The translations under genes were made by a program, and so were the position numbers. Source: Bacteroidaceae bacterium (lineage in GTDB: Bacteria; Bacteroidota; Bacteroidia; Bacteroidales; Bacteroidaceae). From it: 64,000 nt of DNA. This document shows, in pieces, positions 1 through 64,000 of this stretch. The stretch covers positions 62,001 to 126,000 of the forward strand of contig JAFTNZ010000030.1 in NCBI GenBank assembly GCA_017451645.1, in the 5' to 3' direction. The notes beneath the pieces are model-generated. The model saw nothing but the letters and a program-made list of their open reading frames with translations. It was not told the DNA's origin and made no database searches. The first letter of the stretch is position 1, and each line of letters starts with the position of its first letter.

Positions 1-251
1 TTGGAGATGGCTTCTGTTGTAACAGTGGGTGGTAGTAGTTCGTCTGTGTACATTTCTCCCGTGCCGTACAGAATCCACTCGAGGTTGATTGTGGGAAAAG
101 CTGTATGTATCTTCTTTACTACCTCCAAACTTGGATTGCTCCGATTGTTGATTATCTGCGATAAGGTCGTAAGTTTGATATTGGTTGCATTTGCAAATGA
201 AGATGGTTTCATTTGTAAACTATTCATTATTTCAATGATTCGGTCTTTCAT
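1..251 (-). CDS. XRE-family helix-turn-helix regulator (3' end outside window)
   Basis: Reading the minus strand from the ATG at 251 gives an open frame that runs off the left edge. It opens MKDRIIEIMNSLQMKPSSFA and continues through a helix-turn-helix (TLSQIINNRSNPSLEVVKKI) to LEWILYGTGEMY. This is the layout of the small Cro/C1-type regulators common in Bacteroidota, where a PSLEVVxKI segment is followed by a W-hydrophobic-GxGEM tail. The start is set by a good promoter 40-50 bases upstream. About 83 residues are visible, and the C-terminal part lies outside the window. The target is unknown. The plus-strand frame over the same bases has no family resemblance. Confidence 0.85.
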   Translation of the reverse strand, partial: MKDRIIEIMNSLQMKPSSFANATNIKLTTLSQIINNRSNPSLEVVKKIHTAFPTINLEWILYGTGEMYTDELLPPTVTTEAIS

Positions 252-298
252 CTGTTTGCGTGTAGATAATGGAATGAATTTGTCTATTTTTTGCGGTA

Positions 299-330
299 CA
301 AAGTTAAATATAATAATTCACTTTTCAAAA
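299..330 (-). promoter_or_regulatory. Bacteroidales promoter of the XRE gene
   Basis: On the minus strand a TTTG (complement of 326-329) is followed after 19 bases by TAACTTTG (complement of 299-306), the Bacteroidota -33/-7 pair. The predicted start near 292 gives a leader of about 40 nt. Confidence 0.75.
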
Positions 331-1105
331 TTAAATTCTATAAACTTGATGTTTTAAATTTTACACAATCACGACTGTATATTTATAAAGATAAACTTTA
401 AATAACTAAATCTCCTCTTTGAGCGATGAAAAATAAATAAATTAAATAAATGTATATGATTGGTTTTTAACTTGTTTAGATACGATGTAGAGTCAATCTA
501 AAGGGTAAGCATGCCGGAAGAGCAAAAAGTTTGTATAAAAATAATAAATCACTAAATAAAATTATTATAAATTATTGATAAATAAGAATTTAACACGAGT
601 GGTTTTTGCTTGCATATTTTTAATTTTACGCATGTGAAGTGTGAATTGTTGATTTGTAAAACCGGGCTATTTACTGTGGAATTATAGAGTATTGTGCCGG
701 ATGTTTTATAAATGCGAATACAGGAGTTTGTGTTTATAAATCTATAAGTGTTGTTTTGTAAATAGTTAAATTGGTAACAGTTAATCATTGAAGCAATATT
801 TTCTCCTTTGGAATAAATGGTAGTTTAGATTACAATTTGCTGCAAGGTGGAATTTATGAAAATATAATTTATCCGAATTCTTTTCTCTGATAAATTATTG
901 TGAAGGGTTAAAGGTTGGGATGGAACTTTTGGTTTTTCTTTTAGTTCTCAACGCAACTAATTGTGTATTCTTTAATTTTCTGTCGTTTTGTCATTTTATT
1001 GTTTTGTGTAAGAACATATTCAGAAAAGGTGGACACTACCCTGCCCTTTTATTTGTGAAATGGCTTTTCCTTGGCGTTTTTTGGAGTTAGGGACGGATTG
1101 AATAA
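331..1105. other. AT-rich stretch without a convincing gene
   Basis: This stretch separates the XRE promoter from the terminator after holA. It is very AT-rich. The only open frame of note (552-788, minus, 78 codons) has biased low-complexity composition and no recognisable domain or promoter, so it is not called. I see no tRNA, insertion-sequence end or repeat family here. Confidence 0.5.
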
Positions 1106-1143
1106 AAATACTCGATTCTCAGAAGGTCGAAAATCGAGTATTT
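1106..1143 (-). terminator. Terminator downstream of holA
   Basis: AAATACTCGATT (1106-1117) pairs perfectly with AATCGAGTATTT (1132-1143) around a 14-base loop. A/T runs lie on both sides, so it could work in both directions. It sits about 70 bases past the holA stop codon. Confidence 0.75.
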
Positions 1144-1214
1144 AATTGATTTATAAATAAATAAATTGTCTTTTTTGTGCTGTAAATCTTGCTGAAATAG
1201 AAAAATGGGAAATT

Positions 1215-2243
1215 TTAATGCAAGATTTTGTGGATAAGTTCTTTCAGTAAATCTCCATTTCCAGTCGAAGGATTGTTCACACCTTTAGAGAGAGCATCAC
1301 ATTCACGGATGTCACTAATGATATGCATTACTTTTACTGCTGAATATCGTCGCATAGCCATTATATAATCTCGTGCTTGCCAAGGTGTACGTAGTCCCAA
1401 TTGGGTGGCTATCCCCTGTTCGCTTTTCTCTGGAGCATAATATGCCAGCATCAAGTTAGAGAAGAAGTTAAAGATGATGGCAAGCGACATCTGTATTGGG
1501 TTATTTTTGGGATTTTCTTCAAAATATTTTATTATTTGATTGGCTTTGAATACATTCTTTTCAATCAGGGCATTACGTAATTCAAAGTTATTAAAGTCTT
1601 TGCTGATACCAATATGACGCTCTACCAATTCGCTGTTTACCCGTTTTTGTTGAGGCGACAAACTAAGAAATAATTTGTCAAGTTCGCTGCTGATTCGGTT
1701 CAAGTCAGATCCGATGGAGTCAGCTACAAGTTGACAAGCTTGTGGTTCGATGTCTATACCTTTTCGTTTCAAGTAGTTGGTGATAAACCCAGGTAGTTGA
1801 GTTTCTTTTAATTTTTTAGAGTCGAAAAGAATACCGGCCTTTTCAATTTCTTGTGTTACTTTTTTTCGTTTGTCAAGCGTACCGTTCTTATGGCAAAACA
1901 CGAGGATGGTTGAGGGCTGTGGATGTTGTAGGTAGAAAGAAATCTCGTCGAGGTTCTTCAGATTTTGTGCCTCTTTAACAATAATCACCTGGTATTCAGC
2001 CATCATCGGATAACGTTTGGCTGCATTGATTATTGTTGACAAATCAGTCTCTGGTGCATACATGACCATTTGGTTGAATTCCTTCTCCTCTTCTGTCAGA
2101 GTTGTTTCGGCAATATAGTCGGCAATGCGGTCGATATAGTATGATTCCTCTCCCATCAGGTAATAGATGGGATGGTATTTCTTTTCTTGCAATTCTTTGA
2201 CTATATCAACGTAGGACAACTCTTTTTTTTCCTGCTTGGCCAT
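1215..2243 (-). CDS. holA: DNA polymerase III subunit delta
   Basis: The 342-residue product matches the clamp-loader delta subunit, which opens the sliding clamp for loading onto primed DNA. The N-terminal segment IYYLMGEESYYIDRI (about 26-40) is the family's opening motif. LVFCHKNGTLDKRKK (about 114-128) belongs to the degenerate AAA+ core, which as usual in delta lacks a Walker A loop. The length is normal. It lies 82 bases downstream of the AMP nucleosidase gene on the same strand and is followed by a strong hairpin terminator, so the two may be co-transcribed. The ATG at 2243 was chosen because no coding similarity lies further upstream. Confidence 0.93.
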   Translation of the reverse strand: MAKQEKKELSYVDIVKELQEKKYHPIYYLMGEESYYIDRIADYIAETTLTEEEKEFNQMVMYAPETDLSTIINAAKRYPMMAEYQVIIVKEAQNLKNLDEISFYLQHPQPSTILVFCHKNGTLDKRKKVTQEIEKAGILFDSKKLKETQLPGFITNYLKRKGIDIEPQACQLVADSIGSDLNRISSELDKLFLSLSPQQKRVNSELVERHIGISKDFNNFELRNALIEKNVFKANQIIKYFEENPKNNPIQMSLAIIFNFFSNLMLAYYAPEKSEQGIATQLGLRTPWQARDYIMAMRRYSAVKVMHIISDIRECDALSKGVNNPSTGNGDLLKELIHKILH

Positions 2244-2325
2244 TTCTCTATTTTGTTATTTTTTGTTACATATTCGGTATATTGAATGAATGTGCCTTCC
2301 TCTTTCGCTTCATTCTTTTCATTTG

Positions 2326-3102
2326 TTACCAATCGAATTTCAGATGCTTTACTGTTTTTTTCTGATCTTTTATCATACGTACAGCATCAATACCGATTTC
2401 AACGTGTGTGTGTACGAATTTCTGGGTTACATAATTGTCACTCTTTTCCGTTTTTACCCCTTCGGGAATCATTGGTTGGTCAGATACTAACAGCAGTGCC
2501 CCTGTCGGGATGTGATTGGCAAATCCCGTACAGAAGAGTGTGGCTGTCTCCATATCCACAGCCATAGCTCGTGTGTCGCGAAGCAGCTGTTTGAAGGTCT
2601 CGTCATGTTCCCAAATTCGTCGGTTTGTGGTATATACAGTTCCTGTCCAATAGTCGCTTCCGTTATCGCGGATGGCCGATGAGATGGCACGTTGCAGCAT
2701 GAAGGCGGGCAAAGCGGGTACTTCAGGTGGCAGGTAGTCATTTGATGTCCCTTCTCCCCGGATGGCCGCAATGGGTAAGATGAGGTCTCCTAAACGTGTA
2801 TGCTTGTTGATGCCTCCACATTTTCCGAGGAACAGGCAGGCTTTGGGCGGGATGGCTGTCAGCAGATCCATGATGATGGCAGCGTTAGGACTACCCATGC
2901 CAAAGTTGATGATAGTGATGTCTTCTGCTGTGGCCGAGGTCATGTTGGCATTTTGCCCGAGAATGGGCACATTCATTATCTCTGCAAAGATATCCACGTA
3001 CTTGTTGAAATTGGTCAGCAAAATGTACTCTCCAAACTCTTCAAGCGGTCTTTTTGTATATCTTGGCAACCAATTCGTGACGATTTCTTTCTTTGTTTTC
3101 AT
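2326..3102 (-). CDS. amn: AMP nucleosidase
   Basis: AMP nucleosidase hydrolyses AMP to adenine and ribose 5-phosphate in purine salvage. The 258-residue protein is the short form that contains only the phosphorylase-type catalytic domain, typical of Bacteroidota. Visible motifs are INFGMGSPNAA (about 65-75) for phosphate/ribose binding, LGKCGGI (92-98), and AVDMETATLF (181-190), which carries the purine-nucleoside-phosphorylase-family signature ME. It is divergent from the HSDR_N gene, with 65 bases between start codons and a clear -7 element upstream. Confidence 0.92.
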   Translation of the reverse strand: MKTKKEIVTNWLPRYTKRPLEEFGEYILLTNFNKYVDIFAEIMNVPILGQNANMTSATAEDITIINFGMGSPNAAIIMDLLTAIPPKACLFLGKCGGINKHTRLGDLILPIAAIRGEGTSNDYLPPEVPALPAFMLQRAISSAIRDNGSDYWTGTVYTTNRRIWEHDETFKQLLRDTRAMAVDMETATLFCTGFANHIPTGALLLVSDQPMIPEGVKTEKSDNYVTQKFVHTHVEIGIDAVRMIKDQKKTVKHLKFDW

Positions 3103-3111
3103 AAAAACAGT

Positions 3112-3119
3112 TACTTTTG
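3112..3119 (+). promoter_or_regulatory. Candidate -7 element for the HSDR_N gene
   Basis: TACTTTTG matches TAnnTTTG, about 50 bases before the ATG at 3168. The nearest TTTG upstream (3092-3095) is only 16 bases away, shorter than the usual 19-21, so the -33 match is weak. Confidence 0.45.
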
Positions 3120-3154
3120 TGTGCCGAAAATTATCCGGCTTCAGATTTTATAGC

Positions 3155-3163
3155 GCAAATTTA
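3155..3163 (-). promoter_or_regulatory. -7 element of the AMP nucleosidase promoter
   Basis: The minus strand reads TAAATTTGC, a perfect TAnnTTTGC, giving a leader of about 45 nt before the amn ATG at 3102. No clear TTG is found at the -33 distance. It overlaps the divergent HSDR_N promoter region. Confidence 0.6.
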
Positions 3164-3167
3164 GTAA

Positions 3168-3617
3168 ATGTTATCATTAAACCTGCCACCTTATACCACA
3201 AAAATTGTGGTTCGTGATGGAAAAAAAGCCATTTGGGACATTATCCGTCGCAAATATGTGGCTTTGACACCAGAAGAATGGGTGCGTCAGCACTTTGTAC
3301 ATTTCCTTGTTGAACACAAAGGGTATCCTGTTTCTTTGTTGGCCAATGAGGTGGCTCTGACACTGAACGGTACTTCCCGTCGGTGTGACACTGTGCTCTA
3401 CAATCGTTCACTTTCTCCCCGCATGATTGTCGAATACAAAGCACCGCATATTCCCATCAATCAGAAGGTGTTTGATCAGATTGGCCGGTACAATCTTGTA
3501 TTTCGTGTTGATTACCTCATTGTCAGTAATGGGCTTTCACACTATTGTTGCCGCATGGATTATGAACACCAATCGTATGTGTTCCTCAGGGATGTGCCGG
3601 AGTATGGGGAGCTATAA
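3168..3617 (+). CDS. HSDR_N-type PD-(D/E)xK domain protein
   Basis: This 149-residue protein consists almost entirely of the N-terminal nuclease-like domain seen in type I restriction R subunits. The putative PD-(D/E)xK residues are E61, D74 (RRCDTVLYN) and E89-x-K91 (IVEYKAP). There is no helicase motor, and no HsdM or HsdS gene is nearby, so it is not a restriction system by itself. Stand-alone proteins of this kind are frequent beside holA and AMP nucleosidase genes in Bacteroidota, which suggests a conserved housekeeping or repair role; that is inference. It is followed directly by a strong terminator. Confidence 0.82.
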   Translation: MLSLNLPPYTTKIVVRDGKKAIWDIIRRKYVALTPEEWVRQHFVHFLVEHKGYPVSLLANEVALTLNGTSRRCDTVLYNRSLSPRMIVEYKAPHIPINQKVFDQIGRYNLVFRVDYLIVSNGLSHYCCRMDYEHQSYVFLRDVPEYGEL

Positions 3618-3623
3618 AAATAG

Positions 3624-3675
3624 TGCTGACGAAAAGAGGAATAGTGATGATTCCTTTTTCGTCAGCATTTTTTGT
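3624..3675 (+). terminator. Rho-independent terminator after the HSDR_N gene
   Basis: TGCTGACGAAAA (3624-3635) pairs exactly with TTTTCGTCAGCA (3656-3667). An inner GGAAT/ATTCC pair extends the stem and a run of T follows. It starts seven bases after the stop codon. Confidence 0.88.
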
Positions 3676-3757
3676 TAATATGCGCAAGTAAGTTTAGTCT
3701 GTTTGGGATATATACCAATTTTGTATAAACCAAACTCCTATTATTGGCAATCCCCCA

Positions 3758-4525
3758 TCACCCCATTTTGCCTGTCAGGTAGGCACGAGTGCGTTCATCG
3801 GAGGGATTGGAAAACATTGTCTCCGTATCGCCATACTCAACCAATTCGCCCAGGTACATGAACATGGATTTCGACGAGATGCGCATTGCTTGCCCCATAT
3901 TATGGGTGACGATAAGAATGGTTACCTCCCGTTGCAACTCCTGCATCAGTTCCTCGATATGGGCGGTGGCAATGGGATCGAGCGCCGAGGTTGGTTCGTC
4001 CATCAGCAACACATCGGGTTGCATAGCCAATGCACGGGCAATGCACAAGCGCTGTTGCTGACCGCCCGAAAGGAATGTACCCTTCTTGTTCAGCACATCC
4101 TTCACCTCATCCCATAGGGCTACGCTCTTTAAGCAGCGCTCTACAGTTTCATTTTTTTCGGTCTTCGACAGGCGGATGCCATTGAGTGCATAGCCCGAAA
4201 GCACATTGTCCCAGATACTCATTGTGGGGAATGGTGCAGGGCGTTGGAAGACCATACCTACTCGGCGGCGCACGTCGATAGGTTCCATTGAGAGGATGTT
4301 TTCACCATTCAATAAAATTTCTCCATCCACACGGATGTTGGGATAGAGATTGTGCATCAGGTTGACGGCACGCAGCAGTGTACTTTTGCCACAACCCGAA
4401 GGACCCATGATGGCGGTGATCGTATTTCTATCAATAGTTGCCGATACATACTTTACTGCCATAGTTTGTTTGGTGTATGACACACAGGTCTTCTTAAACT
4501 CAAGTATAGGTTTTATTGGTTCCAT
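3758..4525 (-). CDS. pstB: Phosphate ABC transporter ATP-binding protein
   Basis: PstB is the cytoplasmic ATPase that powers high-affinity phosphate import through PstC and PstA. The 255 residues show Walker A GPSGCGKST (41-49), the Q-loop at Q94, the ABC signature LSGGQQQR (152-159), Walker B LLMDEP (173-178) and the switch histidine H208. It is last in the porin-pstS-pstC-pstA-pstB run and its start overlaps the end of pstA by 13 bases. No phoU follows, although phoU commonly closes pst operons. The region downstream of the stop (to 3676) holds no gene. Confidence 0.96.
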   Translation of the reverse strand: MEPIKPILEFKKTCVSYTKQTMAVKYVSATIDRNTITAIMGPSGCGKSTLLRAVNLMHNLYPNIRVDGEILLNGENILSMEPIDVRRRVGMVFQRPAPFPTMSIWDNVLSGYALNGIRLSKTEKNETVERCLKSVALWDEVKDVLNKKGTFLSGGQQQRLCIARALAMQPDVLLMDEPTSALDPIATAHIEELMQELQREVTILIVTHNMGQAMRISSKSMFMYLGELVEYGDTETMFSNPSDERTRAYLTGKMG

Positions 4526-5379
4526 TTCTTTGCAAGATATTTAGCTGTCAGATTCAATATGAGAACAAATAATAAAAGGAAAAGTGATGCTCCCCAAATC
4601 AGTTCCTGCAGATTGGGGTCGTTGAAGAACTCCCATATAAGCAGAGGTACTGCTGAGATGGGTTTGTCAATCGCAAAGCGGATAAACGAGCAGCCGAGTG
4701 CGGTAAACATCAGCGGGGCTGTCTCTCCAATCACACGCGAGATAGCCAGCAGAACTCCCGTAAAGATACCTCCAAAAGCAGCAGGAAGTTGCACTTTCAG
4801 CATCACACGAGCACGATTGCTTCCAAGTGCCAATCCCGCTTCCTTGAGTGATGTAGGTAGAATCTTTAAAGTCTCCTCCGTAGAACGGATAACCAATGGC
4901 AACATCATAATGAAGAGTGCCACACTACCAGCAATGGCCGAATAGCCCCTCATGGGGACAACTATCCACACGTAGGTGACAATGCCGATAATCACCGATG
5001 GGGTTCCTTGCAAAAGGTCGGTGAGGTAACTGACCGTTTGAGAAAAGCGTCTCTTGGGATTCTCGGCCAGAAAGGCTCCGCACAAGATACCTGTCGGGAC
5101 GGCCACAATGGCAGCCATGCCGAGCATAATCATGGTGCCGATGATGCCGTTGGCAATGCCTCCGGGTATAGGATCGCCCGCTTCGATGGCTTTCATTGCC
5201 CTGTAGGCGGTGGGAGTGGGTTCGGTGAAGAACGACCACGAAAGCTGGTCGTAACCACGCAATAACACTTCGCCCAAGATGGCAAGCAGGGGGACTGCCG
5301 TGAGTGCGGCAAACAGACAGACCATCCACAGCATGGCTTTGTCTGTTGCCAAACGATGTTTTGTTTTCAAGTGTGTCAT
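4513..5379 (-). CDS. pstA: Phosphate ABC transporter permease PstA
   Basis: PstA is one of the two inner-membrane permease halves of the phosphate importer. The 288 residues contain about six hydrophobic segments. The cytoplasmic coupling loop LKEAGLALGSNRARVMLKVQLPAA is the EAA-type motif that contacts PstB. Length is normal. It lies six bases downstream of pstC and overlaps pstB, so translation of the three is probably coupled. Confidence 0.94.
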   Translation of the reverse strand: MTHLKTKHRLATDKAMLWMVCLFAALTAVPLLAILGEVLLRGYDQLSWSFFTEPTPTAYRAMKAIEAGDPIPGGIANGIIGTMIMLGMAAIVAVPTGILCGAFLAENPKRRFSQTVSYLTDLLQGTPSVIIGIVTYVWIVVPMRGYSAIAGSVALFIMMLPLVIRSTEETLKILPTSLKEAGLALGSNRARVMLKVQLPAAFGGIFTGVLLAISRVIGETAPLMFTALGCSFIRFAIDKPISAVPLLIWEFFNDPNLQELIWGASLFLLLFVLILNLTAKYLAKKWNQ

Positions 5380-5385
5380 AAGTTC

Positions 5386-6243
5386 TTAAGATATTCTTGC
5401 CCGTTTAATCATCATTTTGCCTATCATGTTGATTATCGCTGTAATGAGGAAGAGCACGAGTCCGATGGCTATCAAGGAAGAAAAGCGGAGGTCGGAAGCT
5501 TCGCCGAACTGGTTGGCAATGATGCTGGCCATGGAATTGCCGGTTGAGGTAATCGACTCGGGGATGTTGTTGGTGTTGCCGATGAGCATCGTCACTGTCA
5601 TGGTCTCACCCAACGCACGACCGATAGCCAATACGTAGGAAGAGAATATACCCGAACCGGCCACGGGGTACACCACCTTGCGGATGACTTCGGCACGAGT
5701 GGCTCCAAGGCTGTATGCGCCCTCTTTCAAGTCATTGGGCACCATCTTTATGAATTCGGCACTGAGCGAAGCGGCGTAGGGCACAATCATGATGGCCAAC
5801 ACCACAGAGGCGGTGAGGATGCCCGAACCTTGGGACGATATGCCCAATGCCATGATGAGTGGTCGCAGGGTATAAAAGCCCCAAAGACCATAGATGATGG
5901 AGGGAATGCCGGCCAAGAGGTCGGTCACTGTACCCAACACCGAAGCCACCTTTGTCCCCTTGAAGTATTCACCCACAAACAGTGCGACAGGCAATGAGAA
6001 CGGTATGCAGAAGACGAGTGCCAGTGCAGTCGTCATCAGTGTGCCCGTGATGAAGGGCAATGCTCCGTATTGCTCTGCCCCCTCAGTATAACTCCACTCC
6101 GAGGAGGTGAGGAAACGCAAGAAGCCGAAGTGCTCGAAAGCCGAATGGGCATCGGTGACGAGGGCGTAAACCACGCCCCCGCACACGATAGGCATAACCA
6201 TTGCAGCAATGAATAGTATGGCCTTATACAGTTTGTCATTCAT
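5386..6243 (-). CDS. pstC: Phosphate ABC transporter permease PstC
   Basis: PstC is the second permease half of the Pst importer. The 285-residue protein has an N-terminal membrane anchor followed by a periplasmic segment that ends near GALPFITGTL, then the five-helix permease core. The coupling loop DLKEGAYSLGATRAEVIRKV is the EAA-type motif. It lies 13 bases after pstS and 6 bases before pstA on the same strand, as expected for one mRNA. Confidence 0.94.
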   Translation of the reverse strand: MNDKLYKAILFIAAMVMPIVCGGVVYALVTDAHSAFEHFGFLRFLTSSEWSYTEGAEQYGALPFITGTLMTTALALVFCIPFSLPVALFVGEYFKGTKVASVLGTVTDLLAGIPSIIYGLWGFYTLRPLIMALGISSQGSGILTASVVLAIMIVPYAASLSAEFIKMVPNDLKEGAYSLGATRAEVIRKVVYPVAGSGIFSSYVLAIGRALGETMTVTMLIGNTNNIPESITSTGNSMASIIANQFGEASDLRFSSLIAIGLVLFLITAIINMIGKMMIKRARIS

Positions 6244-6256
6244 ACATGTTCACGCT

Positions 6257-7324
6257 TTATTGCCAAACGGCCACTCCTTCATAGGTGACGGTCTTCAGGT
6301 TCTTCATACTCAGTTCTTTGGCCTTGGACGGAAGTGGCGCATAGTGCACCTCGGAGGTGATGGTCTGTGCTTCGTCGCTGAGGATGTATTTCAACAGGTC
6401 GAGTGTGGCCATGGCCTGCTCCTTCGAACGACCGGCATAACATTGCTCTTTATAGATAATCATCCATGTGAAGGTGGAGATGGGGTAAGCGCCCTCAGCA
6501 TCGGAATTGGTGATGGAGCAACGGGTGTCAGCAGGAATTTCTCCTGAAGCTGCGGCTGATATGCTGGCCGCTGTAGGCTTGACCAATTCGCCCCGTTGGT
6601 TGGCTATTTGTGCATAAGGTATCTTTTGGGCAAAAGCATACTCCGAACCTACGTAGCCGATGGCATTCTTCGTCTGTGCGATGACTCCGGCCACACCCGG
6701 GTTCCCCTTGGCTGCTTGACCTACAGGGAAATTTACAGACTTGCCGGTGCCATACTTCTCTTTCCACATGGGGCTTACCTTTGTCAGGTAATCTGTGAAC
6801 ACGAAGGTCGTGCCCGAACCGTCTGAACGGAACACGGGGATGATGGCCTCTTCGGGAAGTGTCACATCCGGATTGAGTGCTACCAGACGGGCATCGTTCC
6901 ACATCTTTATCTCACCGGCAAAGATGTCGGCAATCACGTCGCCCGAAAGATTCAGACTCTCCACCCCTTCGAGATTGTAGGCCAACACTACGGCTCCCAT
7001 GCAGGTGGGGACATGGATGACGGGAATCTTGATTTCTGCCATCTCTTTGTCCGAGAGGAAGGCATCACTGCCTGCGAAATCCACAATCTTGTCCTTCAAG
7101 TTGCGTACACCGCCACCCGAACCGATTCCGCCATAAGCCACAAAATCACCCTTCATTTGGCCGAACTGCTCGAACACTACGTTGTAGAAAGGAAGTGGGA
7201 ATGTAGCTCCTGCTCCTGAAAGCTCTTGAGGTTCGCGGCCATTTTCCTTGTTTGTATTACCACCACACGCTGTCATTGCAATGGCAATGACCAACGTCAT
7301 TACTGACTGAAAAATCTTTTTCAT
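6257..7324 (-). CDS. pstS: Phosphate-binding lipoprotein PstS
   Basis: PstS captures phosphate in the periplasm and delivers it to PstC and PstA. The 355-residue protein begins with a lipoprotein signal ending AMTAC (lipidated Cys about residue 20). The mature part starts with ELSGAGATFPLPFY, the family's phosphate-binding entry motif, followed by GIGSGGGVRNL and FRSDGSGTTFVF, which supply further oxyanion contacts. It follows the porin gene by 35 bases without an intervening promoter match and is the first transporter gene of the operon. Confidence 0.95.
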   Translation of the reverse strand: MKKIFQSVMTLVIAIAMTACGGNTNKENGREPQELSGAGATFPLPFYNVVFEQFGQMKGDFVAYGGIGSGGGVRNLKDKIVDFAGSDAFLSDKEMAEIKIPVIHVPTCMGAVVLAYNLEGVESLNLSGDVIADIFAGEIKMWNDARLVALNPDVTLPEEAIIPVFRSDGSGTTFVFTDYLTKVSPMWKEKYGTGKSVNFPVGQAAKGNPGVAGVIAQTKNAIGYVGSEYAFAQKIPYAQIANQRGELVKPTAASISAAASGEIPADTRCSITNSDAEGAYPISTFTWMIIYKEQCYAGRSKEQAMATLDLLKYILSDEAQTITSEVHYAPLPSKAKELSMKNLKTVTYEGVAVWQ

Positions 7325-7359
7325 ACGAATTTTACTGTTAACTGTTTATAACTCATATT

Positions 7360-8340
7360 TTAGAATCCGAAATAGCAATTCACATAGCCGTAGTATCCGT
7401 TCTCTGCTCCGTCAGCTTTGGGTATTGCCATTCTGAAGTTGGGAGCGATTTTCACATACTTGCCCAATTTGAATTGTGCACCGAGGATAGCTGCCGATTC
7501 GTCTTTTGCGATGTTCCAATCGTCCTTAGAGTGGAGGTCGTCGAATCGGGCATAGAGGTCGGCAACCTTAGACAACTTGACCGAAGCAAACAGCGAATAA
7601 CCGCTTTGGTCAGCATCTTCCTTGTTTGAAGCATTCCACATTTGGTTGTATTCTGCCCCAACCGTAAATTGCTCGTTTTTGTATCCGGCAAATGCCGCAA
7701 AGTTTGCAATATCCTTTTTATCCTCTTCACCACTCTCATTCAATCCTCCATAGAGGCGAATTTGAAAGCCCTTGGCAGGGGTGAGTGTTACACCCAGACC
7801 ATAGTTGAGTCCGTCATTTTTCTGAATCTTCTTGTAGCCTTCGCCATTGACAATGATGGCATCGGCAGAGATCCAGTCGGCGAACTTGTAAGCCACCGAC
7901 AGACCCAGGTCGGCACTGTTGCCGAACTTGTACTCATCTTGAAACGACTTCATGATGTAACGGTATCCCCAGAACTTTTCTTGGAAGTTGAATTGCGTGG
8001 TCGAAATGAGACCGCCATTGAGTGTCAGTCCTCCCCTTCTCCACGACACCATCGCATTCTTGATGTAGGCGATACGCTGGTAATCGGATACATCGCCCGA
8101 TTTGCCGATGTCCATCACACCCTTTACGGAAAGTCCCTTGCCCAGATTGTACTCGTAGCCCAGATAACTGCGCTCCAGCTCGAAGCCACGGTCGTCATTT
8201 TCCGTACCAAAACCTGTGTGGAAGTTTCCGAACACTTGTACAATCGCTTTGCCCTTAGGCTCCTCTGTCTTGACATCCTGTGCCTGTGCGCTGATGCCGA
8301 TGCAGGCTAAAACACCTACCATGATTACTTTTTTTTTCAT
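7360..8340 (-). CDS. Outer-membrane porin of the phosphate operon (OprP/OprO-like)
   Basis: The start was placed at the ATG at 8340 because the -7 element lies just upstream and the product then opens with a clean signal peptide, MKKKVIMVGVLACIGISAQA. The mature protein is a beta-barrel of alternating hydrophobic and polar residues, rich in Gly, Tyr and Phe, ending YGYVNCYFGF with the terminal Phe required for barrel assembly. Its place at the head of the pst operon suggests phosphate-selective uptake across the outer membrane. This is inferred from context, because the substrate cannot be read from the sequence. It is 326 residues long, shorter than the roughly 400 of OprP. Confidence 0.85.
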   Translation of the reverse strand: MKKKVIMVGVLACIGISAQAQDVKTEEPKGKAIVQVFGNFHTGFGTENDDRGFELERSYLGYEYNLGKGLSVKGVMDIGKSGDVSDYQRIAYIKNAMVSWRRGGLTLNGGLISTTQFNFQEKFWGYRYIMKSFQDEYKFGNSADLGLSVAYKFADWISADAIIVNGEGYKKIQKNDGLNYGLGVTLTPAKGFQIRLYGGLNESGEEDKKDIANFAAFAGYKNEQFTVGAEYNQMWNASNKEDADQSGYSLFASVKLSKVADLYARFDDLHSKDDWNIAKDESAAILGAQFKLGKYVKIAPNFRMAIPKADGAENGYYGYVNCYFGF

Positions 8341-8368
8341 TTTTCTTTTGTCTTTTAAATTTGACACT

Positions 8369-8420
8369 GCAAAGGTACCGGGAACAGATTTCATAAATGT
8401 TTCAAAGAAATTAGGATTTC
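8369..8420 (-). promoter_or_regulatory. Porin/pst operon promoter with upstream repeats (possible Pho box)
   Basis: The minus strand has a perfect -7, TACCTTTGC (complement of 8369-8377), 22 nt before the porin leader end, but no TTG at the -33 distance. In that position are TTTC tetramers on the plus strand at 8389-8392 and 8400-8403 (11 bp apart) and 8417-8420. Half-sites one helical turn apart over a weak -33 are typical of PhoB-type activation. The assignment is inferred. Confidence 0.5.
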
Positions 8421-8476
8421 GTGAAATGCCGGGAAGGAGCAGAATGTTACATTTTCATTAAATCTTGTTCCGGGAG

Positions 8477-8508
8477 TTTTGCCATTTGCCAAATTGCTGT
8501 AATTTTGC
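8477..8508 (+). promoter_or_regulatory. Promoter of the response-regulator gene
   Basis: TTTTG (8477-8481) is followed after 18 bases by TAATTTTGC (8500-8508), a perfect -7. The predicted start near 8514 leaves a leader of about 20 nt before the ATG at 8534. Confidence 0.7.
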
Positions 8509-8533
8509 AACATGATATAAATAGGTAAGACAG

Positions 8534-9235
8534 ATGGAAACGAATCGCATATTGATAGTGGACGACGAGGAGACCCTGTGCGAGGTGCTGAAACTGAACC
8601 TCGAGAATGAGGGGTATGATGTGGACACGGCCTTCAGTGCCGAGCAGGCACTCGGCTATAACCTGAAAGAATATTCGCTGATTCTGCTCGACATCATGAT
8701 GGGCGAAATCAGTGGCATAAAGATGGCGAAGATGCTGAAAGCTGATGTTGCAACAGCCGATATCCCCATCATCTTCTGTACGGCTCGAGACACGGAGGAT
8801 GATATGATTATGGGGCTGAACCTCGGTGCCGATGATTATATCATGAAGCCCTACACTGTCCGCAATGTCATAGCTCGTGTCAAGAGCGTTTTGCGCCGCA
8901 CAGCCAGTCATAAGGACAACTGCAGTACTCCAACCGAAAAGCCGAACCTGTTGAAGATCGATGGCTTGTGTCTTGATTTGGAGTTCAAACGTTGCACCGT
9001 GGATGGTGAAGAGGTCAAACTTGCACGAAAAGAGTTTGAGTTGCTTGCTTATCTTATGAGGCATAGTGGCAAGATATGCTCGCGTGAGCAAATCCTCAGT
9101 CGCGTCTGGAGCGATGAGGTGGTCGTGCTCGACCGCACCATTGATGTGAACATCACTCGTCTGCGCTCAAAGATTGGGGCTTATGGCTCATATATAGTAA
9201 CCCGTTCAGGCTTTGGCTATGGCTTCCGCGATTAA
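8534..9235 (+). CDS. OmpR/PhoB-family response regulator
   Basis: The 233-residue regulator has an N-terminal receiver with acidic pair D10-D11, phospho-acceptor D53 (LILLDIMM) and conserved K105 (DYIMKPY). A winged-helix DNA-binding domain follows from about 140, including RKEFELLAYLMRHSGKICSREQIL and the RxxIDVNITRLRSKIG recognition region. It is divergent from the porin-pst operon, which suggests it is the PhoB-equivalent controlling phosphate uptake. Sequence alone cannot separate PhoB from other OmpR-type regulators. The histidine kinase gene overlaps its 3' end. Confidence 0.93.
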   Translation: METNRILIVDDEETLCEVLKLNLENEGYDVDTAFSAEQALGYNLKEYSLILLDIMMGEISGIKMAKMLKADVATADIPIIFCTARDTEDDMIMGLNLGADDYIMKPYTVRNVIARVKSVLRRTASHKDNCSTPTEKPNLLKIDGLCLDLEFKRCTVDGEEVKLARKEFELLAYLMRHSGKICSREQILSRVWSDEVVVLDRTIDVNITRLRSKIGAYGSYIVTRSGFGYGFRD

Positions 9236-10517
9236 ACTCTCTTTCCATAAGCAGTTGTTTTTGCAACTCTTCGTGTTCTCGTGGGCGATTGTGCTATGCT
9301 TCGTAGGTTTTCAGTACATCAGGGAGAAGGAGTATAAATCCGAATTCCTGAGTGCCCAGTTGCAACAATATAATAATCATCTGCTTGTGGCTGTCGAGGA
9401 GGGGGAACCGTATGAGGAATACATAGCTTCGCACGAAAAACCATTTGATGACCTCCGCATCACACTTGTGTCATTGTCGGGCGCAGTAATTTATGATAAC
9501 ACTATCCCTGCCGGAGAACTTGACAATCACCGCAACCGTCCTGAAATCACCGATGCTTTGCACAAAGGTTCCGGATACTATATCGCGAGGCAATCTGCAA
9601 GCGATGGGCGAAAATATTTCTACTCGGCAACGCGTGGAGAACGGGTTGTTGTACGCACTGCTATTCCCTACTCTAACACGCTGCAAGACTTGCTTGAAGC
9701 CGACTGGACATTCCTGGTGGTGATGGTATCAATTACGCTTACAATGAGCCTTATAGCATACTTCACCACTCGCAAATTGGGCAAAGATATAGAGCGTGTC
9801 AACCGCTATGAGGCGGAGCAGGAGAGAAATCGCTTCAAACGACAGTTCACAAATAATATCAACCACGAGTTGAAGACCCCTGTCGCGTCCATTCAGGTGT
9901 GCCTTGAAACCTTGCTTTCGGGTATCAGTCTGAGTGAAGAGAAACGGCAGGAACTGATAGAACGATGCTATATGCACAACGAGCGCCTTCGCCGGTTGCT
10001 TGGCGATGTGTCACTCATCACACGGATGGAGGATGGGAGTGCCTTTATCAGTCGGGAGAAAGTGACAATCAACGAAATTGTCAATGAGGTTGCTGAGGAG
10101 TTGGAAGTAATGCCCGATGATGAGCGCCTGACACTTCATACAGACTTCAACGAGGAGGTTATCGTGGATGGTAATCCTTCATTGCTTGGTTCGATATTCC
10201 GCAACCTGACCGAAAATGCCATAGCTTATTCGGAGGGTAAAAACATCTGTATATCGCTGCTTGAGAACAATGAGAAGATGTGTCGCATCCGCTTCGAAGA
10301 TGACGGTAAGGGAGTTCAGCCCAATCAGCTGCCACACCTCTTCGAGCGGTTCTACCGCGTTGATAAGGGACGCTCCCGTCAGAAGGGGGGCACAGGTCTT
10401 GGTCTTGCCATCGTCAAGCATGCCGTCCAGTTCCACGGAGGGGCAATTACCGTCACCAATCGCCCGAATGGCGGATTAAGGTTTGATTTCACCCTCAGCA
10501 AGTGCAATCTCCAGTAA
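9219..10517 (+). CDS. Membrane sensor histidine kinase (PhoR-like by context)
   Basis: The ATG at 9219 is preferred over an in-frame TTG at 9213, and the gene overlaps the regulator by 17 bases. The product (432 residues) has a transmembrane helix near 13-32, a periplasmic sensor of about 130 residues, a second helix near 164-182, and a HisKA helix with phospho-accepting His216 (INHELKTP). The HATPase domain shows NLTENAIAYS (N box), FEDDGKGV (G1), LFERFYRVDKGR (F box) and GGTGLGLAIVKH (G2). With its partner and the divergent pst operon it is likely the phosphate-limitation sensor; the ligand is inferred only from position. Confidence 0.92.
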   Translation: MASAIKLSFHKQLFLQLFVFSWAIVLCFVGFQYIREKEYKSEFLSAQLQQYNNHLLVAVEEGEPYEEYIASHEKPFDDLRITLVSLSGAVIYDNTIPAGELDNHRNRPEITDALHKGSGYYIARQSASDGRKYFYSATRGERVVVRTAIPYSNTLQDLLEADWTFLVVMVSITLTMSLIAYFTTRKLGKDIERVNRYEAEQERNRFKRQFTNNINHELKTPVASIQVCLETLLSGISLSEEKRQELIERCYMHNERLRRLLGDVSLITRMEDGSAFISREKVTINEIVNEVAEELEVMPDDERLTLHTDFNEEVIVDGNPSLLGSIFRNLTENAIAYSEGKNICISLLENNEKMCRIRFEDDGKGVQPNQLPHLFERFYRVDKGRSRQKGGTGLGLAIVKHAVQFHGGAITVTNRPNGGLRFDFTLSKCNLQ

Positions 10518-10575
10518 ATCACAATATCATGTTGATTTTGCAATAAGGAGAGAAAGTGGGTCATTCATCTTTCCT

Positions 10576-10657
10576 CAGACGCAAATGACGCGGATAACGC
10601 GGAACTTCATCTTGCTTTTTTATGATTTATCCGTGTCATCCGCGTTATCCGCGTCTG
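10576..10657. repeat. Inverted GCGGATAACGCGG repeat, copy 1
   Basis: The two arms, 10576-10602 and 10631-10657, each carry CAGACGC and GCGGATAACGCGG in opposite orientation, though with slightly different spacing. They fold into a GC-rich hairpin around a T-rich loop. The element lies between the convergent 3' ends of the histidine kinase and zinc-ribbon genes. A related element is found at 18613-18701. It may serve as a bidirectional terminator or be a dispersed REP-like repeat. Confidence 0.65.
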
Positions 10658-10723
10658 AAAAATGAAATGGTGGTATTTCTCCGACGCACTACCTCCTACT
10701 TATTTCGGGAAGCAGCCCATTGG

Positions 10724-11545
10724 TTATTCGCTTGCTGCTGCGCTCTTGCGGCTTCTGCGTTTGGGGGCAGCTTTCTCCTCTACAGGTTTTTCCACACCGG
10801 CCAGTTCGGGGTCAATCATGATACGTCCGCAATATTCGCAGACAATGATTTTTTTGCGCATACGGATGTCGAGTTGGCGTTGGGGCGGAATCTTGTTGAA
10901 GCATCCGCCACAGGCATCGCGCTGAACGTAAACGATACCCAATCCGTTACGGGAGTTCTTACGGATACGCTTGAATGCCATCAGCAGACGGGGTTCAATG
11001 GTGACTTCCAACGATTTGGCTTTCTCTCTGAGCTTTTCTTCTTCTTGCTTGGTTTCGGCCACAATCTCTTCCAATTCGGCTTTCTTCAGCTCCAAATCCT
11101 TCTCGCGTTCCTCCAATAATTGTTCGCTTCGTGCGCAGTCTTCGTCTTTGTTCTTTTCGGCATTGGTATATTCGCGGATACGTTTTTCGCAGAGCTCGAT
11201 TTCCAATGTCTGGAATTCGATTTCCTTGCTCAGCATGTCATATTCACGATTGTTCCGCACGTTGTCTTGTTGTTCCTTATATCTGGCCACAGAGTTTCTT
11301 GCAGCATCAATCTCTATCTTTTTGGTAGCGATGGCCTGACGCAATTCCGCCATCTCTTTCTGTATTTTTTCGATACGGGTGTGCAGACCTGTCACCTCGT
11401 CTTCCAGGTCTTGTACTTCCAGAGGGAGTTCGCCGCGCAGGGTCTTGATTCTGTCTATTTCAGACAGGGTAGTCTGTAACTGGTAGAGAGCCTTCAATTT
11501 CTGCTCTACGCTCAAGTCGGTAGGGTCTTTTTTTTCTTTAGCCAT
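10724..11545 (-). CDS. C4-type zinc-ribbon coiled-coil protein
   Basis: The 273-residue protein has a long N-terminal coiled coil (about 10-190, full of heptad Leu/Ile and charged Glu/Lys), then a zinc ribbon with CGGC and CEYC cysteine pairs (about 213-243), then a basic Lys/Arg/Ala tail. This is the CT398/zf-RING_7 type of protein, whose role is unclear; related proteins have been linked to flagellar export or nucleic-acid binding. The cysteines all look intact. It is five bases upstream of nothing else but follows the Nif3-like gene by five bases, so the two form an operon. Confidence 0.82.
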   Translation of the reverse strand: MAKEKKDPTDLSVEQKLKALYQLQTTLSEIDRIKTLRGELPLEVQDLEDEVTGLHTRIEKIQKEMAELRQAIATKKIEIDAARNSVARYKEQQDNVRNNREYDMLSKEIEFQTLEIELCEKRIREYTNAEKNKDEDCARSEQLLEEREKDLELKKAELEEIVAETKQEEEKLREKAKSLEVTIEPRLLMAFKRIRKNSRNGLGIVYVQRDACGGCFNKIPPQRQLDIRMRKKIIVCEYCGRIMIDPELAGVEKPVEEKAAPKRRSRKSAAASE

Positions 11546-11550
11546 ACGTT

Positions 11551-12645
11551 TTACAAATAATTAATCGGATTGGTGCACACACTGGTCTGTCTGACGGGCA
11601 GCTCGGGGCACGTCTCCTTTATGATTGATTGAAATATTTCTGTAGTGAATTGTTCGCTTTCGTAATGTCCGATTTCCACCATCAGCAGGTCATCGTCGTG
11701 TCCGAAATAGTCGTGATACTTGATTTCTCCTGTCAGGAAAGCATCTGCCCCTTGTCCGATAGCCTGTGGTAGCAGGAAGGATCCTGCTCCCCCGCACAGG
11801 GCGATGGTCCGGATGGGGCTTCTGCCATAGTTGTTGTATTTTATGCAACCGGTCAGGAATGTCTCTTTCACTTTTTGCAGGAAGTCGTTGGTGGTCATTT
11901 CTTCAGGCAGTTTGCCTATGATGCCTGCTCCTGCCTGCATCCATTGGTTCTTCAAGGGGTAGAGGTCGTAGGCCGGTTCTTCATAGGGGTGTGCTTCCAC
12001 CAATGCCCGCAAGGCTTTTGCTTTGCAGTGGGCAGGTATGACGGTCTCTATCCGTACCTCAATTTCGCGGTGCATCTCACCGATGTTCCCGCAGAAGGGA
12101 TTACTCCCCTCTCCTGCCCTGAATGTGCCTTCTCCCATCAGGTTGTAGCTGCACGCATCGTAGTTGCCTATGCATCCGCATCCGGCATCGAACAGTGCTT
12201 GCCGCACCTTGTCGGCTTGTGTTGTGGGTACGAAAGTCACCAATTTCAGCAGACTCTCCTCTTTCGGGGAAAGTATGCGCAGGTCGGTCATTTCCAGCTT
12301 TTCGGCCATCTTGTAGTTTACACCACCCATGGCATTGTCCATATTGGTGTGGTGCGAACAGATGGCAATACCGTGTCGGATGGCTTTCAGCACGCAACGC
12401 TCCACGTAGTTTCGTCCGGTGATGGATTTCAGTCCGCCGAAGATGAGCGGATGGTGCGACACGATGAGGTTGTACCCCAACGCTACGGCTTCATCCACTA
12501 CAGCTTCCGTCACGTCCAGACACAACAATGCCCCTGTAACTTCCGCCTCTGTCAGTCCTACTTGCAAGCCGGCATTGTCCCATCCGTCTTGCAAGGGCAG
12601 TGGCGCGAATTGTTCAAGGGCACACACTATTTCCTTAATCTTCAT
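11551..12645 (-). CDS. Nif3-like dinuclear metal-centre protein
   Basis: The 364-residue protein belongs to the YbgI/NIF3 family of toroidal hexamers with two metal ions per subunit. The N-terminal half contains QDGWDNAGLQVG and LIVSHHPLIFGG, whose histidines bind metal. The C-terminal half has TGEIKYHDYFGH and VEIGHYESEQF, giving the second metal-binding set. The long form carries an inserted central domain (about 130-230, CIII/YqfO type). The biochemical role is uncertain; some members are annotated as GTP cyclohydrolase 1 type 2. It is the first gene of a two-gene unit with the zinc-ribbon protein. Confidence 0.92.
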   Translation of the reverse strand: MKIKEIVCALEQFAPLPLQDGWDNAGLQVGLTEAEVTGALLCLDVTEAVVDEAVALGYNLIVSHHPLIFGGLKSITGRNYVERCVLKAIRHGIAICSHHTNMDNAMGGVNYKMAEKLEMTDLRILSPKEESLLKLVTFVPTTQADKVRQALFDAGCGCIGNYDACSYNLMGEGTFRAGEGSNPFCGNIGEMHREIEVRIETVIPAHCKAKALRALVEAHPYEEPAYDLYPLKNQWMQAGAGIIGKLPEEMTTNDFLQKVKETFLTGCIKYNNYGRSPIRTIALCGGAGSFLLPQAIGQGADAFLTGEIKYHDYFGHDDDLLMVEIGHYESEQFTTEIFQSIIKETCPELPVRQTSVCTNPINYL

Positions 12646-12669
12646 TTGTCGTGAAATGAGTATTCGTGC

Positions 12670-12678
12670 GCAAAGGTA
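12670..12678 (-). promoter_or_regulatory. Promoter -7 element of the Nif3-like gene
   Basis: The minus strand reads TACCTTTGC, a perfect -7, with a TTG 18 bases upstream. The leader to the ATG at 12645 is about 20 nt. Confidence 0.65.
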
Positions 12679-12724
12679 CGAAATAATTATGAATTACAAC
12701 TGCTTTTCTGAGAAAAAAAGCAGC

Positions 12725-13513
12725 TTATTCTTTGAACACTTTCCGGATGCATCCGTATGCGTCAAACGTCTTGCTGAAAGAGAGCCGTAGGGTAATCATC
12801 AGCGAAAGGATAGAGGCCGTGACGGTAATGACGATAATCATCATCTGGTATTTGATGGCAACGTTGGGAGACGAGCCTCCCAGTATTTGGCCTATCATGG
12901 TACCCGGCAGTGCCACCAGTCCCATCACTGCCATATTGGCAATGGCAGGGCTGAATGCTTTGATGATGGCTTCGCGCACGAATGGGGCTGTGGCTTCGTG
13001 GCGGGTGGCCCCATTGCCCAGCAGGTAGTAGTAGAGCTGCTGTTCGCGCATCAGGTCGGTGTAGAAGGTGTTCAGTGCGATGACGTTGCTCGACAGCATA
13101 TTGCCCATCAGGATGCCGAAGATTGGTATCATGTACTGTGCTCCGAAGATGTTGTCGAGCTTCAGTACAATTCCCAGGAAGTAGAGTCCCACCAGAATGG
13201 CTGAAGCCAGGAAGCCGACGATGATGGGGAGCATCAGGATGCTTCGCTTCAGCCGGGTGCGCGAGAGGGCTGTTTCCGTAGCTACAAACACCATGATGAG
13301 CACCCACAGGAAGTTGACCCATGCATTGTCCCACAGGAAAAGATACTTCAGGTACATGCCGATGAGAAAAAGCTGTATCATCATGCGCAGGGCGCCCGTC
13401 AGTGTGGCCTTCACCAGTCCTGTTCTGAAGCGGTGGAAGTAGTAAACCGGCACGAGCAGCAGCAGCATGCCTATGCACAATCCCCAATAGCTGATGTCGA
13501 TAGTCGTTCCCAT
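12725..13513 (-). CDS. fetB: FetB-type ABC exporter permease (UPF0014)
   Basis: The 262-residue membrane protein has about seven hydrophobic segments and the family signatures ETALSRTRLKRS and GMLMGNMLSSNVIAL-type loop (here ILMGNMLSSNVIALN). The GATRHEATAPFVREAI segment is the coupling region. FetB with the ATPase FetA exports iron and contributes to metal or oxidative-stress tolerance in E. coli; the same role here is inferred by family. It follows the ATPase gene by ten bases on the same strand. Confidence 0.88.
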   Translation of the reverse strand: MGTTIDISYWGLCIGMLLLLVPVYYFHRFRTGLVKATLTGALRMMIQLFLIGMYLKYLFLWDNAWVNFLWVLIMVFVATETALSRTRLKRSILMLPIIVGFLASAILVGLYFLGIVLKLDNIFGAQYMIPIFGILMGNMLSSNVIALNTFYTDLMREQQLYYYLLGNGATRHEATAPFVREAIIKAFSPAIANMAVMGLVALPGTMIGQILGGSSPNVAIKYQMMIIVITVTASILSLMITLRLSFSKTFDAYGCIRKVFKE

Positions 13514-13523
13514 CGTGTCCCTT

Positions 13524-14189
13524 TTATCCTAAATATATGTGTTCCTCTTTGGTCCGGTCGGGTGTGTGTCCCAGAGTTATCACCCTTTTGCAGCCCTTCA
13601 TGAAAGTGGCATCGTGCGACACGGCCACCACCGTTTTTCCTCTGCTGGCCTGGTGTTGTACAAATTGCAGCACCCTCCTGCTCGATTCTTGGTCAAGTGC
13701 CGAAGTCGGCTCGTCGATAATCATCAGCGGTTTGTCTTGCATGGCTGTGATTGCCAACAGGATGCGTTGCCGTTGTCCGCCAGATATTTCATGTATACGC
13801 TTGTCCATTATCTCTCTTTCAAGTCCCAATTCTTCAAGATGGCAGAGTAGTTCCTCCTCAGAAAAGGCAGCCTCTTTGTTTGCTTTCAGGTCGAAGGGCA
13901 GGCGGACCATCTCTTTCACCCTATCCATGGGGAGCGAAAGGCCTTGAGGCATCCATGCTGTTTTTAGCCGGATGATGGGAGCCGAACCGGGGGTCAGTAG
14001 GATGTTGTCCACCGCAATGCTTCCCTTGTAGGGAGTCACCAAGCCCATAATGGCTTTTAGCAATGTGGTTTTTCCGCACCCCGATTGTCCGGTGAGGCAA
14101 ATCAGTTCTCCGCGTTTGGCATGGAGGTTTATATCTCTGAAAAGCGTTGTTTGTCCGAAGCGTATTTCCAGCCCTTCTATCTGTAGCAT
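13524..14189 (-). CDS. fetA: FetA-type ABC exporter ATP-binding protein
   Basis: The 221-residue ATPase has Walker A GQSGCGKTT (34-42), the signature ISGGQRQRIL (about 134-143), Walker B LMIIDEP and the switch His in VAVSHD. It is smaller than typical importer ATPases, as expected for the FetA/YbbL subfamily, and is directly upstream of the fetB permease gene. A promoter-like TACCTTCGC occurs on the minus strand about 25 bases before the ATG. It is a variant of the -7 consensus. Confidence 0.87.
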   Translation of the reverse strand: MLQIEGLEIRFGQTTLFRDINLHAKRGELICLTGQSGCGKTTLLKAIMGLVTPYKGSIAVDNILLTPGSAPIIRLKTAWMPQGLSLPMDRVKEMVRLPFDLKANKEAAFSEEELLCHLEELGLEREIMDKRIHEISGGQRQRILLAITAMQDKPLMIIDEPTSALDQESSRRVLQFVQHQASRGKTVVAVSHDATFMKGCKRVITLGHTPDRTKEEHIYLG

Positions 14190-14358
14190 GCTCTATCAAA
14201 ATAAAACTCTTGCGAAGGTACAGCTTTTTGCCTGTCCTACCAAGTTTTCTCAGCAGGCATTAACGTGCATTAACCATGTGGCGCTGAATGATTACGCTGA
14301 AACATGGGGTAAAAACAAATTTTACGCTTTATTTTTTGGAAATAGAAGTATATATTTT

Positions 14359-14442
14359 ATAATCTGTGTCACGGATTATATATTCCAAGGTTCAGATTAT
14401 ATAATCTGGGCTTTGGAATATAGAATCTGCGATTCGGATTAT
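14359..14442. repeat. Nested palindromic hairpin between fetA and the DUF2582 gene
   Basis: Outer arms 14359-14388 and 14413-14442 are inverted copies matching at 24 of 30 positions. Between them lies a perfect 16-bp palindrome, CAGATTATATAATCTG (14393-14408). Each outer arm is itself built from GATTAT/ATAATC units, so several alternative hairpins are possible. It begins eight bases past the stop of the minus-strand DUF2582 gene. It may terminate that transcript, or be an operator or a miniature repeat element. Confidence 0.65.
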
Positions 14443-14450
14443 AGAAATCA

Positions 14451-14669
14451 CTATCCAATATAAAGATTCATTCCTAAAGAAACATTATTCTCGCCGCGAT
14501 GGCAGCCAAAACAGATGCTTCCTTCGTGTGCAAGCCAGCCGATGGCTGCATTGAGGTCGCGGTCTGGCAGTCGGGTGGCAGCTTTCAGTTCGGCATATGT
14601 CCATTCGCGGTTGTATCCCATGATGCTACGTAAGAGCAGGGCATTGCGGTTGATACTTGTTCGGTCCAT
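14451..14669 (-). CDS. Winged helix-turn-helix protein, DUF2582 family
   Basis: This 72-residue protein fits the DUF2582 winged-helix fold. It runs NREWTYAELKAATRLPDRDLNAAIGWLAHEG (about 20-50), the HTH, followed by a beta-wing ending NNVSLGMNLYIG. Such proteins are common in Bacteroidota and presumed to bind DNA, but no function is established to my knowledge. A second family member is encoded at 49363-49563. Both genes lie beside palindromes centred on TTATATAA, although here the palindrome is downstream of the gene. Confidence 0.75.
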   Translation of the reverse strand: MDRTSINRNALLLRSIMGYNREWTYAELKAATRLPDRDLNAAIGWLAHEGSICFGCHRGENNVSLGMNLYIG

Positions 14670-14736
14670 CGTCTGGTGTATGAAAGAGATTCGTTCATTG
14701 ATTTGTCAGCGATATAACAAGTGGTCGCAGAAAATG

Positions 14737-14768
14737 TTTGTCGGGCAGAATATTTTGGCTATATTTGC
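14737..14768 (+). promoter_or_regulatory. Promoter of the GH127/146-type glycosidase
   Basis: TTTG (14737-14740), a 19-base spacer and TATATTTGC (14760-14768) make an exact match to the Bacteroidota consensus. Because it lies inside the longest open frame, it rules out the upstream TTG start and sets the start at 14798. Confidence 0.85.
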
Positions 14769-14797
14769 CGCAAGAAATACCATCAGAAAGAGACAAT

Positions 14798-17710
14798 ATG
14801 AGAAAAAATATCGTTTGCTGCATTTTGTGTGCAGGCATCGGGCTTGCCGTAGTACCGGAAGCGGTTGCGCAGGAAAGGACTATCGTGAAGGTGGCGCCTG
14901 TAGAAGTTGAATCACCCGTAGGCACAGTGCCGCGCCTGCCTTACCGTTTATGGGTGAACTATAGTGACGGTGCCGGCGGATGGCGTCAGGTAAGGTGGAC
15001 GAACAGTGCATTGTCTGCAGAGCAGGAGATGGTCAATGACAGCCTTTACCCTGTAGGGAAGCGATACCACATCGGAGGCTTTATCATAGGAGACAACCGG
15101 ACACCGGACGGTTATCCCGTGGAAGCGGACATCACCGTGGTGGAAGAGGCATATCGTGTGCCGGCACGCTGTCCGTTGGCCGAACCATTGCCGCTGGACA
15201 GGGTGACGGTGGAGGGAAGTAACCGGCTGACCGGCAACCGTGAATTGGCCATACGCGCCATACTCAGCTGGGATGTGAAGCAGCAACTCTATAATTACCG
15301 TGACACTTATGGACTCCCTACCGAGGGGTATGCGGTAGCCGACGGATGGGATTCGCCTACAACCAAACTGAAAGGTCATGGCTCGGGGCACTATATGTCG
15401 GCACTGGCTTTTGCCTTTGCCAGCGCAGAAGATGCCTCGGTGAAAGATTCCTTGCGGAGTAGGATAAGGCTGATGGTCAACGAACTGCGCAAATGCCAAG
15501 AGCGTACCTTTGTGTGGAACGATTCGTTGGGACGCTATTGGGAGGCCCGGGATTTTGCCCCCGAAGATGAATTGCGCACGATGAAGGGTACGTGGGAAGC
15601 CTTCGACAAGCACAAGCAGGAGTATGCCCGCTACGGCTACGGTTATCTGAATGCCATACCGGCTCACCATGCGGTTCTGATAGAGATGTACCGTCCGTAC
15701 AACAACAATGAGTGGGTGTGGGCACCCTACTATGCCATCCACAAGCAGTTGGCCGGACTGATAGACATTGCCACCTATGTGGACGACAAGGAGATAGCCG
15801 GAAAGGCGCTGCTTGTGGCCAAGGACATGGGGTTGTGGATATGGAACCGGTTGCACTACCGTACCTTTGTAGAGACCGGAGGTACCCGTGAAGAGCGGCG
15901 TGTACGGCCGGGCAACCGCTACGAGATGTGGAACATGTACATTGCCGGAGAGGACGGTGGCACGGGTGAATCGCTCGCACGCCTTTCGGAAATGGTCGAT
16001 GATAAGGAGGAGAAGGAGCGTTTGCTCGAGGCTGCCTCGTTCTTCGACAGTCCGGCCTTCTACGACCCGCTGTCAAGAAACATTGATGACATCCGTACCC
16101 GCCATGCCAACCAGCACATTCCTAAAATTACGAGTGCTTTGAGAAGTTACAGAGGTAATGGTGAGGCATATTATTACAACCTGGCTCTGAACTTCTGGCA
16201 GATGGTGCAAGGGCGTTATGCCTACTCCACCGGTGGGGTGGGCAACGGCGAAATGTTCCGCCAACCTTATACGCAAGTGTTGAGCATGAATACCAACGTG
16301 ACGACCGACCATAACGGGACACTTTGTCCCAATCCGACTCTGAACGAGACTTGTTGTGCCTATAATCTGGCCAAACTGACGAAGGACTTGAATTGCTTTG
16401 ACCCCGACAATGCGGCCTATATGGATTACTACGAGCGGGTGCTCTACAATCAGATAGTGGGTTCGCTGCATCCCACACATTACATGACCACTTACCACTA
16501 TGCCGTAGGGTTGGACGCTTCCAAGCCATGGGGAAATCGCACTCCACAAGAGTCATGTTGCGGCGGTACCGGTTCGGAGAGTCATGTCAAGTATCAGGAA
16601 GCAGCCTATTTTACCTCCAAGAATACTCTGTGGGTAGCCCTTTATCTGCCTACCAGGGCTGTGTGGGAAGAGAAAGGGGTGACATTCCGTCAGGAGTGTC
16701 TTTGGCCGGCTGAACGCTCGACCATACGCATCACCGAAGGAAAAGCCCGTTTTGCCATGAAATTACGCGTGCCTTATTGGGCTACAGAGGGATTTGACAT
16801 CCGGTTGAACGGCCAGTCGGTCGCTTCGGAATACACTCCTTCAAGTTATGTTGAAATCCCATCCCGCAGATGGAAGCCCGGCGATGTGGTGGAAATCATG
16901 ATGCCCTTTACCAAACATATCCACTACGGCCCCGACAAGATGGAGACGGCCGCCACGGCTCCCGGAGAGACAGCCACGGCCTTTCTTCCAGAATGGACGG
17001 GGACACTGATGTATGGCCCGCTGGCCATGGCTACCACAGGGATAAAGCATTGGATGGATGGGGACATCTACATCGACTCGCAACTGAAAGCCATCAAAGC
17101 CAATGCTCCGACAACAGAGGAGGGCACACATGGCAACCTGTATACGCTCACTTTAGGCAACCGCACTTTTGTGCCCGACTACTATGCCGACCGAAACTCC
17201 ACACATTATTTGCGCATCCATCTGACAGACAATGTTCATGAGTATGAACCGTTGCAACGGGACGACAAACAGGCTTTGGACGAACTCATCCAAGTGGCCG
17301 AAGAGCGCCGGTTGGCACAAGAGGCTTGGCTGGCACTGGAAGTAAAAGTGCCTGAATATGCCCCGTGGGCTCCACGCGGATATGAGAATCTGATGATGGT
17401 GCTGGCTCAGGCAAAAGCACTCAGTACCGATGGGTCGGCTCCGGCAGACAAGGTGAACGCCGTCACCGCCTCACTCAATGCGGCCATCAACACCATGCGT
17501 CCGGGTAACTTGGCCGAACTTGGCGAACTGGATGCGTTGCTTGCTCTGCTGAAACGTGCCCGCAGGAAGGCAGCCACCTACCCTACTCCTGCGCTGACGG
17601 AAACCATCGACTATGCCGATATGGTGGTGAAGTATGTGTCCGACGGAAGCGGCACACCGGACATGATCAAGAATGCCGAAGAGCGGTTGAAGCGTGTATT
17701 GGAAGAATAA
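14798..17710 (+). CDS. Secreted GH127/GH146-type glycoside hydrolase (beta-L-arabinofuranosidase-like)
   Basis: The 970-residue protein starts with a signal peptide (MRKNIVCCILCAGIGLAVV...AVA). Its alpha/alpha-barrel carries the GH127-type zinc and nucleophile set: E517 and C519 (LNETCCAY) and C587-C588 (QESCCGGTG), corresponding to Glu338, Cys340, Cys417 and Cys418 of the bifidobacterial enzyme HypBA1. Such enzymes remove beta-L-arabinofuranose or related sugars from plant glycans. A beta-sandwich region follows. The last 140 residues look like two helical FIVAR-type modules. No SusC/SusD pair is nearby, so it is not in an obvious polysaccharide-utilisation locus. GH146 or a related family is equally possible. 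Confidence 0.85.
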   Translation: MRKNIVCCILCAGIGLAVVPEAVAQERTIVKVAPVEVESPVGTVPRLPYRLWVNYSDGAGGWRQVRWTNSALSAEQEMVNDSLYPVGKRYHIGGFIIGDNRTPDGYPVEADITVVEEAYRVPARCPLAEPLPLDRVTVEGSNRLTGNRELAIRAILSWDVKQQLYNYRDTYGLPTEGYAVADGWDSPTTKLKGHGSGHYMSALAFAFASAEDASVKDSLRSRIRLMVNELRKCQERTFVWNDSLGRYWEARDFAPEDELRTMKGTWEAFDKHKQEYARYGYGYLNAIPAHHAVLIEMYRPYNNNEWVWAPYYAIHKQLAGLIDIATYVDDKEIAGKALLVAKDMGLWIWNRLHYRTFVETGGTREERRVRPGNRYEMWNMYIAGEDGGTGESLARLSEMVDDKEEKERLLEAASFFDSPAFYDPLSRNIDDIRTRHANQHIPKITSALRSYRGNGEAYYYNLALNFWQMVQGRYAYSTGGVGNGEMFRQPYTQVLSMNTNVTTDHNGTLCPNPTLNETCCAYNLAKLTKDLNCFDPDNAAYMDYYERVLYNQIVGSLHPTHYMTTYHYAVGLDASKPWGNRTPQESCCGGTGSESHVKYQEAAYFTSKNTLWVALYLPTRAVWEEKGVTFRQECLWPAERSTIRITEGKARFAMKLRVPYWATEGFDIRLNGQSVASEYTPSSYVEIPSRRWKPGDVVEIMMPFTKHIHYGPDKMETAATAPGETATAFLPEWTGTLMYGPLAMATTGIKHWMDGDIYIDSQLKAIKANAPTTEEGTHGNLYTLTLGNRTFVPDYYADRNSTHYLRIHLTDNVHEYEPLQRDDKQALDELIQVAEERRLAQEAWLALEVKVPEYAPWAPRGYENLMMVLAQAKALSTDGSAPADKVNAVTASLNAAINTMRPGNLAELGELDALLALLKRARRKAATYPTPALTETIDYADMVVKYVSDGSGTPDMIKNAEERLKRVLEE

Positions 17711-17718
17711 GAAACGGA

Positions 17719-18522
17719 CTATCTTGCCCTGAGTTCCCAAAAAGCTACAGCAGCGGCAGCTGCCACGTTGAGCGAATCTACCTGATGCGCCATAGGGATA
17801 CGCACCACGTAGTCGGACTCGGCTATCACTTGTGGAGCAAGGCCGTCGCCCTCTGTACCCATGATGATGGCCAGCCGGGGTTCTTCGCGCAAAGGCGGAT
17901 AGTCGATAGGTACCGAATTGTCGGTCAGAGCCATGGAAACGGTGCGGAATCCCAATTGGTGCAACTCGCTGACAGGTGATTCCAACCAGGTCCAGGGTAT
18001 CAGAAAGACGGAGCCCATGGACACCCGTATGGCACGGCGGTTCAGTGGGTCGCACGAGGTGGGAGTCAGCAACACTGCATCTATGCCGAGGGCAGCAGCT
18101 GAGCGGAATATGGCTCCGATGTTGGTCGTATCTACTACCCCATCTATCACTACGATGCGGCGGGCATGGGCGCACACCTCCTCTACCCTTCGGGAAGCCG
18201 GACGGCGCATGGCACAGAGCACCCCACGCGTAAGGGTATATCCCGTCAGCGAAGCGAGCAGTTCGCGCCCGCCGGTATAGATGGGGATGTCTCCGCACCG
18301 GCTGATGATGGAGGCTGCATCTCCGCTGATGTGCTTCTGTTCGCACAAGAGAGCCAATGGTGTATAGCCGGCATTCAGGGCCACGTGGATGACTTTGGGG
18401 CTTTCTGCGATGAATATGCCTTTGTCAGGCTCTATCCGGTTGCGTAGTTGGGCTTCAGTCAGAGTGCTGAACACTTCCACACCCGGATGTGCAAGAGAGG
18501 AGATTTCGATGATTTCAGCCAT
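17719..18522 (-). CDS. TrmH/SpoU-family RNA 2'-O-methyltransferase
   Basis: The 267-residue protein has an N-terminal substrate-binding region (ESPKVIHVALNAGY) and a C-terminal SPOUT domain with the three family motifs: DTTNIGAIFRSAAALG (motif 1), IIMGTEGDGLAPQVI (motif 2) and IPMAHQVDSLNVAAAAAVA (motif 3). These make the knotted S-adenosylmethionine site. The target nucleotide in rRNA or tRNA cannot be deduced. It converges with the glycosidase gene, with eight bases between stop codons. The inverted repeat copy 2 lies upstream. Confidence 0.92.
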   Translation of the reverse strand: MAEIIEISSLAHPGVEVFSTLTEAQLRNRIEPDKGIFIAESPKVIHVALNAGYTPLALLCEQKHISGDAASIISRCGDIPIYTGGRELLASLTGYTLTRGVLCAMRRPASRRVEEVCAHARRIVVIDGVVDTTNIGAIFRSAAALGIDAVLLTPTSCDPLNRRAIRVSMGSVFLIPWTWLESPVSELHQLGFRTVSMALTDNSVPIDYPPLREEPRLAIIMGTEGDGLAPQVIAESDYVVRIPMAHQVDSLNVAAAAAVAFWELRAR

Positions 18523-18612
18523 AGGATATGTGCGGACTTCTTTTAGTGGTGTCTTGATGTGGGGGAGGGAAATGGGACGGTGATGTCAATATGTTTCCGA
18601 TTGACTCCTTCA

Positions 18613-18701
18613 GATACGGCTGACGCAGATAACGCGGATAAGTTATAGCCTGTTCGGGTATAAGACAAAAAATCGCGTTATCTGCGTCAGCCGCATCTGA
18701 A
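18613..18701. repeat. Inverted GCAGATAACGCG repeat, copy 2
   Basis: Arms 18613-18638 and 18676-18701 are inverted copies with one mismatch in 26 positions, separated by 37 bases. The TGACGCAGATAACGCG part resembles the TGACGCGGATAACGCGG arm of copy 1 at 10576-10657. It stands between the 5' end of the methyltransferase gene and the 3' end of spt. A role in termination of spt or a REP-like nature are both possible. Confidence 0.7.
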
Positions 18702-18722
18702 AGGGGGTAGTCTATGCCCTTT

Positions 18723-19910
18723 TTATTTCAATATTCCCAATTGCTTGAAGCATTTGGTCAGCTTCTCTACTGCAAAATCCACCTGTTCTTTGGTGTGGGT
18801 GGCCATGAGGGCTACACGCACCAGTGTATCGTCGGGAGCACAAGCGGGGGGGATAACAGGATTGATGAAGATGCCTTCGTCGAAGGCCAGTTTGGTGACA
18901 ACGAACGTCTTTTCTGCATCGCGCACATACAAGGGGATGATGGGAGACTCCGTCTCACCGATTTCGAATCCTGCTTCGCGGAAAGCCTTCAGAGCATAGT
19001 TGGTAATGTTCCAGAGAGCATCGATGCGTTCCGGTTCACTCTGCAAGATGTGCAATGCCTCAATGGCCGACGCTGTGGCGGCAGGCGTACTGCTTGCTTG
19101 AAAGATGTAGGAGCGTGCACTGTGGCGCAACCAGTTGATTACCTCCTTGTCTCCGGCAATGAATCCTCCGATGCTGGCCAGCGATTTGCTGAATGTACCC
19201 ATGATGAGGTCGATGTCTTCTGTCACTCCGAAGTGGTCGCATACACCGCGCCCCTGACGTCCGAATACTCCCAATCCGTGAGCTTCGTCCACATAGATGC
19301 TGGCATTGTATTTCTTCTTCAACCGGACGATTTCAGGCAAGTTGGCCAAGTCGCCCTCCATGGAGAACACTCCATCTACAACAATCAGTTTGACGGCATC
19401 CGGCTCACATTTTTGGAGCTTCTTCTCCAAATCCTCCATGTCGTTGTGCTTGAACTTCAACTGGGTGGCGGCAGACAGGCGGCGTCCGTCAACAATGGAA
19501 GCATGGTCGCGGTCGTCGCAGATGATGTAATCGTTGCGTCCGACCAAAGCAGGGATGATACCCTCGTTCACCGTGAATCCGGTAGAGAAGCACAGAGATT
19601 CGTCTTTGCCTACAAATTCGGCCAACTCCTTTTCCAACTGCACATGTATGTCCAATGTCCCGTTGAGGAAGCGCGACCCGGCACATCCCGTGCCGTACTT
19701 CTCTGTTGCCGCAATGGCTGCATCCATAATCCGCTTGTCGTAGGTCAGACCCAGATAAGCATTCGAGCCGAACATCAGTATCCGTTTGCCGTCCATTTCT
19801 ACCTCTGTATCCTGATGGCTGTTGATTGTCCGGAAATAAGGATATACACCTTGCGCCATATACTCCTGTGGCAATGTGTATTTCGCCAATCTTTCTTTTA
19901 ATATTCCCAT
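18723..19910 (-). CDS. spt: Serine palmitoyltransferase
   Basis: This PLP enzyme condenses serine with an acyl-CoA to give 3-ketosphinganine, the first step of the sphingolipid synthesis characteristic of Bacteroidota. The 395-residue alpha-oxoamine synthase shows GSNAYLGL (48-55), the cofactor-stacking region DDRDHASIVDG (132-142, H136), DEAHGLGVFG (208-217) and PLP lysine K242 in GTFSKSLASIGG. The last motif and the Ser-specific context fit SPT better than KBL or BioF; the closely similar KBL activity cannot be excluded without alignment. It is divergent from a lipid kinase gene, which supports a lipid role. A structured leader precedes it. Confidence 0.88.
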   Translation of the reverse strand: MGILKERLAKYTLPQEYMAQGVYPYFRTINSHQDTEVEMDGKRILMFGSNAYLGLTYDKRIMDAAIAATEKYGTGCAGSRFLNGTLDIHVQLEKELAEFVGKDESLCFSTGFTVNEGIIPALVGRNDYIICDDRDHASIVDGRRLSAATQLKFKHNDMEDLEKKLQKCEPDAVKLIVVDGVFSMEGDLANLPEIVRLKKKYNASIYVDEAHGLGVFGRQGRGVCDHFGVTEDIDLIMGTFSKSLASIGGFIAGDKEVINWLRHSARSYIFQASSTPAATASAIEALHILQSEPERIDALWNITNYALKAFREAGFEIGETESPIIPLYVRDAEKTFVVTKLAFDEGIFINPVIPPACAPDDTLVRVALMATHTKEQVDFAVEKLTKCFKQLGILK

Positions 19911-20024
19911 ATTTCTGCTTTTTGCAGGCTCACACCTGCTCCATACACTTTTATAATTTTATGTTTTGACACCTTATTATATATTAAGGAGTCTGCCAAC
20001 ATGTCAAAATAGGCTGCAAAGATA
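19911..20024 (-). promoter_or_regulatory. spt promoter and structured leader
   Basis: The minus strand has TATCTTTGC (complement of 20016-20024), a perfect -7, giving a leader of about 100 nt. Within the leader TTTTGACA and TGTCAAAA can pair, enclosing CCTTA/TAAGG. Nearer the start codon GCAGG-TGTGAG-CCTGC makes a second hairpin just before the ribosome-binding region. Two stems in a short leader suggest control of translation, but no known riboswitch family is recognised. Confidence 0.5.
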
Positions 20025-20118
20025 GTAATATTTATCAGAATAGCCTTTGTTTGCAACAAAAAAATGAATGGTATGAACAAAACATTTCCAAAAGAGGCGA
20101 CGTTTTGAAAGAAATTCT

Positions 20119-20127
20119 TATCTTTGC
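20119..20127 (+). promoter_or_regulatory. -7 element of the lipid kinase gene
   Basis: TATCTTTGC is a perfect -7, about 60 bases before the ATG at 20190. GGGAGGTGGA between them is a purine-rich tract. No clean TTG lies at the -33 distance. Confidence 0.6.
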
Positions 20128-20189
20128 AAAACTCAAACCGGGAGGTGGAATCATGATTACTCCGCGCCAAAAAGGTTTAGTCGTTTCGA

Positions 20190-21239
20190 ATGGATAAAAA
20201 GAAAAGTGCTATATTCATTGTCAACCCCATTTCCGGCACACAGAGCAAGAAAGGGGTGGAGCAGAAAATCAGGCAATATGTTGATGCGGAAAAATACGAT
20301 TTCCGCATCGTTCCCACCCGTTATGCGGGCCATGCCACCGAGATTGCAGCCGAAGCTGCAGCGTCGGGTGTCGGGCTGGTAGTGGCTGTGGGAGGCGATG
20401 GCACCATCAATGAGACGGCCCGTTCGCTTGTGCATACGGATACTGCATTGGGCATCATTCCCTGCGGGTCGGGCAATGGACTTGCCCGACATCTCCATAT
20501 TCCCATGGATGTAAAACGTGCTATCGACATTCTGAATCGTGGGGTGACAGAGTGCATCGACTATGGAAAAATCAACGGTATCCCCTACTTCTGCACCTGC
20601 GGTGTAGGGTTCGATGCTTACATCAGCATGAAGTTTGCCCAAGCCGGAAAGCGCGGACTGGCCACCTACATCGAAAACACCGTGCAGGCAGGACTGAGCT
20701 ACGAACCGGATACGTATGAGATTGAGAACGAAGACGGCACCATGTGTTACAAGGCTTTCCTCATCACCTGTGCCAACGCTTCGCAGTATGGCAACAACGT
20801 CTATATAGCTCCCAAGGCTTCGCTTTGCGACGGACTGATGGACATCACCATCATGGAACCTTTCTCCGTACTGGAAGCCCCTGCCATCTCCTTCCAGCTG
20901 TTCAACGGGACGATTGACCAGAACAGTAAGATAAAGACCCTGCGTTCTAAAAAGGTGATTATCCACCGGGCGAAGCCTGGAGTGATACACTACGATGGCG
21001 ACCCTGTAATGGCTGAGGCTACTCTCACTGTAGAAATCATTCCACGCGGACTTCAGGTGGTCATCGGCGAACTGGAGGAACGTGGTGTACTGAATGTGGG
21101 CAATGCCATCATGCAGAATATTGTGGACACCTTCAACGACCTGAAGCCTATAGGCGATGCCATTGTGGGGGACATTGCCGCTCGCAACCGCCGTTTGCTC
21201 GTGCTCAACCGCGACCTGCTCCGGAAACTGAAAAAGTGA
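20190..21239 (+). CDS. Diacylglycerol-kinase-family lipid kinase
   Basis: The 349-residue enzyme has the DAGK catalytic fold: IVNPISGTQSKK near the start, the ATP-binding motif VAVGGDGTINE (about 65-75) and PCGSGNGLARHL (about 92-103). The family phosphorylates diacylglycerol, sphingosine or related lipids. Being divergent from serine palmitoyltransferase, a sphingoid-base or ceramide substrate is an attractive inference but not proven. The tail of about 50 residues beyond the usual domain is rich in Asn/Asp/Arg. A strong terminator follows 40 bases later. Confidence 0.9.
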   Translation: MDKKKSAIFIVNPISGTQSKKGVEQKIRQYVDAEKYDFRIVPTRYAGHATEIAAEAAASGVGLVVAVGGDGTINETARSLVHTDTALGIIPCGSGNGLARHLHIPMDVKRAIDILNRGVTECIDYGKINGIPYFCTCGVGFDAYISMKFAQAGKRGLATYIENTVQAGLSYEPDTYEIENEDGTMCYKAFLITCANASQYGNNVYIAPKASLCDGLMDITIMEPFSVLEAPAISFQLFNGTIDQNSKIKTLRSKKVIIHRAKPGVIHYDGDPVMAEATLTVEIIPRGLQVVIGELEERGVLNVGNAIMQNIVDTFNDLKPIGDAIVGDIAARNRRLLVLNRDLLRKLKK

Positions 21240-21280
21240 TGTTGTAACCCCAAAAAAGATTCAGATGTTTGTGGTTGAAT

Positions 21281-21316
21281 ATTCAAATCTTGCGTGTCCA
21301 AGATTTGAATCTTTTT
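21281..21316 (+). terminator. Terminator after the lipid kinase gene
   Basis: ATTCAAATCTTG (21281-21292) pairs perfectly with CAAGATTTGAAT (21299-21310) around a six-base loop, followed by CTTTTT. The outer AAAAAGATTC/GAATCTTTTT bases offer an alternative pairing. Confidence 0.85.
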
Positions 21317-21447
21317 CCGTTTACGTGATACAAAAAGTGGCATTCTTTGAAAGAACAGACTCCGCCTGCATCCCTTGTTTTTGTCCGGTTCGCGGGCGGA
21401 GCTACCATTTAGTGTATAGCAGATGCTCTATATTTTCAGATTGGCTG

Positions 21448-22668
21448 TTAAAAATTACGGATGACGACATGCAAAGCGTCTTTCCAATTAGGGGATAATT
21501 CGTCTTTTCTGATATCAAAACGAGAACCAGAAGGATTCATCTTACAACCTAATATTTCTTTTAAATACATATCGGCATACAAAGTATTAGCTTGTTGGCA
21601 ACTCTCGTCAAAGGAATAGGCCACACGAACGCCACAACTCAATGTCTCATCTGCTTCGGTGTAGGTTATGACTTCACCTCTTTTAATTTCTATCCGTTCA
21701 GGGGCTGTTGAGATGCAATTCTCACCGTTTTTGTTTCCTTCAGTGGTTTTTACCTTCCAATATGTACGATTTGAAAGCATATATTGTTGGAAATCCAATT
21801 GAATTTTCGCTTTTGCAGGTATGGATACTACACGCTGTGAATAGGTCACAGTAGATGAAGAACTGGACTTACCACCTCCTACGTTTACTCCACCGGCAAG
21901 GGTGCCGACAATACCACCAACGCCCAGTGCATCTGCCACACTTCCCAAATTTACACTTGCACCACCGGAAGAACCGGAAGTTGTTGAGGTAGCCGAGGGC
22001 ACATAATAGGGCGAAGCCTCACCATTTCTGATAAAGAAACTATTTCCCAAATCTAGGTAAACAGTCTTTGTACTGATGTTTTCAACAGTAACCTGAATAC
22101 CCGGATTCCAAGAATCGCAATTTTGTCTGAATGCGGGCTTGTCCTTTTTGCTGTTGCTATAGTATGTACCTGCTTGAAATGTTATTTTCACATTCTTATC
22201 CTGTAATCTTGTATCCTTCTTTAAACCGAATGTACAAAACAGCAAACTTGCTTTTTTATTTTTGGGTTTTGTATATTCTACTCTCTGTTGATTGTATTCC
22301 TCTACAAGCTTGGCATTCAATGCGGCAATCTCAGCTTCTTCTTCCGGTGTAAAGGCCATCGGTTGCTTTTGCGATTGCCCTTGCGAAGGCTGTCCGTTTG
22401 CTGCTGCCTGTCTATTTGTCTCTTCTCCCATAATCACTTTGCGGCCATCCTGATACTTTATCATCAGCACTTGACTTTTGTCTATCTTCTGAATGGCGGC
22501 TTCGGGGGTACTCTCCAATTTGTAAAAGATGGAAGAGCCTCCGATTTCAATCTCATATACCTTGTAAGCATCTCCCTCTTGGGTGATCAGTACATCTTGC
22601 GCCAATAGGGATGATGCAAACCCTAATGACAGTGAGGCGGCAATGCCTAAAACCCTTAACGCTTTCAT
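21448..22668 (-). CDS. Secreted protein of unknown function
   Basis: Starting at the ATG at 22668 the product has 406 residues and a signal peptide (MKALRVLGIAASLSLGFASSLLA). A short beta-rich domain follows (ITQEGDAYKVYEIEIGGSSIFYK...VLMIKYQDGRKVI), of the kind found in many Bacteroidales exported proteins. Next come a Gln/Pro-rich linker, a beta domain, a Ser/Gly-rich segment (about 225-270) and a C-terminal beta domain containing three Cys. No catalytic motif is evident and I do not recognise a named family. Its mRNA would have a 258-nt leader that folds into a long hairpin (see the RNA at 22685-22926). Confidence 0.75.
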   Translation of the reverse strand: MKALRVLGIAASLSLGFASSLLAQDVLITQEGDAYKVYEIEIGGSSIFYKLESTPEAAIQKIDKSQVLMIKYQDGRKVIMGEETNRQAAANGQPSQGQSQKQPMAFTPEEEAEIAALNAKLVEEYNQQRVEYTKPKNKKASLLFCTFGLKKDTRLQDKNVKITFQAGTYYSNSKKDKPAFRQNCDSWNPGIQVTVENISTKTVYLDLGNSFFIRNGEASPYYVPSATSTTSGSSGGASVNLGSVADALGVGGIVGTLAGGVNVGGGKSSSSSTVTYSQRVVSIPAKAKIQLDFQQYMLSNRTYWKVKTTEGNKNGENCISTAPERIEIKRGEVITYTEADETLSCGVRVAYSFDESCQQANTLYADMYLKEILGCKMNPSGSRFDIRKDELSPNWKDALHVVIRNF

Positions 22669-22684
22669 AGAAATAATGTTTTTA

Positions 22685-22926
22685 GGAAACAGAAAAGGCG
22701 TGAAACTATCCGTAACTCGCCTCAATCTTAGGTTACCGCCAAGTGACCTGCACGTTCAACAAGCACAAATAGTTCACACCTCAACGGTGTGAACCTTCCT
22801 CTGCTTGTTCTCGAACGTGAATGTTTGGCGGTATTCAAGATTGAGAGAACAAGAGCTAAAAGCTCAAAATCCATATTTCAAGTGTCGGACAGAGACGCTT
22901 CTCCTGCCTCAGTTAATATTTTTATT
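22685..22926 (-). ncRNA. Candidate structured RNA (6S-like rod) or long leader
   Basis: A promoter at 22933-22965 should start a transcript near 22926. Its central 125 nt form one long rod with 41 base pairs: 22721-22729 with 22837-22845, 22734-22742 with 22825-22833, 22752-22757 with 22813-22818, 22758-22765 with 22802-22809, and 22772-22780 with 22786-22794. An asymmetric internal loop lies in the middle. A weak AGGCG/CGCCT hairpin followed by TTTTCTGTTT comes at the end. An upstream GAGC-TTTTA-GCTC hairpin is also present. The rod with a central bubble recalls 6S RNA, but a cis-acting leader of the downstream gene is equally possible. No 4.5S, tmRNA or RNase P signature is seen. Confidence 0.6.
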
Positions 22927-22932
22927 ATCGGG

Positions 22933-22965
22933 GCAAAGGTAAACAAACTTTTGTAAACGGACAAA
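22933..22965 (-). promoter_or_regulatory. Promoter of the structured RNA
   Basis: The minus strand reads TTTG (complement of 22962-22965), 20 bases, then TACCTTTGC (complement of 22933-22941). This is a full consensus match. Confidence 0.85.
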
Positions 22966-23004
22966 GAAAAGTGGAGATAAGTTTGGAGTGGCAACCAAAA
23001 CATC

Positions 23005-23718
23005 TTACTTGTCCAAATAGAAATCCTTCACCATCCGCTGGAATTCGTCGCTGTATCGGCCCGTCGACTGCTCGATGAGCAGGGTTTCAGGGATGATACT
23101 CTCTGCAGGCATCTCTTTGCGGAAGGCCAGCAGGGTGCGCTTGGCTTTGGCTCCAGGCTTGGGGCAGACAAGTGTGTGGCGCGACAGGTGGAGCAGATGC
23201 GAAACGGCAGAAGCCATCAATGAAGGGACTGCTTCGGTGGGGACTACCAGTGAAAACTCTCCGCACGGAGAGAGCAATGAAGCAGCTTTGTTCATCAGTG
23301 TGTCGAAGTTGAGTGTGTCGGTATGCCGGGCGGCCGTGCGTTTGGAGTCGGGGCACTTCAACGAACTGACGAAATAGGGCGGATTGGAGAAGATGACATC
23401 ATAGGGTTCATCGGCATGGAAGGTGCGGATGTCGGTACACACTACATCGATGCGGTTGCTCCAGGGCGAGCGGCTGATGTTTTCCTGAGCTTGCAAGGCT
23501 GCATCGGGGTCGAGTTCTACTGCACTCACCTGTCCTTCGGGGCAACGCTGGGCGGCCATCAGGGCTATCAGTCCGCAACCGGTGCCAATGTCGAGCAGGC
23601 GGCGGGCATCGGCTACTTGCATCCAACTTCCCAACAACACGGCATCAGTGCCCACCTTCATGGCACAACGGTCGTGCCACACGGTAAACTGCTTGAACTG
23701 GAAATAGGGATTTGCCAT
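23005..23718 (-). CDS. trmN6: tRNA1(Val) (adenine37-N6)-methyltransferase
   Basis: The 237-residue S-adenosylmethionine-dependent enzyme corresponds to YfiC/TrmN6, which methylates N6 of A37 in tRNA-Val. Visible motifs are LLDIGTGCGLIALMAAQR (about 40-57, SAM binding), SAVELDPDAALQA and the catalytic IFSNPPYF (about 109-116, NPPY). The start MANPYFQFKQFTVWHDRCAMKVGTDAVLLG is the typical N-terminus of this family. It follows the MBOAT gene's start region at a distance of 23 bases on the same strand. Confidence 0.9.
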   Translation of the reverse strand: MANPYFQFKQFTVWHDRCAMKVGTDAVLLGSWMQVADARRLLDIGTGCGLIALMAAQRCPEGQVSAVELDPDAALQAQENISRSPWSNRIDVVCTDIRTFHADEPYDVIFSNPPYFVSSLKCPDSKRTAARHTDTLNFDTLMNKAASLLSPCGEFSLVVPTEAVPSLMASAVSHLLHLSRHTLVCPKPGAKAKRTLLAFRKEMPAESIIPETLLIEQSTGRYSDEFQRMVKDFYLDK

Positions 23719-23741
23719 GGATGAAAGAGTCTGTTGTCAAC

Positions 23742-25256
23742 TTAGAATTGGAAATAGATGAATGGTTGGATGTCGCTGCTTTTCACCTGAATGACAATGT
23801 AGATGACCACCACCACGAGCAGCGCCTGAAGCAATAGCGGCAGGCGTATGACTTGACGCTCGCACCACTGCTGGCAACTGTCAGGCAGGAAGTGGAGCAG
23901 ATAGCCGAGCGCCATGAGGGCGAATACTTCCCAATAGCCGCACACCAGTTGGGTAAATACACCGGGAGTGAAGTGATGGAAGATGCGGTCTATCATCGTC
24001 CATGATGCCTCGAAGGTGGCATTGCGGAAAAATATCCAACAGAAGCAGACGAAATGGAAAGTGAGCAACCAAGGTATCAACCGGCACAGACGCTGAGGGA
24101 GGCGCGAGAAGAATGTGCGTACGTCAGCTGCTTCGAAGCCCAAAGCAGGAAGCAGCGTACGGCTCCACAATTTGTGGACAGCGAGGGCTATACCGTGAAG
24201 ACCTCCCCACATGACAAAGTTCCATGATGCTCCGTGCCACAGTCCACCCAGCAACATGGTGATGATGAGGTTGGTATAGGTGCGGAGCTTGCCGCAGCGG
24301 TTGCCTCCCAAAGAGATGTAGAGGTAGTCGCGCAACCACGATGAGAGGCTGATGTGCCAACGTCTCCAGAACTCGGTGACGGACAACGATTTGTAGGGAG
24401 AGTCGAAGTTGGTGGGGAAATGAAAACCGAGCAACAGGGCAAGACCGATGGCCATGTCGCTGTAGCCGGAGAAGTCGCAATAAATCTGCAGGGCATAGCC
24501 ATAGACTCCCATGAGGTTCTCCACACCACTGTAGAGTGAAGGATTGTCGAAAATGCGCTCGATAAAATTGACGCTGATGTAGTCGGATATGACAGCTTTC
24601 TTAAAAAGTCCGCTGATGATGAGGAATACACCTCGACCAAACATCTCTGATGTGACGTGCAGCGGGCGGCGGATTTGAGGAATGAAATCGCGGGCACGTA
24701 CGATGGGACCTGCCACCAACTGGGGGAAGAAGGAGACGAAGAATGCATAGTCCAGCAACTTGTCGAGCGGCTGTAGCTGACGGCGATAGACATCTATCGT
24801 ATAGCTGAGCGACTGGAAGGTGAAGAATGAGATGCCCACGGGCAGGAAGATGTCCAACGGATGGAAGGTGCCTTGCCACAAGGGAACCAGCATCTCGTAG
24901 AAGAAATTGGTGTACTTGAAGTAACAGAGCAGCCCCAAGTTAATGACAAGGCTTATACAGAGCAACCCCTTGCGGAGCACTGGCGACACGGTGCTTATCA
25001 TGCGACGGGCAATCAGGAAGTCGGCACAGGTGACGACGGCCAGCAGGAAGAAATAAGTACCGCTACTCTTGTAGTAGAAATAGTAGGAGAAAAGCACCAC
25101 AAAGCAGAGGCGTGCCGTGTCTCTCCGTTGCAACAGCGCATAGACGAGGCTGAACCCCAAGAAGAGGAAAAGGAAGAGACCGCTGCTGAAAATGAGCGGG
25201 CTGTGGGCATGATAAGCCAACAAGTCGATGAGTTTATTCCAATCTGTCTGCCACAT
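23742..25256 (-). CDS. MBOAT-family membrane O-acyltransferase (AlgI-like)
   Basis: The 504-residue multi-pass membrane protein matches the AlgI/DltB group, which moves acetyl or other acyl groups across the membrane onto extracytoplasmic polysaccharides. The signature is the conserved region LLGGLWHGASWNFVMWGGLHG (about 340), whose second His is catalytic in the family. WRRWHISLSSWLRDYLYISLGGNR precedes it and is also diagnostic. The two SGNH-hydrolase genes upstream on the same strand overlap one another and this gene, so the three are one operon for O-acetylation of a surface glycan. The identity of the glycan is unknown. Confidence 0.92.
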   Translation of the reverse strand: MWQTDWNKLIDLLAYHAHSPLIFSSGLFLFLFLGFSLVYALLQRRDTARLCFVVLFSYYFYYKSSGTYFFLLAVVTCADFLIARRMISTVSPVLRKGLLCISLVINLGLLCYFKYTNFFYEMLVPLWQGTFHPLDIFLPVGISFFTFQSLSYTIDVYRRQLQPLDKLLDYAFFVSFFPQLVAGPIVRARDFIPQIRRPLHVTSEMFGRGVFLIISGLFKKAVISDYISVNFIERIFDNPSLYSGVENLMGVYGYALQIYCDFSGYSDMAIGLALLLGFHFPTNFDSPYKSLSVTEFWRRWHISLSSWLRDYLYISLGGNRCGKLRTYTNLIITMLLGGLWHGASWNFVMWGGLHGIALAVHKLWSRTLLPALGFEAADVRTFFSRLPQRLCRLIPWLLTFHFVCFCWIFFRNATFEASWTMIDRIFHHFTPGVFTQLVCGYWEVFALMALGYLLHFLPDSCQQWCERQVIRLPLLLQALLVVVVIYIVIQVKSSDIQPFIYFQF

Positions 25257-26202
25257 AGTCGTTGAATGATTTCAGGATGGCTTCGGCAAGCAGGTCTCCC
25301 TGCAGGAGATAGCCTCCATGGGTGTAGTGTATGCGGTCGCGCTGCATGTATTTCCCGTTTGTCCAGTTGAGGCAGGCGCGCTTTTTTCCTCCTACGATGT
25401 TGTACATGTCCCACAATGGCAGTCCGCGTTCGGCGGCAAAGTGCTGGAGGGTTTCTACTACGCGCGGGGTTAACGTGTTGATGACTCTTGGTCCTCTTCT
25501 CCGTTGGCGGATATACGAGCCGGGAGGTGTGGTGAGCATCACTTCGGCTTGTGGACAGCGGGTGCGCAATTGGTGAAGAATGCTGTCGAGTTGCAACAAA
25601 TGATCCGATTCATCATAGCGTCGCCCGTGGCTTTCGTTTGTGCCGAAGGAGAGGATGATGAGGTCGGGATGCAGGGCGGCAATGGCATCGAGCTTTTCCG
25701 TGGGCATGAAGTGTGAGGTGGTGGCTCCGTTGATGCCCATTGTGTGATAGACGAGTCCCGGTCGTCCAGTCTCTACAGCCAATGCTGAAGTACGGTAAGT
25801 GACCGAATCGGGCATGACAGCTTCTGCCCCCCATGCTTGCTCGAGCCGATGGCGTGTCTCAATGGTGAAAACATGGCCACGCACGTGAGAGTCGCCAAGG
25901 TGTACTACCCGCACAGGTACATCGTTGCGCATCAGACGTTCGAAGAACGGGTAAAGCTTTTCACCGCGTGTCAGGTGGTTGGGCAGAGTGTCTCTGAATG
26001 TGTCGGGCATGGCACTGCCCACACTGACCGGACGCACCGGGATGTTGCCCCGTGAGGTGTATTCAGGTAATGTACAGGCTCTTTGCTCGACTTTCATGCG
26101 TGGAGGAAGCAGGTCCTGTGCAGGGGCAAGAATGGCCGTACACACAGCCCAAAGGGCGAGGTATATCCTATTTCGTAGGTTCTTTTTATTCTGCTGATTC
26201 AT
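25234..26202 (-). CDS. SGNH/GDSL-type hydrolase, MBOAT partner (1)
   Basis: Starting at the ATG at 26202 (an in-frame ATG at 26229 is also possible) the product is 322 residues with an N-terminal hydrophobic segment. The SGNH blocks are VHLGDSHVRGH (catalytic Ser), SFGTNESHGRR (block III Asn) and RDRIHYTHGGYLLQ (Asp and His). Such proteins in MBOAT operons, as AlgX/AlgJ, transfer or remove acetyl groups on polysaccharide outside the membrane. Its start overlaps the upstream SGNH gene and its end overlaps the MBOAT gene by 23 bases, suggesting coupled translation. Confidence 0.85.
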   Translation of the reverse strand: MNQQNKKNLRNRIYLALWAVCTAILAPAQDLLPPRMKVEQRACTLPEYTSRGNIPVRPVSVGSAMPDTFRDTLPNHLTRGEKLYPFFERLMRNDVPVRVVHLGDSHVRGHVFTIETRHRLEQAWGAEAVMPDSVTYRTSALAVETGRPGLVYHTMGINGATTSHFMPTEKLDAIAALHPDLIILSFGTNESHGRRYDESDHLLQLDSILHQLRTRCPQAEVMLTTPPGSYIRQRRRGPRVINTLTPRVVETLQHFAAERGLPLWDMYNIVGGKKRACLNWTNGKYMQRDRIHYTHGGYLLQGDLLAEAILKSFNDYVADRLE

Positions 26203-27571
26203 AGCTTTTTCTTCTTTTGTATTGTTCAAATCCGTACACCATTGTCTCGTAGAGAATTTGTGCCAGATGGCGGCCTCCCTTGAAGTTTATGTGGGTGTAG
26301 TCGTAGTTGGCCATTTGAGGCTTGGCTTCCACCAGACGGGGCATACTCCCCTCGCCTCCCATGGCGGTGTACAGATTCCAAAAGGCTACGTGACTCTCGG
26401 CAGCAAGGCGTTGCTGGTATCGTACCAAATTCTTCACTCCGGGCATGGTGTGCAGTTCGCCGTTTTCGTCCTTATAGGCGCGGTCTCCCACCCCGATGAT
26501 GAGGATGCCTGCTTGGGGAAAACACTCTTTCAAATGACTGATGACCTGCTTCATCCCTTGGAGGTAGCCATCGTAGTTTTTCCCCCGCTTGGTGGCCACA
26601 TTGAGGCCATATTGTAACACTATGAGATCGTAGGGACGCACGGCATTGAACTGGCGCAAGTGATGCCCCGGGATGCTCTGCAAAGAAATGCCTCCGCTAC
26701 CTCTGAGGCTGAAATTATCTACACTGATACCTGTCGGATCATCCATGGCTATTCCGTAGTACAAAGCGCGTGGAGATGGGGGGATGGTCCATCGGATGCG
26801 TCCGATGTTTCCTTCCACATGGATAGCTTGTACGGCTGGCGATGGCTTGATGATGTGTTGGCCGGCCTTTTTTTTGTTGATGAGTGTGGTCAATAGCGTA
26901 GCAACAGTGTCGGTCTGCAGGCAAAAGAGAGTGCTCACTCCGCAGGTGTCGAGGTGTGTCAGGTAGTTTGGTTTTCCCGACAACTCTACGTAAGCCGTGC
27001 CTTGAGGGATAAAGTAGCGTTGGTTGATGCCCTGTTTGCCGCGGTCGAATCCGGTAGAGTCGGTATATTGGTGACTTTCCCATCCGCTGAATGCATGGCC
27101 GACGGTGGGGCGGAAACCGTAGGTCTGTGAAGTGATGTCGATGAATCCGGCTCCCTTGCCTCCGAAATGTTCCTGCATCAGTGCGCGGAAGTCGGAGGTG
27201 AGGATGTCTCCCTCGATAAAGGAATCGCCGAAATAGGCTATCCTTACGGGGCGCGGCAGAGTGTCGTGGCCGGCCAATGCTTCGTAGAAGGGTGTCATGC
27301 CCCGCGTGGTAGAGTCTGCATAGTCTTCGATACAGGTGATTCCTGTTTTGCAAGTGTCCACAAATTCAGGTTTTTGGATGGGGACTGTGAAGAGCGTGTC
27401 TGCAGACAAACTATCCTCTTCGGTGGCTTCGTCGGGACGCAAGTCGGCCAAAATGTCTATGCGCCGAAGCTGTTTCTCTCCGATGCTACCGGTCGGGAGA
27501 TAATACATTCCGAAGAGTATGAGGACGACACACAATGTCAGCCAAAACGGGCGTATGTTCAGATGTTTCAT
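26186..27571 (-). CDS. SGNH/GDSL-type hydrolase, MBOAT partner (2)
   Basis: The 461-residue protein has a membrane anchor near residues 8-26 and an extracytoplasmic SGNH domain with AYFGDSFIEGDILTSDF (nucleophile Ser), VLQYGLNVATK (block III) and NYDYTHINFKGGRHLA (Asp/His). A beta-sandwich insert of about 140 residues separates blocks I and III. Together with the neighbouring SGNH gene and MBOAT gene it makes a polysaccharide O-acetylation set. Its ATG directly abuts the stop of the rel gene, so it is translated from the same mRNA. Confidence 0.85.
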   Translation of the reverse strand: MKHLNIRPFWLTLCVVLILFGMYYLPTGSIGEKQLRRIDILADLRPDEATEEDSLSADTLFTVPIQKPEFVDTCKTGITCIEDYADSTTRGMTPFYEALAGHDTLPRPVRIAYFGDSFIEGDILTSDFRALMQEHFGGKGAGFIDITSQTYGFRPTVGHAFSGWESHQYTDSTGFDRGKQGINQRYFIPQGTAYVELSGKPNYLTHLDTCGVSTLFCLQTDTVATLLTTLINKKKAGQHIIKPSPAVQAIHVEGNIGRIRWTIPPSPRALYYGIAMDDPTGISVDNFSLRGSGGISLQSIPGHHLRQFNAVRPYDLIVLQYGLNVATKRGKNYDGYLQGMKQVISHLKECFPQAGILIIGVGDRAYKDENGELHTMPGVKNLVRYQQRLAAESHVAFWNLYTAMGGEGSMPRLVEAKPQMANYDYTHINFKGGRHLAQILYETMVYGFEQYKRRKSYESAE

Positions 27572-29839
27572 TTATCGGTCAACGCGGGTGACGGTATTGA
27601 TTTTCTCTATCTTCTTCAAATTGTTGCAGATGGTTGTCACATCTTCCACATCGTGTACATTGAGTTGTATGTTTCCTTCGAATATGCCATCATTTGTTTC
27701 GAATGACAAGCGGTGGATGTTGACATTCATCTGTCTGGAGATGATTTCGGTGATGGCATTGAGCACTCCTACCCCATCGATGCCTGTCAGTTTGAGGCTT
27801 ACGGGGAAGTAGAGAGTCTTCTTCGTGTTCCATTTGGCTGCCAATATGCGGTTGCCGAAACTGCTTTTCAGGCGTGCGGCCACGGGGCATTGGCGCTTGT
27901 GGATGATGATGCGGTTTTTTTCGTCAATGAATCCCAGCACATCATCACCGGGAATCGGGCAGCAGCAGTCGGCAATGACATAATTGTGACGGATGGAGTC
28001 TTCTGTCAGTTCCAAAGGCTTTTTCCGGTCGATTTCTTTGGGATTGACGGTGGGCATCAGTGTGTAGTCCTTCTCTTTTTTCTCCTTCTTGTTGTTGAGT
28101 CCGCCAAAGGGGAAGAGATATTTCTTCCAATTGTTGGGCGAAGAATTTTTTTCCTTGAGAGCGTCGAGGTCAGCATTGCCTAAGATGACCTTTTTGCTTC
28201 CAATGGCGGCTAACAATTCTTCTTTTGATGCCAACTCATGTATTTTGCACAGTTTCTCTACATTGGTAGTCGAGGCATCCATGTCGGCTTTTTCCAAGAA
28301 GGAGTTCAGTATTTCTTCTCCCTCTTTCTGTGCCGTGCGTTGCTCCTTGCGCAGAATGGCCATGATTTTGGTGCGTGCCTTGGCTGTGGTGGCATAGTTG
28401 AGCCATGCATTGGTGACGTGTTGGCTCTTGGAGGTGATGATTTCTACCTGGTCGCCACTTTGTAGGGGATGGCTGAGAGGTACAAGCTTGTGGTTTACCT
28501 TGGCTCCGATACAATGGCTTCCGAGGAAGGTGTGAATGCTGAAGGCGAAATCGAGTGCCGTGCTGTTTTGTGGCATGGTCTTGATTTCTCCTTTTGGGGT
28601 AAATACAAAAATTTCCGATGCGAAGAGGTTGAGCTTGATGGTGTCGAGGAAATCCATGGCATCTGGCTGTGGGTCATCAAGAATTTCCTTGATGGTGTGC
28701 AGCCATTTGTCGAGTTCGCCTTCATCTTCGCTTCCTCCTCCTTCCTTGTACTTCCAGTGTGCGGCAAATCCGTGTTCAGCCACATCGTTCATTTGCTCGC
28801 TACGTATCTGTACCTCTATCCATTCTCCTTGTGCACTCATCAGGGTCACGTGCAATGCCTGATATCCATTGGCTTTCGGGTGGCTCACCCAGTCGCGCAA
28901 GCGGTCGGGGTGCGACTTGTAGAGTTTGCATAGGGATATGTAGATGTCGAAGCATTCATTCAGCTCTTCCTCTTTTTTCAAAGGGGTAAAGATGATTCTT
29001 ACGGCCAATATGTCGTAGATGTCCTCGAAGGCCACATGCTTGTTCTGCATCTTGTTCCAGATGGAGTATGGTGTCTTGATGCGGTCTTCTATGCGGTAAA
29101 CGAACCCCATTTCGTCGAGCCGTTGCTTGATGGGGGCAATGAAGTCTTCGAATACATTTCTTCTCTCCAGTTGGGTAGCTTGCAGCTTGTCAGCTATCTC
29201 TTTGTAGGTGTCAGGGTGTTCATACCTGAAACTGAGGTCTTCAAGTTCAGTCTTTATTTTGTTCAGTCCTAATCTGTTGGCCAATGGGGCATAAATATAT
29301 AGGGTTTCTCCGGCTATCTTATACTGCTTGTTAGGAAGCATTGAACCCAATGTCCGCATATTGTGCAGACGGTCGGCTATTTTGATGAGTATCACCCGTA
29401 TGTCTTCCGACATGGTGAGCAACAGTTTCTTGAAATTTTCTGCTTGGCTTGAAGCACGGTCGCCGAAGATGCCACCGGATATTTTGGTGAGTCCATCGAC
29501 AATCTGTGCTATTTTGGGACCGAAGATGTTGGAAATGTCTTCTACCGTGTAGTCAGTGTCTTCCACCACATCGTGCAGCAGCGCCGAGCAGATGGAGGTC
29601 GAACCAAGTCCGATTTCCTGACAGACTATTTGTGCGACAGCTATAGGGTGCATGATGTAGGGTTCGCCTGAACGCCGGCGTACCCCTTTGTGTGCCTGTT
29701 TGGCGAAATTGAATGCTTTAGTGATGAGTTCGACTTTTTTCCGGTGTTTTGAAGCCAGATAGCTTTCTATCAGTGTTTGGAAAGCTTCATTAATCATCAC
29801 TTCCTCTTCCATTTCTTTTTTATTATAATCTTCTTCCAT
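27572..29839 (-). CDS. rel: Bifunctional (p)ppGpp synthetase/hydrolase
   Basis: The 755-residue RSH protein makes and degrades the stringent-response alarmone. The order is HD hydrolase (about 45-190, with RRSGEPYIMHP and LLHDVVEDTD), synthetase (about 240-370, with RIEDRIKTPYSIWNKM and VRIIFTP), TGS domain (about 410-470, VFTPKGEIKTMPQ), zinc-finger/RIS region (RHNYVIADCCCPIPGDDVLG) and C-terminal ACT domain (about 675-755). The key residues for both activities look intact. It is the only such gene in the window. The lytic transglycosylase gene lies 42 bases upstream. Confidence 0.95.
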   Translation of the reverse strand: MEEDYNKKEMEEEVMINEAFQTLIESYLASKHRKKVELITKAFNFAKQAHKGVRRRSGEPYIMHPIAVAQIVCQEIGLGSTSICSALLHDVVEDTDYTVEDISNIFGPKIAQIVDGLTKISGGIFGDRASSQAENFKKLLLTMSEDIRVILIKIADRLHNMRTLGSMLPNKQYKIAGETLYIYAPLANRLGLNKIKTELEDLSFRYEHPDTYKEIADKLQATQLERRNVFEDFIAPIKQRLDEMGFVYRIEDRIKTPYSIWNKMQNKHVAFEDIYDILAVRIIFTPLKKEEELNECFDIYISLCKLYKSHPDRLRDWVSHPKANGYQALHVTLMSAQGEWIEVQIRSEQMNDVAEHGFAAHWKYKEGGGSEDEGELDKWLHTIKEILDDPQPDAMDFLDTIKLNLFASEIFVFTPKGEIKTMPQNSTALDFAFSIHTFLGSHCIGAKVNHKLVPLSHPLQSGDQVEIITSKSQHVTNAWLNYATTAKARTKIMAILRKEQRTAQKEGEEILNSFLEKADMDASTTNVEKLCKIHELASKEELLAAIGSKKVILGNADLDALKEKNSSPNNWKKYLFPFGGLNNKKEKKEKDYTLMPTVNPKEIDRKKPLELTEDSIRHNYVIADCCCPIPGDDVLGFIDEKNRIIIHKRQCPVAARLKSSFGNRILAAKWNTKKTLYFPVSLKLTGIDGVGVLNAITEIISRQMNVNIHRLSFETNDGIFEGNIQLNVHDVEDVTTICNNLKKIEKINTVTRVDR

Positions 29840-29881
29840 AGTGTTTTTGTCTTTTGTGGTGAGGTACTGCTTGTTCTCCGA

Positions 29882-31162
29882 TTATCGTACGCGAAGTTTC
29901 TTCCCTGCTCTGATGTTGTTGTTTCTTAATCTATTGAGAGATTTTATCTTGTTCACAGTCGTACCATATTTTCTCGCAATGGTTGACAGTGTCTCTCCTC
30001 TTCTGATGGTGTGGTAGGTTGCTTTGCCAGAAATGGATTTCTTGCCAATGTTCTCTTCTTCCACATTGACGTAGCGACGTTTTTTGAATAGTTCTTTCGC
30101 ACGGTGTATGTAGATAGTGTCTTCCACGTCGATGAATGTGCTGATGGCTTTTTGGGGGAGTCTTAATGTACAACTGAAACTGTTTCCCGGTATGATGTCC
30201 CGTTTGTATTGTGGGTTAAGCGCACGTAGTTCTTCTATATCTACATCACACAAATCTGCTATTTGTTGGAAATGCAGGTCGCGGTTGATATGCAGAGTGT
30301 CCGTAGCCGCAGGCAGTTGTGCTTCCATCGGGCAGATGTTGTGTTCGCAGTAGTAGTTCATTATGTAGTTGGCAGCGATAAACGAAGGTACGTATCCTCT
30401 TGTCTCCCGTGGCAGGTAGTTATAGATTTTCCAATAATCGGTAGTCCCATCTGCTCGCCGTATGGCTTTGTTGATGTTTCCAGGTCCGCAGTTGTAGGCG
30501 GCTATGACGAGATTCCAATCTCCATAGATTCCATATAGCTCCTTCAGATAGCGTGCGGCCGCATAGGTAGATTTGATGGGGTCTCTTCGTTCATCAATGA
30601 GGCTGTTCGAGCGTAAGTTGTAGATTTTCCCCGTCTTTAACATAAATTGCCAAAGTCCTGATGCCCCAGCACGTGATACGGCTGAAGGATTGAGTGCTGA
30701 TTCGATGATGGGCAGGTATTTTAATTCATCGGGCAAATCATAGGCATCCAATGCTTCTTCGAAGATAGGAATATAGAAATTGGCCGCTCCAAGCATGTAA
30801 GATACCCGGCTACGTAGTTTTTCAGCATACAGATCGATGAATTTGCGCACGATGTCGTTGTATGGCATTTCCATAACCGATGGAATGCGTGCAAGCCGGT
30901 CGGCATAGACAGAGTCACTGAAACTGGGATTTTCGTTTCTTGTTTCGCAATTTTCGTCAGGCAAGGTGAGCAGATTTTTTGCATGCCAATTGTAGAGAAG
31001 TGAATCGAATTCATTGCTCAAGCCCATTGGAATGTCGAATATTTCATCTTTTCCTGTGCTTACGTTATGTACGATGAGGCTGTCTCCTGTCGTTTCGGCT
31101 TGTATGTGCAGGTAGGCAGTGTTAGTCAGTAGGACAGTTATCAGTGTGATGACTTTTTTCAT
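29882..31162 (-). CDS. Membrane-bound lytic murein transglycosylase with LysM (MltD-like)
   Basis: The 426-residue protein has a signal peptide (MKKVITLITVLLTNTAYLHIQA), then an SLT domain (about 100-260) with catalytic Glu in LPIIESALNPSAVSRAGASG and the GLWQFM, AAYNCGPGNINKAI motifs. It ends with one LysM module (about 383-426, YHTIRRGETLSTIARKYGT) preceded by a degenerate LysM-like region. It cleaves peptidoglycan non-hydrolytically in the periplasm. It is part of the parA-parB-DUF5683-mltD-rel run. Confidence 0.92.
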   Translation of the reverse strand: MKKVITLITVLLTNTAYLHIQAETTGDSLIVHNVSTGKDEIFDIPMGLSNEFDSLLYNWHAKNLLTLPDENCETRNENPSFSDSVYADRLARIPSVMEMPYNDIVRKFIDLYAEKLRSRVSYMLGAANFYIPIFEEALDAYDLPDELKYLPIIESALNPSAVSRAGASGLWQFMLKTGKIYNLRSNSLIDERRDPIKSTYAAARYLKELYGIYGDWNLVIAAYNCGPGNINKAIRRADGTTDYWKIYNYLPRETRGYVPSFIAANYIMNYYCEHNICPMEAQLPAATDTLHINRDLHFQQIADLCDVDIEELRALNPQYKRDIIPGNSFSCTLRLPQKAISTFIDVEDTIYIHRAKELFKKRRYVNVEEENIGKKSISGKATYHTIRRGETLSTIARKYGTTVNKIKSLNRLRNNNIRAGKKLRVR

Positions 31163-31207
31163 TCTATATACGTGTTTGGTAAAATGAAGGGGTTAAATTG
31201 AGTTGGT

Positions 31208-32104
31208 TCAGAAATTCAGACTACACCTCACTCCGTAGGAGTTACCTTGTTTCAGGTCAAGTTCGTTGTTGTTGATTACGGTAGGGTACATTTTCATACT
31301 CAGGTCTTTGCTGATGTCGAAGTTGGCTAACTCGGCATCTACGTAAGCATCTATGATGGATACTATATAGACCCCAATGAAGCAGAATATGCTCAAATCG
31401 CGATATCGTCTGTAGGAGTCTTTTTTTCGTTTGATGACTTTTTTGAGATAGTCCATATTGGCTTCCACATTGTATCCGGGAGGAAGCAAATCGAGGAAAC
31501 TGTCAGTGTTTGGGTTGTCATCCATGATGTCGAGATAGGCTTGTGAATAGTCGTCATACATCTGACCATTCCATGTAAGAGCATAGGCGCATCCTACAAA
31601 TCCGCCATAGACGATGGGCAACTTCCAGTATTTTCGGTTATATATTTGTCCTCCTCCTGGGAATATGACAGCCAACCAGGTGGCCTTTGCCGGGTCAGGT
31701 ATGAATATTTTTTTGCTCTCAAATTGCTCGGTATGCTCAACAGGAGGCAGATTTTGAATGAGCAGGGATGTATCTATCGGAGCTTCTGTCTCTACCATGT
31801 TTTCAGCATTCAATCTTGCAATGCTGTCTGTGGTGACAGAGTCGGCTGGTGCTTGGGTGACAGGCTCTTGAATTATTTCTGTTGTCTGCTGGTTGCTCAA
31901 TGAGTCTGTTGGGATGGCGGAAGTCAATTGTTTCTGATTGATGCGTGCCCTTTGTCTTCTTTGTAAGGCTTTAGGCAGTTCTTTCACTGGGACTTGCTCT
32001 TTTTGTTGGGCCATGATGGGGAGTGCCCTCATCTGTAGGATGAAGCAAGCCAATGCTACCATTATGTATATGTGATAAGGTATCTGTCGGTTCGATTTCA
32101 ACAT
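31208..32104 (-). CDS. DUF5683 domain protein
   Basis: The 298-residue protein opens with a signal-like hydrophobic segment (YHIYIMVALACFILQMRALPIMA), then a low-complexity Gln/Thr/Ala region up to about 120, and a membrane-associated DUF5683 domain with KATWLAVIFPGGGQIYNRKYWKLPIVYGGFVGCAYALTW. A basic loop (YLKKVIKRKKDSYRRYRDLS) precedes a further hydrophobic helix. In Bacteroidota this family often sits between parB and a lytic transglycosylase, as here. The function is unknown. Confidence 0.88.
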   Translation of the reverse strand: MLKSNRQIPYHIYIMVALACFILQMRALPIMAQQKEQVPVKELPKALQRRQRARINQKQLTSAIPTDSLSNQQTTEIIQEPVTQAPADSVTTDSIARLNAENMVETEAPIDTSLLIQNLPPVEHTEQFESKKIFIPDPAKATWLAVIFPGGGQIYNRKYWKLPIVYGGFVGCAYALTWNGQMYDDYSQAYLDIMDDNPNTDSFLDLLPPGYNVEANMDYLKKVIKRKKDSYRRYRDLSIFCFIGVYIVSIIDAYVDAELANFDISKDLSMKMYPTVINNNELDLKQGNSYGVRCSLNF

Positions 32105-32145
32105 ATGCCTTCTTTTATTTATCAGTTTTTTGGGGAAGTTTTCTT

Positions 32146-33033
32146 TTATTTCAGTTGGTCAAGTATTCCCACTATCCGTTCCAAGTCTTCTTCGCTGTTG
32201 AAGGGGATACTGATTTTACCTTTACCTTTTTCTGAGCAGGTGAGTTGCACTTTGCTGCTGAAGAATTCTGATAGATGTTTTTTCAGCAGGTTGTATTCTT
32301 CAGGCAATTTGCTTGTTTTGAGGGTTGCCTTCCTGTTGCAGTCTTTGCCAGTTTCTTTTTCGCTGAACTCTTTCACCATCTGTTCCACTTTGCGCACGGA
32401 GTATCCTTCGCGCATAGCTTCTTCGAAGATGCTGATTTGTTGAGCCGGACTGTCGAGGGTGAGCAATGCCCGCGCGTGCCCCATATCTATCTCCTTATTT
32501 TGCAGTGCCACTTGTATGGGGGCAGGCAGTTTCAGCAGGCGCAAGTAGTTGGCGATGGTGGTTCGTTTCTTCCCTACCCGTTCACTGAGTCGTTCTTGTG
32601 TCAGGCCGTATTGCTCTATCAGGTGTTGGTAAGCCAAGGCTATTTCCAATGAGTTGAGGTCTTCGCGCTGGATATTTTCAATCAAAGCCATTTCCATTAC
32701 GTTTTCGTCGTCAGCCGTGCGTATGTAAGCAGGTACGGTTGCAAGGCCAGCCAACTGTGATGCGCGGTAGCGTCTTTCGCCTGCAATAATTTGGTAGTTA
32801 TCCTCAGCCAGTTTCCTCAATGTAATGGGTTGTATGATGCCTATTTCAGCGATGGAGTCAGCCAATTCTTGCAGAGCTTTCTGGTCGAACTCCCGCCTTG
32901 GCTGATTGGGGTTAGCTTTGATGACCCCGATGGGTATTTCGTGTATGGACGATGAACCCTCTGTTTTCACTTCTTCGGTGGAAATGAGTGCATCAAGTCC
33001 TCGTCCGAGTGCAAATTTCTTATGTGGTGCCAT
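32146..33033 (-). CDS. parB: Chromosome-partitioning protein ParB
   Basis: ParB binds parS sites and loads SMC for chromosome segregation. The 295 residues have the opening KKFALGRGLDALIS, a ParB/Srx CTP-binding domain with ANPNQPRREFDQKALQELADSI and IAGERRYRASQLAG, the HTH TQERLSERVGKKRTTIANYLRLLKLP, and a C-terminal dimer region. It is 29 bases downstream of parA. No parS copy with the canonical TGTTTCACGTGAAACA was found in this window. Confidence 0.96.
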   Translation of the reverse strand: MAPHKKFALGRGLDALISTEEVKTEGSSSIHEIPIGVIKANPNQPRREFDQKALQELADSIAEIGIIQPITLRKLAEDNYQIIAGERRYRASQLAGLATVPAYIRTADDENVMEMALIENIQREDLNSLEIALAYQHLIEQYGLTQERLSERVGKKRTTIANYLRLLKLPAPIQVALQNKEIDMGHARALLTLDSPAQQISIFEEAMREGYSVRKVEQMVKEFSEKETGKDCNRKATLKTSKLPEEYNLLKKHLSEFFSSKVQLTCSEKGKGKISIPFNSEEDLERIVGILDQLK

Positions 33034-33062
33034 ATCTTTCTTTGTCTGTCTTGTTTGATTCT

Positions 33063-33854
33063 TCAGTTTTCTCTTTCGGTTGTTTTCTTTCCGTTTCTCC
33101 TGATTATTTCTTGTGCCAGTGCCAGATGGTTTCGTGCCCCTGTGGAGTCGGCATCGTAGAGGATGACGGGTATCCCGTGACTTGGTGCCTCGCTCAGCTT
33201 AACGTTACGTTGGATAACTGTGCGGAATACCAATTCCTGGAAGTGTCTTTTCACCTCGTCATACACCTGATTGTGTAACCTCAGTCTCGAATCATACATC
33301 GTGAGTAAGAATCCTTCAATTTCCAATCCGGGATTTAATTTTGATTTGATGATTTTTATGGTGTTCAGCAACTTACTGATTCCTTCCAAAGCGAAATATT
33401 CGCATTGCACGGGTATAATCACCGAGTCTGCGGCAGTGAGCGAGTTGATGGTGATAAGTCCCAATGACGGTGAGCAATCAATGAGTATGTAGTCATACTC
33501 TTCTCTGATGTTTTCGAGGATTCTCTTCAGCACCTTTTCTCTGTTCGGCAAATTGAGCATTTCTATTTCGGCTCCCACCAGATCGATGTGCGAAGGTACA
33601 ATGTCAAGGGTGTCAATGAAGTCTGTCGTATAGATGGCCTCACGGATGTCTTTGTAATCGATGATGCATTCGTAGATTGAACAGTCTATTTCCTTTATGT
33701 CCACACCGAGCCCTGATGACGCATTCGCTTGTGGATCAGCGTCAATTACGAGTACTTTTTTTTCCAAAGTGGCCAATGATGCAGCCAAATTGATTGTGGT
33801 TGTAGTTTTTCCTACACCACCCTTTTGGTTAGCTAAAGCAATGATTTTTCCCAT
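33063..33854 (-). CDS. parA: Chromosome-partitioning ATPase ParA
   Basis: The start MGKIIALANQKGGVGKTT at 33854 is chosen over an ATG three codons upstream because it gives the canonical ParA/Soj N-terminus. The 263-residue protein has the deviant Walker A KGGVGKTT (11-18) and the VIDADPQANASSGLG and ILIDCSPSLGL motifs. It forms ATP-dependent gradients on DNA that move ParB-parS complexes. It heads the minus-strand run with parB, the DUF5683 gene, the transglycosylase and rel. Confidence 0.96.
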   Translation of the reverse strand: MGKIIALANQKGGVGKTTTTINLAASLATLEKKVLVIDADPQANASSGLGVDIKEIDCSIYECIIDYKDIREAIYTTDFIDTLDIVPSHIDLVGAEIEMLNLPNREKVLKRILENIREEYDYILIDCSPSLGLITINSLTAADSVIIPVQCEYFALEGISKLLNTIKIIKSKLNPGLEIEGFLLTMYDSRLRLHNQVYDEVKRHFQELVFRTVIQRNVKLSEAPSHGIPVILYDADSTGARNHLALAQEIIRRNGKKTTEREN

Positions 33855-33909
33855 AAAAAACATTATTATCGGCTGCGAAATAAGCTATATTTTTCCAAAT
33901 GGCCTACAA

Positions 33910-34014
33910 AGTTTGGGTGAGATTACCCCAACTGTTGATAACTTGCCTGTATTGTTGAAAACCTTGAAGCCTTTCTTCCGTGTGCCTTTTTGCTTGCAAA
34001 CGGCTACAAAGATA
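33910..34014 (-). promoter_or_regulatory. parA -7 element and leader hairpin
   Basis: The minus strand carries TATCTTTGT (complement of 34006-34014), giving a leader of about 150 nt to parA. Within it bases 33910-33933 form a hairpin (AGTTTGGGT against ACCCCAACT, one mismatch, six-base loop). No -33 TTG is seen at the right distance. Confidence 0.4.
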
Positions 34015-34045
34015 TGTTTTTTTAAGCAAATATCCTATTCCCTTC

Positions 34046-34077
34046 TTGTCTCATTACATTTTTTTGACTATTTTTGC
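34046..34077 (+). promoter_or_regulatory. Promoter of surE-lpxB
   Basis: TTG (34046-34048), 20 bases, then TATTTTTGC (34069-34077), a full match to the consensus, about 37 bases before the surE ATG. Confidence 0.75.
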
Positions 34078-34113
34078 ACCTATTCTGAGTAAAATATTGA
34101 AAATAGTTGAAAC

Positions 34114-34902
34114 ATGGTTCCATCCAAACCTCTTATTCTCATATCCAACGATGATGGCTATACAGCTAAGGGCATCAAAGAGTTGGCCGGTTTTTTGTGC
34201 GATATGGCAGACATTGTAATTGTAGCTCCTGATGGCCCCCGGTCGGGCATGGCTGCAGCCATAACTTCGCAGGTTCCTGTCACTTTCACCCTTGTCAGCT
34301 GTCTTCCGGGACTCTCCGTTTATCGGTGCACGGGTACTCCCGTTGATTGCATCAAGTTGGGGCTTGAGGCAGTGGTATCCCGTTGGCCGGATCTTGTCAT
34401 CGGTGGTATCAATCATGGAGATAATTCAGCGGTTAACGTCCATTATTCAGGAACGATGGGGGTAGTGCTTGAGGGATGTATGAAGGGAATACCATCCATT
34501 GGCTTTTCGGTGTGCGACCATGACCCGGATCTTGATTTCTCCCCTACTCGCGACTACATCCGTCGGATTGTCCGTCAGGTTCTCGAAGAGGGGCTTCCTG
34601 AAGGTGCTTGCTTGAATGTCAACTTTCCAGAAAAGGCTCCCTATGAAGGAGTGAAGGTGTGTCGGCAGACGGTGGGCAGATGGGAAAACGAATGGGTATC
34701 CTCTCCTCATCCGCGTGGTGGTGGAGACATTTACTGGCTCACCGGACATTTTGCCAATCACGAGCCGGAGGCTATCGACACCGACCGTTGGGCATTGGAT
34801 CATGGCTACGTAGCCATCACCCCTACACAAGTGGATATGACAGCTTATGGATTGTTGGAAAAAATGAAGAAAAATTATGAAATACTATCTCATTGCCGGT
34901 GA
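34114..34902 (+). CDS. surE: 5'/3'-nucleotidase SurE
   Basis: SurE dephosphorylates nucleoside monophosphates and is a survival factor. The 262-residue protein has the N-terminal ILISNDDGYTAKGIK (metal-binding Asp pair), APDGPRSGMA, YRCTGTPVDCIKLGL, and VIGGINHGDNSAVNVHYSGTMG, all family signatures. It overlaps lpxB by 26 bases, a gene order repeated in other Bacteroidota. Confidence 0.96.
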   Translation: MVPSKPLILISNDDGYTAKGIKELAGFLCDMADIVIVAPDGPRSGMAAAITSQVPVTFTLVSCLPGLSVYRCTGTPVDCIKLGLEAVVSRWPDLVIGGINHGDNSAVNVHYSGTMGVVLEGCMKGIPSIGFSVCDHDPDLDFSPTRDYIRRIVRQVLEEGLPEGACLNVNFPEKAPYEGVKVCRQTVGRWENEWVSSPHPRGGGDIYWLTGHFANHEPEAIDTDRWALDHGYVAITPTQVDMTAYGLLEKMKKNYEILSHCR

Positions 34903-36034
34903 AGCATCTGGTGACCTTCATGCCTCCAATCTCATGCGTGCCCTTTGTCGCATGGATGAGAGGGCGGAATTCCGTTTCTTTGGAGGTGACCTTATGAGTC
35001 GCGTAGGTGGCACACTCGTCAAGCACTATCGCGACATGGCTTATATGGGTTTTATCCCGGTGTTGAGGCATTTGCCGGAAATTTTCAACAACATGCGGAT
35101 CTGCAAGCGCGACATCATCGGATGGCAGCCCGATGTGGTCATCCTCATTGACTATCCGGGTTTCAATCTCGACATAGCGGCCTATGTCCATTCGCACACA
35201 CGCATTCCCGTTTTCTACTATATTTCGCCTAAAATATGGGCTTGGAAGGAGTACCGTATCCGCCACATCCGGCGTAATGTGGATGCTCTTTTCAGCATAC
35301 TCCCTTTTGAAGTGCCCTTTTTCGAGCAGAAACACGGATATCCCATTCACTATGTGGGCAATCCTTGTGTTGATGCTGTGGAAGAATTCCGGAAAGGATA
35401 TACAGCGACAGCGGAGGAATTTGCCCATACTCACGGACTTGACGGACGTCCTATTATTGCCCTTTTGGCTGGTAGCCGGAGGCAGGAAATCAAGGACAAT
35501 TTGCCTGCTATGATTGAAGCCGCCGCTTCCTTTGCAGACCATCAACTGGTCATTGCCGGAGCACCTGGTATCGATCCTGCCTACTATCACCGTTATATTC
35601 CCGACGGAGCATCCGTCAGCATCCTTTTCGGACAGACTTATCCCTTGCTTGCTCATGCGCGTGCTGCCCTCGTCACATCGGGTACAGCCACTTTGGAAAC
35701 GGCTCTTTTCCGTGTGCCGCAGGTGGTGTGTTACTATGTGGCTATGGGTAAATTCGTCTCTTTTTTACGTCGCCATTTGCTGAAAGTACCATACATTTCG
35801 CTCGTCAATCTTATAGCCGACCGTGACGTAGTGCCTGAATTGGTGGCCGATACGATGACGGTAGATAATGCCCGTCATCACCTTGCGGCTTTGCTTGGCG
35901 ATGCTTCGCCCGAGCGCAGCGAAATGCTGGATGGTTATGCGGAGGTTGTCCGTCGTTTGGGATCGGTCGGAGCTTCGGAGAAGGCTGCACGGGAGATGCT
36001 GAAAGTGTTGAGGGAGAGGGAGGGCTCATTCTGA
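34877..36034 (+). CDS. lpxB: Lipid-A-disaccharide synthase
   Basis: LpxB (GT19) joins UDP-2,3-diacylglucosamine and lipid X to form the lipid A disaccharide. The 385-residue protein starts MKYYLIAGEASGDLHASNLM, the diagnostic opening, and continues with YPGFNLDIA, VFYYISPKIWAWKEYR, PLLAHARAALVTSGTATLETA. It is translated from within the end of surE. It converges with the HAD phosphatase gene nine bases further on. Confidence 0.97.
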   Translation: MKYYLIAGEASGDLHASNLMRALCRMDERAEFRFFGGDLMSRVGGTLVKHYRDMAYMGFIPVLRHLPEIFNNMRICKRDIIGWQPDVVILIDYPGFNLDIAAYVHSHTRIPVFYYISPKIWAWKEYRIRHIRRNVDALFSILPFEVPFFEQKHGYPIHYVGNPCVDAVEEFRKGYTATAEEFAHTHGLDGRPIIALLAGSRRQEIKDNLPAMIEAAASFADHQLVIAGAPGIDPAYYHRYIPDGASVSILFGQTYPLLAHARAALVTSGTATLETALFRVPQVVCYYVAMGKFVSFLRRHLLKVPYISLVNLIADRDVVPELVADTMTVDNARHHLAALLGDASPERSEMLDGYAEVVRRLGSVGASEKAAREMLKVLREREGSF

Positions 36035-36042
36035 CATGCTCC

Positions 36043-36888
36043 TCACAACACGAATTTTTCGATGACGTGTGCCACACCATCCTCGTCGTTGGACAGGGTG
36101 ATGTAGTCGGCTGCTTCGCGTACGATGGGTTGTGCATTGGCCATGGCTACTCCGAGGCCGGCATAGCGAATCATACTGAGGTCATTAAAACCGTCTCCAC
36201 AAGCTATCATTTTGGCGGGAGTAAGGTCGAGCCGGTTGAGTAGTACTTCCAGTGAACGGGCTTTGTCGATTCCCTTGGGTACCAACTCCAGAAAATAGGG
36301 TTCAGAGCGATACACTTCGTTGGTTTCGCAGAGCGCTTCGGCCATCTGCTGTTCGAGTGTTTGTAAGCGGTCTGGTTCACCCACTATCAGGCATTTGGGT
36401 ACAGGAAAACTGATGGCTTTCAAAAAGTCGTCCACTTGATGTGCCTGCATTACGTTGAGGATAGCCTCCTTCTGCACGTATTCATCATCAGGAGTTTCAG
36501 TGATGACCAAGTTGTCGTGATAGGTGACGATGGCAAAGCCGTTGTTTTTGGCTGTGTGGTACATATAAGGTAACACATCGGGTGAGAGCACATGGGTATG
36601 GATTACTTCACGCGTACGCCAATCGATGATTTCCCCGCCGTTATAGGCAAGGATGTATCCACCACGTTCGCCGAGGCAGAGGGCATCAGCCACAGGAGCA
36701 ATGCCATACGTTGGACGTCCTGAAGCCAGCACCACTTTCACTCCCCTATCCTGTGCCTTCCAAAGAGCCTTGCGTGTGCGTTCGCTGATTTGCTTACGGC
36801 TGTTGGTCAGCGTACCATCGAGGTCAAGCACAATGACTTTGTATTTTCCCCCTTCACCTGTCATTTCATTGTTTTCCTTTTGGTTCAT
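36043..36888 (-). CDS. Cof-type HAD-IIB phosphatase
   Basis: The 281-residue protein has the HAD motifs VLDLDGTLTNS (about 19-29, nucleophile Asp), VLASGRP (motif II), K in GIDKARSLEVLL (motif III) and CGDGFNDLSMIRYAGLGVAMANA (motif IV), with a C2B cap between II and III. The substrate is probably a small sugar phosphate or flavin nucleotide, but unknown. Its ATG overlaps the stop of the DUF2148 gene by four bases (ATGA), which supports this start over an in-frame ATG eight codons later. Confidence 0.92.
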   Translation of the reverse strand: MNQKENNEMTGEGGKYKVIVLDLDGTLTNSRKQISERTRKALWKAQDRGVKVVLASGRPTYGIAPVADALCLGERGGYILAYNGGEIIDWRTREVIHTHVLSPDVLPYMYHTAKNNGFAIVTYHDNLVITETPDDEYVQKEAILNVMQAHQVDDFLKAISFPVPKCLIVGEPDRLQTLEQQMAEALCETNEVYRSEPYFLELVPKGIDKARSLEVLLNRLDLTPAKMIACGDGFNDLSMIRYAGLGVAMANAQPIVREAADYITLSNDEDGVAHVIEKFVL

Positions 36889-37427
36889 CCCTTCTGTTCC
36901 TCCTTGGGTTTGCGGTCAAAAAAAGGATTTTTGGACGATGCACTCACGGGGATTGCCATCACGCAATGGCATCCGGGCAAGAAACCGAGGCGTTGGGCTG
37001 CCTGCCCTACGGAATACATTACACGGGTATCCACGCGGAGGTCTGCTGCTGTAGCGCAAGCCGATCCGATGGCAATGCCAAGGTCGAGAGTATTGAGTGC
37101 ACAAGGTACACCGGTCGGACGTGCGGTACAGATTGCAAAACCGCAATGTCCGCAGTTGAGCCCCTGTGGCTGTTCGCGTGTGCCTATCAGCACGACAGCT
37201 TCAGCACTAAGTATATTGTCGGCATCGCGCAGAAAGAATTTGAATCCATTTTCAGCAGACATTTCGCGTGTTGTCCGGCTGAGGATCTGCAACTCTTCAC
37301 CGTCCACTACAGCTGCTTCTACTATATCAATACCCTTTCCCTTGGGGGCAGTGCGTGCAGCAGTCATCATTTGTCTGGCCACTTGAAGAATGTGTGTGTG
37401 GCGTTCAGTTCGTTCGTTCAATATCAT
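36885..37427 (-). CDS. DUF2148 ferredoxin-like domain protein
   Basis: The 180-residue protein carries conserved cysteines in LNCGHCGFAIC and LDLGIAIGSACATAADLRVD, as in the DUF2148 family, which is suspected to bind an iron-sulfur cluster. The start NERTERHTHILQVARQMMTAARTAPKGKG is typical. No function is established. It lies upstream of, and overlaps, the HAD gene. Confidence 0.85.
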   Translation of the reverse strand: MILNERTERHTHILQVARQMMTAARTAPKGKGIDIVEAAVVDGEELQILSRTTREMSAENGFKFFLRDADNILSAEAVVLIGTREQPQGLNCGHCGFAICTARPTGVPCALNTLDLGIAIGSACATAADLRVDTRVMYSVGQAAQRLGFLPGCHCVMAIPVSASSKNPFFDRKPKEEQKG

Positions 37428-37457
37428 AAATCTTCAGTTTTTTTATTTTTCATTTCT

Positions 37458-39938
37458 TTATTTTATTATTTTGAAGCGGGCAAAACGGAGCAGCAGTTGT
37501 TTGTCTCCTACATTCCGGAAGCGGATGGTAGCTTTGCGGTTGTCTCCGTCACCCTCAACTTTCAGTACATCGCCAATGCCGAAGCGTTCGTGTTCGATGA
37601 TTTGCCCGGCATACAATCCTTCTGAAGAAGATACATTGGCGGGTGAGGTTGTCGATGGTGTTGGAGTCCGGCTTACGCGCTTCATTCCTGGCGGGATGGC
37701 GGGAGGCACTGTGTGGGGTGTCACAGGCTTCCGGAAAGGGGTGGATGAAGAAGTATAGGTGTACTCTTTGTTGTAGTTACCCGAATGGGTGTCAGCGTAC
37801 TCTTCATCGCGGAAGGTGCTGCCTGCTCGCCGTTGCCAGGAGGGTGTGTAGCTACGGTCATTTTCGTCGTTATTCTCGCGCCATGAGTGGAAAGGACGCC
37901 GGGCAAATCCGCCGTTGTCTGTGGGGGAATTTATGGTAGCGGATGGGTTGTGCGAGGGTATGCCGGCATCGGGCATGGTGATGTAGTGAGGGTCGATGTC
38001 TTTCAGAAAACGGCTGGGTGTACTGAATTCCGTCTTTCCGTAGCGGAAGCGGCTTCGTGCGAACGACAGAAAGCAGTATTCTTCAGCACGTGTGATGGCC
38101 ACATAGAACAGGCGTCGTTCCTCCTCCATTTGCTTGTAGGAGTCCTGAGCCATGGGGCTTGGGAAGAGGTTTTCTTCCAATCCCACTATATAGACAACTC
38201 TGAATTCCAGTCCTTTGGCCGAATGCATGGTCATCAGGGTTACTTTTTCTTCGTCCTCATTTCCCTTGTCGGTATCCAATTCAGAGAGGAGTGAGACTTC
38301 GGACAGGAAGTCGCCCAACATCATGTGCGGATTTCCCTCCTCCTCGCGTGTGCTACAGAAGTCGTGTATGCTGGCTACAAATTCTTCGATGTTCTCCTGT
38401 CGGCTCATTCCTTCGGGTGTGCGGTCTTGGATGATATCGTTCATCACACCGCTTTGGCGGATAATGTCCTGCCCCAGTTCGTAGGCATTGCGTGTATCCG
38501 CTACACTGATGAAGGCGTTGATGAGCGATTGGAAAGCCTGCAATTTGGCATGTGTGCCCTTGTTCAGGGGCAGTCCGTGAGAGATAGGGTCGCAAACGAC
38601 CTCCCAAAGACTGCATCCCACCTTGTTGGCAGCTTCGGTGATACGGCTGACGGTGGTGTTTCCGATACCGCGTGCAGGGTAATTGATGATGCGTTTCAGT
38701 GCCTCTTCATCGTGTGGGTTGACGGCCAGTCGGAAATAGGCTATCACGTCCTTTATTTCCTTGCGTTGGTAGAACGACAGTCCGCCGTAGATACGGCATG
38801 GGATGGAGCGCTTGCGCAATGCTTCCTCGAAGATGCGGCTCTGTGCATTGGTGCGGTAGAGGATGGCCTGCTGGCTGTATGGGATGTCTTTCCGGTGGCA
38901 TAGTTCAGTTATTTTGTTGGCCACGATTTCTCCTTCTTCGATGTCGGAGTATGCACCGAACAAACGGATAGCTTCTCCTTTGTCCTTTTCCGAAAACACT
39001 TCTTTGCGTATCTGTTCGCTGTTTTTAGCAATGAGGCTGTTGGCAGCATTTACGATGGTTTGCGTTGAGCGGTAGTTCTGTTGCAGTTTGAAGAGGCGTG
39101 TGCCTGTATATTGCTGACTGAACTTCAGTATGTTGTCGATGTTCGCTCCACGGAAGGAGTAGATACTCTGTGCATCGTCTCCCACCACACAGATGTGCTG
39201 GTGTGTGGCGGTGAGTTGCCATACGATGCTGTGTTGTGCAAAGTTGGTGTCCTGATATTCGTCCACAAGCACATAGCTGAATTGTGTGGCATATTTTTCC
39301 CTCACCTCCGGCTGTCCGTCGAAGAGTAGCCAGGTGTACAGCAGCAGGTCGTCGAAGTCCATAGCATCAGCCTGTTTGCATCGCTCCCAATAGCGGCGGT
39401 AAATAGCGTGTATAGCAGGCATTTTGGCTGCTTCATCGGCTTGTATCATCTGCCTGTCGGCAGCGTATGCTGATGGCAGTATCAGGCGGTTTTTGGCATT
39501 TGATATGTGGTTTTGTACAGTGCCAGGTTTGTATGTCTTCTCGTCAAGTCCCATCTCCTTGATGATGGCTTTCAACAGACTTTTCGAGTCGGCGGCATCA
39601 TAAATAGTGAAGTTGTGTGTGAAGCCTAATGCCTCTGCCTCTGTGCGCAGGATTCTTGCAAACACGGAGTGAAAAGTGCCCATCCACAACCCTTGCGCCA
39701 ATGTTCCTACGAAACGGCTGATGCGCATCTTCATCTCGTTGGCTGCCTTGTTGGTAAAAGTCAGAGCCAGAATATTCCATGGGGCATATCCTTCGCTGAG
39801 CAAGCGAGCTATCTTGTGCGTCAGCACACGGGTCTTTCCCGACCCTGCACCGGCTATTACCAAGGCAGGACCATCGTTGTAGAGAACAGCTGCCCGTTGC
39901 TCTTCGTTCAGGGAATCCAATATTTCATCGGCAATCAT
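37458..39938 (-). CDS. UvrD/PcrA-family DNA helicase
   Basis: The 826-residue superfamily 1A helicase unwinds DNA 3' to 5' in repair and replication restart. Motifs are Ia-type Walker A AGAGSGKT (29-36), motif II YVLVDEYQDTN, motif III GDDAQSIYSFRGA, motif IV QNYRST, motif V MTMHSAKGLEF and motif VI VAITRAEEYC. The C-terminal tail of about 180 residues is Ser/Thr/Pro-rich and ends in a beta domain (ERFGIGDVLKVEGDGDNRKATIRF), as in PcrA. It is monocistronic with a good promoter. Confidence 0.95.
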   Translation of the reverse strand: MIADEILDSLNEEQRAAVLYNDGPALVIAGAGSGKTRVLTHKIARLLSEGYAPWNILALTFTNKAANEMKMRISRFVGTLAQGLWMGTFHSVFARILRTEAEALGFTHNFTIYDAADSKSLLKAIIKEMGLDEKTYKPGTVQNHISNAKNRLILPSAYAADRQMIQADEAAKMPAIHAIYRRYWERCKQADAMDFDDLLLYTWLLFDGQPEVREKYATQFSYVLVDEYQDTNFAQHSIVWQLTATHQHICVVGDDAQSIYSFRGANIDNILKFSQQYTGTRLFKLQQNYRSTQTIVNAANSLIAKNSEQIRKEVFSEKDKGEAIRLFGAYSDIEEGEIVANKITELCHRKDIPYSQQAILYRTNAQSRIFEEALRKRSIPCRIYGGLSFYQRKEIKDVIAYFRLAVNPHDEEALKRIINYPARGIGNTTVSRITEAANKVGCSLWEVVCDPISHGLPLNKGTHAKLQAFQSLINAFISVADTRNAYELGQDIIRQSGVMNDIIQDRTPEGMSRQENIEEFVASIHDFCSTREEEGNPHMMLGDFLSEVSLLSELDTDKGNEDEEKVTLMTMHSAKGLEFRVVYIVGLEENLFPSPMAQDSYKQMEEERRLFYVAITRAEEYCFLSFARSRFRYGKTEFSTPSRFLKDIDPHYITMPDAGIPSHNPSATINSPTDNGGFARRPFHSWRENNDENDRSYTPSWQRRAGSTFRDEEYADTHSGNYNKEYTYTSSSTPFRKPVTPHTVPPAIPPGMKRVSRTPTPSTTSPANVSSSEGLYAGQIIEHERFGIGDVLKVEGDGDNRKATIRFRNVGDKQLLLRFARFKIIK

Positions 39939-39980
39939 CTCTATTTGTTTTTAGTTTTTTTTCGGCTTTTACTGTTATGT

Positions 39981-40012
39981 GCAAAGGTACGACATTTTTA
40001 GTCGAATGCAAA
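39981..40012 (-). promoter_or_regulatory. Promoter of the UvrD/PcrA-type helicase
   Basis: The minus strand reads TTTG (complement of 40009-40012), 19 bases, then TACCTTTGC (complement of 39981-39989), a complete match. Confidence 0.85.
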
Positions 40013-40075
40013 CTTTTGGGGATTTTTTCGGAGTATATCTTTAATACTGCAGACTGAAATACCTAAAAATAGTGA

Positions 40076-40107
40076 TTGTCCGTTTGGCAAAAAAAACGTA
40101 ATTTTGC
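40076..40107 (+). promoter_or_regulatory. Promoter of the hemerythrin-LuxR pair
   Basis: TTG (40076-40078), 20 bases, then TAATTTTGC (40099-40107). Because the longer reading frame starts at a TTG inside this -7, the true start must be the ATG at 40137. Confidence 0.8.
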
Positions 40108-40136
40108 AGCGTGAATATTCAAGAACATTAACGACT

Positions 40137-40949
40137 ATGCATCATATGACACACAACCGATACCACGCAAATGACCGCATGAGTGACCTTATACAGGGCG
40201 ACTACCGTCTGTTGCAGGTAATGAGCCGCTTCGGTATCGCATTGGGTTTTGGCGATCGTACAGTTGAGGAAGTGTGTGTGGCCGCCGGAGTGGATACGGG
40301 TACTTTTTTGGCCGTGGCACAGTTCTTGCAGGAGGAGGACGAATTGGTACACGACAATGTGGATACCCTTTCGCTCACAGCTTTGCTTGACTATCTGAAG
40401 CGTGCACACAGCTATTATCTCGACTTTTCCCTGCCTGCTATCCGGCAGAAGCTTGTCCGAGTCATTGACTCTACACAGGGAGGCGAGATAGGGATGCTTA
40501 TCCTGAAGTTCTTCGATGAGTATGCCGGTGAGGTGCGTGAGCATATGGAGTTTGAGGATCGTTATGAGTTTGCTTATGTGCGTAGCCTCATGCAGGGAGA
40601 TGTGGCGCAAGCCGAAGCGATTGCTTGTCAGGTATGTCCGCCCAAAGCTTCATCGCCTTGTCGGCTCGAAGTCTCTCCGAATGCTTATCAGGCCGGCGAG
40701 CGGAGCAACATCCTGCTTTTCACCCGGCGTCATGCCATGCAGCATAAACTGATAGACAGCAAATTGGCTGAACTGAAAAACATCATTATCAAATATTACC
40801 CCGCGTCGGGTGATAATCCGCTTTTAGGGGCTGTGTTGTTCGACATCTTCATTTGCGAAGAGGATCTCGCATTGCACTGTCGCATTGAAGACTGCCTGTT
40901 TGTGCCAGCCGTACGTCTGTTGGAAAAAAGTGTGGAGTATGAGAAATAG
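40137..40949 (+). CDS. Hemerythrin-domain protein (YtfE/ScdA-like)
   Basis: The 270-residue protein combines an N-terminal region similar to the ScdA_N domain (VMSRFGIALGFGDRTVEEVCVAAGVD, about 28-53), in which the usual CC motif is replaced by LGFGD, with a C-terminal four-helix hemerythrin-like domain. Candidate di-iron ligands are H91 (RAHSYYLD), H136 and E140 (EHMEFE), H199/H203 (RRHAMQH) and H247/E251 (LHCRIED). YtfE/ScdA proteins repair iron-sulfur clusters after nitrosative or oxidative stress, so a redox or iron-sensing role is inferred. The regulator gene that follows overlaps it by 11 bases. Confidence 0.85.
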   Translation: MHHMTHNRYHANDRMSDLIQGDYRLLQVMSRFGIALGFGDRTVEEVCVAAGVDTGTFLAVAQFLQEEDELVHDNVDTLSLTALLDYLKRAHSYYLDFSLPAIRQKLVRVIDSTQGGEIGMLILKFFDEYAGEVREHMEFEDRYEFAYVRSLMQGDVAQAEAIACQVCPPKASSPCRLEVSPNAYQAGERSNILLFTRRHAMQHKLIDSKLAELKNIIIKYYPASGDNPLLGAVLFDIFICEEDLALHCRIEDCLFVPAVRLLEKSVEYEK

Positions 40950-41562
40950 GACAGATACTATCAGAGTGGCCGTAGCCGAGACTTCTGTCATTGTCCGGAG
41001 TGGAGTGGTGAGCGTGCTTAAGCGTATTTCGGGGCTGACAGTGAAACCTGTAGAGGTGACCTCACCCGATGGGTTGGAAAACTGTCTGCACACCGATACC
41101 CCCGACGTCTTACTGGTCAATCCGGCTTTTGGCGGATGGTTCAATATCGAAGAATTCAGAGCTGACGCCGTGCATAGCAATGTGAAGTGTATAGCCCTCA
41201 ACTGCACATTGACTGACGGTGCTCTGTTGCAGTCGTATGACGACATCGTTACGCTCTACGACACTATCGACACCTTGCGCGACAAATTGCTGGAGGCTAT
41301 GAAAGACACCACCTCTGAAGATGAATCCGGTGAAGAGGAAAACGCTGCCGATGCACTGAGTCAGCGCGAACGTGAAATCGTCGTGTGTGTAGTCAAGGGG
41401 ATGACGAACAAGGAGATTGCCGAGCAACTCTACCTTTCGGTGCACACTGTCATCACTCACCGGCGCAACATTGCCCGTAAGCTGGAGATACACTCAGCCG
41501 CCGGACTTACCATCTATGCCATTGTGAATAAATTGGTGGATATCAGCGAGGTAAAACTTTGA
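40939..41562 (+). CDS. LuxR-type regulator with degenerate receiver
   Basis: With the start at 40939 the protein has 207 residues. The N-terminal half has the receiver fold but lacks the usual acidic pocket (A13-E14 where two Asp are expected) and has Asn61 (PDVLLVNPAF) in place of the phospho-acceptor Asp. The C-terminal half (138-196) is an intact LuxR/NarL helix-turn-helix, LSQREREIVVCVVKGMTNKEIAEQLYLS. It probably does not respond to classical phosphorylation. It is translationally coupled to the hemerythrin gene, suggesting the two form an atypical sensing unit. Confidence 0.85.
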   Translation: MRNRTDTIRVAVAETSVIVRSGVVSVLKRISGLTVKPVEVTSPDGLENCLHTDTPDVLLVNPAFGGWFNIEEFRADAVHSNVKCIALNCTLTDGALLQSYDDIVTLYDTIDTLRDKLLEAMKDTTSEDESGEEENAADALSQREREIVVCVVKGMTNKEIAEQLYLSVHTVITHRRNIARKLEIHSAAGLTIYAIVNKLVDISEVKL

Positions 41563-41580
41563 TTGCAACCATTAATTTCC

Positions 41581-42513
41581 TTACAACCATCGTTTGCGAC
41601 GGAAGAGCCAGATGATGGTGGCACTCACCAACAGCGAGAAGCCCAACACAATGCAGAATCCCAATGAATTGTCTTCAAGGCCGTTTTTCAGGTTCATACC
41701 GTAGAGTGAGGCGATGAGTGTGGGAAACATCAGCACGATGGATACCGATGTCATCAGTCGCATCACTGTATTCATGTTGTTGTTGATTACGGAAGCATAA
41801 GTGTTCACTGCACTCTCCAACACGTTTGAGTATATATAGGCACTTTCCCGGGCCTGCTTCATCTCGATGTTGACATCCTCAATCAATTCGGCATCCAGCT
41901 CATCGACAGGCAGTTTGAACTTTACCTGAGCCAACAACGTCTCGTTTCCACGGATAGAGTTCATAAAGTAAGTCAGTGAGTTTTGCAGATACGACAGGTT
42001 GATCAGGTCCTCGTTGTCGATGCTCTTGTCGAGGTCGTGTTTTGCCTCTTCAATCTCGTAGTTGATCTTTTTCAGGAATTTCAGATACCACACGCTACTG
42101 CTCAGAAAGAGGCGGAAGGTCATGTCCACGGCATCGGTCAGTCCCTTGCCCTTACGCTGATAGTGACTGAGGAAGTCGTTCATCATCTTGGTGATGTAGT
42201 AGCACACAGTGATGCAGATGTCCTTCTTCAGGATGATCCCCAAAGGCACAGTTGTATAGGGCGATCGCGAGGACTCCTTGGTTGGGTTCATGTAGGGCAC
42301 GCGCAGGATAATCATAGTCCATCCTTCTTCTGTTTCTACACGCGGACGCTCGTCAACGTCAGCAATGTCCGACAGGAAATAATCAGGCATTTGCAGTTCG
42401 TTCACCAGATAGTCAGCCTCTTCTTCCGTTGGGCAAGTCATTTGTATCCAGCAGTTTGGCTCCCATTTTTCCAACGCCTCTATTTGTGGCTTGATTCTCC
42501 AGAATGCACGCAT
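41581..42513 (-). CDS. corA: CorA-type magnesium/divalent cation channel
   Basis: The start MRAFWRIKP at 42513 is used, since the longer frame begins upstream of the promoter. The 310-residue protein has a large cytoplasmic domain, then two membrane helices joined by the signature YGMNL (GMN selectivity loop) near the C-terminus (VSIVLMFPTLIASLYGMNLKNG), and ends with a basic FRRKRWL tail. It forms a pentameric channel for Mg2+, Co2+ or Ni2+. It converges with the LuxR gene. Confidence 0.92.
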   Translation of the reverse strand: MRAFWRIKPQIEALEKWEPNCWIQMTCPTEEEADYLVNELQMPDYFLSDIADVDERPRVETEEGWTMIILRVPYMNPTKESSRSPYTTVPLGIILKKDICITVCYYITKMMNDFLSHYQRKGKGLTDAVDMTFRLFLSSSVWYLKFLKKINYEIEEAKHDLDKSIDNEDLINLSYLQNSLTYFMNSIRGNETLLAQVKFKLPVDELDAELIEDVNIEMKQARESAYIYSNVLESAVNTYASVINNNMNTVMRLMTSVSIVLMFPTLIASLYGMNLKNGLEDNSLGFCIVLGFSLLVSATIIWLFRRKRWL

Positions 42514-42586
42514 ACCTTTTTTCCTCCTTTCCTGAATCTCTATGTTAATGATGGTAGTAATGACTCTTGCTCTTCCAAAAAAGCGC

Positions 42587-42595
42587 ACAAAGGTA
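42587..42595 (-). promoter_or_regulatory. -7 element of corA
   Basis: The minus strand reads TACCTTTGT, about 75 bases before the corA ATG, so the leader is about 67 nt. The -33 position is not clear. Confidence 0.5.
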
Positions 42596-42702
42596 CGTAT
42601 TATTTTTGAAAAACGGTGCGGTAAAGCAAAAAAAAGCCACATCTTTGCCGTGTACAGAGCCGTAGGAAGCATCGGATGAGGCAATATACCTACATATTGG
42701 TA

Positions 42703-42734
42703 TTGCACAGGTGGGAAACTGGCAGTATCTTTGC
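42703..42734 (+). promoter_or_regulatory. Promoter of a candidate small RNA
   Basis: TTG (42703-42705), 20 bases, then TATCTTTGC (42726-42734), a full consensus match. No coding region follows it before the terminator at 42848-42895. Confidence 0.8.
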
Positions 42735-42740
42735 ACCGTG

Positions 42741-42895
42741 AAAATCAGGTATAAGAAAAAGTTAGTTAGTCATAATATATAAATTAGTACGTAAACCACA
42801 CACTTGCAGATTTAAGTGATTAGTTACTTGATTTGACTATGTGTCACGCCGCCCTGCGAAGCGATTTCGCGGGGCGGCATGGCTTTTGTCTTTTT
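42741..42895 (+). ncRNA. Candidate small regulatory RNA
   Basis: Between the divergent corA and dnaB genes a strong promoter (42703-42734) is followed 115 bases later by an intrinsic terminator, with no open frame of note between. A plus-strand terminator here has no upstream gene to terminate, so it most likely ends this transcript of about 155 nt. Separately, dnaB has its own promoter just beyond the terminator. I do not recognise the RNA family. The 5' part is AT-rich and little structured. Confidence 0.65.
42848..42895 (+). terminator. Terminator of the candidate small RNA
   Basis: Bases 42848-42860 pair with 42866-42878 (GCCGCCC..GCGAA with TTCGC..GGGCGGC, one T-G pair), a 13-bp stem with a five-base loop, followed by TTTTGTCTTTTT. 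Confidence 0.9.
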
Positions 42896-42932
42896 GTATG
42901 CTTGAAAAGAGAAAAATAAAAAAGCCACTTTG

Positions 42933-42965
42933 TTTTGTGCTCCGCCCGGTTTGCATTATCTTTGC
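42933..42965 (+). promoter_or_regulatory. dnaB: Promoter of dnaB
   Basis: TTTTG (42933-42937), 19 bases, then TATCTTTGC (42957-42965), about 37 bases before the dnaB ATG. Confidence 0.85.
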
Positions 42966-43001
42966 ACCCTCCAAAAATGAAATCAAAAGAACAATTCAGA
43001 T

Positions 43002-44537
43002 ATGGCAGAAAATGGAAAAAATACGCGTGCACCGCGTAAGAAAACGGCCACACCGATGGCGGTGAGCGAATATGGACATCTGCAACCGCAAGCACCTGAA
43101 CTGGAGGAAGCCGTGCTGGGAGCACTGATGATTGAGCGTGACGCCTACTCGGTGGTGAGTGACATATTGAAGCCCGAATCCTTCTACGAACACCGCCACC
43201 AATTGCTCTATAAAGCCATCACTACACTGGCTATCCAGCAGAAGCCCGTGGACATTCTTACTGTGACCGAGCAATTGCGTTCGACCGGTGATTTGGAAGA
43301 GGCCGGAGGCCCCTATTACATCACCCAGTTGAGCGGTAAGGTGGCTTCGAGTGCACACATCGAGTATCATGCACGAATCATTGCGCAGAAGCATTTGGCA
43401 CGGGAGCTTATCACCTTCACCAGTGTCATACAGGGGAAAGCCTTTGACGAGACACAGGATGTGGACGACTTGATGCAGGAGGCCGAAGGCAAACTCTTCG
43501 AGATCTCGCAACAAAACATGAAGAAGGACTATACGCAGATTGATCCCGTCATCAACGAGGCATACGAAATGCTGAAGAAGGCTGCGGCACGAACTGACGG
43601 ATTGAGCGGACTGGAAAGTGGATTCCATGGTTTGGACAAGATGACCAGTGGATGGCAGAACTCCGACCTTATTATCATTGCTGCGCGTCCGGCCATGGGA
43701 AAAACAGCTTTTGTACTTTCTATGGCACGCAACATTGCCGTGAACAACCGGGTGCCGGTGGCCATGTTTTCGCTTGAAATGAGCAATGTGCAGTTGGTCA
43801 ACCGTATGATAGTGAACGTCTGTGAAATACCGGGTGAGAAAATCAAAAGCGGCCAGTTGGCACCCTATGAATGGGGGCAGCTCGACCATCGGTTGAAGAC
43901 GCTGCTCGGTGCACCGCTCTATGTCGATGACACCCCCTCGCTCAGTGTTTTCGAGTTGCGCACCAAGGCGCGTCGCCTCGTGCGCGAACATGGGGTGAAG
44001 ATTATCATCATCGACTATCTGCAGCTGATGAATGCCAGCGGTATGAGCTACGGAAGCCGTCAGGAAGAGGTATCTACCATCTCGCGGTCGCTCAAAGGAT
44101 TGGCCAAGGAACTGAACATTCCCATTATCGCACTGAGTCAGCTGAACCGTGGTGTGGAGCAGCGTGAAGGAAATGAAGGAAAACGTCCGCAATTGAGCGA
44201 CCTCCGTGAGTCGGGAGCCATTGAGCAGGATGCCGATATGGTATGTTTCATTCATCGTCCCGAATACTACAAGATCTATCAGGACGACAAGGGGCGCGAC
44301 CTTCGCGGAATGGCCGAGATTATCATAGCCAAGCATCGTAACGGTGCGGTGGGCGATGTTTTGCTCCGCTTCCGTGGGGAGTTTGCCCGTTTCCAGAATC
44401 CGGACGACGATGCCATCATCCCCATGCCCGGTGAGGAGCACGTGCTCGAATCGCGCATGAACAGCCCTTTGCCTCCTCCGCCTCCACCGCAGGATATGCC
44501 TTTTGAAGCCGGCAGGGTGAATGAAGTGCCGTTTTGA
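43002..44537 (+). CDS. dnaB: Replicative DNA helicase DnaB
   Basis: The 511-residue hexameric helicase unwinds DNA at the replication fork. It has an N-terminal domain (about 30-130, PELEEAVLGALM), a linker helix, and a RecA-like C-terminal domain with Walker A ARPAMGKTA (228-236), FSLEMS, Walker B IIIIDYLQLM, the LSQLNRGVEQR arginine-finger region and LRESGAIEQDAD. A Pro-rich tail (LPPPPPPQD) is a species-specific extension. There is no intein. pheT follows 90 bases later with its own -7. Confidence 0.97.
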   Translation: MAENGKNTRAPRKKTATPMAVSEYGHLQPQAPELEEAVLGALMIERDAYSVVSDILKPESFYEHRHQLLYKAITTLAIQQKPVDILTVTEQLRSTGDLEEAGGPYYITQLSGKVASSAHIEYHARIIAQKHLARELITFTSVIQGKAFDETQDVDDLMQEAEGKLFEISQQNMKKDYTQIDPVINEAYEMLKKAAARTDGLSGLESGFHGLDKMTSGWQNSDLIIIAARPAMGKTAFVLSMARNIAVNNRVPVAMFSLEMSNVQLVNRMIVNVCEIPGEKIKSGQLAPYEWGQLDHRLKTLLGAPLYVDDTPSLSVFELRTKARRLVREHGVKIIIIDYLQLMNASGMSYGSRQEEVSTISRSLKGLAKELNIPIIALSQLNRGVEQREGNEGKRPQLSDLRESGAIEQDADMVCFIHRPEYYKIYQDDKGRDLRGMAEIIIAKHRNGAVGDVLLRFRGEFARFQNPDDDAIIPMPGEEHVLESRMNSPLPPPPPPQDMPFEAGRVNEVPF

Positions 44538-44580
44538 CGAAATATTGTACCCTTTATTTTTTTATTTCACCAAATATCCG

Positions 44581-44589
44581 TACTTTTGC
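44581..44589 (+). promoter_or_regulatory. pheT: -7 element of pheT
   Basis: TACTTTTGC matches the -7 consensus, about 39 bases upstream of the pheT ATG. The region before it is T-rich with no clear -33. Confidence 0.55.
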
Positions 44590-44627
44590 GGGTCAAATTT
44601 GAAAAATAAAACAATAAACATACGCGT

Positions 44628-47090
44628 ATGAACATATCTTATAACTGGCTCAAGGAATATGTGAGCTTTGACATGACCCCTGAGGAGGTGTCGGCGGCGC
44701 TGACATCTATCGGCCTTGAAGTCGGGTCGGTAGAAGAAGTGCAGGCTATCAAGGGTGGCCTTGAGGGAATCGTTATCGGTGAAGTGCTGACTTGTGAGGA
44801 GCACCCCAATAGCGACCACATGCACGTGACCACCGTGAACCTCGGAAGTGGCGACCCCGTACAGATCGTCTGCGGAGCCCCTAACGTGACTGCCGGCCAG
44901 AAGGTGGTTGTTGCCACGTTGGGCACCAAGTTGTACGACGGCGACGAGTGCTTCACCATCAAGAAGTCCAAACTTCGCGGCGTGGAGTCGAACGGCATGA
45001 TTTGTGCAGAAGACGAGATAGGCATCGGCAAAAGTCATGATGGCATCATCGTGCTTCCCGCCGATGCAGTGCCCGGCACACCGGCCAAAGAGTATTACAA
45101 CATCCAGAGCGACTACGTCATCGAAGTCGATATTACCCCCAACCGGGCGGATGCCTGCTCGCACTACGGAGTGGCCAGAGACCTCTATGCCTGGTTGGTG
45201 CAGCAGGGACAAGAGACCACCCTGCAACGTCCCTCGTGCGATGCTTTCCAGGTGGACAACCACGACCTCGTGATGGAGGTGGAGGTGGCAGACACGGCAG
45301 CCTGTCCGCGTTATGCCGGAGTCACCGTCAAAGGTGTCACCGTCAAGGAAAGTCCCGAATGGTTGCAGGACAAACTCCGCCTGATAGGGCTTCGTCCAAT
45401 CAATAACATTGTGGATATTACCAACTACATCCTCCATGCCTACGGGCAACCGTTGCATTGTTTTGATGCCGACAAAATCGAAGGTGGCAAAGTGGTGGTG
45501 AAGACACTGCCCGAAGGCACACCTTTTGTGACACTGGATGAAGTTGAACGCAAACTTTCCGACAAGGATCTGATGATTTGCAATGCCGAAGCCCCCATGT
45601 GTATAGGTGGTGTCTTCGGAGGACTCGATTCGGGTACTACGGAGCAGACCCGCAACATCTTCCTTGAGAGTGCCTATTTCAATCCTACAAGCATACGCAA
45701 GAGTGCGCGCAGACACGGACTCAGTACCGATGCCTCCTTCCGGTTCGAACGTGGCATCGACCCCAACGGGTGCATCTATGCCCTGAAACAGGCAGCCCTG
45801 CTGGTGAAGGAGTTGGCCGGAGGAACCATCTCCATGGACATCGTGGACCACTACCCCACTCCGTTGGAAAACAGTCGGGTGGAACTTGCTTATGACTATG
45901 TGGACACACTGATAGGCAAACACATACCTGCCGAAACAATCAAGAGCATCGTCGCTTCGCTGGAGATGAAGATCGAGAGCGAATCCGATGAAGGTATCGT
46001 GTTGGATGTGCCGGCATACCGCGTGGATGTGCAGCGTCCGTGCGATGTGGTGGAAGACATTCTGCGCATCTACGGCTACAACAATGTGGAAATACCCACA
46101 ACCTTGAAGTCGAGCCTTACAACAAAGGGCGACAACGACAAGAGCCACAAGTTGCAGAACATCGTTGCCGAACAACTTGTAGGGTGCGGATTCAATGAAA
46201 TACTGAATAACTCGTTGACTTCAGCAGCCTATTATGAGGACCTGCAAAGATGGCCGGCCAAGGAACTCGTACACTTGATGAATCCGCTTTCGAACGACTT
46301 GAACGTGATGCGTCAGACGCTGCTTTTCGGTGGATTGGAGAGCATCATGCACAATGCCAACCGCAAGGCGGCAGACCTGAAGTTCTTCGAATTCGGAAAC
46401 TGCTATTACTATAAGGAAGAGCGTAAGAATCCGGAAAAGATACTTGGTGCGTACAGCGAGCATCAGATGCTGGGGCTGTTTGTCACCGGCAAGCGGGTGA
46501 ACAATTCATGGGCGCATCCGGACGAAGCATCGTCAGTGTTTGAGCTGAAAGCATATGTGCTCAATATCTTGTCGCGTTTGGGTATCGGTCTTGGAACTGT
46601 GGTGTTCGGTACACTCAGCGACGATGTCTTTGCCAGTGCCATTACCATTCACACACGTGGAGGCAAGTTGCTGGCCACGTTGGGTGTCATCACACGCAAG
46701 TTGCAACGCAAGTTCGACCTCGACAACGAAGTCTATTATGCAGAACTCAATTGGAAAGAATTGATGAAGGCCATCAAGCATTCGCGCGTCAGCTATAAGG
46801 AGTTGGGCAAGTATCCTGCTGTGAAGCGCGATTTGGCACTGCTCATCGACAAGGCCACACAGTTTGCCGACATCGAAAAGATTGCATACGAGTCGGAGCG
46901 GAAGCTGCTGAAAGAGGTCAGCCTGTTCGATGTGTACGAAGGCAAGAATCTCGAAGCCGGCAAGAAGAGTTATGCCGTCAGCTTCCTGCTTCAGGACGAG
47001 AGCGCTACACTCAACGACAAGCAGATAGACAAGATTATGGGTAAGATTATCACTAATCTGGAAAACAAGTTGCAGGCAAAGCTGAGATAA
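44628..47090 (+). CDS. pheT: Phenylalanyl-tRNA synthetase beta subunit
   Basis: The 820-residue beta subunit pairs with PheS to charge tRNA-Phe. It opens MNISYNWLKEYVSFDMTPEEVSAALTSIGLEV, then an OB-fold EMAP-type tRNA-binding domain (about 40-150), B5/B3-B4 editing domains, B6/B7 catalytic-like regions (SFRFERGIDPNGC) and a C-terminal anticodon-binding FDX-ACB domain (SRVSYKELGKYPAVKRDLALLID to the end). The length is typical. pheS is not in the window. Confidence 0.97.
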   Translation: MNISYNWLKEYVSFDMTPEEVSAALTSIGLEVGSVEEVQAIKGGLEGIVIGEVLTCEEHPNSDHMHVTTVNLGSGDPVQIVCGAPNVTAGQKVVVATLGTKLYDGDECFTIKKSKLRGVESNGMICAEDEIGIGKSHDGIIVLPADAVPGTPAKEYYNIQSDYVIEVDITPNRADACSHYGVARDLYAWLVQQGQETTLQRPSCDAFQVDNHDLVMEVEVADTAACPRYAGVTVKGVTVKESPEWLQDKLRLIGLRPINNIVDITNYILHAYGQPLHCFDADKIEGGKVVVKTLPEGTPFVTLDEVERKLSDKDLMICNAEAPMCIGGVFGGLDSGTTEQTRNIFLESAYFNPTSIRKSARRHGLSTDASFRFERGIDPNGCIYALKQAALLVKELAGGTISMDIVDHYPTPLENSRVELAYDYVDTLIGKHIPAETIKSIVASLEMKIESESDEGIVLDVPAYRVDVQRPCDVVEDILRIYGYNNVEIPTTLKSSLTTKGDNDKSHKLQNIVAEQLVGCGFNEILNNSLTSAAYYEDLQRWPAKELVHLMNPLSNDLNVMRQTLLFGGLESIMHNANRKAADLKFFEFGNCYYYKEERKNPEKILGAYSEHQMLGLFVTGKRVNNSWAHPDEASSVFELKAYVLNILSRLGIGLGTVVFGTLSDDVFASAITIHTRGGKLLATLGVITRKLQRKFDLDNEVYYAELNWKELMKAIKHSRVSYKELGKYPAVKRDLALLIDKATQFADIEKIAYESERKLLKEVSLFDVYEGKNLEAGKKSYAVSFLLQDESATLNDKQIDKIMGKIITNLENKLQAKLR

Positions 47091-47155
47091 GGTGTGGGAT
47101 TAAATCGGTTAGAGAGAAAATACAGTAAGTTTAAAAAAATATAAATCACAAACCA

Positions 47156-47887
47156 ATGGGAAGAGCATTTGAATATAGAAAAGCTGCAAAGCTGAAAAGA
47201 TGGGGTCACATGGCCAAGACTTTCACCAGATTGGGCAAGCAGATTGCCATCGCTGTCAAAGCTGGTGGTCCGGAACCGGAAAACAACCCTACCCTGCGTT
47301 CGGTTATAGCCGTGTGTAAGCGCGAGAACATGCCGAAGGACAATATCGAGCGCGCCATCAAGAACGCTATGGGAAAAGACCAGAGCGAATACAAGAGCAT
47401 GACCTACGAAGGCTACGGACCTCACGGAGTAGCAGTGTTTGTAGATACACTGACAGACAACACTACGCGTACGGTAGCTGATGTTCGCTCGGTGTTCAAC
47501 AAGTTTGGAGGCAATCTCGGTACCACCGGCTCGTTGGCCTTCCTTTTCGACCATAAGTGTGTGTTCACTTTCAAGAAGAAAGATGGCATGGACATGGAAG
47601 AGTTCATCCTTGAGATGATAGACTTCGATGTAGAAGAGGATTACGATGAAGATGAGGAAGAGGGCACAATCACCATTTACGGTGCCCCCACCAGCTACTC
47701 TGCCATCCAGAAGCATCTCGAAGAGGGTGGTTATGAGGATGTCGGTGGTGAGTTCACCTATATCCCCAACGACCAGAAGGAAGTGACCGAGGAGCAGCGT
47801 GCCACTATTGACAAGATGGTAGAGCGTCTTGAAGAGTTCGACGACGTGCAGACGGTCTATACCAACATGAAACCGGAAGAGGAGTAA
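47156..47887 (+). CDS. yebC: YebC/PmpR-family regulator or translation factor
   Basis: The 243-residue protein begins MGRAFEYRKAAKLKRWGHMAK, near the family opening, and has the three-domain YebC fold with NNPTLRSVIAVCKRENMPKDNIERAIKNA and DTLTDNTTRTVADVRSVFNKFGGNLG. YebC proteins were annotated as DNA-binding regulators; recent work links YebC-type proteins to relief of ribosome stalling. It follows pheT by 65 bases and may be co-transcribed. Confidence 0.95.
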   Translation: MGRAFEYRKAAKLKRWGHMAKTFTRLGKQIAIAVKAGGPEPENNPTLRSVIAVCKRENMPKDNIERAIKNAMGKDQSEYKSMTYEGYGPHGVAVFVDTLTDNTTRTVADVRSVFNKFGGNLGTTGSLAFLFDHKCVFTFKKKDGMDMEEFILEMIDFDVEEDYDEDEEEGTITIYGAPTSYSAIQKHLEEGGYEDVGGEFTYIPNDQKEVTEEQRATIDKMVERLEEFDDVQTVYTNMKPEEE

Positions 47888-47983
47888 ATAATTGGAAAAG
47901 AATGAGTAGGGTGTGTCAACGTTCAGTTTTTTGTGGAACACAGAATTGCCGGACGAAGACCCACCCTCTTCAGTTTATTTGTG

Positions 47984-48232
47984 ATGAGAATATCTTATAA
48001 GACCCACGGCACCTGCAGCAGTCTGATCAATCTGGATGTGGAAGACGGCATCATCAGATATGTGCAGTTCTATGGCGGATGCAACGGCAACCTGCAGGGA
48101 ATCTGCCGGCTTGTCACAGGCATGAAGGCAGAAGAAGCCATCGCACGCCTCGAAGGCATACAGTGCAACCACAGGCCTACATCATGCCCCGACCAATTGG
48201 CACAGGCTTTGAAAAACCTGCTCGGTATTTGA
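47984..48232 (+). CDS. TSCPD-domain protein (TIGR03905 type)
   Basis: The start MRISYKTHGTCSSLINLD at 47984 is preferred over an upstream in-frame ATG at 47933, because similarity to this short family begins here. The 82-residue protein contains VQFYGGCNGNLQGICRLV and ends with the diagnostic TSCPDQLAQAL. Three conserved cysteines suggest metal binding. The TSCPD domain also occurs at the end of some ribonucleotide reductases, but no RNR gene is adjacent. The function is unknown. Confidence 0.88.
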   Translation: MRISYKTHGTCSSLINLDVEDGIIRYVQFYGGCNGNLQGICRLVTGMKAEEAIARLEGIQCNHRPTSCPDQLAQALKNLLGI

Positions 48233-48248
48233 GGAGGAAGTGACTGAT

Positions 48249-48650
48249 TTATGGAACCTCCCTATAGTCAGCGGGAGAGAAGCTGAACTGCAGCAGCGCT
48301 TTTCCTCCTGAATAGTAGATGTAGCAGAAGTTCATGGAGTCCTCCATGTAAGGGCGCATTTCGGGAGAGTTGGCAAGCCGTTGAAGCAATTGTTCACGCA
48401 GTTCCGCCTGTTGCATCAGCAGCAGCGAGTCGTGTACATTTGTCACCGTATAGCTGTAGGTGAAACGATGCCCCTCTTTGTCGTAAGTCAGGCTGTCCAT
48501 TTGGGTGCAGGCATCAAGCACCATTGGACATTGTGCCGTGAGTTGGCGTGCTTCGCGCATATAGCGTTCGGTTTTGCTTTCCTGGCGGCATCCGGTGGCA
48601 GAGAGGAGGAGCACAGCCAATGGCAGGAGAAAAGTAGCTTTCTTCATCAT
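48249..48650 (-). CDS. Small lipoprotein of unknown function
   Basis: The 133-residue protein has a lipoprotein signal, KKATFLLPLAVLLLSATGC, with the lipidated Cys near residue 21. The mature part is a small alpha/beta domain (MVLDACTQMDSLTYDKEGHRFTYSYTVTN...LLQFSFSPADYREVP). It resembles no family I can name. It converges with the TSCPD gene and is divergent from the C_GCAxxG_C_C gene. Two adjacent ATG codons can serve as the start. Confidence 0.75.
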   Translation of the reverse strand: MMKKATFLLPLAVLLLSATGCRQESKTERYMREARQLTAQCPMVLDACTQMDSLTYDKEGHRFTYSYTVTNVHDSLLLMQQAELREQLLQRLANSPEMRPYMEDSMNFCYIYYSGGKALLQFSFSPADYREVP

Positions 48651-48728
48651 TCCGTAAGATCAATAGGTTGTTCGACTGTTTTTATCGTGCGAAGGTAAGT
48701 ATATAATTTTATATAGACAAACAAAATC

Positions 48729-49220
48729 ATGGAAAAAGAATATTTGGTTCCGATGCTCACAGAGGAAGAGGCATGCCGCAGAGTAGGTCGTGCTGTGGAG
48801 CTGTTCAGGTCAGGATTCAACTGTTCGCAATCCGTCACGGCGGCTTTTGCCGACCTTTACGGTTACACCGAAGAGCAGGCTTTGCGGATGTCCGCTTCGT
48901 TTGGTGGTGGAATCGGTCGGATGCGTCAGACTTGCGGTGCGGCTTGTGGCATGTTCCTGTTGGCCGGTCTTGCAACGGGTTCGGTAGAAGCTGCCGACCG
49001 CGAGGGGAAGGCGGCCAACTATGCATTGGTGCAGTCGCTTGCTGAAGAGTTCAGGCAAGCCAATGGCGGATTGGTGTGTGCTGACCTGTTGGGGCTCAAC
49101 AGAGAAGCCCCTACCCCCTCCCGACCGGAAGCACGGACAGCCTCCTACTATGCCAAGCGTCCATGTGTAAAAATAGTGGAAGAGGCAGCTAAAATATGGG
49201 CAAATCGGTTAAAAAAGTAA
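48729..49220 (+). CDS. C_GCAxxG_C_C family protein
   Basis: The 163-residue protein shows the family signature: C in FNCSQSV (about 32), then QTCGAACGMFLLAGL (about 68-82), and further Cys at VCADLLG and RPCVKIV. Such proteins often sit beside redox or iron-sulfur genes and are suspected to be redox-active, but no function has been established. A terminal Lys-rich tail follows. It is divergent from the lipoprotein gene. Confidence 0.9.
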   Translation: MEKEYLVPMLTEEEACRRVGRAVELFRSGFNCSQSVTAAFADLYGYTEEQALRMSASFGGGIGRMRQTCGAACGMFLLAGLATGSVEAADREGKAANYALVQSLAEEFRQANGGLVCADLLGLNREAPTPSRPEARTASYYAKRPCVKIVEEAAKIWANRLKK

Positions 49221-49281
49221 TGCAATAAGTCCTTTTTCTGATATATTTGTGCATTTTTTTGAAAACTTTTCCTCTAAAATA

Positions 49282-49313
49282 TATGTTATATAACATAAAA
49301 TGCCTATCTTTGC
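49282..49313 (+). promoter_or_regulatory. DUF2582 gene promoter with palindromic operator
   Basis: TATCTTTGC (49305-49313) is a perfect -7. In the -33 region there is no TTG but a perfect 16-bp palindrome, TATGTTATATAACATA (49282-49297). A palindrome over the -33 is a likely operator, perhaps bound by the winged-helix protein encoded downstream; that link is inference. Confidence 0.6.
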
Positions 49314-49362
49314 ACCGTCAAAACAAGATATAGATTATTTTTATACTAAAAACGTTAGTGTT

Positions 49363-49563
49363 ATGTTACAAGAAAAAGCAGGAGAAGTTGCAGGAAAGAT
49401 TTGGAATGCACTGAATGAAACTGAAGGTCTCACCCAGAAGCAAGTGAAGAAAGCCACCAAGTTGGTTGACAAGGATTTCTTCCTCGGTATGGGCTGGTTG
49501 CTCAGAGAAGACAAGGTTTCAGTGTCAGAAGTAGAAGGTGAACTGTTCGTCAAGTTGAAATAA
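49363..49563 (+). CDS. Winged helix-turn-helix protein, DUF2582 family
   Basis: The 66-residue protein starts at 49363 (the longer frame begins upstream of the promoter). It runs AGEVAGKIWNALNETEGLTQKQVKKATKLVDKDFFLGMGWLLREDKVSV and then a short wing ending ELFVKLK, the DUF2582 layout. It has its own promoter, short leader and strong terminator, so it is a small monocistronic unit, possibly well expressed. A paralogue lies at 14451-14669. Confidence 0.88.
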   Translation: MLQEKAGEVAGKIWNALNETEGLTQKQVKKATKLVDKDFFLGMGWLLREDKVSVSEVEGELFVKLK

Positions 49564-49594
49564 GCGACGGCAGACAAAAGCGTATGATAGAGAG

Positions 49595-49632
49595 CAGCAT
49601 GGTGCAACAAAGTGTGCCATGCTGTTTTTTTT
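49595..49632 (+). terminator. Terminator after the DUF2582 gene
   Basis: CAGCATGG (49595-49602) pairs with CCATGCTG (49617-49624), extended by further pairs in the loop, followed by eight T. Confidence 0.9.
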
Positions 49633-49645
49633 ATTGGCTGAAATC

Positions 49646-49755
49646 TTTGCATTTATCTATTTTTTCCGTATCTTCGCGGACATAATTTCAGAGGTGGGGT
49701 CTAAAAATCCCACAGATTGTTAACAAATAGCGGGTGACTTTATTTCAGAACCCGC
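49646..49755 (+). promoter_or_regulatory. lepA promoter and structured leader
   Basis: TTTG (49646-49649), 19 bases, then TATCTTCGC (49669-49677), a TTCG variant of the -7. The leader of about 95 nt contains GTGGG/CCCAC (49694-49698 with 49709-49713) and GCGGGT/ACCCGC (49730-49735 with 49750-49755), the second hairpin ending 22 bases before the ATG. Confidence 0.6.
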
Positions 49756-49777
49756 CTTATAGCATATTTTCAGACGA

Positions 49778-51559
49778 ATGGATAAGAAAAGAAACTTCTG
49801 TATCATTGCACATATTGACCACGGGAAATCAACATTGGCCGACCGGCTGCTCGAACATACACAGACCATCCAGGTGACACAAGGGCAGATGCTCGACGAC
49901 ATGGAACTGGAGAAAGAGCGTGGCATTACCATCAAGAGTCATGCCATACAGATGGAGCACACGTATAAGGGTGAGAAATATACCCTCAATCTGATTGACA
50001 CTCCGGGACACGTGGATTTTTCATACGAGGTGTCGCGCTCCATAGCAGCCTGCGAAGGTGCCTTGCTGGTGGTGGATGCATCGCAGGGAGTGCAGGCACA
50101 GACCATCTCCAACCTGTATATGGCCCTGGAGCACGACCTCGAAATCATCCCGGTGATGAACAAGTGTGACATGGACAGCGCAATGCCCGACGAGGTGGAG
50201 GATGAAATCGTGGAGCTGCTCGGATGCAAGCGCGAAGAGATTATCCGTGCTTCTGGAAAGACCGGCCTTGGGGTCGAGGAGATTCTGGATGCGGTGGTAG
50301 AGCGTATCCCCCACCCTGTGGGCGATGAGGATGCACCTTTGCAGGCACTGATTTTCGACTCTGTATTCAATTCCTTCCGTGGCATCATCGCCTATTTCAA
50401 GATTGTGAACGGGGTTTTGCGTAAGGGAGACAAGGTGAAGTTCTTCAACACGGGCAAGGAGTATGATGCCGATGAAATCGGTGTGCTGAAGATGGACATG
50501 GTGCCCCGCAACGAACTTCGTACGGGCGATGTCGGATACATCATATCGGGCATCAAGACATCGAAGGAGGTCAAGGTGGGCGACACCATCACCCACATAG
50601 CCCGGCCCTGCGAAAAAGCCATCGACGGATTCGAAGAGGTGAAGCCCATGGTGTTTGCCGGGGTCTATCCCATCGAAGCCGAAGATTACGAGAATCTGCG
50701 TGCTTCACTCGAAAAGCTGCAGCTCAATGATGCCTCGCTGACCTTCCAGCCGGAGTCGTCTGTTGCCCTCGGATTCGGTTTCCGTTGCGGCTTCCTCGGA
50801 CTTCTGCACATGGAGATTGTGCAGGAGCGTCTCGATCGCGAGTTCGACATGAGCGTCATCACCACCGTTCCCAACGTGTCGTACATCGTCTATGACAAGC
50901 ACGGCGAATCCAAGGAGGTGCACAATCCGTCGGGAATGCCGGACATCACCCTCATCGACCATATCGAAGAACCCTACATACGGGCTTCAGTCATCACCAC
51001 AACGAACTATATCGGGCCCATCATGACGCTTTGCCTCGGCAAACGCGGAGAGTTGGTCAAGCAGGAATACATCTCCGGCAACCGGGTAGAAATCTTCTAC
51101 GACATCCCGTTGGGCGAAATCGTCATCGATTTTTACGACAAGCTCAAGAGCATCTCAAAAGGCTATGCGTCGTTTGACTACCACATGAACGGGTTCCGTC
51201 CGTCGCGGTTGGTGAAGCTCGACATTCTGCTCAACGGCGAGCCGGTCGATGCCCTGTCCACACTGACCCATTTCGACAATGCCGAAACCTTCGGGCGGAG
51301 AATGTGTGAGAAGTTGAAGGAACTTATCCCCCGACAGCAGTTCGACATAGCCATCCAGGCTGCCATTGGAGCCAAAATCATTGCCCGCGAGACCATCAAG
51401 CAAGTCAGAAAAGATGTGACGGCCAAATGCTACGGCGGTGATGTCAGCCGGAAGCGCAAATTGCTGGAGAAGCAGAAGCGTGGAAAGAAACGCATGAAGC
51501 AGATTGGCAACGTGGAGGTGCCGCAAAAGGCATTCCTTGCAGTCTTGAAGTTGGATTGA
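49778..51559 (+). CDS. lepA: Elongation factor 4 (LepA)
   Basis: LepA is a ribosome-associated GTPase that back-translocates or aids ribosome assembly. The 593-residue protein has G1 AHIDHGKST (about 11-19), G2 RGITIKS, G3 DTPGHVDF, G4 NKCDMD, EF-Tu-like domain 2, EF-G-like domains III and V, and the unique C-terminal domain ([35 protein letters not shown]). The length is as expected. Confidence 0.98.
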
Positions 51560-51583
51560 CAAATAAAAAAGCAGAACATATTT

Positions 51584-52180
51584 ATGAAGACCAGTATGAT
51601 AGAACGAAGGCACGAGGTGGCCAGACAGATAGCCGGACTATATGCCCCCCTGAGCAGGGAAGGTGTGATGGCTTTCGGACAGATTATCGAACCGTTGAAA
51701 ATCGGTAAAGGTGAAATCTTTCTCAACGAAGGGGAGGTTGCCCGGTGGATGTATTATGTGGAAAAGGGGATGGTGCGCCAATTCTATTACAAGAACGGGC
51801 GCGACCTGACCGAACACATCAGTTACGAAGGCAACATGGTCATTTGTCTGGAAAGCTACCTGCGGCAAGAGCCCACCAGGCTGATGGCCGAAACATTGGA
51901 GCCGACCATACTCTGGTGCATCGGTTACGACGAAATCAATCAGTTGAGTGAGCAATCCATTGAAATATCCCAGCTTTACCGCAAGATATTCGAGTACTCG
52001 TTGCTCGTGTCGCAACGCAAGGCCGATCTTCTGCGTTTCGAGACAGCTGCCGACCGCTACAAACGCTTCTTGTCTCTGCATCCCGAGATTGTCAAAAGGG
52101 CTCCCCTCATCCACATAGCCAGTTTGTTACAGATGACTCCGGAGACACTCAGCCGGGTCAGGGCCACCACGTTGCTATAA
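51584..52180 (+). CDS. Crp/Fnr-family regulator
   Basis: The 198-residue protein has an N-terminal cyclic-nucleotide-binding-like domain (about 30-130, with LKIGKGEIFLNEGEVARWMYYVEKGMVRQFYYKNGRDLTEHI). The C-terminal HTH follows (AADRYKRFLSLHPEIVKRAPLIHIASLLQMTPETLSRVRA). It ends within a few residues of the recognition helix, as in many Bacteroidota members. The effector is unknown. It starts 24 bases after lepA and is probably read through into ispE. Confidence 0.92.
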   Translation: MKTSMIERRHEVARQIAGLYAPLSREGVMAFGQIIEPLKIGKGEIFLNEGEVARWMYYVEKGMVRQFYYKNGRDLTEHISYEGNMVICLESYLRQEPTRLMAETLEPTILWCIGYDEINQLSEQSIEISQLYRKIFEYSLLVSQRKADLLRFETAADRYKRFLSLHPEIVKRAPLIHIASLLQMTPETLSRVRATTLL

Positions 52181-52197
52181 TATAAGAAACAAGAAGT

Positions 52198-53037
52198 ATG
52201 ATACGTTTCCCGAACGCCAAAATCAATTTGGGGCTCAACGTTGTCGAACGCCGCACCGACGGGTATCACAATCTTGAGACAGTGTTTTATCCCATCCCTC
52301 TTGAAGATGTGTTGGAGATTTCCGAGAGCGGATCGCTCACGTTCCACCAGTCGGGGGCAGCCGTAGCAGGCAGTCCCGACGACAATTTGGTGATGAAAGC
52401 CTACCGTCTGCTGAAGGCCGAATATCCGTCGCTTCCACCGGTGCAGATACATCTTCACAAGCACATCCCCTCGGGAGCCGGGTTAGGAGGTGGCTCGTCC
52501 GATGCTGCCTGCATGCTTGCTTCGCTCCGCGACAAGTTTTCTCTGCCTGCCGACGACGACCGGCTGGAGGAGCTCGCTTCCCGTTTGGGGGCCGACTGCG
52601 CCTTTTTTGTCCGCAACCGTCCTGTGTTTGCCACCGGCATAGGCAACGTCTTCACCCCCCTGCCCTCCCTTTCGCTCAAGGGATACACGCTGGTGTTGGT
52701 GAAGCCGGACATTTTTGTCTCCACCCGCGAAGCCTTTGCCCTTATCCGTCCCCACTATCCCGAGCATCGGTTGACGGAAATCATCTCACTGCCTGTCAGT
52801 GAATGGCGCTCCGCCGGCTTGAGCAACGATTTTGAAGCAAGCGTCTTCGCCCAACACCCCACTATCGGACAGATAAAGGATCGCCTCTACGGCTTGGGGG
52901 CACAGTACGCCTCCATGTCAGGTTCAGGCTCGTCGCTCTTTGCCCTTTTCGGCAAAGGTGCACAGGCACCTGACGAAGACACGCTCCGCCGGCTTTTCCC
53001 CGGTGCATTCTGCTTCGTGTGCGAATTGGAGTACTGA
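52198..53037 (+). CDS. ispE: 4-diphosphocytidyl-2-C-methyl-D-erythritol kinase
   Basis: IspE performs the ATP-dependent phosphorylation step of the MEP isoprenoid pathway. The 279-residue GHMP kinase has [24 protein letters not shown] near the start, the ATP motif [14 protein letters not shown] (about 90-103) and C-terminal [15 protein letters not shown]. It is 17 bases after the Crp-like gene. Just past its stop begins the repeat-rich accessory stretch. Confidence 0.96.
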
Positions 53038-53094
53038 CACTCTGCCACCTGCCACAAACGGCAGACAGGTGAGCACCCGAAACTCCCCGTCCTT

Positions 53095-53148
53095 CCGCGT
53101 TTGCAACGCGGAAGTCATGAGTATAGAGCATCTGTGATGCGACTATTG
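53095..53148. repeat. Palindromic repeat family, copy A
   Basis: The unit begins with a CCGCGTT-TGC-AACGCGG hairpin, then GAAGTCATGAGTATAGA, then a GCATC-TGT-GATGC hairpin and GACTATTG. Related copies are at 54903-54956 (B) and 57031-57083 (C), in the same orientation. Other GC-rich hairpins (near 53165 and 53195, for example ATCTGC/GCAGAT) continue to the abiEii stop codon. Confidence 0.75.
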
Positions 53149-53212
53149 TTTTCAATGTCTTTGAGCGCATTACAAATGCTGATATTCAAGGCATCTGCTT
53201 TGCAATGCAGAT

Positions 53213-54019
53213 TTAATCTCTTTTTCCAGGCAATTTATCAATAAAAGCCTCCTTTACCATAGCATAGGCTCGCTGTGGGTCAAACTTATCTGCACCGGCT
53301 TGAAGGAGTATATCTGTGTCATCAAGAAATTCGGGGTCTTGAAGCTTCAGTTCCATATTCTGCACAAACTGCTTATAGGTCGGTGCTTTCTCTACCACAA
53401 AATCCATATACTTGTTGTAGCATTCAAGCGTCCTTTCAATATTTATGTTTCCGTAATCCAACGCTACCTGCATATCGAAAAGATCACGCCCCTTCTTTCG
53501 CTGATATAAAGCTCTAAGTTTCGTACCCATCAATTCATCAAGAGCATAGGTCGTTATCTCACATTTACCGCTGAACCACCTGTTGTTTACCTCAAACGGA
53601 ACTTTGTGAAAGCCCATTACGCTGAAATGCTCCTTACAGTTTATCTCTACCTTTAAGCGTATTGGTTGCACTGGAGGTATTTCAGACTCCATTCGGAACA
53701 GCATAGTATTGTTATGTCTCTTGGGCTTGATTACCTTATCGGGCATCCAGTTCAATACCTCACCTAATCGGAATAAGATAGGCTTGATTGGACCAGGATT
53801 TATCTGCACCAAATCAATATCCTCGCTATATCTGACTTGGGGTGAAAGGTATAATTTGTGCAAGGCAGTTCCACCTCTGAAAGCCAATTGCTCTCTCAGA
53901 AAATCATCGCTAAATATATCTACCAATGTACGGCTGATTATCAAATCTTGCTCAACCATTGCAAAATCTGTCCATGGAACAAATTCATTCCATGCCATGA
54001 TGGAAGCTCTATCTATCAT
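53213..54019 (-). CDS. abiEii: AbiEii-type nucleotidyltransferase toxin
   Basis: The 268-residue protein is the toxin of a type IV toxin-antitoxin/abortive-infection pair. It has the nucleotidyltransferase motifs FRGGTALHKLYLSP (48-61, GGT at 49-51) and RYSEDIDLV (63-71), and a later basic segment LDELMGTKLRALYQRKKGRDLFDMQVAL, all typical of AbiEii. Such toxins restrict phage by transferring nucleotides to tRNA or related targets. It overlaps the antitoxin gene by four bases. Repeat copies A and B lie outside the two genes. Confidence 0.92.
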   Translation of the reverse strand: MIDRASIMAWNEFVPWTDFAMVEQDLIISRTLVDIFSDDFLREQLAFRGGTALHKLYLSPQVRYSEDIDLVQINPGPIKPILFRLGEVLNWMPDKVIKPKRHNNTMLFRMESEIPPVQPIRLKVEINCKEHFSVMGFHKVPFEVNNRWFSGKCEITTYALDELMGTKLRALYQRKKGRDLFDMQVALDYGNINIERTLECYNKYMDFVVEKAPTYKQFVQNMELKLQDPEFLDDTDILLQAGADKFDPQRAYAMVKEAFIDKLPGKRD

Positions 54020-54813
54020 AATTCATCTATCTCAATGTCAATATTCATATTCACTCTCCATCGGTTACTCTCTGCATCATCCGATGCCGGATGTTCGGAA
54101 CTCATAAGTACGGCATTAAAATAACCATTCCGCTTTTTCATTAGGTCGTATAATTGGTCTGCCTTATCTTGCTCAAATAACACAAACTCCAACAAGTACC
54201 CAAACCGTTGCATTGCTGTCGTTGTGGTATATGGAAGAACCCCTTCCATTTTTGACATATCAATCACATCCACCAATTCAGCAAGAACGGTGGCAGCCCT
54301 TTGATAACCTCCAATGTTTGATGCAAACTGAACAATATCCACAGCAGTCAGCTCTGCTGATGAATAATTTATTCGACCCATTTCTGCATTCCGGCTTTCA
54401 ATCAGTTCATTTGGTATCTGCTGACGGTAATTCCAATCCAGAAGTGAGTTCCTGTTTGAGGTTCTTGGTCTTGGTCCTGTAGTTACAATCTGAGTTTTCA
54501 TAGCTCTTTGGTGAGAAGCACCGTATATGGCAGCAGCAGAAAGCAATCCCACATAGTAAGGCTTGCCAAGATATTCCATCAGTTCATTGATGTAATAAGT
54601 CGGTGGCACTACTCCCTTTAACTGGTATTGGATGGGAATGATTACATAAAAACCTTTATAAACGTTTTGAATCCTCTTAGACAATGTAAGTCTGTTGATG
54701 TCTGTTTTCAGCGTCTTTTCAGAACGTTCTGCAAACACACATCGGATTTGTTGAAAAGAGAATGTGGTAATTCCTCTTTGTTCTTGCTCCCTTATCCAAT
54801 CATTCAAACTCAT
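54016..54813 (-). CDS. abiEi: AbiEi-type antitoxin/regulator
   Basis: Starting at the ATG at 54813 (ten codons inside the longer frame) the product is 265 residues. The N-terminal winged-helix reads MSLNDWIREQEQRGITTFSFQQIRCVFAERSEKTLKTDINRLTLSKRIQNVYKGFY and the rest is the AbiEi C-terminal domain (YYVGLLSAAAIYGASHQRAM, IVTTGPRPRTS). AbiEi neutralises AbiEii and represses its own promoter by binding inverted repeats. A perfect inverted repeat covers the promoter here (54827-54863). Confidence 0.9.
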   Translation of the reverse strand: MSLNDWIREQEQRGITTFSFQQIRCVFAERSEKTLKTDINRLTLSKRIQNVYKGFYVIIPIQYQLKGVVPPTYYINELMEYLGKPYYVGLLSAAAIYGASHQRAMKTQIVTTGPRPRTSNRNSLLDWNYRQQIPNELIESRNAEMGRINYSSAELTAVDIVQFASNIGGYQRAATVLAELVDVIDMSKMEGVLPYTTTTAMQRFGYLLEFVLFEQDKADQLYDLMKKRNGYFNAVLMSSEHPASDDAESNRWRVNMNIDIEIDEL

Positions 54814-54826
54814 ATTCGGCTTATTT

Positions 54827-54863
54827 GTTGCAAAGGTAAACAAAAAACGCTTACCTTTGCAAC
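54827..54863. promoter_or_regulatory. Mirror-image divergent promoter and probable AbiEi operator
   Basis: GTTGCAAAGGTAA (54827-54839) is exactly inverted as TTACCTTTGCAAC (54851-54863). On each strand a TTG is followed by 21 bases and TACCTTTGC, so each promoter's -33 lies inside the other's -7 complement. The minus-strand promoter drives abiEi-abiEii. Type IV AbiEi repressors bind inverted repeats, so this is the likely operator. The plus-strand promoter points into a gene remnant. Confidence 0.7.
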
Positions 54864-54902
54864 TTTTCTAATGAATTTTATTATCTAAGTGTACTTTATT
54901 AT

Positions 54903-54956
54903 CCGCGTTTGCGACGCTGAAGTCATGAGCATAGAGCATCTGTGATGCGACTATAG
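54903..54956. repeat. Palindromic repeat family, copy B
   Basis: It reads CCGCGTTTGCGACGC, GAAGTCATGAGCATAGA and GCATCTGTGATGC, then GACTATAG. It differs from copy A at a few positions only. It is immediately followed by the TolC remnant. Confidence 0.75.
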
Positions 54957-54958
54957 GG

Positions 54959-55225
54959 ATGCACGCAAGAGATATGTCGGCTCTCGATATAGAAAAGTGT
55001 TGAGGAGATTTGTGCGAGGCATATTCGCAAATAACCCTTGCCAAACGAACCATCACTTCTTCGGCAGAGAATCTTCGCCAAAATAGTAACTCATACAACG
55101 CGGGTGTAATCTCTCTCTGCGATTTGTCGGATGCTGAGACTCTCCATACCCAAAGTTTGAATAACCTGACATCGGCCAAAGCATCAGCCACCGGTCTTAT
55201 CAGAGCCTTTGTATTCACCTCATCT
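54959..55225 (+). pseudogene. TolC-family outer-membrane efflux protein remnant
   Basis: In one plus-strand frame the bases after repeat B encode ALDIEKC, an in-frame TGA (55001-55003), GDLCEAYSQITLAKRTITSS, AENLRQNSNSYNAGVISLC and DLSDAETLHTQSLNNLTSAK. This matches the helical hairpin of TolC-type proteins, where IEKCW is followed by QI.LAK, NY..G..S..DL and A..L..Q. The N-terminal part and barrel are absent and the stop interrupts the match, so it is a decayed fragment. Similarity fades near 55190. Confidence 0.6.
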
Positions 55226-56694
55226 GACGATGATTTTGCGTCCTCCGATGATATTGATGCCTTTTTGTGGGTGGAGAATCTGTTGGCCTGAAAGATTGAA
55301 AATCGTATTGTCGTATGATTTTTCTTTCAAATATGCAGGAATACCTGTTATAGAATCTGTTGATTCAAGATTGGCTTCAAATTGAATCTCTTGTTGTGGC
55401 AGGATGTAGTCAGATACAATCTTGATGTTTTGCCCGTCCGAACTTGGTAGGGCTGCAATTTCAATCCATATCTCTTCGTTTGGGAGCAATGCTTGAAGCG
55501 AGGTTTCAGAACGAACATCACCTATCGCAAAATAGGCATCACGATAGATTGGGGCAATACCCTCGTTGGAAACAAGCAAACGCGTCTTTGTCCCGTCAGT
55601 AACGCACCGTTTGACAACATAACGATACCCCGTGCTTAGGGATGCTTGCTTGACACGAGCAGATGTGCCATACTTGCTGTCAGTGACGGCATTGCATATT
55701 ACGAAGGAGATGTGATATTTGGCGGCTGTTTTCTCAAAGGTGTACCCATACAGTCCTGTGGGGCTTAGAAAATTCAGTTGGTCATTGTTTTCAAGACTTA
55801 TTTCACCTCCGCAGACTCCGGTTTGCCAACGGGTGCCTTTTGAAATACTGTTCCACCGTTGCTCATATCCTCCCTCGGCAAAGTATTTTCCCATGAAGGA
55901 GTCTTCAAACATGCCGAAACGGAGTGCCAATAGTTCCTTATCGCTGGAGATCGAGGAGTTGTCGGCTGCATTCTTTGAAATGAGCCACGGTAACCCGTCA
56001 CACACCTCACTAAGGTGTAGCAAGAACCTCTTCTGGTATTCCTTGGAAGGAAAATCTTGCCATATACTACCGTTGTCGGAAATATATGATATTCTGACCA
56101 ATGACCGAATCCCACCTCCAGAAATGCCAATCGCGGGTCGTGGGCATATCGTTCGGCAAAGGCCGTGTAGAACTCTATGGTAAACCGTTGAAGTTCGGCG
56201 TTGCTCCAATCGGCATAATAGGTGCCGGCACTTTGGGAGTAGGTCTCGTTGTAGTCGGACAACTGCTTGATATATTGAGGAACAACCGTTGGTTCGGGAG
56301 CTTTGTCTGGCGAACCCGGATATTCGTAATAAAATCGTGCCACCAATTGATGACCGCGACTGGCTACATCGCTGAGTACATTGTCAAAACTGCTCCAGTC
56401 GTAGATGATAGTCCCATCGTTGTTACACCCTTTTACAATTTCTGATGGCTTGAAGTAGTTGAATTCCAACTGGATGCATCGCCCATAGGAACTGTGTATC
56501 TCATTCGCTTTCCAAGGCCATACGGCTATCCCTGTCATGGGTTGTGCATGAGTTATCTGTCGTTTTAGGTTCACTTCCTTCCATTCATCTCCGACGGGTT
56601 CTTCGATGAGGGAGGTCAACGGGGTGAGTGATTGTGCCTGGCCATAAATTGCCAACAGTATGGTACAGATGGAGAAATATACTTGCTGTTTCAT
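55220..56694 (-). pseudogene. DUF4832/DUF4874-type secreted protein, frameshifted
   Basis: From the ATG at 56694 the frame encodes a signal peptide (MKQQVYFSICTILLAIYGQAQ) and a glycosidase-like barrel region (LVARFYYEYPGSPDKAPEPTV, LAFLEVGFGHWSEYHIF). Near 56079-56090 similarity switches to another frame (SDNGSIWQDFPSKEYQKRF...) and runs to a C-terminal LSGQQILHPQKGINIIGG sorting-type tail at 55220. The span of 1475 bases is one short of a multiple of three, which suggests a single-base deletion. It could also be a sequencing error. Confidence 0.7.
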
Positions 56695-56720
56695 TTTTTT
56701 TGGTTGAAGATATAAACTCA

Positions 56721-56773
56721 AGGCGCGGATTACGTGGACAAAATCAGTAAAACTGAAATATAAATCCGCGCCT
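56721..56773. repeat. Perfect 11-bp inverted repeat in the leader of the frameshifted gene
   Basis: AGGCGCGGATT (56721-56731) is inverted exactly as AATCCGCGCCT (56763-56773), with a 31-base loop. It lies about 30 bases upstream of the frameshifted gene's start. Confidence 0.6.
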
Positions 56774-56821
56774 AAATATATGGTGTCATTGGGATCCACC
56801 TCTTGTCTGCCGCTTCTGCTA

Positions 56822-56920
56822 TCAGAGCTTTTTTGCCTTGATGGTGATGGTGCTGTTGCCCAATCCCGGCGAAGTGGCCTGCAGGGTGATGTCGCCTCTG
56901 TTCAGGTTCGTGTCCCCAAC
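56822..56920 (-). pseudogene. Possible C-terminal tail of a GH2-type glycosidase
   Basis: A minus-strand frame encodes VGDTNLNRGDITLQATSPGL and GNSTITIKAKKL then stops. This resembles the last beta-sandwich strand pair of GH2-type beta-galactosidases (G.I.L.A...GL...TI). An in-frame stop lies directly upstream and no other part of the gene is visible, so it is at most a remnant of about 33 codons. Confidence 0.35.
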
Positions 56921-56928
56921 CTATTGCC

Positions 56929-56961
56929 ACAAAGGTAAACATTGTTTTCGGAACGGCAAAA
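56929..56961 (-). promoter_or_regulatory. Promoter upstream of the frameshifted secreted-protein gene
   Basis: The minus strand reads TTTTG (complement of 56957-56961), 19 bases, then TACCTTTGT (complement of 56929-56937). The leader to 56694 would be about 230 nt and would include the glycosidase remnant and the 11-bp inverted repeat. Confidence 0.7.
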
Positions 56962-57030
56962 GGTTGGAGACGGAAAATGATGAAGGAGGAGTAAAAGAGC
57001 GGGATTTCATGGAAATATTTGCCCGTCCTT

Positions 57031-57083
57031 CCGCGTTTGCGACGCTGAAGTCATGAGTATGAGCATCTGTGATGCGACTATTG
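57031..57083. repeat. Palindromic repeat family, copy C
   Basis: It reads CCGCGTTTGCGACGC, GAAGTCATGAGTATGA and GCATCTGTGATGC, then GACTATTG. It shares the preceding CCCGTCCTTCCGCG with copy A, so A and C are more alike at their edges than B. Confidence 0.75.
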
Positions 57084-57138
57084 TTTCCTTGTTCCCCAAA
57101 AATGTTCTGCTTTATTTTTTTATTCAGCGGAATATTAC

Positions 57139-57147
57139 TACTTTTGC
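57139..57147 (+). promoter_or_regulatory. -7 element of the DUF4143 ATPase
   Basis: TACTTTTGC matches the -7 consensus about 60 bases before the ATG at 57206. No TTG at the -33 distance. Confidence 0.55.
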
Positions 57148-57205
57148 ACAAAATAGTTCGAAAAAGTGTATTGTTTATACACAAAATCGAAGAATTTAGT
57201 GTAAA

Positions 57206-58564
57206 ATGAGGATAAAAAGGGATATTGTACAGCATCTCAAACAGTGGAAAGATGCAGCTGACAGGAAGCCGCTTCTGTTAAAGGGCGCGCGTCAGATTGG
57301 CAAGACGTGGGTGATGGAGAAATTTGGAAACGAATGCTTCGACTACTGCGTAAAGTTTGATTTTGACCGTCAGCCGGAACTGAAATCGGTGTTCCAAGTG
57401 ACCAAAAGCCCGGACCGCCTGATCAAGGAGTTGTCTATCTATTGTGACCAACCGATAATAGCGGGGAAAACACTGGTGATATTTGATGAAATACAGGAAT
57501 GTGAAGAGGCACTGAACAGTCTGAAATATTTCTGTGAGGATGCTCCACAATACCACATCATGGCAGCAGGGTCTCTGTTGGGAGTCGCCGTCAAGAAACG
57601 CAAGATGACGGTGCCTGTGGGCAAGGTAAATGTGGTAAGGATGTATCCCGTGACCTTCAGAGAGTTCCTGCGTGCGAGCGACCCTGCTACATTCGGATAT
57701 GTGGACACATTGGAGGAGATAAGTCATCTGCCTGAAATAATCCTCAATAAACTGCGTACTGAGTACCGGCGATATCAGGTGTGTGGAGGTATGCCGGAAG
57801 CGGTTGTCGCCCTGCTTGAAGACAAGGGAATCGGGGTTGTGGAATCCATTCTTCAAGATATTCTTGACCTCTATGAATTGGATTTTTCCAAATATGCCGA
57901 ACCGCGTGAGATACCACGCATCCATGCCATCTGGCATTCGCTTCCTGCCCAATTATCGAAAGAGAACCGTAAATTCATTTTCAAGATAGTCAAAAGTGGT
58001 GCACGCTCTAAAGACTATGAAGATGCACTCATGTGGCTTGAGGATGCAGGTATGATATACAGGGTCTATAATGTCAGTAAGCCCGGGATGCCGTTGGCTG
58101 CTTATCAGGAGAAGGATGCGTTCAAAGTGTATGCTTGTGACTGTGGACTGCTGAGGAGATTGGCACATCTGCCGGCTATGGTGGTAACCGACCCGACAGC
58201 CAACTATACGGAGTTCAAGGGGGCTATGGCAGAGAATGCAGTTTTGCAGTCCCTCATGCCGTTGACGGACGGGCAACTACCCGGCTATTGGACTTCCTCT
58301 GCCACGGCCGAGGTGGAATATGTCCTACAGTGGGGAGAAGATATCATCCCCATTGAGGTGAAAGCCGAGAATTGCGTCAATGGGAACAGCCTCTCTGTCT
58401 ATAGCAACAGGTATAATCCTACATACAGAATACGTTTCTCAATGCTGAATCTGCAATTCAACGAGGGGCTGTTGAGTTGCCCGTCGCCACTTGCAGGGTG
58501 GATGGACAAGCTATTAGGTCTATTGCCTGCTGCTTCGTCAATATCGTCTGCAGAAATTCATTGA
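57206..58564 (+). CDS. AAA ATPase with DUF4143
   Basis: The 452-residue protein has Walker A KGARQIGKT (26-34), Walker B LVIFDEIQE (89-97) and a sensor segment YHIMAAGSLLGVAV, then the C-terminal DUF4143 domain, a PD-(D/E)xK-like fold (AENAVLQSL, EVEYVLQWGEDIIPIEVKAE with E-x-K). This family is abundant and often found in accessory regions; its function is not established. The start follows a -7 element by about 60 bases. It stands alone with no obvious partner. Confidence 0.85.
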   Translation: MRIKRDIVQHLKQWKDAADRKPLLLKGARQIGKTWVMEKFGNECFDYCVKFDFDRQPELKSVFQVTKSPDRLIKELSIYCDQPIIAGKTLVIFDEIQECEEALNSLKYFCEDAPQYHIMAAGSLLGVAVKKRKMTVPVGKVNVVRMYPVTFREFLRASDPATFGYVDTLEEISHLPEIILNKLRTEYRRYQVCGGMPEAVVALLEDKGIGVVESILQDILDLYELDFSKYAEPREIPRIHAIWHSLPAQLSKENRKFIFKIVKSGARSKDYEDALMWLEDAGMIYRVYNVSKPGMPLAAYQEKDAFKVYACDCGLLRRLAHLPAMVVTDPTANYTEFKGAMAENAVLQSLMPLTDGQLPGYWTSSATAEVEYVLQWGEDIIPIEVKAENCVNGNSLSVYSNRYNPTYRIRFSMLNLQFNEGLLSCPSPLAGWMDKLLGLLPAASSISSAEIH

Positions 58565-58824
58565 AAAACACTCGTAAGGGCATTCTGCATAGCGAGTGGT
58601 ACGAAACTCTCCCGTTTCGCGTTTCTCGCAAACGGAATATGCAATTTGGATTCTGTCAAATGCTGAATCAACTATAGCAAGAGATTTAAAGCAAATAAAC
58701 AAGCATATAGTTGTCATTCGGGGTGGCCCAAGCAAAGGTGGACATTGGGGAACTAAAGACTAAGCAATGATGCGACCATATATTCTTTGCCGCATGATGT
58801 CGCTCCTTACGGGGGCAGCACGTC
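58565..58824. other. Convergent intergenic region with no clear gene
   Basis: The region lies between the convergent 3' ends of the two ATPase genes. A plus-strand frame from about 58606 to 58762 reads RFSQTEYAIWILSNAESTIA and RDLKQINKHIVVIRGGPSKG before a stop, but I cannot assign it to a family and it has no start or promoter. It may be a remnant. Confidence 0.35.
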
Positions 58825-60135
58825 CTACATGTCCTCCAACGACAAGAGTTTCAGTTCTATCTGATATTGGGTGAAATCAGAAGGTAGGTCTGAAACCTTC
58901 CGCTGGAGCTCTGCCAGATCCAACTTCTTGCTGTTCCTCTTGATTTCTGCAATTACGGCTCGCTTGTCGAATTCGTTGATAGCCACCATGTCCAATTCGC
59001 TCTCTCCCCGTCGGTTCCACCAGTTTCCGATACGTGTGTAGCATCCGGTTTGCATATAGAGGTCGTGGAAATAGCGTTCCAAGGTCTTTCCTGTGAACTG
59101 GGTGTAGCTGTCTGACACATGCTGGTGGAGCAGAGTCAGCTGGTTGCTCTCTATCAGCCCTTGATAGGGATAGATGAAACGGAACCAGAAACGCAGAAAC
59201 GGATCGTCAATCTGCCACTTGATGTTCCGGCTCCCGATCTTGCTCAGCACAGGCAGATTGCGGCTGATGAAGGTGTAGTCTTCGCAAAGATTTCCCAAAT
59301 AGGCTCCTGTGTTCTTGCCGATGACGCTGTCAATCTCGCTTTGGGTGGTCATCCCTTTGGCTATGAGTTGCAGGATGGAGAAGTAGGTGCCGTAGTCGCG
59401 ACCGAATTCCGAAACCATCAATTCCGTACCCTCTGTAAGAAATGGTGAATCGGCAGAAAGGGCATATTTCAGCATCTTTGTCTTAGTCGTAGCCTTAGCG
59501 TCCATCAGCAATGCCACATACTTGGCCACTCCGCCAGTCAGCATGTAGAGGCAAAGCAAGTCATCGGGCGTATAGTCATGATTGTGGTCTTTCAGAATCT
59601 GTTTCAGTGTGGCCACAGAGAATGGCAACAACCGCATGTTGGAATCGCGCCGGCCATAAAGAGGTTCGTCTCCATTCTCAAATATCTTTTTCATCATTGA
59701 ATAGATAGAACCACACAGGATGAGGTTCACCCGGGTGGTATCCTTGTAACGGTCCCAAATGTCCTGTATGACACTTGGAATGGCTTTGTTGATGCTCAAG
59801 AAATTCTGGAATTCGTCAATGATGAGTGTGTAATGGTGTTCGATGCCGAAGCGCATCAGCTCCGTAAACAAATCGGCAAACGACAATGCCTGTCCGTAGA
59901 TTTGCAGTCCCAAAGATGCCAACGCCTGTTCTTGAAACTTCTTGCAAAGCATCTGTTCGTTGTCTTTGGATACATAGAGGTAGAGGTAGCGTGTACCTTC
60001 CACACTTTTCAGCAACAATGAAGTCTTTCCCGTACGTCTTCGTCCGATGAGTGTCGTCATCATGGAACGTTCGGATGAATGTTCCCAATTCTTCTTCAGT
60101 ATTGCCAGTTCTTCAGTCCGATCATAAAACCTCAT
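58825..60135 (-). CDS. ATP-binding protein with DUF234-type C-terminus
   Basis: The start MRFYDRTEELAILKK at 60135 matches the family opening. The 436-residue protein has Walker A GRRRTGKTS (31-39), Walker B LIIDEFQNF (105-113), LCGSIYSMMKKIF, a helical middle (ISRNLPVLSKIGSRNIKWQIDDPFLRFWFRFIYPYQ) and a C-terminal nuclease-like region with ESELDMVAIN and VIAEIKRNSKK (D, E-x-K). These ATPases are widespread in archaea and Bacteroidota, with no known function. A 20-bp palindrome lies between its promoter and start. Confidence 0.85.
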   Translation of the reverse strand: MRFYDRTEELAILKKNWEHSSERSMMTTLIGRRRTGKTSLLLKSVEGTRYLYLYVSKDNEQMLCKKFQEQALASLGLQIYGQALSFADLFTELMRFGIEHHYTLIIDEFQNFLSINKAIPSVIQDIWDRYKDTTRVNLILCGSIYSMMKKIFENGDEPLYGRRDSNMRLLPFSVATLKQILKDHNHDYTPDDLLCLYMLTGGVAKYVALLMDAKATTKTKMLKYALSADSPFLTEGTELMVSEFGRDYGTYFSILQLIAKGMTTQSEIDSVIGKNTGAYLGNLCEDYTFISRNLPVLSKIGSRNIKWQIDDPFLRFWFRFIYPYQGLIESNQLTLLHQHVSDSYTQFTGKTLERYFHDLYMQTGCYTRIGNWWNRRGESELDMVAINEFDKRAVIAEIKRNSKKLDLAELQRKVSDLPSDFTQYQIELKLLSLEDM

Positions 60136-60144
60136 AACAATCAC

Positions 60145-60183
60145 AATTTAATGGCCATTAAATTAATCACCGTTGCAAAGATA
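60145..60183 (-). promoter_or_regulatory. Promoter and 20-bp palindrome of the DUF234-type ATPase
   Basis: The minus strand has TATCTTTGC (complement of 60175-60183). Between it and the ATG is the perfect palindrome AATTTAATGGCCATTAAATT (60145-60164), whose position just downstream of the transcription start would let a dimeric repressor block transcription. Confidence 0.65.
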
Positions 60184-60444
60184 GTGTTTTCATCGGTCAT
60201 AACCGACAAAAACAGGCCATAATTTGCCCAATCTATCAAATTCTGTGCGATTTGGCAGCTTATACCCATACTTTTGTTGCTTTAGCGGAATTTCCGCAGC
60301 CTGTCTATTCCCCCTCACTTGTCCCCGACTAAGAATCCTCAGAATAAAGTCATTACACAGTCAGATGACACCGGAAACGGGCAAAATGCCCCCCCAATGA
60401 CACGCAAGAGGAAGCTCCGCCCGACCGCTTTGCAACGGATAGGC
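60184..60444. other. Intergenic region with no clear gene
   Basis: It holds a short TCGGT-CATA-ACCGA hairpin near 60195 and a TACTTTTGT near 60271, but neither is placed before a gene. The open frames here have no family resemblance. Confidence 0.4.
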
Positions 60445-61293
60445 TCATTGCCGTTTCTCTTCGGGCGGCAAACTCTGGAAATGTCGTGTAGCCCATATCT
60501 GAATGAGCAGTATTGCGCTGATGAATGCGGCAATTTTGTATGGTCCGGCAATATCCTCAGCTCCCCAAAAGGTTTCAGCGAGAGGAAGTATGATGATGGG
60601 GGAAATGAATTGCCCCAGATATAAGGCTGCCGAGAGCAAGGGCATTACCGTTGTGGCCGAGTTCTTGCCTCCTTTGATGGATGCAATTGTCATAAAATAC
60701 GGCACACCGACTCCATTGGCAAGTCCGATGAACGCTGAACCAGCAAGCACCATTGACAGATTGTCTGCATAGGCATAAAACAGGTATCCGACAATGAAAG
60801 CGACAGGAGGAAAGAACTTGATGGAGGTGCGGAAATGTCTCATCATCTTCCCGAACATTATCCCCACAAAGAATGCAATAAGGTCAAGTGCCACCATCAA
60901 GAGGGTTATGGTTGTCGTGTCAAGGCCCAACTGCTTGCCTGTAATTATGGCAAAATTAGTGGGAAACACAAAAAAGACCATGGTGAGTAACAACATGCCG
61001 ATGACCGATGGGTGGAATTTCAGCAGTTGGCGGGGCTCAAAGGCTTTACCGCGCTTGTTGGATGAACCTAATTTTTCATTTGGCAACCAACGGATTATCA
61101 TGAAAAGGGCAATCAGGCCAAACAGATATACAAGAAACGCAAAGTTCCATTCTACCGATGCCAGAACGCCCGCAAGCAACGTGCCCACAACACCGCCCAT
61201 CTGGTTACAAAGACTACTTCTCACACTGTTGCAAGTAACTTCGTAAAGCAGTTTGTGACAGTAGGAGACTTTTTCAGAAGATCTATACCTCAT
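60445..61293 (-). pseudogene. MFS transporter, 5'-truncated
   Basis: The frame encodes 282 residues, of which the last about 250 match the major facilitator superfamily from helix 5 on: NQMGGVVGTLLAGVLASVEW, then a cytoplasmic loop, and helices 7-12 ending PPEEKRQ. The usual first four helices (about 130 residues) are missing and the first 30 residues (MRYRSSEKVSYCHKLLYEV) are unlike any MFS start. The gene is therefore a 5'-deleted remnant; the substrate is unknown. The break is near 61205. Confidence 0.7.
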
Positions 61294-61326
61294 CGTCCGC
61301 TGAAATGACTAAAATGTCTGCCAGTT

Positions 61327-62214
61327 TCAACAGGTAATCCAATACCTCATATTGTCTGCACATCCTGAGGTTTCAGAACCTCCATATACAATAGCCTTAT
61401 CCAGATATTCCAAAATCAACCTATTCCTTTCCTTTTTTCGTAATGTGTCACCCGACTGTCTCTTATAAAGCATAACAGCCATTCTATAATAAGGATCTCC
61501 TTCTTTGGGGAAGCGTTCAATGATAGACTGATATATTTGATATGCCTTCGCATATTGTTTGCGATTATAAGCCAATGCTGCATTTGCTTTGAGTTGCTCA
61601 ATATCTAACAAATTATCTCCATCACTATTACCTATGTGTACTATGCTTGATTTATTAGTCCATTGACAAATTTTCATGTGCTCAATATTAACGATTAGGG
61701 TATCTTCAAGAGCGACAAACGGATGATTGTTCTTTGAATATACTTTCCTGACCCTAATTTGGGCAAATTGCGTCGTCGCTTCCCCCTTTTTAAATTCAGG
61801 TACATCAAGTGTTTTACCAAACATATCACTGACCTCGAATGAGTAGCTTGCCATTTTTTTATTATGGAACATATCGTAAAACATATTTATATAAGTTCGG
61901 ACTGCTATATCTGTCGGATATCCTTGTTCATCTGTACCCAATAATTTGAATTCATTGGGCGCATATTGGTCTGTCAGCATGAAATACTTCTCTGAAAAAG
62001 CTATTTTTTTCTTATCAATTTCCAATTTGTTCGATTCTGTGATTGGTTCAGATATTGCCTCCAAGTCATAAAACATATCTTTTACTTTTCTTTCTGCCTT
62101 TGACAATTCCATATCAGAATTGCTTGAAGCCACCAGTAAAGTATAGCACACTATACACAGAATCATTGTAATGGTTTGTTTGAATCTGTGCTTCTTTGTT
62201 TGTCCTTTATTCAT
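61327..62214 (-). CDS. Exported protein of unknown function with TPR-like C-terminus
   Basis: The 295-residue protein has an N-terminal hydrophobic signal (TITMILCIVCYTLLVASS) and a C-terminal helical-repeat region (LKANAALAYNRKQYAKAYQIYQSIIERFPKEGDPYYRMAVMLYK), which fits a TPR pair. I do not recognise the middle domain. It is the last gene of a four-gene minus-strand operon, overlapping the preceding gene by eight bases. Confidence 0.75.
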   Translation of the reverse strand: MNKGQTKKHRFKQTITMILCIVCYTLLVASSNSDMELSKAERKVKDMFYDLEAISEPITESNKLEIDKKKIAFSEKYFMLTDQYAPNEFKLLGTDEQGYPTDIAVRTYINMFYDMFHNKKMASYSFEVSDMFGKTLDVPEFKKGEATTQFAQIRVRKVYSKNNHPFVALEDTLIVNIEHMKICQWTNKSSIVHIGNSDGDNLLDIEQLKANAALAYNRKQYAKAYQIYQSIIERFPKEGDPYYRMAVMLYKRQSGDTLRKKERNRLILEYLDKAIVYGGSETSGCADNMRYWITC

Positions 62215-62977
62215 CTCTTCTTGAATCTGCTTGCTGTGGGGTAATTGTCCAAGTAATACCGATTGTCACATTCTTAAGTTTGGAGTCTCTGTATGAATCG
62301 TTCCATAAATCGAAATGATTTATATCGGCATAAATACCTATGTTCTGCCACAGACCACGACTTGCAAATTTTACAGCATAGTGACTGACTAAACCATTAT
62401 TCAACTGTTTTTTCTCTTCACCGAGAGGCGAAGTGTATCCTAGTCTCATACTGTAGCGACAACCTGCTTCTACGATAACACGTGAGGCTTGTCCCATATT
62501 TCCAAATGAAAATAGTGCGGTTGCTCCGAATAGCATGCGTTGAGCACGGTGATAATCCATATTGTCATCGTTGTATCCGACTTCAAATTGTTCGACCTTA
62601 TAATGGGCAGAACTATAAAGCCCAAAATTGAAAAATTCAGGCGAATAGGTTTGATAACCCAATTTCAGTCCTACTTGCATGTTATTGAAAAGTTCCCTTG
62701 CCGTTATTCCCATAGGATTCAGAGTCTTTACTTTGAGATTATCTGTATCCGTAGAATATATCCCGTATGCAAATGAGTTCTCAAAGAAAGCATCATTCAA
62801 AATATAATAGTTTGTCAAGCCTGTCAAGATGCTTGATGCCGCTATAGTATAAGGATTACCAGAAGCAATATCACAATTGAAAATCAGATTGTGATTTTTA
62901 ATCCGCTCATACGACTGTGAATAGCTGTTTTGAAAAACAGAAATGCTCACCAATGCAAACAGTATTATTTTTTTCAT
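62207..62977 (-). CDS. Outer-membrane beta-barrel-like protein of unknown function
   Basis: The 256-residue protein has a signal peptide (MKKIILFALVSISVFQNSYS) and alternating amphipathic strands rich in Tyr, Phe and Gly (LKLGYQTYSPEFFNFGLYSSAHYKVEQFEVGY, IVEAGCRYSMRLGYTSPLGE, KNVTIGITWTI), which suggest a small barrel. It overlaps both neighbours (four and eight bases), so the genes are co-translated. No family name can be given. Confidence 0.75.
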   Translation of the reverse strand: MKKIILFALVSISVFQNSYSQSYERIKNHNLIFNCDIASGNPYTIAASSILTGLTNYYILNDAFFENSFAYGIYSTDTDNLKVKTLNPMGITARELFNNMQVGLKLGYQTYSPEFFNFGLYSSAHYKVEQFEVGYNDDNMDYHRAQRMLFGATALFSFGNMGQASRVIVEAGCRYSMRLGYTSPLGEEKKQLNNGLVSHYAVKFASRGLWQNIGIYADINHFDLWNDSYRDSKLKNVTIGITWTITPQQADSRRDE

Positions 62978-63792
62978 CTTGTCAACAATTTATTTAATTC
63001 CCGTTCTTTCTCTTGTTCACTCACTTTTTTATATTCGGAGATTAACCATCCGGAATTTGACATCTTTCGGTCGAAGTGATTTACCCGAAATACATAGGAA
63101 GGAATATTAAAGAAGTGAAATGTAACATAAAGTCGTTTGCTATATTTCAAGCACCCACTTTCCACTAATGCAAAAAAATAACTTAATGCGTCCAAATCAG
63201 AATGATAACTTCTGAAACGGGAAAATTCTTTAGCATGATATTTAAAATCTCCATCCAATTCTGTAAAATCCGCTTCGTGCTGTTCCGGACTTATAACCAA
63301 TCGTGAAACGGTATCGGCTGCATTATACCCCAATTTTTCCAGTCCATTTATGCCTGAAATTGTCCAACACTCCAATTGTTTGGGAGTAATCTCTGGCTGA
63401 AAAACAACACCCAATTCTATCGTTTTTTTTTGAAAGATGAATTCCGTCCTTAATTCAGCATACCATTGGTCACTTTCATATGCCAATCGAATCTTGCTAG
63501 CCTGAACTTCATCATGAATTTGAGTGACTTCTTTGATAAAAGTGCTACTATCAGTCTTTGTTATCAATTGATAATCAAACAATAGTACAAAGTTTTTCCA
63601 CTTCCAAAGAGAATCTTTCCGATTCAGACCAGGGAATGATTCCTCTCCATTGAATCTACACATAAATTCGTCACATGACTTTACATATTCGGCGAACAAG
63701 ACATTGTGATAGTCTTGTCCACCAAATATGGATTGGGCATTGGCATTAATAACCAATAAAATAATTAATGAGAGGCAGGCGATCTTTTTCAT
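62974..63792 (-). CDS. Exported protein of unknown function
   Basis: The 272-residue protein has a signal peptide (MKKIACLSLIILLVINANAQS). The body (FGGQDYHNVLFAEYVKSCDEFMCRFNGEESFPGLNRKDSLWKWKNFVLLFDYQ) is mixed alpha/beta with no motif I know. It is second in the operon, ten bases after the partial gene at the right edge, and overlaps the following gene by four bases. Confidence 0.75.
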   Translation of the reverse strand: MKKIACLSLIILLVINANAQSIFGGQDYHNVLFAEYVKSCDEFMCRFNGEESFPGLNRKDSLWKWKNFVLLFDYQLITKTDSSTFIKEVTQIHDEVQASKIRLAYESDQWYAELRTEFIFQKKTIELGVVFQPEITPKQLECWTISGINGLEKLGYNAADTVSRLVISPEQHEADFTELDGDFKYHAKEFSRFRSYHSDLDALSYFFALVESGCLKYSKRLYVTFHFFNIPSYVFRVNHFDRKMSNSGWLISEYKKVSEQEKERELNKLLTR

Positions 63793-63802
63793 AGATGTAG
63801 TT

Positions 63803-64000
63803 TTACCAATCTGTTTTGATTTTGATATCTCCTAATTGAATAAGCCAATAATCTTTTTCACCATTGGGGGTGTCGATAGTGCGCTTCTCGACATAAATGG
63901 TTACCTGTTTGGCATCTACATCATTAACAACAAGTTTTCCATCTCTAGTAGCTCGAAAAGCTTGTATAAAGTAAGCACTTCCAACGTACTTCCCGTTTCC
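63803..64000 (-). CDS. Partial protein of unknown function (5' end outside window)
   Basis: The minus strand is open from the right edge to the stop at 63803-63805, encoding 65 residues: GNGKYVGSAYFIQAFRATRD, GKLVVNDVDAKQVTIYVEKR, TIDTPNGEKDYWLIQLGDIK and IKTDW. The mix of beta strands is in keeping with the exported neighbours. It is the first visible gene of the operon, and its upstream part is missing. Confidence 0.7.
   Translation of the reverse strand, partial: GNGKYVGSAYFIQAFRATRDGKLVVNDVDAKQVTIYVEKRTIDTPNGEKDYWLIQLGDIKIKTDW

Follow-up and report, generated by a model that had tools for sequence, protein, structure and literature searches.

Bacteria related to Prevotella are common inhabitants of guts and rumens and, to our knowledge, little is known about how they control their surface proteins. 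6S RNA, which the locus described here was originally predicted to resemble in shape, is a stand-alone gene present in one or two copies per genome. The transcript map of B. thetaiotaomicron reports the 6S RNA of that species and, in the accessible part of the article, contains nothing on the RNA family described below (PMC7366714). The accessible sections of a survey of human microbiomes describe 508 candidate structured RNAs lying ≤25 bp upstream of genes, with HTH_XRE as the commonest downstream domain (15 candidates), as well as palindromic terminator-like candidates of 80–132 bp in Bacteroidetes (PMC8040213). Our own literature search, the scope of which excluded most subscription papers and preprints, found no description of the present family, so its novelty is provisional.

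The DNA analysed, hereafter the window, is the whole stretch of 64,000 nucleotides from a Bacteroidaceae bacterium. Judged by comparison of sequences, its minus strand carries a structured, dispersed, sense-strand RNA that lies before start codons and keeps two mutually exclusive sets of helices. We interpret this as a 5′ leader that acts in cis, belongs to an apparently new RNA family and is probably a transcription attenuator, a reading that we hold with somewhat better than even confidence. The leader and its surroundings comprise the following features, in the order of transcription:

22934–22965, minus strand: promoter-like site, TTTG (22965–22962), 20 nt, TAnnTTTG (22941–22934)
22685–22926, minus strand: rod-shaped leader RNA with 86 predicted pairs (from folding and a match to covariance model R1)
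22887–22892, minus strand: 5′ arm of the rod's outer stem (helix 1), pairing with 22711–22706
22854–22864, minus strand: side hairpin AGC-TTTTA-GCT adjoining S1
22845–22853, minus strand: segment S1, CTTGTTCTC, putative partner of S2 (early hairpin) or, through its first six bases, of S4 (rod)
22824–22833, minus strand: 5′ strand of the core helix, TACCGCCAAA
22803–22812, minus strand: segment S2, GAGAACAAGC, putative partner of S1 or S3
22767–22798, minus strand: tip hairpin
22758–22764, minus strand: segment S3, GCTTGTT, putative partner of S2 (rod) or S4
22734–22742, minus strand: 3′ strand of the core helix, TTGGCGGTA
22716–22721, minus strand: segment S4, GGCGAG, putative partner of S1 (rod) or S3
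22706–22711, minus strand: 3′ arm of the outer stem (from covariation and folding)
22685–22700, minus strand: CGCCTTTTCTGTTTCC, end of the rod and T-run, terminator-like
21448–22668, minus strand: downstream gene for a 406-aa protein with a signal-peptide-like start and no Pfam family

Energy folding of 22685–22926 on the minus strand gave −103 kcal/mol. Two hundred dinucleotide shuffles averaged −60.35 (sd 4.28) and none folded as low (z −9.96), so the predicted rod exists far beyond chance. Its length had been underestimated, with 86 predicted pairs instead of 41, and the exact pairing claimed for every stem segment is broadly right, save for internal loops and one bulge. The opposite strand also folds well (−84.5 kcal/mol, z −7.11) because the rod is near-palindromic, and the minus strand was assigned from the position of the T-run and the genes. 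The 3′ end (CGCCTTTTC) has a short T-run, four T in the window copy, after a GCG/CGC stem and lies 17 nt from the ATG of the downstream gene (start 22668), in keeping with the weak terminator and following coding gene of the original prediction. A local terminator scan flagged two inner hairpins and nothing at the 3′ end of the rod, which was outside its reach since a loop limit of 3–8 nt excludes a long-range stem.

The window region was searched against 4227 Rfam families, 6S and 6S-Flavo included, with no match at gathering score; laxer filters yielded three matches, each under the gathering score, on the opposite strand and with E ≥0.67. A search of the source genome with RF00013 (6S) found nothing in an assembly that is 72.6% complete, and 6S-Flavo found nothing there or in any of its 14 control genomes. 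The loci of seven other copies gave no Rfam match to the leader either, and 6S or another known RNA family was rejected. The sole match in these loci was a DUF805b RNA (RF02914), at gathering score, elsewhere in locus L012 (L012:439–473, minus strand), near an HTH-linked leader copy of the source genome and followed by a porin-like gene (named by eye).

DNA searches of the source genome found five clear copies of the leader, the window's included (E 2e-166 to 2e-13); five further short matches (E ≥0.03) were left uncounted. Each of the five folds with z between −6.5 and −10, and the genes behind them are unrelated, encoding (protein names by eye) the 406-aa protein, a BspA-like repeat protein, a 166-aa protein with a signal-like start, a sigma-factor-like protein and a 68-aa HTH protein. 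The copy before the 166-aa protein lies ~2.1 kb beyond the left edge of the window on the same contig and strand (G000:C23:59704–59910).

Seventeen of 61 genomes were positive by DNA search, with 1–10 copies each: 12 of 15 from the genus (source genome included), five of 22 from other genera of the family and none of 24 from other families. A core pattern matched at least 117 stretches in named genomes, and 76 of the 80 matches listed carried Bacteroidales-type names. Culturable carriers among these records include Leyella stercorea DSM 18206, Paraprevotella clara YIT 11840 and Xylanibacter caecicola PCHR. Pattern matches also occurred in records titled as Bacillota or Roseburia MAGs (L046, L073, L128); L046 and L073, which contain the entire leader, look Bacteroidales and probably come from mislabelled or mixed bins. 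Model R1, built from 42 copies, matched the window at 22715–22868 (minus strand) with 145.7 bits, its source alignment including the window copy. Wide searches with R1, run under stricter filters that lose weak matches, were positive in 112 of the 301 family genomes sampled (20 of 30 genera), in 57 of 295 of the order and in three of 296 of the phylum, namely the source genome and two others of the class. Two genomes of the order sample from other families, G052 (5.7 Mb) and G765 (6.7 Mb), hold nine and 10 copies, respectively, of a divergent subtype with a AAGCGTTTAGCTT side hairpin. Plasmid records gave one match, in Phocaeicola massiliensis (E 3e-11). A phage origin was rejected: the exact core pattern had no match in viral contigs, the window rod had none in phage records, and the stretches found in viral contigs by two looser patterns (at least 120 and 12) were taken as chance since R1 found nothing in the 92 loci passed to it.

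Ninety-seven copies passed our filter. Position counts use 95 of these, without L056, which was judged false, and L090, in which no T-run was found; removal of L093 (5′ part absent) as well gave alignment A2 of 94 copies. L029, L104 and L113 look real but failed the filter, L058 and L066 were judged chance matches by eye, and the pattern loci used were L043–L122, with L123–L159 contributing two HTH proteins only. Divergent copies found by the model formed alignment A4, from which four mirror-strand matches and one partial mirror-strand match were dropped from 65 to leave 60.

Strand and place are nearly constant across copies, with the leader on the sense strand of the following gene and an ATG ≤57 nt from the T-run in 89 of the 91 measurable copies (of 95; median 20 nt); the remaining two have it 95 and 136 nt away. 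Within the final 14 nt, 86 of 94 copies have a T-run of at least four and 61 one of at least five. By a rough rule for signal peptides and lipoproteins, 82 of the 95 downstream proteins qualify, compared to 146 of 384 other ORFs in the named-genome loci. Pfam searches on 63 downstream proteins found few domains: BspA-type repeats in four, BACON in two, a Por secretion tail in two and others mostly once. Among the 60 divergent copies, 27 satisfy the same rule and ~20 precede a small HTH gene (partly by eye); gene starts often fall 70–110 nt past the end of the model match, so tight spacing between leader and ATG is a trait of nearer relatives and of the HTH cases.

These positions favour the second guess of the original prediction, an unusually long 5′ leader, over its first, a 6S-like RNA; the absence of an Rfam match, five copies in the genome (1–10 per genome in relatives, as against one or two for 6S) and the location just before start codons together argue that the RNA is not 6S-like. 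A free regulatory RNA, whether 6S-like or target-binding, that merely ends before a gene would share the promoter-like start, terminator-like end and looped rod seen here, but it would leave unexplained the several copies without a 6S or other Rfam match and their placement, nearly always immediately upstream of a start codon, which leaves another promoter little space; we consider it very improbable. Upstream of the rod, where a complete consensus promoter had been predicted, there is a match of Bacteroidota type, and a sigma-70 scan found no promoter on the minus strand. TAnnTTTG occurs ≤110 nt upstream in 19 of 94 copies, compared to 3.6% of shuffles, and is absent there from the other 75, so it was rejected as a general promoter of the family.

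A protein-coding origin of the conserved blocks was also rejected, because block spacings fall in all three frames rather than in multiples of three and an ATG frame runs through S1 in only 15 of 94 copies, the window copy included. One such frame, of 48 codons (MDFELLALVL...; window 22874–22728, minus strand), crosses the leader and recurs in similar leaders of the genus; judging by these frames, a leader peptide may exist in that subgroup.

Comparison of copies supports the rod strongly. Across A2, 95.3% of rod cells are paired and 28 of 55 pairs show changes in both partners; double-changed cells number 619 compared to 222.9 in shuffles, with none of 500 shuffles as high (a control inflated by kinship among copies), and sliding the partner strand abolished the signal. 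In helix 1, four of six pairs changed on both sides in some copies. The selection on structure that had been proposed, with compensatory changes in related genomes as its check, is thus well borne out. The pattern used to find the copies accounts in part for the invariant core helix of A2, and in divergent copies found without the pattern this helix changes on both sides (by eye). A loose TATTAAC-like block lies 5′ of the outer stem (A2 columns 36–41); 59 of 94 copies have [AT]TTAA[CT] within 32 nt. A 5′ hairpin around the GCG, present in 61 of 94 copies by a loose rule, was dropped as a universal feature.

Four segments can pair in two sets, either S1:S4 with S2:S3, as in the rod, or S1:S2 with S3:S4. 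The S1:S2 helix has nine pairs, each formed in 92–94 of 94 copies (99% of cells), and is sharply bounded, the next pairs outward forming in one and 17 of 94 copies. Its last three pairs are not explained by complementarity between S1 and S4. At columns 187:234, within this helix, we counted CG 65 times, UA 18 and UG nine, with seven independent CG-to-UA changes on a tree built without those two columns; column 234 is also paired in the rod, mostly as GU. In the 60 divergent copies, each copy's own S1–S2 fit beats swapped partners, with none of 2000 permutations as good, kinship inflating this control too. S3:S4 shows little independent support, being mostly a consequence of the other complementarities.

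With the 3′ half still untranscribed, energy folding gave S1:S2 a median probability of 0.91 (>0.5 in 85 of 94 copies), whereas in the complete leader the rod was favoured by a median of 15.9 kcal/mol and S1:S2 exceeded a probability of 0.1 in only one of 94. These predictions suggest that S1:S2 is an early hairpin, replaced during transcription unless held, and, with the full-length fold so far on the rod side, it may be only a folding intermediate. In the mechanism we propose, S1 would pair with S2 once the 5′ half is transcribed, as energy folding predicts; on completion of the 3′ half the rod (S1:S4, S2:S3) would win and zip to the stem that ends in the T-run before the ATG; the completed rod would stop transcription or otherwise lower expression of the gene; and a signal, be it a ligand, a protein or transcription speed, that holds the S1:S2 form would allow expression. 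As the targets are mostly exported proteins plus, in many genomes, a small HTH protein, one signal could set the gene group together.

The features of an attenuator that were found are a same-strand leader directly before a gene, mutually exclusive helices (from comparison and folding prediction) and a stem followed by a T-run. The 3′ end of the rod is a presumed terminator, and counting against it are the shortness of the T-run in many copies (≥5 T in only 61 of 94; four in the window copy) and the fact that a stem closing over ~180 nt is unusual for an intrinsic terminator. The outer stem could also still form around S1:S2 and S3:S4, which may weaken the case for anti-termination by the early hairpin. 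The same position and structure data would fit a leader that acts on translation or stability with no termination step, the rod protecting the 5′ end, serving as an RNase III substrate or leaving the start region open; the T-rich stretch before the ATG may then be a start region free of structure and not a terminator. Such a reading alone fails to explain an exactly bounded S1:S2 helix or an end made of a stem and T-run (≥4 T in 86 of 94), and we regard it as unlikely.

The leader also appears to have moved between genes. In 13 similar copies from six genomes, identity is 87% for the RNA, whether or not the copies share a genome, 65–66% for the 45 nt just upstream, 48–50% for the preceding 100 nt and 53–54% for the coding starts, compared to 50% for shuffled sequence. 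These copies were chosen as one similar subtype, not at random, and some of their genes, not all, are paralogues with like signal peptides; they nonetheless share the RNA and not the outer flanks or coding starts, which points to transfer of the leader from gene to gene. A homologue 65% identical to the 406-aa protein has a leader in front, of another subtype by eye, and seven homologue copies at 31–42% identity showed no leader match, one of them being cut at a contig edge; this suggests that genes gain and lose the leader, and the lack of a leader match in the more distant homologues also counts against the attenuator reading. A MITE-like mobile palindrome, kept by chance or as a promoter-side insertion and devoid of switch function, would account for a near-palindromic, multi-copy element with such divergent outer flanks and coding starts around the 13 chosen copies, present in some members of one protein family and not in others. 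We judge it quite improbable, however, because MITE-like insertion would be indifferent to strand and start codon, whereas here the leader keeps almost the same position and strand with respect to start codons, and because both helix sets covary over the order.

The HTH protein linked to the leader is Cro/C1-like and ~70 aa long; the Pfam HTH_3 cut-off is passed by one of the four members scanned and that of an NCBIfam model by none. In the family sample (301 genomes), RNA and HTH occur together in 78, RNA only in 34, HTH only in 46 and neither in 143 (odds ratio 7.1); the corresponding counts for the order sample (295 genomes) are 21, 36, 26 and 212 (odds ratio 4.8). In the family sample at least 26 leaders are followed directly by the HTH gene, a lower bound from picked rows and not a rate; in HTH-holding genomes of the order sample the same is true of 30 of 65 listed RNA rows. 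Co-occurrence and adjacency of this kind would be expected if the leader were a binding site, as RNA or as DNA repeats, for the small HTH protein, which would control its own gene and those for exported proteins. Adjacency itself explains part of the co-occurrence, though, and the HTH gene may be one more target; the S1–S2 spacing (~45 nt) also seems ill suited to a single DNA operator. Moreover, at E 1e-8 no HTH was found in 34 of 112 and 36 of 57 RNA-bearing genomes (some assemblies being incomplete), including those with nine and 10 leader copies: the search gave none for G052, and G765 was not among the HTH-positive rows. So many RNA-bearing genomes without an HTH at the threshold used disfavour the protein as a necessary partner, and we rate the binding-site explanation as rather unlikely.

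Among 19 HTH loci examined, two have the leader family and six are preceded by a different strong fold whose shared blocks were noted by eye; the one of these six that was tested against shuffles had z −5.2. This second, shorter rod class before HTH genes of the same family reads GTGGGC ... GGCAATGCGA ... TTCCCAC, often followed by a T-run (by eye):

L272, L274, L276, L277, L281 and L282: second rod class, upstream of HTH genes; further copies in L427–L438

The second rod is dispersed, occurring in 21 of 151 family genomes (DNA search, E 0.001), with four places seen before an HTH match, and had no Rfam match in nine loci. A more ambitious scheme would be an order-wide Bacteroidales system in which the HTH protein recognises S1:S2 of nascent leaders, its own included, and thereby releases or blocks a terminator before a changing set of surface-protein genes, the portable leader being gained and lost and other rods serving other members of the HTH family. 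We offer this as a speculation with a small but real chance of being right.

Returning to the attenuator, a leader common to unrelated exported-protein genes would give a one-RNA handle on a surface gene set, and it would be a natural case both of RNA refolding during transcription, with comparative evidence for the two states, and of a regulatory leader that has passed between genes. Compared to 6S and 6S-Flavo, it shares a long rod with internal loops and differs in matching neither model, in being multi-copy and in standing directly before genes. Riboswitches and protein-controlled antiterminator leaders likewise have alternative folds and several copies per genome before one gene group; the leader differs from these in having no known aptamer by Rfam and a core helix that is not sequence-invariant over the order. 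Its loops are conserved in A2, and its core sequence changes in divergent copies. With the candidates of PMC8040213, for which the accessible sections describe no switch, it was compared by description only, not by sequence. As in trp-type four-segment attenuators, successive segments pair exclusively, the alternative helix comes first and a T-run precedes the structural gene; unlike them, the leader has no conserved leader peptide (S1 frame in 15 of 94), exchanges nested (S1:S4, S2:S3) for tandem (S1:S2, S3:S4) pairing and serves many unrelated targets. The switching leader is thus of a known kind and its family apparently new; its unusual features are that four segments exchange nested for tandem pairing, that the targets are many unrelated genes for exported proteins, that the leader moves between genes and that a family of HTH proteins is linked to it.
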